Part shown: in pieces, positions 1-32,906 of the stretch
How the letters are laid out: each line of letters starts with the position of its first letter
Numbering within the stretch: the stretch's first letter is position 1
Source: Cytophagales bacterium
GTDB lineage: Bacteria > Bacteroidota > Bacteroidia > Cytophagales > Cytophagaceae
Direction of reading: 5' to 3'
NCBI GenBank assembly: GCA_013297765.1
Contig: JAAFID010000018.1
Span: 1-32,906 of the forward strand
DNA: 32,906 nucleotides
Program-made: the position numbers and the translations under genes
Notes under the pieces: generated by a model
The model's database searches: none
What the model saw: only the letters and a program-made list of their open reading frames with translations
What the model was told of the DNA's origin: nothing

Positions 1-1
1 T

Positions 2-100
2 TCTGGGCAACTGGCGTATAAAAAAATGATAGACGCATACTATCAATCACAAACATGGTTGCCTTGGCAGAAAAAATTGCTTGCAAAAGCAGGGCTGTAG
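2..100 (+). CDS. 3' end of an unidentified protein (partial)
   Basis: An open frame enters from the left edge and ends at a TAG at 98-100, giving a 32-residue tail that is lysine-, tyrosine- and tryptophan-containing and ends LLAKAGL. It runs toward the convergent gene on the other strand, and a 13-bp hairpin follows 45 bases later, which fits the end of a transcription unit. The fragment is too short to recognise a family, so no function is given. Confidence 0.5.
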   Translation, partial: SGQLAYKKMIDAYYQSQTWLPWQKKLLAKAGL

Positions 101-144
101 TTGGGTGTTTGGGGGATAAGAAATATTGGCCTGCCTAATATAAA

Positions 145-178
145 AAAAGCAACTGTTATCTAGACAACAGTTGCTTTT
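145..178. terminator. Bidirectional intrinsic terminator
   Basis: Perfect 13-bp stem (145-157 with 166-178, core GCAACTGTT) with an 8-base loop. It is flanked by an A-run on the left and a T-rich tract on the right, so it can work in both directions. It lies between the convergent ends at 100 (plus) and 197 (minus). Confidence 0.85.
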
Positions 179-196
179 AATTTTTTGCCTTTTTTA

Positions 197-1234
197 TTAG
201 TGATTAGTGATATAAGAATCATCAAAATGAGTTGTGTTCATCTTGTTTACTGCCATAGCAGCGATAACACGGTCTGCTTCTGCAATTATTATTTTGCCAT
301 CAGCTTTGTCATAATCATTGGCTATCAATGCTTCTGCCACTTGTTTAGCATTTGCAGGCTGGTCTATTGCGTAGTAAATCATAGCCAAATTATAGTAGGC
401 ACCATACCTTAGTTTTGTATCTGGTTTTTCAGTAGATGAGTATTTGTTTTTAATTCCTTCAAAATATTTTATTTCTTCTGCTAAAGATTTCGCAATTTCT
501 GCAACACTATTGCCACCACCTATGCTTTTCAATTTATCGGCAGTTACTTTTGTATTCTTTATAAAATCATTATTTTCAGGATGTTTTGGGGAGTCTGTAA
601 TCCACAATATTCTATTTTGGGTTTCTATTGGATACCCAATTTGGTGATTGATAATCAAGTTGGTTTTGGTAATATATTCGTTCATTACATCTTCTACCAT
701 CTTATTTTTCAGTGATGCAATATTATTGAACCAAAAATTTTGAGCGTCAGTGGCAGTACCATATTCTGGTGAATAAAAGGATCTTTTAGGACTATCTGCA
801 TTGTTGAATATACTACTACCATCGTTGCCCACTACCATACAAGCTGCATTTAAGGTATATAATACTTCCATTTTATAGTAATAAGAACGCCCTGTTTCTT
901 TACCGTCTCTATCTTTTCTTATGTCTATTCGTTCGATGGGAGTAGTTTTACCAATAATAATATCGTCAAACTTGTATTTGATGGCTACAGCTCCATTCGC
1001 TTGGTCTTTTGTTAATCCTGCGATGTACACGTTTTCTACTTTGGAGTTGTTTATTGCATCTGACATGGTAGAGACCACAGCAACTTTGTAAGAAAGCATC
1101 TTGCTAGGGAGTGGTCTTTCGGGTAGGCTTCTGTAAGAATAGGTATAATATACTCTGTCTAAATCAATTTTTTGAGCAAAAAGAGTTGGCGTAATCAATA
1201 GCATCATAGCCAAGGCGGAAATTGTATTTTTCAT
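197..1234 (-). CDS. Secreted hypothetical protein with C-terminal TPR-like segment
   Basis: 345 residues. The first 20 form a Sec signal peptide ending LFAQ, so the product is exported. I recognise no enzyme motif. The C-terminal part (about residues 275-335) looks like one or two tetratricopeptide-type helix pairs, with YNLAMIYYAIDQPANAKQVA as the clearest unit. There is no T9SS sorting domain and no lipobox, so a soluble periplasmic location is most likely. The ATG at 1234 is the only start that gives a signal peptide. A sequence matching the phylum -7 element (TATATTTG on this strand, 1309-1316) lies about 75 bases upstream, without a clear -33 TTG. It appears to be a single-gene unit ending at the hairpin at 145-178. 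Function unknown. Confidence 0.8.
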   Translation of the reverse strand: MKNTISALAMMLLITPTLFAQKIDLDRVYYTYSYRSLPERPLPSKMLSYKVAVVSTMSDAINNSKVENVYIAGLTKDQANGAVAIKYKFDDIIIGKTTPIERIDIRKDRDGKETGRSYYYKMEVLYTLNAACMVVGNDGSSIFNNADSPKRSFYSPEYGTATDAQNFWFNNIASLKNKMVEDVMNEYITKTNLIINHQIGYPIETQNRILWITDSPKHPENNDFIKNTKVTADKLKSIGGGNSVAEIAKSLAEEIKYFEGIKNKYSSTEKPDTKLRYGAYYNLAMIYYAIDQPANAKQVAEALIANDYDKADGKIIIAEADRVIAAMAVNKMNTTHFDDSYITNH

Positions 1235-1308
1235 TTTTAGGTTTTAGTAAATTGTTTTTAATAGAAATTAAAGTCAATAAATTAGAAGCACTTCTAGTTT
1301 AAAGTTTT

Positions 1309-1316
1309 CAAATATA
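1309..1316 (-). promoter_or_regulatory. Candidate -7 element of the 197-1234 gene
   Basis: Reads TATATTTG on the minus strand, an exact match to the Bacteroidota -7 consensus TAnnTTTG. No TTG is seen 17-20 bases upstream, so this is tentative. Confidence 0.35.
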
Positions 1317-1396
1317 AATATTCAATGTTGTAATTTTAAATTAATGCGGATGAATAATTTAATTAAAAATGAAAAAATTTCACATCATTAAAATCT

Positions 1397-2413
1397 TTAC
1401 CTCGCAATATACTTATAGGTCACCATGCCACCATTGTGCATTGCAACAATGCTGTAGGTATTGCCCCTCACCAGTTGCGGCATGGCTATAGGTTGGTTCA
1501 TAGGCACATTACTGCTGTGCAATTCCATACCAATAGCATTGTATATTTTTATTTGTGCAAATGAATTAGCTTCTCCTTCAACCACGATGCCTTGTGTAGT
1601 TTCTGATATTCTGAATGGTTGCAATAGGCCAGCGTCTTGCGAAACTGATAGTGGAGACTCTATCAACGTCATGCTGCCAAATACGCTGGCTGTTTGCCAA
1701 CTGCAATTTTTCCCTGAATCTGTATATCCAAGGCTGTAGCACTGGCGTATTCCTATTTCGGTAGAACCCATCATGGCATCCCGTGATTCATATCGCTCAT
1801 CTGAATCGTTGTATGCGATGGAAAACCCCAGTTTCTTACCAGCACTTAGGCTCACCGTTGGGTTATTTATTGCTCCATATACAAATTGGTCGTTGTAAAC
1901 TGTTACCGCCATTTCCCAAAGATAAGTATTGCCTATATTGGTTCTCTTTACTTGAATGTGCTCATTATAAAGTTTTGCTTCTCCATCTACATCCATATCT
2001 ACAATATCATAAGTGGTAGCGATATGATAGGCAAATGCATTATAGCTGGTGGCATGTGCACCGCCAGAGGCATCTTCGTCTAGAAATATTTCGGGGCAGT
2101 CATTATTAGGATAATTTTTTAGTGGCTCTGAAGGATTCCAATTGACCAATATATTGTCTATCACTTCCATCAAAAAATATAATTTATCACCCCTCCAGCA
2201 AGCTTTAAAACGTGCAGTACAGTTTGACGCAATAGGCGTATGCCCCAGCCATACTTGGTCTATGGCTGCCCAAGGGGCATCTTGCCAGCACAATTCTGTA
2301 CCTAGCCCATCTATAATAGGCGATGTACTAGTATAGATGGCATCGTAATTGGCAGCAGTTGCGTGCATGATTGAAGCAGCACTGAGCCACAATAGCAGAA
2401 TATTTTTAAACAT
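1397..2413 (-). CDS. Secreted T9SS protein with CBM9-like carbohydrate-binding domain
   Basis: 338 residues. A signal peptide (about residues 1-21, ending ATAA) is followed by a domain at about residues 24-250 resembling family 9 carbohydrate-binding modules or the related DOMON-like fold. The cues are a start PIIDGLGTELCWQDAPW, the strand DKLYFLMEVIDN, an acidic NDCPEIFLDED segment and a later LGFSIAYNDSD. The last 75 residues have the pattern of a type A T9SS sorting domain: IKIYNAIGMEL, then a short loop, RGNTYSIVAM and a final basic strand. The protein is therefore likely exported through the outer membrane and kept at the surface or released. There is no catalytic domain, so a binding role toward a polysaccharide is inferred. 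A good promoter lies at 2452-2481. It is separate from the upstream cysH gene, which ends at 2467. Confidence 0.75.
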   Translation of the reverse strand: MFKNILLLWLSAASIMHATAANYDAIYTSTSPIIDGLGTELCWQDAPWAAIDQVWLGHTPIASNCTARFKACWRGDKLYFLMEVIDNILVNWNPSEPLKNYPNNDCPEIFLDEDASGGAHATSYNAFAYHIATTYDIVDMDVDGEAKLYNEHIQVKRTNIGNTYLWEMAVTVYNDQFVYGAINNPTVSLSAGKKLGFSIAYNDSDERYESRDAMMGSTEIGIRQCYSLGYTDSGKNCSWQTASVFGSMTLIESPLSVSQDAGLLQPFRISETTQGIVVEGEANSFAQIKIYNAIGMELHSSNVPMNQPIAMPQLVRGNTYSIVAMHNGGMVTYKYIAR

Positions 2414-2451
2414 ATTAGACAGAGATTTGTAACGTAAAATTTTAATTGGTG

Positions 2452-2481
2452 CGAAATTAATAGTGATTATTTGCCAACCAA
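2452..2481 (-). promoter_or_regulatory. Promoter of the CBM9-like gene
   Basis: On the minus strand a TTG (2479-2481) is followed after exactly 19 bases by TAATTTCG (2452-2459), which matches TAnnTTTG at 5 of its 6 fixed positions. The -33 part lies inside the last codons of cysH. Confidence 0.45.
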
Positions 2482-3123
2482 TTCTGTATTAAGGCCGCAT
2501 TCTGTTTTTTTCATACCATACCAGCGGGCTTCTCGTTCGCTCATTTCCAAATCCATTTTTCGGGTACAGGGTTCGCAGCCAATGCTGGAGTATCCTTTTT
2601 CTTCTAATGGATGACGAGGTAGTTTGTACTCTTTAATATAGGCATATATCATGCGCATGTTCCAGTCGAGCATAGGGTGAAATCGAGTAACGCCAAAAGG
2701 TGCAGGCTCTTCTATTTGGAAATTTTTTCTCACCGAACTTTGATCGGCACGCACACCATTAATCCATACATCATGCTGTGCTAATATTGGTTCTAGCGGT
2801 TCCACTTTATTGATATGGCAACAGTAATCAGGATCTGATGCAAACAGCAATCTGCCAGCTTCGTCTTTCTGCATGTGCCTAGGCATAAGTGAAGAAACTT
2901 CTTTGAGGTTCAAGTCAAATTCCTTGGCTACTTGATCACGAAAACGCACTGTTTCGGGGAAATGATACCCAGTATTGATAAAATAGATTGGAATTGACTT
3001 GTCGATACGGCTAAGGATGTGCAAAAGCACAATGCTATGTGTCTGAAAAGATGAAGTAGTGTACATCTTTAAACCTCTAGAATGGTATTCTTCTAGCTTG
3101 TTTTTTATTCCCTCAAAATCCAT
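2467..3123 (-). CDS. cysH: Adenylyl-sulfate (APS) reductase, assimilatory
   Basis: 218 residues. It is an enzyme of assimilatory sulfate reduction that reduces APS to sulfite and AMP in the cytoplasm with a thiol reductant such as thioredoxin. The iron-sulfur type is indicated by two cysteine pairs, CC at 101-102 and GCEPC at 183-186, the known ligands of the [4Fe-4S] cluster in APS reductases. The catalytic cysteine is C209 in TECGL near the C-terminus. The N-terminal nucleotide-binding segment is of the adenine-nucleotide alpha-hydrolase type (YTTSSFQTHS, then YFINTGYHFPET). PAPS-only enzymes lack the two cysteine pairs, so APS is the likely substrate, although some cluster-containing enzymes take both. 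No cysD, cysN or cysI gene is in the window. It lies 75 bases downstream of the transglutaminase-like gene on the same strand and may share its transcript, though the functions have no evident link. Confidence 0.92.
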   Translation of the reverse strand: MDFEGIKNKLEEYHSRGLKMYTTSSFQTHSIVLLHILSRIDKSIPIYFINTGYHFPETVRFRDQVAKEFDLNLKEVSSLMPRHMQKDEAGRLLFASDPDYCCHINKVEPLEPILAQHDVWINGVRADQSSVRKNFQIEEPAPFGVTRFHPMLDWNMRMIYAYIKEYKLPRHPLEEKGYSSIGCEPCTRKMDLEMSEREARWYGMKKTECGLNTELVGK

Positions 3124-3198
3124 CTGCTTGGTAGTTTTGTAAACTTCAATTTACAAAATTTAACACAAAACAGAAATGAAGATTCATGGCTGCTAAAA

Positions 3199-4041
3199 CT
3201 ATTGCACGATTACCTTTACATGATGTGTCGTTTTGTTATCGCCTGTAGTTTTTAATACGCCTTTGATAGGGCTACAATCGGCGTAGTCGGCACCATGCGA
3301 TACTTTCAAATAGTTTTCATCGGCCACTCTCTTATTTGTGGGGTCAAAGCCCATCCAACCCACATTTGGCAGGTAAGCCTCTACCCAAGCATGCATTTGC
3401 GAAGTACCTAAGAATTTTTTATGTGGGTTCAAATAGCCAGACACGTACCGCACAGGAATATTTTGTAGCCTAGCCATACCTATAAAAATATGTGCATAAT
3501 CTTGACAAACACCTGTTTTTAGTTTCAATGCTTCTGCAGCAGTGGTTTTCACATCGGTGGTGTTTTTTTGATATTTTAGCAGGGTGTGCACATATTCGTT
3601 CAGCAGGTGCAAGTATTCTACAATGGATAGGTCTTTCTTTAGATTTAATAGTTTGATTTTCGTGTTAGGTGCTAGGTTGGTAAAATGCGTTTTGGCCAAA
3701 TACAAATGATGATCTATCAAAAAATCTGTTGATATTATAAGGGCTTGCTCTTCTTTTGGGTTCAGCATTTTGGAAGTGGGTTGCAAGATTTTTTTCTTTT
3801 GTAGCAAACATGTCATGGTCAAATCAAACGATTTGAAAGGTTTGGTGGACCTGATGCGGCCAGCAGCAAAGCCAAACAAGTTATTAAAATTAAACACTGG
3901 CTCGCCTAGAGAATTGGCAATTTGGCAATTTAACACTGCTTGACTATCATCGTTGCAAGGCATTATTCGAAATTCAAAAAGAGCCTCTTTTACATTTTCT
4001 TGGTAAGTATTCTGTACTTGATAAGTGATTTTATAATCCAT
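3199..4041 (-). CDS. Transglutaminase-like cysteine peptidase of the ATP-grasp/alpha-E cluster
   Basis: 280 residues. An N-terminal beta-rich domain (about 1-120, bacterial transglutaminase-like N-terminal type) precedes a transglutaminase core. The full catalytic triad is visible: C179 in TGVCQDYAH, H217 in QMHAWVEAY and D233 in GFDPTN. No signal peptide is seen, so it is cytoplasmic. Most bacterial proteins of this architecture are thought to hydrolyse or transfer amide bonds. Here the gene starts 4 bases after the alpha-E gene and is third in an operon with a circularly permuted ATP-grasp enzyme, a combination conserved across many bacteria. Comparative-genomics work (Iyer, Aravind and colleagues) predicted that such clusters make a peptide-like amide product, with the transglutaminase-like partner cutting or transferring it. 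The substrate is unknown. Confidence 0.88.
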   Translation of the reverse strand: MDYKITYQVQNTYQENVKEALFEFRIMPCNDDSQAVLNCQIANSLGEPVFNFNNLFGFAAGRIRSTKPFKSFDLTMTCLLQKKKILQPTSKMLNPKEEQALIISTDFLIDHHLYLAKTHFTNLAPNTKIKLLNLKKDLSIVEYLHLLNEYVHTLLKYQKNTTDVKTTAAEALKLKTGVCQDYAHIFIGMARLQNIPVRYVSGYLNPHKKFLGTSQMHAWVEAYLPNVGWMGFDPTNKRVADENYLKVSHGADYADCSPIKGVLKTTGDNKTTHHVKVIVQ

Positions 4042-4045
4042 AGGT

Positions 4046-4993
4046 TTAGTAACTCAGATAGTTGTGTTCGGTATTGGTGCCAATAAAATATATTTGATCA
4101 AGTGTTTCTTTCAAAAATTCGCCAATACTGCTTTCTATTTCTTCTATTGTTAAATAATTTATTGCAGCAGCAGTTTTGCCTACAAAAAATTCAAGCGAAT
4201 CTTTATCTGCACTTTTGGCAAACCCCAGCCGAGCAAGTGATTTGTTTATTTCATTGATATTGTAGCAAATAGAGCGTGGAAATTCTTTGTTAAGAATCAA
4301 AAATTCCATTGTGTTCTTAAAATTAGGGACACATTTGTAATGAATGCGACTCATGTCAAATGCCTCAGCACTTTTCAAAAGAGTAATACATTGGTAAGTT
4401 TCTAACGCCACTCCTAATTTTTGCTTTTCTATTTTTGCCAAATCTTTTACCTTCGAGCTTATGATTCTGGTTATTTGGCCTGCACGCTCTATATGCATGC
4501 CTAGGTGAATCAATGCCCAAGTATCGTTGTGCAAGAGGGTATTGTCAATATACCCATTTACAATAGAGCAATACTCCACCGTATTTTCTGTAAAATTGGC
4601 TACGCCTTGATTTTCTAGGTCTTTTTCCGAAAAATTATTGACATAATGGTAAAATTTATTAATCGCCTCCCAAAGTTCCGATGACAATAATCCCTTTGCA
4701 CCTCGAGCATTCTCTCGAGCATTGCTGATACAGTTTTTTATAGAAAAGGGATTGCTTTCGTCTATGGCCACATATTTAGACACATCAACATCTACAAGTT
4801 CTGTATGTCCTTTTTTATATTCTATAGAAAGACCTGTCATGCTCAGTATCGACTCTAGTACAAATTCTTTCTTCAACATCAATGGTGCATCAAGCGATGA
4901 GTAGTAATGTACTTTTACAAATCTTGCAGTGTGTTGGGCACGTTCCAAATAACGACCCATCCAAAATAAACTATTGGCTATTCTTGAAAGCAT
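4046..4993 (-). CDS. Alpha-E domain protein (DUF403/COG2307)
   Basis: 315 residues. The N-terminus SRIANSLFWMGRYLERAQHTARF is the signature of the alpha-E family, an all-helical domain almost always encoded beside or fused to COG2308 ATP-grasp enzymes. Further family-like segments are LRKEF-type helices near residue 40 and the HLGMHIERAGQITRI helix near residue 167, which repeats the arginine/glutamate pattern of the first helix. No membrane segment or signal peptide is present. It sits between the ATP-grasp gene (34 bases upstream) and the transglutaminase-like gene (4 bases downstream), so co-expression is expected. Biochemical function is not established. A partner or scaffold for the ligase is the usual suggestion. 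Confidence 0.9.
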   Translation of the reverse strand: MLSRIANSLFWMGRYLERAQHTARFVKVHYYSSLDAPLMLKKEFVLESILSMTGLSIEYKKGHTELVDVDVSKYVAIDESNPFSIKNCISNARENARGAKGLLSSELWEAINKFYHYVNNFSEKDLENQGVANFTENTVEYCSIVNGYIDNTLLHNDTWALIHLGMHIERAGQITRIISSKVKDLAKIEKQKLGVALETYQCITLLKSAEAFDMSRIHYKCVPNFKNTMEFLILNKEFPRSICYNINEINKSLARLGFAKSADKDSLEFFVGKTAAAINYLTIEEIESSIGEFLKETLDQIYFIGTNTEHNYLSY

Positions 4994-5027
4994 CTACGAT
5001 GACTTTAGGTTTTTTTTAAATTATTTA

Positions 5028-6506
5028 CTACTCTTCTAATACCCAAGTATCTTTAGAGCCTCCGCCTTGCGACGAATTTACAATGAGGCTGCCTTTTTTC
5101 AAGGCTACCCTCGAAAGACCTCCTTTTAATACAAATTGTTTGTTTTTGCCCATGAGGCAGTAGGTGCGTAAATCAATATGGCGTGGTTCAAAACACTCGC
5201 CCTCATCTATAAATGTTGCGTGGGTAGATAGCGACATGATGGGCTGAGCAATGTATTTTCGCCTATTTGCAGTGATGGCTTGTTTAAATTCTTCTTGCAA
5301 TTTTTTAGTAGAATTTCTGCCTATAAATATACCATAACCTCCAGATTCATCCACGGGTTTTACCACTAGATTTTCCATATTTTCCATTACATATTTATAG
5401 TCCGAGGCTATTTCGCAACGGTAGGTATGCACATTGTTCAATATGGCCTCTTCGCCCAAATAATATTTGATAATAGCTGGTACGTAAGAATATACTGCTT
5501 TATCGTCAGATACTCCTGTGCCTGGAGCGTTGAGCAGGGTAATATTACCATCTCTGTACGCCGTCATAATACCTGGAATACCCAATACAGACTCTGGCTT
5601 AAAGACCATAGGGTCTATAAAATCGTCATCTACCCTTCTATATATCACATCGACTCGTTGTGGGCCGTATATGGTTTTCATATACACAAAGTTTTTATCT
5701 ACAAATAAATCTCTGCCTTCTACCAAAGGAATACCCATGCCTTGAGCCAAAAATGTATGTTCATAGTAAGCCGAATTATACATTCCAGGCGATAATACCA
5801 CACAAGTTGGATTATCTACATTTTCAGGGGCTACAGATTGTATAGCTTCAAGCAATTGCTCTGGATAATCGTCTACTGGCATCACGTTGTAGCTAAGAAA
5901 TAGATTGGAAAGTGTGCGCTTCATGGCCTCTCTATTCGATAGCACATAGCTTACGCCCGATGGGCAACGCACATTGTCTTCTAATATATAGTATTCACCA
6001 TCTTTATGTTTTATCAAATCGGTACCTGCAATATGTGTATAAATACCGCCAGGAGGTTTTATACCTATCATATCTCTATTATAGTGTGCAGAGCTAAAAA
6101 TTAATTCCGCAGGCACTACCTTGTCTTTAAGTATTTTTTTGTCATGATACAAATCATGAAGAAAAAGATTGATAGCTATATTCCTTTGTATTACACCTTT
6201 TTCTAACTTCTCCCATTCTTTAAAGGCAATAATTCGAGGAAAAAGATCGAAAGGAAATATACGCTCTACGCCCTTCATGTTATCAGAATATACTGCAAAG
6301 GTAACTCCTTGATTAAAAAATGAAACCTTGGCTGATTCGTTTAATTTCTGAAAATCTTTTACAGAATATTTGCCAAAATGATTGAGTACTTTTTGATAGT
6401 GTTTTCTCGATTTGCCTACGCTACCAAACACCTCGTCGTAAATATGCTCACCAACTTGGTAGGAGTCAAAAACACTATTTTTCTCTAAACTATTCAATTC
6501 TGACAT
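5028..6506 (-). CDS. Circularly permuted ATP-grasp protein (COG2308, type 2)
   Basis: 492 residues, the normal length for this family. Characteristic segments are FPFDLFPRII (about 84-93), GIKPPGGIYTHIAGTDL (about 148-164), ILEDNVRCPSGVSYVL (about 174-189), YRRVDDDF (about 290-297), LLNAPGTGVSDDKAVYSYVP, LVVKPVDESGGYGIFIG and a C-terminal SLIVNSSQGGGSKDTWVLE. Circularly permuted ATP-grasp enzymes are inferred to ligate a carboxylate and an amine through an acyl phosphate. It is the first gene of a three-gene minus-strand operon with alpha-E and transglutaminase-like partners. About 650 bases of AT-rich spacer lie upstream. I could not identify a clear promoter there. Family assignment is sure, but the product of the reaction is unknown. 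Confidence 0.92.
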   Translation of the reverse strand: MSELNSLEKNSVFDSYQVGEHIYDEVFGSVGKSRKHYQKVLNHFGKYSVKDFQKLNESAKVSFFNQGVTFAVYSDNMKGVERIFPFDLFPRIIAFKEWEKLEKGVIQRNIAINLFLHDLYHDKKILKDKVVPAELIFSSAHYNRDMIGIKPPGGIYTHIAGTDLIKHKDGEYYILEDNVRCPSGVSYVLSNREAMKRTLSNLFLSYNVMPVDDYPEQLLEAIQSVAPENVDNPTCVVLSPGMYNSAYYEHTFLAQGMGIPLVEGRDLFVDKNFVYMKTIYGPQRVDVIYRRVDDDFIDPMVFKPESVLGIPGIMTAYRDGNITLLNAPGTGVSDDKAVYSYVPAIIKYYLGEEAILNNVHTYRCEIASDYKYVMENMENLVVKPVDESGGYGIFIGRNSTKKLQEEFKQAITANRRKYIAQPIMSLSTHATFIDEGECFEPRHIDLRTYCLMGKNKQFVLKGGLSRVALKKGSLIVNSSQGGGSKDTWVLEE

Positions 6507-6684
6507 AAAAAAAATTATTTGTTTTAATTAAAGGCATATTTAATATAATTATAGCATATAATTAATATATATCATAAAATTTTAGCCTGTTTTTTCAATA
6601 AACAAACATTTAAGTCAAAAATTTTAAATACAGTACTTATTTCAGCTACTTCATTTTTATTAGCAAAGTGCAAAAATAAATGCA

Positions 6685-6794
6685 CAATACTTAATATGTA
6701 TGCGTCGAATTTATAATTTTATAGCGATTTACTATGAATCAATAGTAGGAATAATTGCCGATAAATTAACTCAATTGCGTACTATTAAGTATTG
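6685..6794. repeat. Nested inverted repeat, possible structured element
   Basis: A perfect 12-base inverted repeat (CAATACTTAATA at 6685-6696, complement at 6783-6794) continues inward, after a one-base bulge, with GTATGC (6698-6703) opposite GCGTAC (6777-6782), pairing fully if one G-U pair is allowed. Inside is a 6-bp hairpin, TACTAT/ATAGTA, at 6730-6747. It could be a cis element, a small RNA or a remnant of a small transposon. Chance is possible in such AT-rich DNA. Confidence 0.35.
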
Positions 6795-7102
6795 CCGCAA
6801 ATCTTAAACATTTCAAGAATATTTAATCAGCAATACAATTAAACGAGGTTGCATTTCAATCATTGGGTTAAAATAATAGACTAAACGTATATTATTTATA
6901 ATTTCACTGTAAATTTTTTTTCAGCTATTTCATGAATTAAAAATGTAACCAATTGCTACTTGAAATGCTATTTATTTTTCTGCGATTTTTAATTCCAGTA
7001 TTAATACCATCCTATTGCATTTCATTTTAGCCATATACAGGTGATTGTAGATTTTAGGGATAAAATATTTTAAAGATTTAAAATATAATTTGGCACAATA
7101 TT

Positions 7103-7132
7103 TTGTAATTGTGGAAAAAATTGTCACCTTTG
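7103..7132 (+). promoter_or_regulatory. Promoter of the rpmB operon
   Basis: TTG at 7103-7105, a 19-base spacer, then CACCTTTG at 7125-7132, which matches the Bacteroidota -7 consensus TAnnTTTG except for its first base. The rpmB ATG follows 25 bases after the -7 element. Confidence 0.65.
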
Positions 7133-7157
7133 CAATCCGTTTATAAAAACTAATACT

Positions 7158-7409
7158 ATGGCAAGAGTTTGTCAAATAACAGGAAAAAGGACACAGGTTG
7201 GAAACAATGTTTCTCACTCCAATAACAAGAGTCTAAGAAAGTTTTACCCAAACTTGCAGACTAAAAGATTTTTTATCCCTGAAGAAAACAAGTGGATAAC
7301 ACTAAAAGTATGTACAAAAGCAATTAAAACCATCAATAAAAATGGAATTACTGCTGTATTGAAACAAGCTTTGGCTGAAGGCAGACAAATAAAAGCCATT
7401 ATTGAATAA
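7158..7409 (+). CDS. rpmB: Large ribosomal subunit protein bL28
   Basis: 83 residues, basic, with the standard bL28 N-terminus MARVCQITGKRTQVGNNVSH and the KRFFIPEENKWITLKV segment. It is a component of the 50S subunit. It starts an operon with rpmG (17 bases downstream) and the DUF4295 gene, an order typical of Bacteroidota. The operon is flanked by a matching promoter at 7103-7132 and a 17-bp terminator at 7796-7833. Only the ATG at 7158 gives the conserved N-terminus. Confidence 0.97.
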   Translation: MARVCQITGKRTQVGNNVSHSNNKSLRKFYPNLQTKRFFIPEENKWITLKVCTKAIKTINKNGITAVLKQALAEGRQIKAIIE

Positions 7410-7426
7410 TATAATCTACTACTACC

Positions 7427-7609
7427 ATGGCAAAGAAAGGCAATAGAATCCAAGTGATACTAGAGTGCACAGAGCACAAAAACAGCGGTGTTGCAGGCAC
7501 TAGCAGATACATTACCAAAAAGAATAGAAAAAATAATCCTGAAAGAATTGAGTTGAAAAAATACAACCCAATTTTGAAAAAAGTTACTGTACACAAAGAA
7601 ATTAAATAA
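7427..7609 (+). CDS. rpmG: Large ribosomal subunit protein bL33
   Basis: 60 residues. The sequence [18 protein letters not shown], then [11 protein letters not shown] and LKKYNP, is diagnostic for bL33. It has a single cysteine (C14) and not the two CxxC pairs, so it is the zinc-free form. It is the second gene of the rpmB operon; the DUF4295 gene follows after 9 bases. Confidence 0.97.
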
Positions 7610-7618
7610 TAATATACC

Positions 7619-7774
7619 ATGGCAAAGAAAGTAGTTGCTACCCTGAAAAAAACTGAACCAGGTAAAGGTTATGCCAAAGTGATTAAGGCAGTAAAATCTG
7701 AAAAATCTGGTGCATATACTTTTAAAGAAGTAATTGTTCCACTAGATCAAGTTCAAGAAACTTTAAGCAAGTAA
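7619..7774 (+). CDS. DUF4295 family small basic protein, probable ribosomal protein
   Basis: 51 residues, rich in lysine: starts MAKKVVATLKK, then PGKGYAKVIKAVKSEKSG, and ends LDQVQETLSK. The frame begins with ATG nine bases after rpmG and stops at 7772-7774, just before the operon terminator. DUF4295 proteins are confined to Bacteroidota and nearly always follow rpmG, which implies a ribosome-linked role. I recall that a Bacteroidota-specific subunit named bL38 was described in the Flavobacterium johnsoniae ribosome structure. I cannot confirm from sequence alone that this is the same family. Confidence 0.85.
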   Translation: MAKKVVATLKKTEPGKGYAKVIKAVKSEKSGAYTFKEVIVPLDQVQETLSK

Positions 7775-7795
7775 TTTTACTTGATTAGCATAGTT

Positions 7796-7833
7796 TAACA
7801 AAAAAAGTCCCAAAGTTGGGACTTTTTTTGTTA
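7796..7833 (+). terminator. Intrinsic terminator of the rpmB-rpmG-DUF4295 operon
   Basis: Perfect 17-bp stem (7796-7812 with 7817-7833, core AGTCCCA/TGGGACT) with a four-base loop, AAGT. The descending arm has a run of seven Ts. It lies 21 bases after the DUF4295 stop and isolates the ribosomal genes from ftsY. Confidence 0.9.
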
Positions 7834-7910
7834 AATTTATTTTTAGTGGCGACTCGCAGTGGATGCCTCATTTTTAAAGAGATTTATATTTTAAAAAAAC
7901 CTACCTCCAT

Positions 7911-8870
7911 ATGTCTTTATTCAATTTCTTTTCAAAAGAAAAAAAAGATAGCCTCGATAAAGGGTTAGAGAAAACGAAAGAAAATTTTTTTAGCAAAATC
8001 ACCAAAGCCATTATTGGCAAATCTAAGGTAGATGATGAAGTATTAGACAATTTGGAAGAAATTCTCATCACCTCAGACGTAGGTGTAGAAACTACTCTAA
8101 AAATCATCAAACGCATTGAAGCCCGTGTTGCGAAAGACAATTACATAACTACAGCGGAGCTAGACAAGCTGCTTAAAGAAGAAATAACGGATTTGCTTTC
8201 AGAAAGCAATGCGGTCGCCAATACCGACTTTACTATCCCCATACTTCCAGAAGGGATTCCATACGTGATATTGGTAGTTGGGGTCAATGGTGTGGGTAAA
8301 ACGACTACTATAGGCAAGCTGGCTTCGCAATTTCACAATCGGGGCAAGAAAATAGTACTAGGTGCTGGCGATACTTTTCGTGCGGCTGCTGTAGAGCAAC
8401 TGAAACTTTGGGGCGATAGGGTAGGCATACCAGTTATTGCACATGGCATGAATACCGATCCTGCATCAGTAGCATTTGATGCGGTAAAGCAAGCGGTAGA
8501 TATGAAGGCTGATATAGTAATCATTGATACGGCAGGTCGCCTTCATACCAAAGTAAACTTAATGAATGAGTTATCGAAGATTAAGCGTGTAATTCAAAAA
8601 TTTATACCCGATGCCCCTCATGAAGTGCTCTTGGTATTGGACGGTAGCACAGGGCAGAATGCGGTGATACAAGCCCGAGAATTTACTAAGGCAACAGATG
8701 TTACCGCATTGGCAATAACCAAACTAGATGGTACTGCCAAAGGAGGTGTGGTGATAGGTATTTCTGACGAGTTTAAAATACCTGTCAGATACATAGGTGT
8801 AGGTGAACGCATGGAAGATTTGCAAGTATTCAATAGAAATGAGTTTGTCGATTCTCTATTTAAAAAATAA
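7911..8870 (+). CDS. ftsY: Signal recognition particle receptor FtsY
   Basis: 319 residues. It is the SRP receptor GTPase at the inner membrane that docks SRP-ribosome complexes at the translocon. A helical N domain (about 25-110) precedes the G domain: P-loop GVNGVGKTT (124-132), DTFRAAA (154-160), DTAGR (206-210), TKLDGTAKGG (270-279) and the closing GERMEDLQVF (298-307). The TKLDGTAKGG segment and the short basic N-terminus without an M domain separate FtsY from Ffh. It lacks a long acidic A domain, as is common outside enterobacteria. The ATG at 7911 gives the expected MSLFNFF start. The following lipoprotein gene overlaps its end. Confidence 0.97.
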   Translation: MSLFNFFSKEKKDSLDKGLEKTKENFFSKITKAIIGKSKVDDEVLDNLEEILITSDVGVETTLKIIKRIEARVAKDNYITTAELDKLLKEEITDLLSESNAVANTDFTIPILPEGIPYVILVVGVNGVGKTTTIGKLASQFHNRGKKIVLGAGDTFRAAAVEQLKLWGDRVGIPVIAHGMNTDPASVAFDAVKQAVDMKADIVIIDTAGRLHTKVNLMNELSKIKRVIQKFIPDAPHEVLLVLDGSTGQNAVIQAREFTKATDVTALAITKLDGTAKGGVVIGISDEFKIPVRYIGVGERMEDLQVFNRNEFVDSLFKK

Positions 8871-9336
8871 CACACAATGGCTAGCCATCATGTGTTGCTT
8901 GGTTTTTCTTGGGGGTTGTCAAAAAAACAGCGTTCCCAAAGCCCAGCAATCAAATGATGAAGGCTTGATAGGCAAAATTGTCATTAAAGAAGGATATTTC
9001 GATGCGGCAGGCAATATTGCTAGCCAAGGTAGGGTATATTCAGAAGCAAGAAGAGTTTATGTATATCAACTTACTAGTATGCGAGAAGTTGCATACAATG
9101 GGTCTTTTGTCAATGCCATTTATTCTGATTTAATCACTGAAACGACGACTGACGAATATGGTGTTTTCAAACTGCAATTACCTGTTGGCAACTATTCTAT
9201 ATTTGTACAGGAGCAAGATCAGTATTATGCAGAACTGAAATTGTTTAGAAATGATTTTTATTTCTTTCCTGTCACCATACAACGCAATGAAACTGCTAAA
9301 GAGCTTTTTGAAGTTAATATAGGAATAAAAGAATAG
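8839..9336 (+). CDS. Small lipoprotein with carboxypeptidase-regulatory-like (CnaB-type) fold
   Basis: About 165 residues. A hydrophobic stretch ending LVFLGGC gives a lipobox with C27 as the lipidated residue, so it is a membrane-anchored lipoprotein. The mature part has the pattern of a carboxypeptidase regulatory-like or other small beta-sandwich domain: a strand IGKIVIKEGYFD, then TTDEYGVFKLQLPVGNYSIFVQE, the typical gly-x-tyr strand pair. Start choice is uncertain. The ATG at 8839 lies inside the end of ftsY (32-base overlap) and supplies a lysine before the hydrophobic core. The ATG at 8890, just after ftsY, would leave only nine residues before the cysteine. Co-transcription with ftsY is likely. 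The function is unknown and no SRP role is implied. Confidence 0.72.
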   Translation: MSLSILYLKNNTQWLAIMCCLVFLGGCQKNSVPKAQQSNDEGLIGKIVIKEGYFDAAGNIASQGRVYSEARRVYVYQLTSMREVAYNGSFVNAIYSDLITETTTDEYGVFKLQLPVGNYSIFVQEQDQYYAELKLFRNDFYFFPVTIQRNETAKELFEVNIGIKE

Positions 9337-9368
9337 TGGTAGAGCATTAGTATATGAATATGCACAAA

Positions 9369-10262
9369 TTAAACCCTACGACTAGCCCCACCTCCAGTAT
9401 CATCGGCACGGCGTACATCGTGAGGGGCTTGATTGTTTTTGAGCATTTCTGGATAGGCTTCACTAATTTCTTTTTCTAATTCTTCGTCAAAACGAGGTTT
9501 TACAATCATCTTTGCACGAGATAGCTGTTCGGGCAGCAATCCTTTAACACCTCTAAAATCGGGCATATATAAGTTTGCATTGTCAAAGTCGGCTCCTGAC
9601 ATATCGGCCTCTTGAAAATTAGCTTCAATAAAGAAAGCGTCTTGAAAATTGGCTTTGATGAGACATGATTTTTCAAAATTGGTCTTGATTCCTTTGGTAC
9701 GTTTCATGCTCGCACCGCTTAATAATGAGTTGCTCAAGTTGGCTCTATTGAGATTGGTTTCGTTAAAATTTGCTTGGTTTAGTCTAGCATACATAAAATT
9801 AGTATCTATCAACGAAGATTGCTCTAGATCGGCATAGTTTAGGTTTGCTCCTTTAAGAATGGCAAAATTGAGATTGATATTGCGTAAATAGCAATTGTTT
9901 AGGTCTATCTTGGTTACATTGTCTCTCAATAAACGTTTTACATTTGCCAAAATTTTGTAGCTGGCCTCTTGCGATTTCCAAAATCGTATGTCGTCTATCT
10001 CGTCGATACATCGCTTAATCCGCAGTCGTTTTTCACCACTATTGTTCAACCACAGTAGCAATATACCAATAATGGCAAGGTCAAACAGCATGCTATGTGC
10101 CTCTATCATTACCGATTTTAAGTAGCCTTGTGGGTCATCTTTAAACAAAGGATAGCTGATAAAAAAAACGATAATGGCGGCAACTACAAAAACGCCTGTA
10201 GTGGTAAAAAGCGGCTTTTCTGCGATATCGTCTAGTAATTTTTGTAATTTTTTCTTCATCAA
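9369..10262 (-). CDS. Membrane-anchored pentapeptide-repeat protein
   Basis: 297 residues. Two membrane segments near the N-terminus (about 21-40 and 57-73) are followed by a short charged helical linker. At about 117-236 is a run of pentapeptide repeats of the A(D/N)LXX type, for example LKGANLNYADLEQSSLIDTN and FIEANFQEADMSGADFDNAN. Such repeats form a right-handed quadrilateral beta-helix. The C-terminus is charged and ends GGGASRRV. Pentapeptide proteins include DNA mimics and many of unknown role. The membrane anchor argues against a simple gyrase-mimic role. It converges with the lipoprotein gene, with 32 bases between them, and about 215 bases without a feature separate it from lspA. 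Confidence 0.85.
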   Translation of the reverse strand: MMKKKLQKLLDDIAEKPLFTTTGVFVVAAIIVFFISYPLFKDDPQGYLKSVMIEAHSMLFDLAIIGILLLWLNNSGEKRLRIKRCIDEIDDIRFWKSQEASYKILANVKRLLRDNVTKIDLNNCYLRNINLNFAILKGANLNYADLEQSSLIDTNFMYARLNQANFNETNLNRANLSNSLLSGASMKRTKGIKTNFEKSCLIKANFQDAFFIEANFQEADMSGADFDNANLYMPDFRGVKGLLPEQLSRAKMIVKPRFDEELEKEISEAYPEMLKNNQAPHDVRRADDTGGGASRRV

Positions 10263-10478
10263 AAGTATATTTTTAAGACTTGCGTTTCGCTATGGGCAGT
10301 TCAGGTCTCTTATTTCTATATCTATTAGCATGGGTGCATTAGATACGGCAATATGCTTTGTAGGTTTTCTAATAAATAAAAATCAGTGCAGAATGGGCTA
10401 CTTAAAAGGGTTGAATAATGATTTAATGACTAAATCACATTTTTAAAATCAATTTTATAGGGCTAAGAAAATAAGTTG

Positions 10479-11099
10479 TTATGCTTGCGGTATTGTATCT
10501 TGGGGAAAGAATTTCTTTTGAAAAATAAGTATCAATGCTACCCCTATGAATATAGAGGCATCGGCAATATTGAATATGGGCCAAAACGACATGTACTGAC
10601 CAGATCCAAATGCAGGCAAAAAACTAGGCCACCAAGAGGGCATAAATTGTGGCAATACCCCCTCCCAAAAATCCAAATAAAACATATCTATCACCTGCCC
10701 ATGTAGCCATGGTGTGGGCGAACCGTCAGGAGCATTGTTTAGCATTACGCCATAAAAAGTGCTGTCCACCACGTTGCCTATAGCGCCGCCAAGAATAAGG
10801 GCTATACACCACAAAAATCCTTCTGGGGCATTTTTCTTTGCCATATTAATGAGATAGATACTAATGGCTACCATAGCTATCATTCGGAAAGCGCTGAGTA
10901 TGAATTTGCCATATACCGAACCTAGTGTAATGCCGAAAGCCATACCAGGGTTCAGGGTATAATAGATTTTGAACCAATCGCCAAATACTTTGATTTGCCC
11001 AGCAATACCATATTCGATATTAAAGTGTACTGCCAGCTTTACTGCCTGATCTACAAAAATAATAGCAAGGCTAAGCAAAAAATATTTGTAATGTTTCAT
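10479..11099 (-). CDS. lspA: Lipoprotein signal peptidase (signal peptidase II)
   Basis: 206 residues. It is an inner-membrane aspartic protease that removes signal peptides from diacylglyceryl-modified prolipoproteins. Four membrane helices are evident (about 5-22, 65-86, 96-116 and 177-194). The catalytic pair is D112 in GGAIGNVVD and D180 in FNIADASIFIG, and the conserved LNPGMAFG (49-56) corresponds to the N-x-GxAF motif. It is longer than the enterobacterial enzyme because of an insertion (about 118-170) between the two aspartates, a form common in Bacteroidota. It would process the lipoproteins encoded at 8839 and 31326. A candidate -7 element lies at 11170-11177. Confidence 0.96.
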   Translation of the reverse strand: MKHYKYFLLSLAIIFVDQAVKLAVHFNIEYGIAGQIKVFGDWFKIYYTLNPGMAFGITLGSVYGKFILSAFRMIAMVAISIYLINMAKKNAPEGFLWCIALILGGAIGNVVDSTFYGVMLNNAPDGSPTPWLHGQVIDMFYLDFWEGVLPQFMPSWWPSFLPAFGSGQYMSFWPIFNIADASIFIGVALILIFQKKFFPQDTIPQA

Positions 11100-11169
11100 G
11101 TGTGCGTAAGCGATTAGTGTTGGGCTGTAATAATTATTTTCAATAAAAAAACGATTGCTCGTATTTGCA

Positions 11170-11177
11170 CAAAGCTA
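11170..11177 (-). promoter_or_regulatory. Candidate -7 element of lspA
   Basis: Reads TAGCTTTG on the minus strand, an exact match to TAnnTTTG, about 70 bases before the lspA ATG. A -33 TTG at ideal spacing is not seen. Confidence 0.35.
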
Positions 11178-11227
11178 CTCATTTGAATTTAAAAACACTT
11201 CAAAGATGTATTCATTTTTAAATAGCT

Positions 11228-12172
11228 TTATGATACCTTTTCGCCATTGATTAACCTTGCCAATACGCCTTCTTTGAGGGCGTAAGTAGAAACCCTAATG
11301 GTGTCGAAATTTAATTTTTCCATCACATAATCTATCAATATACAGGCGACTACAATCATTTCGGCACGTAGCTCTAGCATGCCAGGTATTTGTAGGCGTT
11401 GGCTACGGTTAAGGGGCTTTACCAAATTAAATATGGAATAAAAAATAGTTTTTGACAACAGGTATTCTCTTTCATTTTCAATATTTAGGGGCAATTTTTT
11501 TTGTAAAATATCAATACTCGCCAAGGTGTCGAAAGACCCCGATGCACCTACCAAAACTTTGGGTGGATACATTTTGCAAGCCTCTATCAATGGCTTCAGT
11601 TGTTTTGCTAGAAATTCCCTTTGTGCCTCTATTTCACTTTCTAGCATGGGCTCGTGGTGGTGAAAAAGGTCTATCAACCGCTGCCCGCCTATTTCAAAAC
11701 TGCCTTTCCAATACACCTGTTGATGATTGCACAATATAAACTCGACGCTACCACCGCCTATGTCCATGATGAGTACATTTTCTAACCCCAAATCCATAGA
11801 TTGCCTTACACCTTCGTAAATAAGTTGAGCCTCTAAGTCGCCCGAAATGACTTCAATCGCAATTCCCGTTGTTTGCATCACCTGCTCTAGCAGCGCTGCT
11901 TTGTTTGCTGCATTACGCACGGCACTGGTGGCGGTAGCAAATACTTGAATAGGGGCATATCGCATTGCTTGGCTATGAAAATGCTGAATAGCCTGTACCG
12001 CCCTGTCTATAGCATCTACAGCTAATACGCCATTGCTGATGCCCCCCTGCCCAATTTTTACAGACCTTTTTTCTTTGCATAATATCTGAACACCTTCATT
12101 GCCCACCTTAGCCACCAGTAGGTGAAAGGTGTTTGTTCCCAGGTCTATTACTGCATATTTTTGATTTATCAT
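11228..12172 (-). CDS. Exopolyphosphatase / guanosine pentaphosphatase family protein
   Basis: 314 residues, the length of the short, two-domain Ppx/GppA form. Actin-like ATPase motifs are present: the phosphate-1 segment AVIDLGTNTFHLLV (7-20), ATATSAVRNAANK (79-91), the catalytic-type glutamate E114 in SGDLEAQLIYEGV, phosphate-2 MDIGGGSVEF (136-145) and VGASGSF. These enzymes hydrolyse inorganic polyphosphate and/or pppGpp and so touch phosphate storage and the stringent response. Which activity dominates cannot be told from sequence. It is the last gene of a minus-strand set with the LD-carboxypeptidase (26 bases upstream) and the WbuC-like cupin. Confidence 0.93.
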   Translation of the reverse strand: MINQKYAVIDLGTNTFHLLVAKVGNEGVQILCKEKRSVKIGQGGISNGVLAVDAIDRAVQAIQHFHSQAMRYAPIQVFATATSAVRNAANKAALLEQVMQTTGIAIEVISGDLEAQLIYEGVRQSMDLGLENVLIMDIGGGSVEFILCNHQQVYWKGSFEIGGQRLIDLFHHHEPMLESEIEAQREFLAKQLKPLIEACKMYPPKVLVGASGSFDTLASIDILQKKLPLNIENEREYLLSKTIFYSIFNLVKPLNRSQRLQIPGMLELRAEMIVVACILIDYVMEKLNFDTIRVSTYALKEGVLARLINGEKVS

Positions 12173-12198
12173 GGGGTATATAGTATGGGAATAAAAAT

Positions 12199-13110
12199 TT
12201 ACAAATAAGAAAAATTTACTTTGCCAGGTTGCACATCGAGATGCACTACTTTGCCCAATGCTAAAGGCATGTTGGGGGTGTCATGGCCAGCGGGAAACTG
12301 AAATAATACGGGAAAATGATATTCCTTCACGGCATTTAAAATTATTTCTTCTACTGATTTGCCAAAGGTTGGTTCGCCATCTTTCATTTCTGTAAAATGC
12401 CCTACAACCAGCCCTTTTAAGCCTTTTAATCTTTTACTTCTTTTTAAATGTACCATTATACGGTCTAGGTGGTACAGTGGCTCGGCTACTTCTTCTATAA
12501 ACAATATTTTATCTTTCCAGCTTACGTCGCTTTTTGTATCTAGCTGGCAGTGCAGCATGGTAAGGTTGCCACCAACAATAGGGGCTGTAGCGACACCCCA
12601 TTTATTGTACTTAGATGCTTTAATCGCATAATGGATATTTTTGCCAAAAATAAAATCTTTGAGTGTTTGCACCGATTTTGCATATTCTGTTTTGCCAAAC
12701 TGAGTGGGCATAGGGCCATGAAGACTTTGAAAGCCTAGTTGATTAATATTGGAAAGCAATACAGTAATGTCGCTAAATCCTACAATCCATTTTGGGCTTT
12801 TTTTGAATGCAGCATAATTCAAATTGTCTATGATACGGCCAGTGCCATAACCACCTCTAGCACAAAATATGGCTTTTACAGCAGGGTCGTTTACTGCCAG
12901 TTGTAAATCATCGGCTCGCTCGATATCTGTACCGGCAAACTGATGATGTTGTGCATACAGATTTTGGCCTTCTACCACGTCTAGCTGCCAAGTTTTCAGT
13001 ATTTCAATTCCTGTTTTTAAGGCTGCTATGTCAAATATTTTAGCTGGTGCTACCACGTGTATTCTGTCGCCAGCAGAAAGGTAGGGTGGGGCTATCAATG
13101 ATTTTAGCAT
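12199..13110 (-). CDS. LD-carboxypeptidase (peptidase family S66)
   Basis: 303 residues. The S66 serine peptidases cut murein tetrapeptides between L- and D-residues during peptidoglycan recycling in the cytoplasm; the MccF branch inactivates microcin C-like compounds. The expected triad is visible: S113 in VGFSDIT, a glutamate at E206-E207 in ILFIEEVAEP, and H276 in PAGHDTPNMPL. The N-terminal signature CARGGYGTGRI (83-92) is also present. The LHCQLDTKSD segment and the overall length fit the LdcA type better than MccF. Its ATG shares one base with the stop of the cupin gene (TAATG), which indicates translational coupling. Confidence 0.93.
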   Translation of the reverse strand: MLKSLIAPPYLSAGDRIHVVAPAKIFDIAALKTGIEILKTWQLDVVEGQNLYAQHHQFAGTDIERADDLQLAVNDPAVKAIFCARGGYGTGRIIDNLNYAAFKKSPKWIVGFSDITVLLSNINQLGFQSLHGPMPTQFGKTEYAKSVQTLKDFIFGKNIHYAIKASKYNKWGVATAPIVGGNLTMLHCQLDTKSDVSWKDKILFIEEVAEPLYHLDRIMVHLKRSKRLKGLKGLVVGHFTEMKDGEPTFGKSVEEIILNAVKEYHFPVLFQFPAGHDTPNMPLALGKVVHLDVQPGKVNFSYL

Positions 13111-13595
13111 TATTTGTAAAAAAATTTAATACCCAATTTTTCAAAAAGAGAAGTAAGGTATTGTTGGCAATCTAGGCTGCCTTCTAACGGTGCCCAAGGT
13201 GCAAAACCCTTGTCGTTGCTTACATCATAAGGGCCATCCTTTATTTCGTACACTACAGTACTTGGTTCTAGTGCAGCTATAGTGTGGTATGTTCCCGCAG
13301 GGATTTCTACCCCATAATTACCATTTTTTGTGCTTAGTATAGTATGGTCGGTAATGTTGCCCTCAAGGTCAAACTGTACTACCAGCATACTGCCTTGCAA
13401 AATAATGAAAGCCTCACGTTTGCTGGGGTTCTCGTGTTTGTGCGGGCATACGTAGCTATTAGGCTCTACGGCATTCAACATGCGGTGCAGTGTATCTGAT
13501 GCGGTATCGTGAAAGTTATGATTGGTACGCTGCCGAGTGGTCATTTTGGCTTTTTGGCTTACTGTTTCTAGCAGGTTACTATTTATATGAATCAT
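13110..13595 (-). CDS. WbuC-family cupin metalloprotein
   Basis: 161 residues. The cupin core has metal-type ligands H52 and H54 in CPHKHENPSKREAF, E61, and H104 in PAGTYHTI. The C-terminal FAPWAPLEGS segment is a family landmark. WbuC relatives are often found in O-antigen or other polysaccharide loci, but their reaction is not known. Here the gene leads a minus-strand set with the S66 peptidase (one-base overlap) and Ppx/GppA. It is also divergent from the polysaccharide-type gene set starting at 13780, which may be the more meaningful neighbour. Confidence 0.85.
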   Translation of the reverse strand: MIHINSNLLETVSQKAKMTTRQRTNHNFHDTASDTLHRMLNAVEPNSYVCPHKHENPSKREAFIILQGSMLVVQFDLEGNITDHTILSTKNGNYGVEIPAGTYHTIAALEPSTVVYEIKDGPYDVSNDKGFAPWAPLEGSLDCQQYLTSLFEKLGIKFFYK

Positions 13596-13598
13596 CGT

Positions 13599-13628
13599 TT
13601 GAGTACAATTTTAGAAATGATATTTTTG
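13599..13628 (+). promoter_or_regulatory. Promoter upstream of the GtrA gene
   Basis: TTG at 13599-13601, exactly 19 bases, then TATTTTTG at 13621-13628, a full match to the phylum consensus. Transcription from it gives a leader of roughly 145 bases before the ATG at 13780. A second TATTTTTG at 13658-13665 lacks a -33 partner. Confidence 0.55.
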
Positions 13629-13745
13629 TATTGCCCAAGGCAATTCAATAAAATGCTTATTTTTGCAGCCTGCATATTAGATATAGAAAGCTAAATTTGA
13701 GCGATAAGTTAAAGAATAATTTTATCTGAAAAAATATACTAGCAA

Positions 13746-13763
13746 GGCGTATGGTTATACGCC
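13746..13763 (+). promoter_or_regulatory. Leader hairpin before the GtrA start
   Basis: Perfect 7-bp inverted repeat, GGCGTAT (13746-13752) and ATACGCC (13757-13763), with a GGTT loop. It ends 16 bases before the ATG at 13780. It could modulate ribosome loading. There is no T-run, so it is not a terminator. Confidence 0.4.
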
Positions 13764-13779
13764 ATTGACCCAAAGCCAC

Positions 13780-14205
13780 ATGCCATTAGTTGTCGATTTT
13801 TTTAATTTATTATTGTTGAGGAGAAGATTTTTAAAATTTTTTCTGGTTTCTGTAGTTGCAACATCGCTCAATTTTACTGTGTTTTACACCCTTCACAAGT
13901 TGTTTTTTGTAGATTATAGAATTGCCTCTGGCATTGGCTTTTTCTGTGGTGTAGTGCTGGGTTATTTTTTAAATTCACGATGGACTTTTAAAAATAACGA
14001 CGAGGCCAATCCAAAGAAAAAATTCTTGAAATACTATTGTGTGTACCTATTCTCTTTGGGGGTAAATGTTTTGTTTATGGATATTTTGGTAGAATATCTG
14101 GGAATTTACCCATCACTATCTAACATCATTACCATAGGCATTACCTTTATTACCAACTATGTAGGCACTAGATTTTGGGTATTTAAAAAGCCAGTTGCAA
14201 ACTAG
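13780..14205 (+). CDS. GtrA-like membrane protein
   Basis: 141 residues with four membrane helices (about 14-32, 42-62, 83-102 and 111-129). Family cues are FLKFFLVSVVATSLNFTVFY, the LGYFLNSRWTFK motif between helices 2 and 3, and TNYVGTRFWVFK at the end. GtrA proteins are thought to flip or help transfer polyprenyl-phosphate-linked sugars at the inner membrane. A TTG at 13765 in the same frame would add five residues. The ATG at 13780 was preferred because it immediately precedes the conserved region. Genes for a receiver, a sugar-1-phosphate transferase and a DprE1-like oxidase follow on the same strand. The mycobacterial GtrA protein Rv3789 likewise sits beside dprE1. Confidence 0.88.
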   Translation: MPLVVDFFNLLLLRRRFLKFFLVSVVATSLNFTVFYTLHKLFFVDYRIASGIGFFCGVVLGYFLNSRWTFKNNDEANPKKKFLKYYCVYLFSLGVNVLFMDILVEYLGIYPSLSNIITIGITFITNYVGTRFWVFKKPVAN

Positions 14206-14266
14206 TAATTTTATTTTCACACCTAGATTATTCTATTTTTAAAAGTATATTTGAAAATAGGGGTGT

Positions 14267-14274
14267 TACTTTTG
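14267..14274 (+). promoter_or_regulatory. Candidate -7 element of the receiver gene
   Basis: TACTTTTG matches TAnnTTTG exactly, 41 bases before the ATG at 14316. A TTG is present only 13 bases upstream, shorter than the usual spacing, so the call is tentative. Confidence 0.4.
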
Positions 14275-14315
14275 TTTAGTAAGTATATTTTTTGATTTTA
14301 AATTATTATTTAATC

Positions 14316-14702
14316 ATGTCTAGAACGCTACTTGTCATTGATGATTCAAAATCGATTCTATCGGTAATCTCGTATATTTTTGCTTCAAAATATACGGTGG
14401 TAAAAAAGCTGAATGGGGTAGAGGCTCTAGACTGGATGCATGCAGGGAATATCCCTGATATCATTGTTTGCGATATTAATATGCCAGAGATGGATGGCTT
14501 TGCATTGCTTCGACATTTGAAATCTAGTGGGCTTTTTGAAGATATTCCAGTGATTATACTTTCTAGCAATGACAACAGTGTAGAGAAGATTAGGTGTCTG
14601 CGATTAGGTGCCGATGACTATTTGGTGAAGCCTTTTAACCCCGAAGAATTAGATGCTAGAATAGCAAACCTAATCAAAAGAACAGAAAAATATGTAAAGT
14701 AA
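14316..14702 (+). CDS. Stand-alone response regulator receiver protein
   Basis: 128 residues, a receiver domain with no output domain. Key residues are all present: acidic pair D9-D10, phosphoacceptor D53 in VCDINMPEMDG, serine switch residues S83-S84, and K105 in DYLVKPFNPEEL. It should be phosphorylated by a histidine kinase that is not in this window. The ATG at 14316 begins the canonical MSRTLLVIDDS strand; a TTG further upstream would only add an unlikely hydrophobic leader. The next gene starts five bases after its stop and itself begins with a degenerate receiver-like domain, so the two products may interact or heterodimerise to control the sugar transferase. Confidence 0.95.
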   Translation: MSRTLLVIDDSKSILSVISYIFASKYTVVKKLNGVEALDWMHAGNIPDIIVCDINMPEMDGFALLRHLKSSGLFEDIPVIILSSNDNSVEKIRCLRLGADDYLVKPFNPEELDARIANLIKRTEKYVK

Positions 14703-14707
14703 ATATC

Positions 14708-15880
14708 ATGTCGCTTTTACGTATAGCCTATCTCGAAACACCTTTTTTACTCGCTGAGCAGTTGCAGGAGCAGTTGAAAGCACAGGCCTATTTAAAGGCT
14801 TTTGAAGATGTAGAGAGTTTGGTAGAGGCCACCATCGTTGAGCCCTATCTAGAAATAGATGCCGTAGTACTATATGGAAACCTTTTTAGCCCCCAAGTGG
14901 TGGCAATGGTGCAACAAATTCGCCAGCAATTGAATTTAAAATTTCTGCCCTTGGTATTGATAGGTGACCCTATAAATAAAGAAACGAGGCAATTGGCACT
15001 TCAATATCAGGTCGATGACCTATTTCATCAAGATGTCTTTCCTGCCAATTTGATGCTGAGGTTGCAATTTCTTGTGACTTGCAAGCAAAGAATTTTTGAA
15101 ATTGAAAACAATGAACTTGTGTCGGCACAATCGTATAAAATAAAGGCCTCTAAAAGAGTTTTCGACATTGTCTTTTCTTCGCTCGCCGTCATCCTATTTT
15201 CACCCCTAATATTAGTGATTGCCGTAATGATTAAATCAAGCTCTAAAGGTGCGGTACTTTATGCCTCCAAGCGAGTGGGGACAGGCTACCGCACTTTTGA
15301 TTTTTATAAATTTAGAACAATGATGCCCGATGACGACAGCCATGTATATAAACCATCCATGACCCATCAAAACAATGCTCATAAGCATCAAATAAGTGTA
15401 GATAATGAAAGCCTTTGTTCATCGTGTATGGAAAAGGAAATTGCTTGCCAAAATATGCTTTTTAAAGATGGCGAAGCCGTATGTGAAAAACTGCATAAGT
15501 CTATAAAAAAAGACATATCGGCGGCTACATTTATAAAAGTAAAAGGAGACCCAAGAATTACCAAAGTAGGGCAATGGTTGATAAATACCAAGATGGATGA
15601 GCTGCCGCAACTGTTCAATGTATTGATTGGCGACATGTCTATTGTGGGAAATAGACCCCTCTCAATGTATGAGGCAGAGCAAATTACTACTGACAAATTT
15701 ATTGCCCGATTTATGGCACCAGCAGGTATGATAGGAGTTTGGCGTGCCAACAAAGAAGGCAAAAATAGCATGACGGAAGAAGAAAAAAGAACACTTGATA
15801 ACACTTACACCATCAATACTAGTTTATTAGAGGATATAAAAATTATTTTTAAATCAATATCTACATTGTTTCAAAGATAA
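14708..15880 (+). CDS. Phosphoglycosyl transferase with N-terminal pseudo-receiver domain and Cys-rich insertion
   Basis: 390 residues. Residues about 150-390 are a bacterial sugar transferase (monotopic phosphoglycosyl transferase) that loads a sugar-1-phosphate from a nucleotide sugar onto polyprenyl phosphate at the inner membrane. Cues are KRVFDIVFSSLAVILFSPL (membrane helix, 149-167), DFYKFRTM (198-205), RITKVGQWLINTKMDELPQL with the catalytic pair D297-E298, and GDMSIVGNRPL. Residues 1-125 look like a receiver fold, but the phosphoacceptor position is not aspartate (VVLYGNLFSP) and the conserved lysine is replaced (DLFHQDVFP). Between KFRTM and RITKVG there are nearly 80 residues instead of about 20. 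This insertion carries C237, C240, C247 and C259, as expected of a metal site. It is translationally close to the receiver gene (five bases). The sugar is unknown. Confidence 0.9.
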   Translation: MSLLRIAYLETPFLLAEQLQEQLKAQAYLKAFEDVESLVEATIVEPYLEIDAVVLYGNLFSPQVVAMVQQIRQQLNLKFLPLVLIGDPINKETRQLALQYQVDDLFHQDVFPANLMLRLQFLVTCKQRIFEIENNELVSAQSYKIKASKRVFDIVFSSLAVILFSPLILVIAVMIKSSSKGAVLYASKRVGTGYRTFDFYKFRTMMPDDDSHVYKPSMTHQNNAHKHQISVDNESLCSSCMEKEIACQNMLFKDGEAVCEKLHKSIKKDISAATFIKVKGDPRITKVGQWLINTKMDELPQLFNVLIGDMSIVGNRPLSMYEAEQITTDKFIARFMAPAGMIGVWRANKEGKNSMTEEEKRTLDNTYTINTSLLEDIKIIFKSISTLFQR

Positions 15881-15891
15881 AAGCAATAGCT

Positions 15892-15930
15892 ATGTCAGCA
15901 GCTACTACATTAATTGGCGTTTACAAATAA
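15892..15930 (+). CDS. Possible 12-codon leader ORF before the DprE1-like gene
   Basis: ATG at 15892 opens a 12-residue frame, MSAATTLIGVYK, ending in a TAA one base before the ATG of the oxidase gene (TAAAATG). It may help couple translation between the two genes, or be a chance frame. There is no conservation evidence. Confidence 0.2.
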   Translation: MSAATTLIGVYK

Positions 15931-15931
15931 A

Positions 15932-17281
15932 ATGCACAGGAACTTGAACAGCGATTCGGTAGCTGGCTGGGGCAATTTTCCTCGGCTTAAAACCCACTTA
16001 AATACATTGCATAACATCGCAGAAGCTCAAAAACTAGTGCAAGAGCCTGTGTCCATTATTGCGAGGGGGCTAGGCCGTAGTTATGGCGACCAAGCCATAA
16101 ATATTCAAGGAAATACTGCGGTACTTACGCATCTGAATAAGTTTATTTCATTTGACAAACAGCAAGGCATTTTGCAGTGCGAGGCTGGGGTAAGCCTCGA
16201 CGAAATCATTACCTATTTTGCACCCAGAGGCTGGTTTCCTAGTATATGTCCAGGAACCAAGTTTATAACTATTGGCGGTGCTATTGCCAATGACATTCAT
16301 GGCAAGGCACACCACGTCGATGGCTGTTTTGCCAATTGTGTTATTGCTTTCGATACCCTTTTGGCCAGCGGTGCAGTAGTAACAGCTAGCCGCACCGAAA
16401 ATACAGATTTGTTTTGGGCTAGTTTTGGAGGTCTTGGTTTGCTTGGTATTATAGTGCGTGCAACGTTGCAATTGCGTAAAATAGAGACTACATTTTTCAA
16501 ACAAAAAGCTATTAAAACCAAAAGTCTTGACGAGCTACTAGACGCCATAGACGATGCCGATAAGCATTACAATTATTCAGTAGCTTGGATAGATTCGATG
16601 GCCACTGGCCAATATTTAGGTCGAGGCGTGCTTACAGTTGGCAACGCAGCATCAATTACCGACTTGCCGCCAGCAAAACGGGCAAACCCATTGAGTATAG
16701 GTAAAAAATCAACATTAAAATTGCCGTTTTATTTTCCCGAATTTGCATTGAATAGTTTCACAGTAAGGTTACTGAACGAGGTGATTAATTTTACCCAAAG
16801 CAATACCCCAGAAATTTGCCATTATGAAAAGTTTTTCTTCCCTTTGGATGCCATTCACGACTGGAATAAAGGCTATGGTAAGCGAGGCTTTATTCAATAC
16901 CAATTTGTGATTCCTGAAGAGCATGGGCGAAAAAACATACGTACTGTATTAGAAAAAATAGCAAATAGTGGCTGTGTGCCGTTCTTAAATGTGTTGAAAA
17001 AATTTGGGGCACAGCAGGGGCAAATGTCTTTTCCCATTCAGGGTTATACCTTTGCCATTGATTTTCCTGTTACTACTTCATTGCCTTTGTTTATTAAAGA
17101 ACTCGATAAACTAATACTGGATTTTGGTGGTCGTATATATTTGGGCAAAGACGCCATGCTAGACCAACAAACCTTTGAAGCCATGTACCCGCAAGCCGAA
17201 GATTGGAAAAAAGTAAAATATAAGTACGACCCCAACAACAAATTTCAATCGGCAATAGGACAGCGATTGGCGTTGTGCTAA
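15932..17281 (+). CDS. FAD-dependent oxidase of the DprE1 (decaprenylphosphoryl-ribose 2'-oxidase) family
   Basis: 449 residues. FAD-binding PCMH fold: ARGLGRSYGD (44-53), PGTKFITIGGAIANDIHGKA (107-126, followed by HH) and FGGLGLLGIIVRATL. The C-terminal half aligns in order with mycobacterial DprE1: FLNVLKKFGAQQG, FAIDFPV, GGRIYLGKDAM and EAMYPQAEDW. DprE1 oxidises the 2'-hydroxyl of decaprenylphosphoryl ribose as the first half of its epimerisation to arabinose. The position of the benzothiazinone-reactive cysteine (C387 in Mycobacterium) is alanine A375 here, while the active-site lysine equivalent, K406, is kept. No DprE2-type reductase is in the window, so the true substrate is uncertain. 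The ATG at 15932 was chosen over a TTG at 15914. It overlaps the WD40 gene by one base (TAATG). Confidence 0.88.
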   Translation: MHRNLNSDSVAGWGNFPRLKTHLNTLHNIAEAQKLVQEPVSIIARGLGRSYGDQAINIQGNTAVLTHLNKFISFDKQQGILQCEAGVSLDEIITYFAPRGWFPSICPGTKFITIGGAIANDIHGKAHHVDGCFANCVIAFDTLLASGAVVTASRTENTDLFWASFGGLGLLGIIVRATLQLRKIETTFFKQKAIKTKSLDELLDAIDDADKHYNYSVAWIDSMATGQYLGRGVLTVGNAASITDLPPAKRANPLSIGKKSTLKLPFYFPEFALNSFTVRLLNEVINFTQSNTPEICHYEKFFFPLDAIHDWNKGYGKRGFIQYQFVIPEEHGRKNIRTVLEKIANSGCVPFLNVLKKFGAQQGQMSFPIQGYTFAIDFPVTTSLPLFIKELDKLILDFGGRIYLGKDAMLDQQTFEAMYPQAEDWKKVKYKYDPNNKFQSAIGQRLALC

Positions 17282-18216
17282 TGACACAAAAAATCTTATT
17301 TACGACAATGCTTCAAAACATACATATACACAAGGCAGCGACTTTTTCAGGTCATAAAGACTGTATTTACGCATTGGAGAAAGAGACTAATGAAACATTT
17401 TTTTCGGCTGGTAGCGATGGGTTTGTAGTAAGGTGGTCGATTTCAAAACCAGACGAAGGCGAGTTGATTGCCCAAGTAGCCAGTTCGGTGTATGCCTTGC
17501 ATTATTTACCATTTGAAAACCAATTGCTGGTAGGGCAAAATCATGAAGGAATTTATAAAATAGACTTGTCAAACAATGCCATCATTCAGTCGGCCAAAAT
17601 TACTACTTCTCAAATATTTGACATAAAATCGAGCAACAAATATATATTGATTGCTACTGGCGATGGGCTGCTAGTTTCGCTATCTAGGCAAGATTTGAGT
17701 GTAGTAAGTAAAATCAAATTGTCAGAAAAAAGTATTCGATGTATTGCTATCAATCCGCTACATGGCACTTATGCGGTAGGTTGCAGCGATTTTTCTATTC
17801 AAATTTTTTCATTTTCAGGCAATCAGTTGCTGCATAGATTAGAGGCTCATAGCAATTCAGTATTTTCACTAGCCTACTCGCCCGATGGTAAATATTTGAT
17901 TAGTGGTAGTCGAGATGCGGCACTCAAAATTTGGGAAACAGAAAATTATCAATTACATCAATCTATTCCTGCACATTTGTTTGCAGTAAACAACATATTG
18001 TTTAGTGAAAATGGTCAATATTTTGCCACCGCAAGTATGGATAAAACCATCAAATTGTGGAATGCAGATAGTTTTAGATTGCTGAAAGTAATAGACAAAG
18101 CAAGGCATGCCAGCCACACTACCTCGGTAAATAAATTGTTGTGGCTAGGGAACGAATTGGTTTCGGCCAGCGACGATAAGAAAATTTTCCTGTGGCAAAT
18201 CGAGGGATTAGTGTAG
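17281..18216 (+). CDS. WD40-repeat beta-propeller protein
   Basis: 311 residues. Seven WD40-type units can be laid out, the best being SLAYSPDGKYLISGSRDAAL followed by KIWE, and ILFSENGQYFATASMDKTI followed by KLWN. This is enough for one seven-bladed propeller. There is no signal peptide or other domain, so it is a cytoplasmic scaffold or interaction protein. The ATG at 17281 overlaps the oxidase stop in TAATG, which marks it as part of the same operon. A downstream ATG at 17308 is an alternative. Such propellers are not usual partners of DprE1-like enzymes, so a bridging role in this cluster is only an inference. Confidence 0.88.
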   Translation: MTQKILFTTMLQNIHIHKAATFSGHKDCIYALEKETNETFFSAGSDGFVVRWSISKPDEGELIAQVASSVYALHYLPFENQLLVGQNHEGIYKIDLSNNAIIQSAKITTSQIFDIKSSNKYILIATGDGLLVSLSRQDLSVVSKIKLSEKSIRCIAINPLHGTYAVGCSDFSIQIFSFSGNQLLHRLEAHSNSVFSLAYSPDGKYLISGSRDAALKIWETENYQLHQSIPAHLFAVNNILFSENGQYFATASMDKTIKLWNADSFRLLKVIDKARHASHTTSVNKLLWLGNELVSASDDKKIFLWQIEGLV

Positions 18217-18326
18217 GCAAAAAGGCAAACAATATTTGAGAATACTTTTTAAAATTCGCCGCTAAAAAAATTCTTTTTCTAACTTTACATTTCAGAAAGA
18301 AAAATTTCAAATATAAAATATAATTC

Positions 18327-19727
18327 ATGAATTACGATGTAGTAGTGATAGGGTCTGGCCCCGGTGGATACGTTGCCGCCATTCGTTGTGCCCAATTGGG
18401 AATGAAAACGGCATTGATAGAAAAATACCCCACACTTGGCGGCACCTGCCTTAACGTAGGCTGTATTCCTTCAAAAGCTTTGCTAGATTCTTCAGAGCAT
18501 TACCACAACGCTGCACATACATTTGCTACGCATGGTATAGAATTGAAAGATTTGAAAGTCAATTTGAAACAAATGATTTTGCGTAAGAGTGAAGTGGTGA
18601 AACAAACTTGCGATGGCATCAATTTCTTGATGAAAAAAAACAAGATTGACGTGCTGCAAGGCATAGGTTCGTTTGTAGATAAAAATACTATTGCTGTTAC
18701 CAACGACAAGGGCGAAGTAAAGGAAATAAAAACCACCAAAACCATTATTGCCACAGGCTCTAAGCCGGTTTCATTGCCTACAGTAAAGATTGATAAAACT
18801 AGAATTATTACCTCTACCGAGGCTTTGAACATGACCGAGGTGCCTAAAGAATTAATAGTAATAGGTGGTGGTGTTATAGGCATGGAACTAGGTTCGGTTT
18901 ATGCTCGACTAGGTGCAAAAGTAAAAGTAATAGAATATTTAGATGGCCTTATCCCTACTATGGACAAGGCACTAGGCAAGGAGTTGCAGAAGTCGCTTAC
19001 CAAATTGGGATTTGAATTTTACTTTAATCACAAAGTGACTGGTGCTACTGTAAAAGGCAAAACGGTAACCATTACTGCCGACGATAAAGAGGGTAAAAAG
19101 GTAGAATTTACAGCAGATTATTGTTTAATGTCAATTGGAAGAAAACCATTTACTGAAGGCCTAGGCCTAGAGAAAGCAGGTGTGCAGCTAGATGAACGGG
19201 GCAGAATAGCGGTCAATGACCATTTGGAAACCAATGTTGCAGGCATATATGCCATAGGCGACGTAGTAAAAGGTGCCATGCTGGCTCACAAAGCCGAGGA
19301 AGAAGGCGTATTTGTGGCCGAGGTGATGGCTGGTCAGAAGCCACACATTAATTATAATTTAATTCCAGGGGTGGTTTACACTTGGCCAGAAGTAGCATCT
19401 GTAGGTGCTACCGAAGAACAGTTGAAGGAAAAAGGCGTTGCATATAAAACAGGTTCGTTTCCATTCAAAGCATCTGGCAGAGCTAGAGCAAGTATGGATA
19501 CCGATGGATTTGTAAAAGTGCTGGCCGACAAAAATACCGATGAAATACTAGGCGTACACATGATAGGTCCACGTGCTGCCGATATGATTGCAGAGGCTGT
19601 AGTTGCTATGGAGTACCGTGCCTCGGCCGAAGACATAGCCCGCATGTCGCATGCCCACCCTACCTATACAGAGTCTATGAAAGAGGCCTGCCTTGCTGCT
19701 ACTAGCAATAGAGCGATTCATATTTAG
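18327..19727 (+). CDS. lpdA: Dihydrolipoyl dehydrogenase
   Basis: 466 residues. This is the E3 flavoprotein that reoxidises dihydrolipoamide in pyruvate, 2-oxoglutarate and branched-chain 2-oxoacid dehydrogenase complexes and in glycine cleavage. FAD motif VVIGSGPGGYVAAI (6-19); redox-active disulfide C41-C46 in GGTCLNVGCIPSK; NAD motif VIGGGVIGMELGSVYARLGA; FAD-binding YAIGDV; catalytic dyad H444-E449 in HAHPTYTE. The length is typical. It stands alone, with no E1 or E2 gene nearby, as is common for a shared E3. A TAACTTTA sequence at 18280-18287 is a near match to the -7 consensus, and a terminator follows at 19752. Confidence 0.97.
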   Translation: MNYDVVVIGSGPGGYVAAIRCAQLGMKTALIEKYPTLGGTCLNVGCIPSKALLDSSEHYHNAAHTFATHGIELKDLKVNLKQMILRKSEVVKQTCDGINFLMKKNKIDVLQGIGSFVDKNTIAVTNDKGEVKEIKTTKTIIATGSKPVSLPTVKIDKTRIITSTEALNMTEVPKELIVIGGGVIGMELGSVYARLGAKVKVIEYLDGLIPTMDKALGKELQKSLTKLGFEFYFNHKVTGATVKGKTVTITADDKEGKKVEFTADYCLMSIGRKPFTEGLGLEKAGVQLDERGRIAVNDHLETNVAGIYAIGDVVKGAMLAHKAEEEGVFVAEVMAGQKPHINYNLIPGVVYTWPEVASVGATEEQLKEKGVAYKTGSFPFKASGRARASMDTDGFVKVLADKNTDEILGVHMIGPRAADMIAEAVVAMEYRASAEDIARMSHAHPTYTESMKEACLAATSNRAIHI

Positions 19728-19751
19728 AGAAAAAACTTTTTAATATTAACG

Positions 19752-19791
19752 AAGGAACCCCGCTTGGAAATAGTGGGCTTCTTTCTTTGAT
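19752..19791 (+). terminator. Intrinsic terminator of lpdA
   Basis: Stem AAGGAACCCCGC (19752-19763) with GTGGGCTTCTTT (19773-19784), one mismatch and two G-U pairs that form only on the plus-strand transcript. A T-rich tail follows. It lies 25 bases after the lpdA stop. Confidence 0.55.
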
Positions 19792-19817
19792 ACAAAATAT
19801 ATTTTGAATACAGTAAA

Positions 19818-19946
19818 TTAAAAAGGAACGTTAAACCCACCAGACCAAATCAATTGGGCAGAAAAGAAACTATGCTTGGCTCTTCCTTTATGATCTAAAT
19901 CTACATAGGTATTGTTGTAGTTGGCAAATGCTCCTTTAAAGCTACC
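19818..19946 (-). pseudogene. Cut-off C-terminus of the outer-membrane barrel gene
   Basis: Directly beyond the TAA at 19947-19949, the same minus-strand frame stays open for 42 codons (starting GSFKGAFANYNN, then VDLDHKGRAKHSFF, ending AQLIWSGGFNVPF) and stops at 19818-19820. The segment has alternating hydrophobic residues and ends in phenylalanine, like a final barrel strand. This indicates a single nonsense change in a once longer gene of 277 residues. A CAA to TAA change would explain it. Confidence 0.65.
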
Positions 19947-20651
19947 TTACACAAAAAGGTATTTAAAAAAATTGTATCTTATTGATGCACTGGCTACAAT
20001 GACATATCCTGAAATATGAAAAGGCCCATCGTTGCGACGGCCAAAAAGTCTAGAATCAGTTTTGGGAATAGGTACGCCAGCACCAGCTTTTGCAAATACA
20101 CTAAGCCAATGCATTCCATTTTTACTGTGCAAAATGTTCCATCTTTTTACCCCATTTATCATACAATAGTTTCCTCCATTGGTATGCTCGAAGCGTACAA
20201 AATTGATATCTACTAGAGTATCTAAATCATACTTTACATTATTTATAGTACCTTTTACACGCAGTGTTTGATTGTCGGGTAAAACGTATTTGATATGATC
20301 CCAACTGAATTCTATGCCCCAATCTCCTTTTTTGTTGAACATGTAGCCAAGGTTAAAAATATATTGGGGTACTGAAATAGATCGATGAAATAAATCGTCA
20401 TAATCTGGCTGATCTACAGCTTTAGCATTTTGTATTTCAAAATCATAATTGGCATTTTCATGATTTGTAAAATGAATAGTGCTATTGGTGTACCAATCTC
20501 TATGATAGCCCCATGTAACGTATATGCTACCTCTACCAGCTTTGTTTTGTGTAGGGCAGTTGCAGTTGTCTTGGGCAAAGGAAGTAGGTATAAAGCCTAG
20601 CATGAGTGCTGAAAAACAAAAGAGTAATCGAGATTGATTTTTAAAATTCAC
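19947..20651 (-). CDS. Outer-membrane beta-barrel protein, prematurely terminated
   Basis: 234 residues up to the first stop. A signal peptide (1-26, ending TSFA) is followed by a sequence of alternating beta-strands: GSIYVTWGYHRDWY, YIFNLGYMFNKKGDWGIEFSWDHIKYV and WLSVFAKAGAGVPIPKTDS. This is typical of small outer-membrane barrels of Bacteroidota. The reading frame ends at a TAA after KYLFV and then continues in frame for 42 more codons to a natural C-terminus ending in phenylalanine. As it stands, the product lacks its last strands and the C-terminal aromatic signal used by the BAM machinery, so it is probably non-functional unless the stop is read through or is an assembly error. A promoter-like element overlaps a dyad at 20664-20708. 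Ligand and function unknown. Confidence 0.78.
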   Translation of the reverse strand: MNFKNQSRLLFCFSALMLGFIPTSFAQDNCNCPTQNKAGRGSIYVTWGYHRDWYTNSTIHFTNHENANYDFEIQNAKAVDQPDYDDLFHRSISVPQYIFNLGYMFNKKGDWGIEFSWDHIKYVLPDNQTLRVKGTINNVKYDLDTLVDINFVRFEHTNGGNYCMINGVKRWNILHSKNGMHWLSVFAKAGAGVPIPKTDSRLFGRRNDGPFHISGYVIVASASIRYNFFKYLFV

Positions 20652-20663
20652 AGGCTAGAAGAA

Positions 20664-20708
20664 TCTACTTTTATGGATAGTATATTTACTATTATATACA
20701 AAAGTAGA
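20664..20708 (-). promoter_or_regulatory. Palindromic operator-like site overlapping a -7 element
   Basis: TACTTTTG on the minus strand (20699-20706) matches the -7 consensus. It lies in one arm of a 9-bp inverted repeat, TCTACTTTT (20664-20672) with AAAAGTAGA (20700-20708), which encloses a 6-bp dyad, ATAGTA (20677-20682) with TACTAT (20687-20692). The location, just before the barrel gene start at 20651, suggests a repressor site or leader hairpin. Confidence 0.4.
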
Positions 20709-20750
20709 TAAATAAAAAGGAAATAAAAACACCAAAAGGTATTGAATGCA

Positions 20751-20784
20751 AAAGGGGTATAAAAAATGAATTTTATACCCCTTT
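20751..20784 (-). terminator. Intrinsic terminator of leuA
   Basis: Perfect 14-bp stem (20751-20764 with 20771-20784, core GGGGTATAAAA) and six-base loop, 25 bases after the leuA stop. On the minus strand the stem is followed by a short T-run within its arm. Confidence 0.65.
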
Positions 20785-20809
20785 CAAAACAATGTCAATC
20801 CAAAATTAT

Positions 20810-21952
20810 TTATATGCTCATCAATTCTTTCAAATCTGCATCTTCAATTTGTTTTCTTTTGTCGGCCATGTTTAGGAAGTTTTGATACACCTCGTCTAGT
20901 TTTGGCTTGTCTATCGTGTAGCCGAGTACTTGCAAGCGGTGACCAAGGGCAGCACGACCACTGCGAGCGGTAAGTATAATTGACGACAAATCAGCTCCTA
21001 CATCTTCTGGATTTATGATTTCATAGTTTTCACGGTGTTTCAAAAATCCATCTTGATGTATGCCTGAAGAGTGAGCAAAAGCATTTTTGCCAACAATGGC
21101 TTTATTTGCTTGAACAGGCATTCGCATCAAGCCTTGCACCAACTGACTAATTGGGTACAGTTGCTTGGTATTGATATTGGTTTCTAGATTTAGACTTGGG
21201 TGACATTTCATAATCATAGCCACTTCTTCTAGCGAGGTGTTGCCAGCCCGCTCGCCTATTCCATTTATGGTACATTCTACCTGCCTAGCACCGTTGGCAA
21301 GTGCTGCAATGGCATTGGCAGTAGCCAGCCCCAAATCATTGTGGCAATGTGCCGAGATGATTGCCTTATCTACATTTTTCACATTGTCTATCAAATATTT
21401 GATTCTCGCCCCAAATTCCCAAGGCAAGGTATAGCCAGTGGTATCTGGGATATTGACTACTGTAGCACCAGCGGCAATTACAGCCTCTACCATTTTGGCT
21501 AGAAATTCTATATCGGCACGACCAGCATCCTCGCAAAAGAATTCTATGTCTTCCACATATTTTTTGGCATATTTTACCGCAGCTACGCCTTGCTCTATCA
21601 CCTTTTCACGGGTAGTACGCAACTTATGCTCTATATGAATGTCAGAGCTGCCTATGCCAGTATGAATTCGTTTGCGTTTGGCGTATTGCAATGCCGCAAC
21701 AGCACTATCAATATCAAGTTCTTTGGCTCTTGTCAGTGCACAAATAATGGGTTCGGTTACTGCCTTGGATATTTCTACTACCGAATTAAAATCGCCCGGG
21801 CTAGATATAGGAAAACCTGCTTCTATTACATCTACGCCAAGTAATTCCAGTGCTTTGGCCACCTCTATTTTTTCTACGGTGTTCAATTGGCAACCAGGCA
21901 CCTGCTCGCCATCACGAAGGGTGGTATCAAAAACATAAACTCTATTTCCCAT
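20810..21952 (-). CDS. leuA: 2-isopropylmalate synthase, short form without regulatory domain
   Basis: 380 residues. It condenses acetyl-CoA with 2-oxoisovalerate to start leucine synthesis. It has the DRE-TIM metallolyase core: [13 protein letters not shown] (8-20), the hydrophobic [35 protein letters not shown] with metal-binding histidines, [19 protein letters not shown], and [15 protein letters not shown]. It ends soon after the helical subdomain, so the about 130-residue C-terminal domain that binds leucine for feedback inhibition is missing. Short forms are known, and related homocitrate or citramalate synthases share the core, so the substrate is likely but not certain. No leuB, leuC or leuD gene is nearby. 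A hairpin plus small leader frame upstream suggests control at the RNA level. Confidence 0.87.
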
Positions 21953-21967
21953 AATTACTTTGTTTAT

Positions 21968-22030
21968 TTATTCATTAAAAAGCCATTCCCTAGTATTGAG
22001 AATGGCTTTGAAATTAGTTTTCAAAATCAT
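21968..22030 (-). promoter_or_regulatory. Attenuator-like leader of leuA with small leader ORF
   Basis: On the minus strand a 20-codon frame, MILKTNFKAILNTREWLFNE, runs from ATG at 22030 to TAA at 21968, 15 bases before leuA. It contains three leucine and two isoleucine codons. Inside it lies a perfect 10-bp hairpin, AAAGCCATTC/GAATGGCTTT (21979-22009), followed by five Ts, which can act as a terminator. A weaker hairpin (CCCAA/TTGGG, 22033-22060) precedes it. Confidence 0.45.
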
Positions 22031-22070
22031 TACCCAACGTGTATTGCCAATGCTTTTGGGAGCAGATAGG

Positions 22071-22100
22071 CAAAGATACAGTAGTGCAGTGATTTCATAA
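22071..22100 (-). promoter_or_regulatory. Promoter of leuA
   Basis: TATCTTTG on the minus strand (22071-22078) matches TAnnTTTG exactly. Nineteen bases upstream is TTA (22098-22100), one base off TTG. Transcription would begin near 22064, upstream of the leader hairpins. Confidence 0.45.
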
Positions 22101-22450
22101 ATATTTTTTTACAGCTTTTAAAACTCTTTATATTAATTCATAAGTTATAATTCATAACTCATAATTAAATTACGGCTTTTACAAAAATAAAGAATAAAAT
22201 TAAATTATAGAATGCTTTAGCAGAAATTTAATGGATACTATTGAAAAGTTGCGGCAAAATGGGATGATGCGATGTTTGTAGGTGTATAATCTTACTGCAG
22301 GAACATCTATACAGTAACTGCAAAAGGTGAAAGTACGTTAAGGAAAAAGATAGTTCTAGAATAATTTAATTAGTATCTTGACCTTCTTGCCAATAATGGT
22401 AAGAGGGTTTCTTTATCCACAGTTAAACACATACCAATCCACAATAAAAT
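22101..22450. other. Intergenic spacer before the T9SS cargo genes
   Basis: It lies between the leuA promoter and the SGNH gene. At 22132-22170 there is an AT-rich cluster of near-repeats of the word ATTCATAA/AATTATGA with a 6-bp dyad, AGTTAT/ATAACT. I found no promoter with full consensus for the gene at 22451 and no gene in the rest. Confidence 0.4.
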
Positions 22451-24172
22451 ATGAAAAAATACAAATACATTTATCTATTGCTATGCCATTGCTGCTTGTG
22501 TTTTAATAGTACCTATGCACAAGGCGTTTTGTATAACATAGACTTCAAAAATGAACTTACTGCCTTCAATGGGAAAGGAATATTGGGAAGCCTGACCGAT
22601 AATGTATGGAACAAGACAAATGCCATCAACACTTCAAATATATCTCTGGTAGATTCTAAAGGCAATCCATCTGCAGTTAAATTGACGTCCAGCGGTATAG
22701 ATGGAACATGGAACCAATCTTTCGCTTTTGGCTGGGGTGAGTTTGCGGATTATTGGGTACTTAAGAATAATGGCAATGCCAATATCACAATAACCAATGT
22801 AAAGCCCGGAGAGAAATTCGAACTTGTCCTTCTTTGTTTCGGACCATCGCAAGGTAGGGCTATGAAGGCCAGCCTAAATGGCGGCACACCGAAGCAGACC
22901 TCTGGCAATGGAGGGGCGCTGCAATGGGCTCCCATACCTAGTTCAGAATCAAATTATATACAATTCTCGGGTACAGTGCCAGCCGATGGAAAATTAAGTA
23001 TTACCCTTACCTGCATAAGTGACGAGGCCGACATACAAGGTCTTCAACTTCAGGTTGGAAATATTGTTTTGCCTACATTGGGTAATCGAATGTATCAACT
23101 TGGTACAGACCTGAAAGCAGGATACGACCTAAAAGTGATGTCCATCGGTACCAGTCTTACTGATCTTCCTTATGGATTGTCTTGGCCTACAGAACTTCAA
23201 AATGAATTATGGAGCAAATACCAAGGGCATGAAATCATATCCAATCGTGCCATATCTGGATCTAATTCTCGAAGCGGCAAGGAAAACATAGTACAATGGG
23301 TGGGGTTGGATAACCCTGACGTAGTATTCATCGAATACGGCATCAACGATGCTGAAGGCGTACCAATGAATGAAGTGAGGGCAAACTTGGATTTTATACT
23401 TTCTGCCATTCTCACTAATAATCCAAAGGCTGACATCATATTTCAAACCATGAGCAATTGCATTGGCTCGGCAGCAACAGCGAGGCCACAACTCGAGGCT
23501 TACTATCAGCTATACAGAGACTATGCTGCGTTCAGGGGATATACACTTATCGATAACTATCCGTTGTGGAAACAGCTACTGGAGACAGACCCAAGCCTTT
23601 GGGCTACATACCTGCCTGACAATATACACCCAACCCATGAAGGCAGGCTAGCTACTGTAATTGAAAACATGGCAAAGGGGGTTGAATCGGCAAAGCCAAG
23701 AGTTGTAGCACCAGAAATGTCTTTTGCAGCAGGCAAAATAAGCATAGCAACCACTACACCAAATGCCAAGATATACTATACACTCGATGGATCAATCCCG
23801 ACACCAAACAGCACACAATACACTTCTACATTTGCATACGACAATAGTAAAACCATCAAGGCAATTGCTTTAGCATCTGCACATAATGCCAGCATCATTG
23901 TATCTAGCAAAGACTTAATTACAAGCAGTGAGGAAATTGTTTGTAACAAGGATATATTTATATACCCTAATCCAGCCAATACAAATTTATACCTATCGTC
24001 AGATTATTCGAATCCTACATCATATGAAATATTGACAATCCAAGGAAAGACTATTCAAACAGGCATGGCAGGTAACTTTTTCATTCCGATAGCATCGCTC
24101 GCCTCAGGAATATATACTGTTAAAATTAAATATAATGACAAAATACTTACTCACAGGTTTATCAAAGAATAA
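22451..24172 (+). CDS. Secreted SGNH/GDSL-type esterase with T9SS sorting domain
   Basis: 573 residues. Signal peptide (1-23, ending TYA); beta-rich domain of carbohydrate-binding appearance (about 27-204); SGNH hydrolase domain (about 226-412); a chitobiase C-terminal-like beta domain, KIYYTLDGSIPTPNSTQY (440-457); and a type A T9SS sorting domain (502-573) starting FIYPNPANTNLYLSS and ending LASGIYTVKIKYN, then RFIKE. SGNH blocks: S235 in MSIGTSLTD, G269/N272 region RAISGSNSRSG, N299 in EYGINDA, and D390 with H393 in LPDNIHPTHEG. Block I has GTS where GDS is usual. Such enzymes deacetylate polysaccharides or cleave other esters outside the cell. The neighbouring glycosidase-like cargo at 24368 suggests a shared glycan target. 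The substrate is unknown. Confidence 0.88.
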   Translation: MKKYKYIYLLLCHCCLCFNSTYAQGVLYNIDFKNELTAFNGKGILGSLTDNVWNKTNAINTSNISLVDSKGNPSAVKLTSSGIDGTWNQSFAFGWGEFADYWVLKNNGNANITITNVKPGEKFELVLLCFGPSQGRAMKASLNGGTPKQTSGNGGALQWAPIPSSESNYIQFSGTVPADGKLSITLTCISDEADIQGLQLQVGNIVLPTLGNRMYQLGTDLKAGYDLKVMSIGTSLTDLPYGLSWPTELQNELWSKYQGHEIISNRAISGSNSRSGKENIVQWVGLDNPDVVFIEYGINDAEGVPMNEVRANLDFILSAILTNNPKADIIFQTMSNCIGSAATARPQLEAYYQLYRDYAAFRGYTLIDNYPLWKQLLETDPSLWATYLPDNIHPTHEGRLATVIENMAKGVESAKPRVVAPEMSFAAGKISIATTTPNAKIYYTLDGSIPTPNSTQYTSTFAYDNSKTIKAIALASAHNASIIVSSKDLITSSEEIVCNKDIFIYPNPANTNLYLSSDYSNPTSYEILTIQGKTIQTGMAGNFFIPIASLASGIYTVKIKYNDKILTHRFIKE

Positions 24173-24214
24173 GGAAGCATATAATTCACAATCATGGTCA
24201 TAACTTAAGTTTAA

Positions 24215-24343
24215 AATACATTAGTGCAGAAAGAGACTATAGGTAAAGTTAGCATTCCGATAGAAATGTTGAGGGCTGGTGTGTATATTATCAAATTGAC
24301 CAATGATAGTGAAACGGTTACTAATTGTTTTATCAAAGAATAG
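24215..24343 (+). pseudogene. Remnant of a T9SS C-terminal sorting domain
   Basis: An open stretch of 42 codons without a usual start, lying between an in-frame TAA (24212-24214) and TAG (24341-24343), reads NTLVQKETIGKVSIPIEMLR, then AGVYIIKLTNDSETV, and ends NCFIKE. This is the exact pattern of the last half of a type A T9SS sorting domain, close to the tail of the gene just upstream (SGIYTVKIKYN, RFIKE). The cargo domain is missing, so this is the leftover of a deleted or recombined secreted-protein gene. Confidence 0.72.
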
Positions 24344-24367
24344 AATTGATTTTAAATTAAAAATAAT

Positions 24368-25768
24368 ATGAAAAATTTCTTATTGTTTTTATTGCTCCTT
24401 ATAGTAGGGTCAAGTTATTGTCAATCTGTAACCAGCTACGATGCTAGTGGAAATATTTTAGTTGACAGTAAACCATTCTTTCCTTTTGGATGCTATGGAA
24501 TTTTTTGGGAAAATCCTTTATCCGAGAAGCTCAGCTCTCTTGTTGAAATGGGCAAAGCAGGCATAAACATTGTATGCATGGAGGATATTGGCGAAAAGGA
24601 TGGGCCAGGATTCGCCAAAGTGCTGGATGAAGCACAAAAGAACAGTATATATGTCATGATTGGCACTCCCTATGCACCTTATATGAAATGGAGGGCTATG
24701 GAAAGAAAAAAACATCCTGCTACCTTTGGCTATACAATATGTGACGATGCAGACAATGGCAAGTTCACGTTATCAGAATTAGCTACCATTCATTCTGAGA
24801 TTAAGCAAGAGGATCCAAACCACATCACTCATCTAACACTTACAGGTTGGAATAGCACCAGGCGTAGCATGGCTTCGGAATTTATTGCAATTCCTGACCT
24901 TTGCAGTTACCAATGTTATCCCATTTGTAAACATAAAGATGCGGATTTTACAAAATCGAACGCTTTGACTGAAACCTATAAGCGTACTCTGGAATATGTA
25001 TTGGAGGCTGAAAAAGCTAAGAAACCATTCATCATGTTACCACAAACCTTTTCTTGGGGAAGTCAATCCAATAGTCCCTGTTATCCATCCGTTGTTGAGC
25101 TGCGCAACATGATATATTCTGGGCTTGCGGCTGGAGTAAATGGTATTATTAGTTATGACTTTTCTTTTGATTTGGTGAACAATGAGAAATTGTTGTGGGA
25201 GGAATTTTCTAACCTAGCCAAAGATATAAAAAACATAGAAGGATTATTATTTCAAAATAACTTGACTCGGCATATCACTAATGATAATGAATTAATATTC
25301 TCAACCTGGAGAAAAGGCGATAGCACGTTATTTGTCATTGTAAACACCTCTTACAACTCTCCAAAGAATATAAATCAAATGATAAGTTGGGGTCTAGGAA
25401 ATAAATTAATTCCTATTTCAAATCGAATGGATAATGGGCTAACGATTGAGGGAAAAAATATTAAAGGAGTTCTTCAGCCACAGTCTGTACACGTATATGT
25501 CTCCGTGCCCGTCATTACAGACGTTAATGAACACTTACATTATACTCCCTTATCTATTGAATCCAACCCTGCTTTTGCAACATTGCGTATCCTCGGTAAT
25601 ATTTATAATGGTTCTACTTATGAAATATTTTCAATAGAAGGTAGGCTGGTTCAAAAAGGTATCTTGGATGCAGCACTTATTTCAGTGGAAGGCACAGAGC
25701 CAGGAATATACATATTCAAAGCCCAGTCAAAAACTGCAGTAAGCATGTCGAGATTTATAAAACAGTAG
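24368..25768 (+). CDS. Secreted glycoside-hydrolase-like protein with T9SS sorting domain
   Basis: 466 residues. A signal peptide (1-18, ending SSYC) is followed by a region at about 25-300 resembling a glycosidase-type TIM barrel: KPFFPFGCYGIFWE, LVEMGKAGINIVCM, NSIYVMIGTPYAPYMKW, FGYTICDDADNG, DLCSYQCYPI, PFIMLPQTFSWG, and LAAGVNGIISYDFSF. A small beta-sandwich (about 300-380, with ELIFSTWRKGDSTLFVIVNT) follows. The last 75 residues are a T9SS type A-like sorting domain ending EPGIYIFKAQSK and RFIKQ. The pattern resembles clan GH-A families, but I cannot fix the family, and acidic catalytic residues are not certain (D126-D127-D129 lie where an acid/base pair might be). It probably works with the esterase-like gene upstream on an extracellular glycan. 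Confidence 0.78.
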   Translation: MKNFLLFLLLLIVGSSYCQSVTSYDASGNILVDSKPFFPFGCYGIFWENPLSEKLSSLVEMGKAGINIVCMEDIGEKDGPGFAKVLDEAQKNSIYVMIGTPYAPYMKWRAMERKKHPATFGYTICDDADNGKFTLSELATIHSEIKQEDPNHITHLTLTGWNSTRRSMASEFIAIPDLCSYQCYPICKHKDADFTKSNALTETYKRTLEYVLEAEKAKKPFIMLPQTFSWGSQSNSPCYPSVVELRNMIYSGLAAGVNGIISYDFSFDLVNNEKLLWEEFSNLAKDIKNIEGLLFQNNLTRHITNDNELIFSTWRKGDSTLFVIVNTSYNSPKNINQMISWGLGNKLIPISNRMDNGLTIEGKNIKGVLQPQSVHVYVSVPVITDVNEHLHYTPLSIESNPAFATLRILGNIYNGSTYEIFSIEGRLVQKGILDAALISVEGTEPGIYIFKAQSKTAVSMSRFIKQ

Positions 25769-25994
25769 CATTTGTATATTTAAAAGTCAAAAGTGTCATG
25801 CATACAATAAAAATAAAATCTTGCATATACATAGTATTTGTAGCGGCAAATATTGGTGTATAAACTCCCAAAAAATACCATAGCCGACAATGTCAAGGTG
25901 TTGAATTTTGGTTTTCAAAACGATGGTGGTATTACCCGCATCATTACCCTTTGTATGGTAAACCCAAATACCAATAAACCCCATATTTGCATTC

Positions 25995-26339
25995 TCAACT
26001 CGCTTTTGACATCGGGTTGTAAAGGGTAAGCATACGCAGTAATTCTACAAATTCTTTGCCCTCGCTATAGTCGCAGCCTTTGATGGTAAGGGGTTGGCTG
26101 TTTTTTGTATTAATACTTATCTCCACAGAGATAAATTTTGGTTCTGTAATATTAATGGAAACAATGTCTTCGTAGTGTATTTGCTCTAGGGTGGTTTCAT
26201 TGTATTTATTTACACCTATGTAAAAAATACGAAGATCTGTAGCAATAAATAACCCAACGGTGGTATGAAAATTCCCTTCCAAAAGTTTCAGCATGGTTTC
26301 CTCTTTGCCCAGTGCATGAGCCAATGAGTCAAATGCCAA
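25995..26339 (-). CDS. Bacterial PH-domain-like protein
   Basis: 114 residues. The segment GNFHTTVGLFIATDLRIFYI followed by YEDIVSINITEP and an ISINTKNSQPLTIKG strand matches the bacterial pleckstrin-homology-like families (bPH, YokE/SHOCT type), with a C-terminal helix KEFVELLRMLTLYN. Such domains usually act as small cytoplasmic scaffolds. The only start in frame is a TTG at 26339; the upstream frame stops at once. An ATG at 26359 in another frame gives MSEEQV and would join this frame if one base near 26340 were removed, so the true N-terminus may be frameshifted. Downstream is 226 bases without a convincing gene. Confidence 0.65.
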   Translation of the reverse strand: MAFDSLAHALGKEETMLKLLEGNFHTTVGLFIATDLRIFYIGVNKYNETTLEQIHYEDIVSINITEPKFISVEISINTKNSQPLTIKGCDYSEGKEFVELLRMLTLYNPMSKAS

Positions 26340-26390
26340 GCCACCTGTTCCTCACTCATAATTAAAAAAAGTAGCTGGTTGAAGCTTTAT

Positions 26391-27584
26391 TTATTCTATA
26401 GACATTTTTCCTTTGCCTACCATTATACCACTGCTAATGATGGTGTAGGTATATATGCCTTTTTGCAAATCGCCTTTTTGTAAGAGTTCATTGCTGTTGA
26501 TTTGGGTGTATTTCTTTACATTCTTCCCATTGATGTCAAATAGCAATACATCTACTACAGGGTGCTTGCTGTGGTCTAGCTGTAAACTAAACTCATTGAC
26601 AATAGGCTGAGGCACTATAGATGCAGAGGCTGTAGCCAATTCCTGGTTTTCTACAGCGGTAATGGTACGATTGGCCACCGATTTCACATAATTAACCAAA
26701 GCATCATTTTGTGCAGTGGCTTTAATGTTGGCTGGCAGTTTTCTCAAATACCATTTTACCCTCCAGCTTGCGGTGCTATTGGCAGGAATAGAGGTGTATG
26801 GCCCTTGCAACTCATAAGACAAATAACTATTGTCGTCTCTGATAAATACTTTAATCTCGTTCTCGCTAGGTGCTTGTTTGTCTGCTGGTGTATCTTTAAA
26901 TTTTTTGATAAATACCACTCCGCCATTCTGCACATTAGCATACCAGCCTTCTGCACCGTCGCTGCGGAAACTACCGCCTTTATTGGTGGTTACTTTAGCT
27001 GAATCGTGGTCGTACCACACAATACCGTTTTTGGTCGTTGTCCATTTGGCCATATCAGTACCTGTACCAGAACCAATGGGATAAAAAATTAAACCGCCAG
27101 AGGTTATTTTTGTTACTTCCCAGCCACATACCATTCTTGGTTTAGAGTCGGTATTTTTAATGATGTAATCAATAACCACTGAAGTATCGGCAGCAGAAAC
27201 GGATATTTTTTTCATTACCGACATTTTCAAAGCCGCTTCCTCCTTGCCTACCAGCATTATTTTGTTGCTGTCTATCGAGGCTGTGTAGGGCTGGTTGTCA
27301 ATATTTGGTGGTGGTGGCCAGTTCCAAATCGATTGTGGGGCTGGTTGCAAGGAAGAACCGAAGTCGTTGTCGTTTCCGTTCAATTTTTTCTTTTGCGTTT
27401 CCGCAGTGCCTAGTTTGAAAGAGGTAATTCGCCCACCTACTGCGGGGTCTACTTCTAGGCTCATTCCAGCGAAATTGAGATAATATTTGCCATTGGTAGT
27501 GGTGGGTGCTACGTCGCCCACTTGAGCGAGTGCAGGAAAAGCAATGGCAGCAGCCAAAGCCACGGTAGTGGATAGTTTTTTCAT
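26391..27584 (-). CDS. Secreted DUF4380 protein with T9SS sorting domain
   Basis: 397 residues. Signal peptide (1-20, ending PALA). Residues about 33-305 form a beta-sandwich of the DUF4380 type, related in fold to galactose mutarotases: LEVDPAVGGRITSFKLG, GSSLQPAPQSIWNWPPPPNI, VMKKISVSAADTSVVIDYII, then NTDSKPRMVCGWEVTKI, and WRVKWYLRKLP. The last 75 residues are a T9SS sorting domain (IVNEFSLQLDHSKHP, VLLFDINGKNV, LQKGIYTYTIISSG, ending KMSIE). A role in binding or modifying an extracellular carbohydrate is inferred from the fold only. A 10-bp inverted repeat (27585-27623) abuts the ATG. It lies 51 bases downstream of purE on the same strand but is functionally unrelated. Confidence 0.85.
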   Translation of the reverse strand: MKKLSTTVALAAAIAFPALAQVGDVAPTTTNGKYYLNFAGMSLEVDPAVGGRITSFKLGTAETQKKKLNGNDNDFGSSLQPAPQSIWNWPPPPNIDNQPYTASIDSNKIMLVGKEEAALKMSVMKKISVSAADTSVVIDYIIKNTDSKPRMVCGWEVTKITSGGLIFYPIGSGTGTDMAKWTTTKNGIVWYDHDSAKVTTNKGGSFRSDGAEGWYANVQNGGVVFIKKFKDTPADKQAPSENEIKVFIRDDNSYLSYELQGPYTSIPANSTASWRVKWYLRKLPANIKATAQNDALVNYVKSVANRTITAVENQELATASASIVPQPIVNEFSLQLDHSKHPVVDVLLFDINGKNVKKYTQINSNELLQKGDLQKGIYTYTIISSGIMVGKGKMSIE

Positions 27585-27623
27585 AAATTAGATTGTGGTT
27601 AATAAAGCAATATAATCTAATTT
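27585..27623 (-). promoter_or_regulatory. Inverted repeat abutting the DUF4380 start codon
   Basis: Perfect 10-bp repeat, AAATTAGATT (27585-27594) and AATCTAATTT (27614-27623), with a 19-base loop. On the minus strand its second arm ends at the base before the ATG. It could be a protein-binding dyad or a translation-gating hairpin. Confidence 0.4.
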
Positions 27624-27635
27624 ATTCAAACAATA

Positions 27636-28148
27636 TTACAATAATGCTTTAAATCCTTTTTGGTTTAATCCAAGAACAGAGGCTTCTACTTTTTCTTTCA
27701 ATGAGGTTTTATAAGCTACTAATTTTTGACTTACTGCCTCATCAAAAGCACCAATAATCTGTGCGGCCAATATCCCTGCATTGAGTGCACCATTGAGTGC
27801 TACGGTAGCTACGGGAACGCCACCTGGCATTTGCAAAATAGACAATACCGAATCCCAGCCATCAATTGAATTGCTAGATTTTACGGGAACGCCTATTACT
27901 GGCAATGTAGTCAATGATGCGACCATACCTGGTAAGTGTGCCGCACCACCTGCACCAGCAATAATTACCTTTAGCCCTTTTTTACTAGCCTCTTGTGCAT
28001 ACTCGACCATGCGTAAAGGAGTGCGGTGAGCAGATACAATGCTGATTTCATAAGCAATATTCATTTGCTCTAAAAATAAAGCAGCTTCTGACATGATTTT
28101 TAAATCGGACTGGCTGCCCATGATGATGCCTACTAACGGTTTTTCCAT
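27636..28148 (-). CDS. purE: N5-carboxyaminoimidazole ribonucleotide mutase
   Basis: 170 residues. Moves the carboxyl group from N5 to C4 of aminoimidazole ribonucleotide in purine synthesis. Class I PurE landmarks: MGSQSDLKIM (10-19), SAHRTP with H41 (39-44), AGAGGAAHLPGM (64-75), and ILQMPGGVPVATV (104-116). The presence of PurK, six bases upstream in the same operon, confirms the class I, N5-CAIR-using type. Confidence 0.97.
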   Translation of the reverse strand: MEKPLVGIIMGSQSDLKIMSEAALFLEQMNIAYEISIVSAHRTPLRMVEYAQEASKKGLKVIIAGAGGAAHLPGMVASLTTLPVIGVPVKSSNSIDGWDSVLSILQMPGGVPVATVALNGALNAGILAAQIIGAFDEAVSQKLVAYKTSLKEKVEASVLGLNQKGFKALL

Positions 28149-28154
28149 AGGAAT

Positions 28155-29288
28155 TTATGCTTCTACTTTGATAATTTTTTTGATGTATTCTGCTTTAATT
28201 TTTAATGCTTCAATAGTATCCTCAAGTATGGTTACGTGTCCCATTTTGCGGAAGGGTTTGGTATATTTTTTACCATAAATAAATGGAAATACCCCAGTAA
28301 TGGAAAGTGCATGTTCTATACCTTTGTATTGGGCTATCCCATTAAACCCTGGTTCGCCTAGTAAATTGACCATAGCAGCAGGTTTTATTTGCATGGTACT
28401 GCCAAGTGGCAGATCAAGAATAGCACGTAGGTGCTGTTCATATTGCGAGGTATAATTGCCTCTAATAGTTTGGTGACCGCTATTGTGTGGGCGTGGGGCG
28501 ACCTCGTTTACCAATAGTTGACCATCGTGGGTTAAAAACATTTCGACGGCAAGCAAACCTACCATTTCTAATTTTTCTATGACCTGGATGGCAATAGTTT
28601 TAGCCTCCTCTTCAATCTCTTTAGCAATATCTGCTGGAGAAAATAAGAACTCAACGAGATTTTGCACAGGGTGAAATACCATTTCTACCACAGGATACAC
28701 CATCACCTCGCCTTTGGGGCTGCGGGCAACTATTACCGAAAGTTCTTTGGCAAATTTTACTTCTTTCTCTAATAGCCCTTCTCCATCCAATGCTTTTGCA
28801 ATGTCTGCAACCGAACGAATGGCCTGCACCCCCCTGCCGTCGTAGCCCGAGGTTCCTAATTTTTGAAAAACTGGAAATAAATGCTGGTGTTGCTCTATTT
28901 CCGATTTGTTTTTGATGAGCACAAAATCAGAAGTCGGTATTTGATGGTCTTTGAAAAATTGTTTTTGAATACGCTTATCTTGTATAATGCGGATTACGCG
29001 AGGTTGAGGATATACTTTTGTGCCTTCTTGCTCTAATTTTTCTAGTGCATTGACATTGATATTTTCAATTTCGATAGTGAGCAAATCTTTGCCTTTGCCA
29101 AAATTATACACAGTGTCGTAATCGGTGAGGCTGCCTTGGGTAAATGAAGAGGCGTAAGGTACGCACGATGCCTCGCCATCTGGATCAAGTATTGATGGAT
29201 GCAGATTGAAGTCTAGGCAAGCCTGTACCAGCATTCGCCCTAGTTGGCCACCGCCTATGATTCCGAATTTTAGGTTTTGATAAAACAT
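28155..29288 (-). CDS. purK: N5-carboxyaminoimidazole ribonucleotide synthetase
   Basis: 377 residues, the normal length. An ATP-grasp enzyme that carboxylates aminoimidazole ribonucleotide with ATP and bicarbonate, feeding PurE. N-terminal pre-grasp domain: FGIIGGGQLGRMLVQACLDF (8-27). The central segment KLGTSGYDGRGVQ is the ATP-binding glycine-rich loop. The metal-binding EMFLTHDGQLLVNEVAPRPH, followed by NSGHQTI, completes the active site. It lies first in the purK-purE operon. A -7-like element lies 20 bases upstream of the ATG at 29288. Confidence 0.97.
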   Translation of the reverse strand: MFYQNLKFGIIGGGQLGRMLVQACLDFNLHPSILDPDGEASCVPYASSFTQGSLTDYDTVYNFGKGKDLLTIEIENINVNALEKLEQEGTKVYPQPRVIRIIQDKRIQKQFFKDHQIPTSDFVLIKNKSEIEQHQHLFPVFQKLGTSGYDGRGVQAIRSVADIAKALDGEGLLEKEVKFAKELSVIVARSPKGEVMVYPVVEMVFHPVQNLVEFLFSPADIAKEIEEEAKTIAIQVIEKLEMVGLLAVEMFLTHDGQLLVNEVAPRPHNSGHQTIRGNYTSQYEQHLRAILDLPLGSTMQIKPAAMVNLLGEPGFNGIAQYKGIEHALSITGVFPFIYGKKYTKPFRKMGHVTILEDTIEALKIKAEYIKKIIKVEA

Positions 29289-29307
29289 ATTTGTAATAAT
29301 GTAAATG

Positions 29308-29315
29308 CAAAAATA
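29308..29315 (-). promoter_or_regulatory. Candidate -7 element of the purK-purE operon
   Basis: TATTTTTG on the minus strand, an exact match to TAnnTTTG, 19 bases before the purK ATG, implying a short leader. No TTG lies at the ideal -33 position. Confidence 0.45.
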
Positions 29316-29345
29316 GGAATCAAAATCATAATAACCCGATTGCTG

Positions 29346-29386
29346 TAAAAAAAGAAACTCTGACTACCGCATTGCGATAGCCAGAG
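29346..29386 (-). terminator. Intrinsic terminator of the porin gene
   Basis: Hairpin between 29358-29371 and 29373-29386 with two positions that are A-C mismatches on the plus strand but G-U pairs on the minus strand, followed on the minus strand by TTTCTTTTTTT. It lies about 40 bases after the porin stop and before the purK promoter. Confidence 0.75.
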
Positions 29387-29426
29387 CCTTTAACTAACCA
29401 TATAAAAAATAAACAGCTGTTTCTTT

Positions 29427-30809
29427 TTAAAATTTGTACACAAATGCACAACCAAGAGTCATTTGTTGCATAGAGGATATGAATTTACCATCAGCATCTT
29501 TTTCTTTTGTTTCGTAATAATAAATTCCATTTTCTTTGCCTTTTGAATCTGCGGGATTTGTACCAAACCTTGTTGGTGAAGTATCTAATCTAAATTCTGG
29601 CTTTACAATTAAGTGTCCATTTGCAAGGGTAATTGGGGCAGTTATTGTCAAAGAATTGTTTGTTGCACCAAAATATCTAACGAAATATTTATCTTGAAAA
29701 TGCTCAAATCTTGCACCTATGCCAATCATATCCGTAATTTGATAATTTGCATATACTGCAACACCGCCCCATGGCAAGAAAGTCATTGTTGAATCTGTAC
29801 CTTCAGCAATTCTAGCAGCTTTAGCTGAGGCTTTGAATGTAGAATCTCCCACATACATACCCCAAGCAGCATTAACTCCTAAGTAAAACTTATCTGTTAT
29901 TTGATAACCAGTTGTTAAATCCCAAAGATGTCTGCTGAACTTACCACCGCCAAACACTGTGGCAGGATAATAATCATTGCTTACTCGCTTTCCTGCAATG
30001 TTATTATTTGATTTAAAACCATCATCATTAGTTCCTCCTATATAATTTATGTAAATATTAAATCCATCGGCAGGTTTTAAAAATAATTGTGCTATAGCGG
30101 ATTTTTGTGTCTTCCAGTCAGTCATTCCATCCCAGTTATTAACTATACCCACCATCAAACCAAAATTGTCCGTGAAAGCATAATTTGCTTTTGCACCCAC
30201 ATGGTAGAAAGGGCCGTTGTTGAATAGATTAGATAATGAATAATGGTAATTTACAGGGGCATCAATAACTTCGTAACCGACATGAGTTCCAAATTGACCA
30301 ACCGTAAATGATAGTTTAGATGTTGCTTTGTAAGTCCAATAAGCTTGTTTTATTGAAATTCCAGATCCGTATAAAGATTTTTGGTAAAAGTTTGAAGGAG
30401 AGAATGCTCCTGCACCAAAATTAGTTTGATTTCCAAAGTTTCCCAATTCAGCATTTGGCCCAAAAGTTAAATCAATGACCATGTCTGATTTTTTGTTTGA
30501 ATACATTGCTTTTAATTGAACTAAACCTAAAGCAAATTGATTAGTTAATCTATCAAATGCCCTACCTGCTGGATAACCGCCTAAAATACCAACCCCATCT
30601 GGAGTTAAGGGTGTTATTGAACCTGGTGTAATATCCTGTTGATTCCCCATCAAATTACCTGAAGGATTTCCTTTTAATGAGGTCAAGTAATAAGAATCGA
30701 TATAGCCAGATAAAGTTAATTTTCCTTCGTCGGTACTATCTGTTTGTGCTGTGGCTGTAAAGCCTAAAAACAAAAAAGTACAAATCGCAATCAGTTTTAA
30801 TTTTAGCAT
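29427..30809 (-). CDS. Outer-membrane porin-like beta-barrel (OmpL/BBP2 type)
   Basis: 460 residues from the chosen start. The ATG at 30809 opens MLKLKLIAICTFLFLGFTAT, a clean signal peptide; an ATG at 30866 in frame would add 19 residues ahead of it and is less likely. The mature part is a series of amphipathic strands with YIDSYYLTSLKG near the start, SIKQAYWTYKATSKLSFTVG, QFGTHVGYEV, FGLMVGIVNNWDG, NIYINYIGGTNDDG, and a C-terminal FVYKF, the aromatic end typical of BAM substrates. It resembles the putative beta-barrel porin-2 family, whose members act as diffusion channels. Transported solute unknown. It stands alone, with its own terminator and a long AT-rich upstream region. Confidence 0.85.
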   Translation of the reverse strand: MLKLKLIAICTFLFLGFTATAQTDSTDEGKLTLSGYIDSYYLTSLKGNPSGNLMGNQQDITPGSITPLTPDGVGILGGYPAGRAFDRLTNQFALGLVQLKAMYSNKKSDMVIDLTFGPNAELGNFGNQTNFGAGAFSPSNFYQKSLYGSGISIKQAYWTYKATSKLSFTVGQFGTHVGYEVIDAPVNYHYSLSNLFNNGPFYHVGAKANYAFTDNFGLMVGIVNNWDGMTDWKTQKSAIAQLFLKPADGFNIYINYIGGTNDDGFKSNNNIAGKRVSNDYYPATVFGGGKFSRHLWDLTTGYQITDKFYLGVNAAWGMYVGDSTFKASAKAARIAEGTDSTMTFLPWGGVAVYANYQITDMIGIGARFEHFQDKYFVRYFGATNNSLTITAPITLANGHLIVKPEFRLDTSPTRFGTNPADSKGKENGIYYYETKEKDADGKFISSMQQMTLGCAFVYKF

Positions 30810-31325
30810 AAATTTGTTCGTTAAAGTGAGTAAAATTGTATTAAAATTATAATTAAAGTTGTTCAAGAATAACAGACATGATTAAATAACTACGAATAGT
30901 TATAAATGAACATAAGTAAAAATACGTATCCACAATATTAAATACAACCAATATGCCTTATATTTTTTAATATTTATTGTTTAATGATGTTTTTTATGGC
31001 CAAAGTGCTATTTATTTGCACTTACTACAGATTTGATGGTTCAATTTTGGCAAAAAATATAAAGTTGCATTATTTCCTAGCTGCAAAATTATTTTAAAAG
31101 GTGTAATAAATTTATTGAAAATATGATTTTACATTTCGCATATAGACATGTTATATCTAATTAATGTTGACATAGTAAAATATGAGGTTAAAATTTTAAG
31201 TATATTTAGACAAATACTATACAAATATTTAATATGCCTATTAATTTCTATGTTAAAACTTTTTATTTAGCATTGGATAAGTGGTCTAGGAAAAATACAT
31301 TTTATGGCGGTAGTTGCTCAAATTA
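30810..31325. other. 516-base AT-rich spacer upstream of the porin gene
   Basis: No gene found. It contains a perfect 7-bp dyad, ATAACTA-cgaa-TAGTTAT, at 30886-30903, about 80 bases before the porin ATG, which could be an operator. A minus-strand TAATTTTG at 31084-31091 matches the -7 consensus but is far from the gene and has no -33 partner. I see nothing else. Confidence 0.4.
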
Positions 31326-31787
31326 CTAAAATTGAAAATCGTCCAACGATACTTTCTTTTTCAAATCTACAGCTATTGTTTTGGGGAGATAGCCTGCCTT
31401 AATTTTTATAGATCCCTTTAGCTGTGCTTCTACATTTCCCATAATCATAATGGATGGCAATGCCGATACTACTTTTGCAGCATCGGGTACTAGTGTAAGG
31501 GTATATATTTGATTAGATTTCTTGGGCAACCGCAATTGCTCTTCAATGCGTATTTCGCCAACATCATTGCCATTGATATAAGCCCTCACATTTTGCTTTT
31601 TTAGCGATATAGCGTAGTTGTTAGGGTTTTCTATTCCTAATTCTATTTGAATCTTTACCGAGGTAAAAGTAACACTTAGTGGCTTGATGCTTTTAATATC
31701 GGTTGCACGAATATCTTTGTAAGTCATGCACGCATTGCAACACAATAGTACTAGTGCAACTGAAAGGAACAAATTTATCTTTTTCAT
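31326..31787 (-). CDS. LEA type 2 (water-stress/WHy-like) lipoprotein
   Basis: 153 residues. The N-terminus MKKINLFLSVALVLLCCNAC forms a lipoprotein-type signal; the lipidated cysteine is C16 or C20, so the exact cut is uncertain. The mature domain is a beta-sandwich of the LEA14/WHy type: SVTFTSVKIQIELGIENPN, then YAISLKKQNVRAYINGNDVG, LRLPKKSNQIYTLTL and a final KKKVSLDDFQF. The NPNNY segment and the alternating strands are the usual cues. The ATG at 31787 was chosen over one at 31811 because a -7 element overlaps the latter. It is divergent from the phosphatase gene. Its role is unknown; related eukaryotic proteins are linked to desiccation tolerance. Confidence 0.78.
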   Translation of the reverse strand: MKKINLFLSVALVLLCCNACMTYKDIRATDIKSIKPLSVTFTSVKIQIELGIENPNNYAISLKKQNVRAYINGNDVGEIRIEEQLRLPKKSNQIYTLTLVPDAAKVVSALPSIMIMGNVEAQLKGSIKIKAGYLPKTIAVDLKKKVSLDDFQF

Positions 31788-31808
31788 AAGAATTGGTTTT
31801 TGTAACAT

Positions 31809-31816
31809 CAAATTTA
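31809..31816 (-). promoter_or_regulatory. Candidate -7 element of the LEA-type lipoprotein gene
   Basis: TAAATTTG on the minus strand, an exact match to TAnnTTTG, 21 bases before the ATG at 31787. It lies over the alternative ATG at 31811, which supports the shorter protein. Confidence 0.4.
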
Positions 31817-31874
31817 ACTATAATTATACATCGGTAGGTCACTATCACATTTAATACATTAATGCTCACTTTAG

Positions 31875-32561
31875 ATGAAAAAATATGCCCTTACAGATAT
31901 TCATGGATGTATCAAAACTTTGCAAAAAATGCTCGAAGAGGTTTTGCCTGCTCACCCTGATACTACTTACTATTTCCTAGGAGATTATATTAATAAAGGC
32001 TCTGAGAGTAAAGCAACTTTGGATTATCTGCTGCAATTTTCTCAGCAACATGAATGTGTTTTTTTGAGAGGCAACCATGAGCAATTGGTGCTAGATGCAC
32101 AATTACAATTACCACCTGATGAAAGTCGAATGCCTATAATAGAACCCATATTAAAAAGTTTTGGCATCAATCATTTGCGTGAAATGCCACTGCAATACCT
32201 AGATTTTATAAGGGAAATGAAATATTTTCAAGAACTAGACCATTGCTTGCTGGTTCATGCAGGATTTAATTTTGAAAATGAGAATATTTTTGAAGACACC
32301 TCGGCCATGCTAAACACAAAACAAATGAGGTATGATGTAGTAAAAGCAAAGGGGAAAACAATTGTACATGGGCATATTCCTTGCCATGTTGCACAATTAA
32401 AATTACAGATTGCCACACATTCCCCCATCATAAGCCTAGACACTGGCTGCGTGTATCGACACAACCAAGAATTAAGTACCCTTACCGCCATAGATTTGGA
32501 TACTTTAAAATGCTATTTTCAAGAGAATATTGAGAGTGAGTATGAGATTGGGAAAAGGTAA
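31875..32561 (+). CDS. PPP-family metallophosphatase (Ser/Thr phosphatase or ApaH-like)
   Basis: 228 residues. It has the di-metal PPP-family signature in full: D8 and H10 in LTDIHG, D37 in FLGDYINKG, N67-H68-E69 in LRGNHEQ, H128 in LVHAG and H165 in IVHGHIP. The second motif reads GDYINKG in place of the usual GDYVDRG. PPP enzymes of this size in bacteria dephosphorylate phosphoproteins (PrpA/PrpB-like) or split diadenosine polyphosphates (ApaH-like). The sequence does not decide between these. No signal peptide, so cytoplasmic. It is a single gene with a hairpin terminator at 32601. Confidence 0.92.
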   Translation: MKKYALTDIHGCIKTLQKMLEEVLPAHPDTTYYFLGDYINKGSESKATLDYLLQFSQQHECVFLRGNHEQLVLDAQLQLPPDESRMPIIEPILKSFGINHLREMPLQYLDFIREMKYFQELDHCLLVHAGFNFENENIFEDTSAMLNTKQMRYDVVKAKGKTIVHGHIPCHVAQLKLQIATHSPIISLDTGCVYRHNQELSTLTAIDLDTLKCYFQENIESEYEIGKR

Positions 32562-32600
32562 AAATTATACTAAATCTATGCGACAATGTATAATCTTTGA

Positions 32601-32625
32601 TTTAGTGGCTTGCAAAGCCACTAAA
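32601..32625 (+). terminator. Intrinsic terminator of the phosphatase gene
   Basis: Perfect 11-bp stem, TTTAGTGGCTT (32601-32611) with AAGCCACTAAA (32615-32625), a three-base loop, then TATTTTAAT. It lies 40 bases after the stop. Confidence 0.7.
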
Positions 32626-32637
32626 TATTTTAATACA

Positions 32638-32684
32638 ATTTGTATGTAATACGGCATTATTTACATAATGCGTATGCAACAAAT
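32638..32684. repeat. Long imperfect palindrome
   Basis: Arms pair as ATTTGT (32638-32643) with ACAAAT (32679-32684), then TG and ATAC with bulges, then GCATTAT (32654-32660) with ATAATGC (32665-32671) around a TTAC loop. No T-run follows. It may be an REP-like or small mobile-element remnant. Confidence 0.4.
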
Positions 32685-32838
32685 AAAGAGTTAGAATATA
32701 TGTTGCAAAATACTCATTCCCAAATGTAACACATCGAAACAGTCTATTGTCTTTTATTGGAGTAGTATAGAAATTGGTGTTTTACTTTTGTAAAGAAATT
32801 AGTTAATGGGCATTTAGTTTTTTGCTATGCTCAAAATT

Positions 32839-32904
32839 CTACTCCTTCAACTTCTTCAAATTTGCCAAACAAATTTTTGCACTATCTAGCGAAGACCCGC
32901 TAAA
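32839..32904 (-). CDS. 3' end of an unidentified protein (partial)
   Basis: A minus-strand frame enters from the right edge and gives 21 residues, FSGSSLDSAKICLANLKKLK plus a final E, before a TAG at 32839-32841. The amphipathic helical ending looks like a real C-terminus, but it is too short to identify. Confidence 0.35.
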   Translation of the reverse strand, partial: FSGSSLDSAKICLANLKKLKE

Positions 32905-32906
32905 AT

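Follow-up and report, generated by a model that had tools for sequence, protein, structure and literature searches.

The barrel gene and its in-frame stop codon

The minus strand of the window, by which we mean the whole stretch of 32,906 nucleotides analysed here, contains an open reading frame at 20651-19947 that begins with a GTG at 20651, comprises 234 codons and terminates at a TAA (19949-19947). Past this codon the frame stays open for another 42 codons, up to a second TAA at 19820-19818. The minus-strand translation of 19818-20675 accordingly runs through NFFKYLFV into the first stop, continues as GSFKGAFANYNNTYVDLDHKGRAKHSFFSAQLIWSGGFNVPF and closes at the second one. The coordinates, the codon count and the terminal FNVPF given in a preliminary description of this locus were all correct on translating the window.

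The 234-codon N-terminal part (19950..20651, minus strand) carries the GTG start, a putative Sec-type signal sequence, MNFKNQSRLLFCFSALMLGFIPTSFAQ, and all predicted strands of a β-barrel except the last two. The signal sequence was called by eye rather than with SignalP, and corresponds to helix 4-25 of the structural model. The in-frame TAA (19947..19949) occupies residue 235 of a read-through protein of ~277 residues. It is followed by the C-terminal tail of 42 codons (19821..19946), which is assigned the last two barrel strands and the end SGGFNVPF on the basis of a profile of the tail, the model and the β-signal pattern. The TAA at 19818..19820 lies at the usual C-terminus of the family, as judged from the translation and from the ends of the homologues. 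The gene frame contains no second stop or frameshift besides the TAA at 19949-19947, the tail is without a usable start codon of its own, and no paralogue of the gene was found in the same genome. At the other end of the gene (20649-20657), an in-frame TAG precedes the GTG start by two codons; the nearest relatives mostly have an ATG near this point, and the start may be a weakened one.

Predicted structure of the read-through form

The read-through form was modelled from an alignment of 38 relatives, with a pLDDT of 88.4 and a pTM of 0.79. In the model the signal helix (4-25) leads into the barrel strands, of which the last two span residues 232-250 and 256-276. A signal sequence together with a closed antiparallel barrel is thus predicted, for the read-through form only. 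The stop falls on residue 235, at the beginning of the penultimate strand. According to the model, the product of the interrupted gene loses the last two strands nearly whole, along with the C-terminal β-signal-like motif.

The model resembles the transmembrane domain of OmpA (1qjp; Z 15.8, rmsd 2.8 over 135 residues) and OmpW (2f1v; Z 14.1, rmsd 3.5 over 175 residues), but sequence identity to either is only about 10%, which makes this a likeness of fold and not of membership. Neither Pfam nor NCBIfam gave a match for the window protein, and its relatives show scattered sub-threshold matches only; by profile match the protein does not belong to the OmpA or OmpW sequence families. A sequence search of the PDB with the barrel protein returned chance matches only.

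The β-signal of the final strand engages BAM and follows the pattern polar-x-G-x-x-hydrophobic/aromatic-x-hydrophobic/aromatic (PMC10945584). The natural C-terminus, SGGFNVPF, fits this pattern, which was defined in E. coli and is applied to the present lineage by extension. The truncated C-terminus, NFFKYLFV, does not fit it, since the glycine is missing. Full loss of function is nevertheless not certain, because OmpC of E. coli has an internal signal that can partly substitute for the C-terminal one (PMC10945584).

Homologues at the stop site

Homologues were searched for in the 59 nearest whole genomes, in 390 genomes of the order and in the GTDB species collection. Those found are ~30-50% identical to the window protein, the nearest ones 38-50% over the N-terminal 234 codons, and none of the three sets contained a close relative clearly above 50% identity. 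No relative was found in viral contigs. Homologues from Cytophaga aurantiaca, Chryseolinea serpens, Sporocytophaga, Hymenobacter and Spirosoma share ~40-50% identity with the window protein over its whole length and have the same C-terminal strands; these members of the family are full length, whereas the window copy has an internal stop. The homologue loci suggest a Cytophagaceae-like lineage for the window.

After removal of duplicates, ~107 homologues remained, of which 105 were full length and two (L035 and L025) did not align to the C-terminus in one frame. L035 was excluded from the full-length set as it runs off its contig. L025 (2905-3764), from a Cyclobacteriaceae MAG (JAHBUB010000016.1), carries one in-frame TAG close to the N-terminus, directly behind WGYHRDQY, and its frame is otherwise intact; it represents either a second, independent one-stop break at another site in the family or an error. 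Where a relative had been marked as containing one TAG or TAA, this was, in the loci checked, the normal terminator and not an internal stop.

In each of the 105 full-length homologues the frame passes this site and closes at the position of the second TAA in the window copy. The column of the window's stop holds Glu in 67 of them, Gln in 30, Asp in 3, Met in 2, Asn in 2 and Lys in 1. None has a stop there, which makes the stop unique to this genome within the set compared. We also looked for homologues ending at KYLFV, which the preliminary description had named as the observation that would speak against a break; every homologue with an intact contig reaches the family C-terminus. Together with the predicted structure, the 105 homologues support the description of a barrel gene interrupted by a single in-frame stop, whose product has lost its terminal strands. 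The proposal that the TAA arose from CAA is not established, as Glu outnumbers Gln in this column; judging from the alignment, CAA is a possible ancestral codon but not a favoured one.

The sequence beyond the stop

An open frame of 42 codons is weak evidence on its own, because 8% of the stop-to-stop intervals in the whole window are at least that long. A profile built from the tails of the relatives, searched against all six frames of the whole window, matched the 42 tail residues with 59 bits (E = 1.2e-17) and matched nothing else, while the best of 2000 shuffles reached 11 bits. By this measure of sequence likeness, the tail is real coding sequence of the family.

With leave-out profiles, the head scored 290 bits (family median 298) and the tail 59 bits (family median 63). 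Mean identity to the family fell from head to tail by less in the window (-0.027) than in the other members (-0.066, sd 0.028). Neither the identity to the family nor the leave-out scores revealed decay in the head or the tail. An undecayed head and tail are expected of a young stop, and equally of a base error.

Distribution and neighbourhood of the gene

The barrel gene is present in 10 of 19 family-level genomes. It was not found in a genus-mate (G001) whose leuA is 94% identical to that of the window and whose assembly is about 90% complete. This patchy presence and the absence from the genus-mate would fit a dispensable gene. Downstream of its leuA, the genus-mate has, in the place of the barrel gene, an unrelated lipoprotein-like gene with repeated TTSG units (L135:3518-4238).

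Near the window's relatives, the gene neighbourhood offered no functional clue. Of 80 homologue loci, 20 have a TsaE-like gene close by and 12 a PorX-like response regulator, both named by eye (e.g. L037:981-2986), and this neighbourhood recurs in other Bacteroidota lineages.

Decoding and the origin of the stop

With regard to decoding (ALTERNATIVES), TAA ends 22 of the 31 window ORFs taken, a count that includes the barrel ORF's own stop; leuA, purK and purE, with complete Pfam domains, are among them. A covariance search found 33 tRNA genes over the cut-off in the genome, to all of which ARAGORN assigned ordinary anticodons. None of the 33 has the anticodon UUA, although a low-scoring tRNA outside these candidates could be missed. 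Programmed read-through or recoding is unsupported on three grounds: none of the relatives has the stop, no UUA suppressor tRNA was found, and TAA is an ordinary terminator here. A phase-variable gene is likewise unsupported: the lesion is a point stop that needs no repeat slip, the frame continues undisturbed before and after it, and the nearby run of seven T is in frame and not the source of the stop. Of the four causes put forward in the preliminary description, recent loss of function and sequencing error thus stand, whereas stop read-through and phase-like variation find no support.

The reading we favour, and consider probable, is that a young or still segregating nonsense mutation has inactivated a dispensable barrel gene. 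The gene would encode an uncharacterised small outer-membrane β-barrel of OmpA/OmpW-like fold, present in many Cytophagales and other Bacteroidota. One nonsense substitution in this genome would cut translation short at residue 235 out of some 277, and the product, without its last two strands and the motif recognised by BAM, would most likely fail to close or insert and be degraded in the periplasm, amounting to a loss of function. Since the remaining frame shows no decay, the change appears to be a young one, or an allele that still segregates in the population. As in a pseudogene, the stop lies upstream of the usual C-terminus and homologous coding sequence continues past it; the relaxed selection or further lesions of an old pseudogene were found in neither the head nor the tail.

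The main rival, which we regard as the less likely account though a substantial one, is a sequencing or assembly error, in which case the gene would be intact in the cell and the TAA a wrong consensus base. The genome is a draft of 290 contigs and the only one of its species among those compared, and in a single draft a base error would look the same as a nonsense mutation. That there is exactly one lesion with no decay, that the stop occurs in no relative, and that sequencing errors have been named a main source of in-frame stops (PMC7918605) all agree with an error. Against it, the lesion is a substitution and not a homopolymer indel, no other broken gene stands out in the window, and the genes checked against Pfam look complete. 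On balance, the stop is probably biological.

Two further accounts keep the gene at work. A tolerated ochre codon might lower expression while low-level read-through still yields some full-length barrel, as the unimpaired tail would allow, and many bacterial in-frame stops do lie in genes still under purifying selection (PMC7918605). That survey required the same stop in at least two genomes, however, and here no relative has it; TAA is moreover the commonest terminator in the window, no tRNA with a UUA anticodon is among those found, and any young stop would also leave the tail unimpaired, which makes this account highly unlikely. We would hardly expect, either, that the 234-residue product is a functional shortened protein. 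Its head is well conserved, but no homologue ends at the site, the last two strands belong to the barrel in the model, and the new C-terminus has no glycine where the β-signal pattern (PMC10945584) calls for one. The truncated product is thus presumably non-functional.

Discussion

The interrupted gene resembles the single-nonsense pseudogenes and in-frame stops described by Belinky et al. 2021 (PMC7918605) in having one stop, homology on both sides of it and an otherwise intact sequence. It differs from that set, in which the same stop recurs in at least two genomes, in that its stop is known from one draft genome only. Whether the gene was broken recently or the sequence is in error, the case in the window is an ordinary one, and nothing in it points to special decoding.

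Its significance lies mainly in annotation, where the 234-aa ORF is best entered as a probable pseudogene, or else a possible base error, in a Bacteroidota barrel family that has no name. With at least 582 candidate loci in GTDB bacterial genomes, and with no Pfam or NCBIfam model found for it, this appears from its sequences to be a widespread outer-membrane family without a name. It is the family, more than the broken copy in the window, that deserves to be named and given a function.
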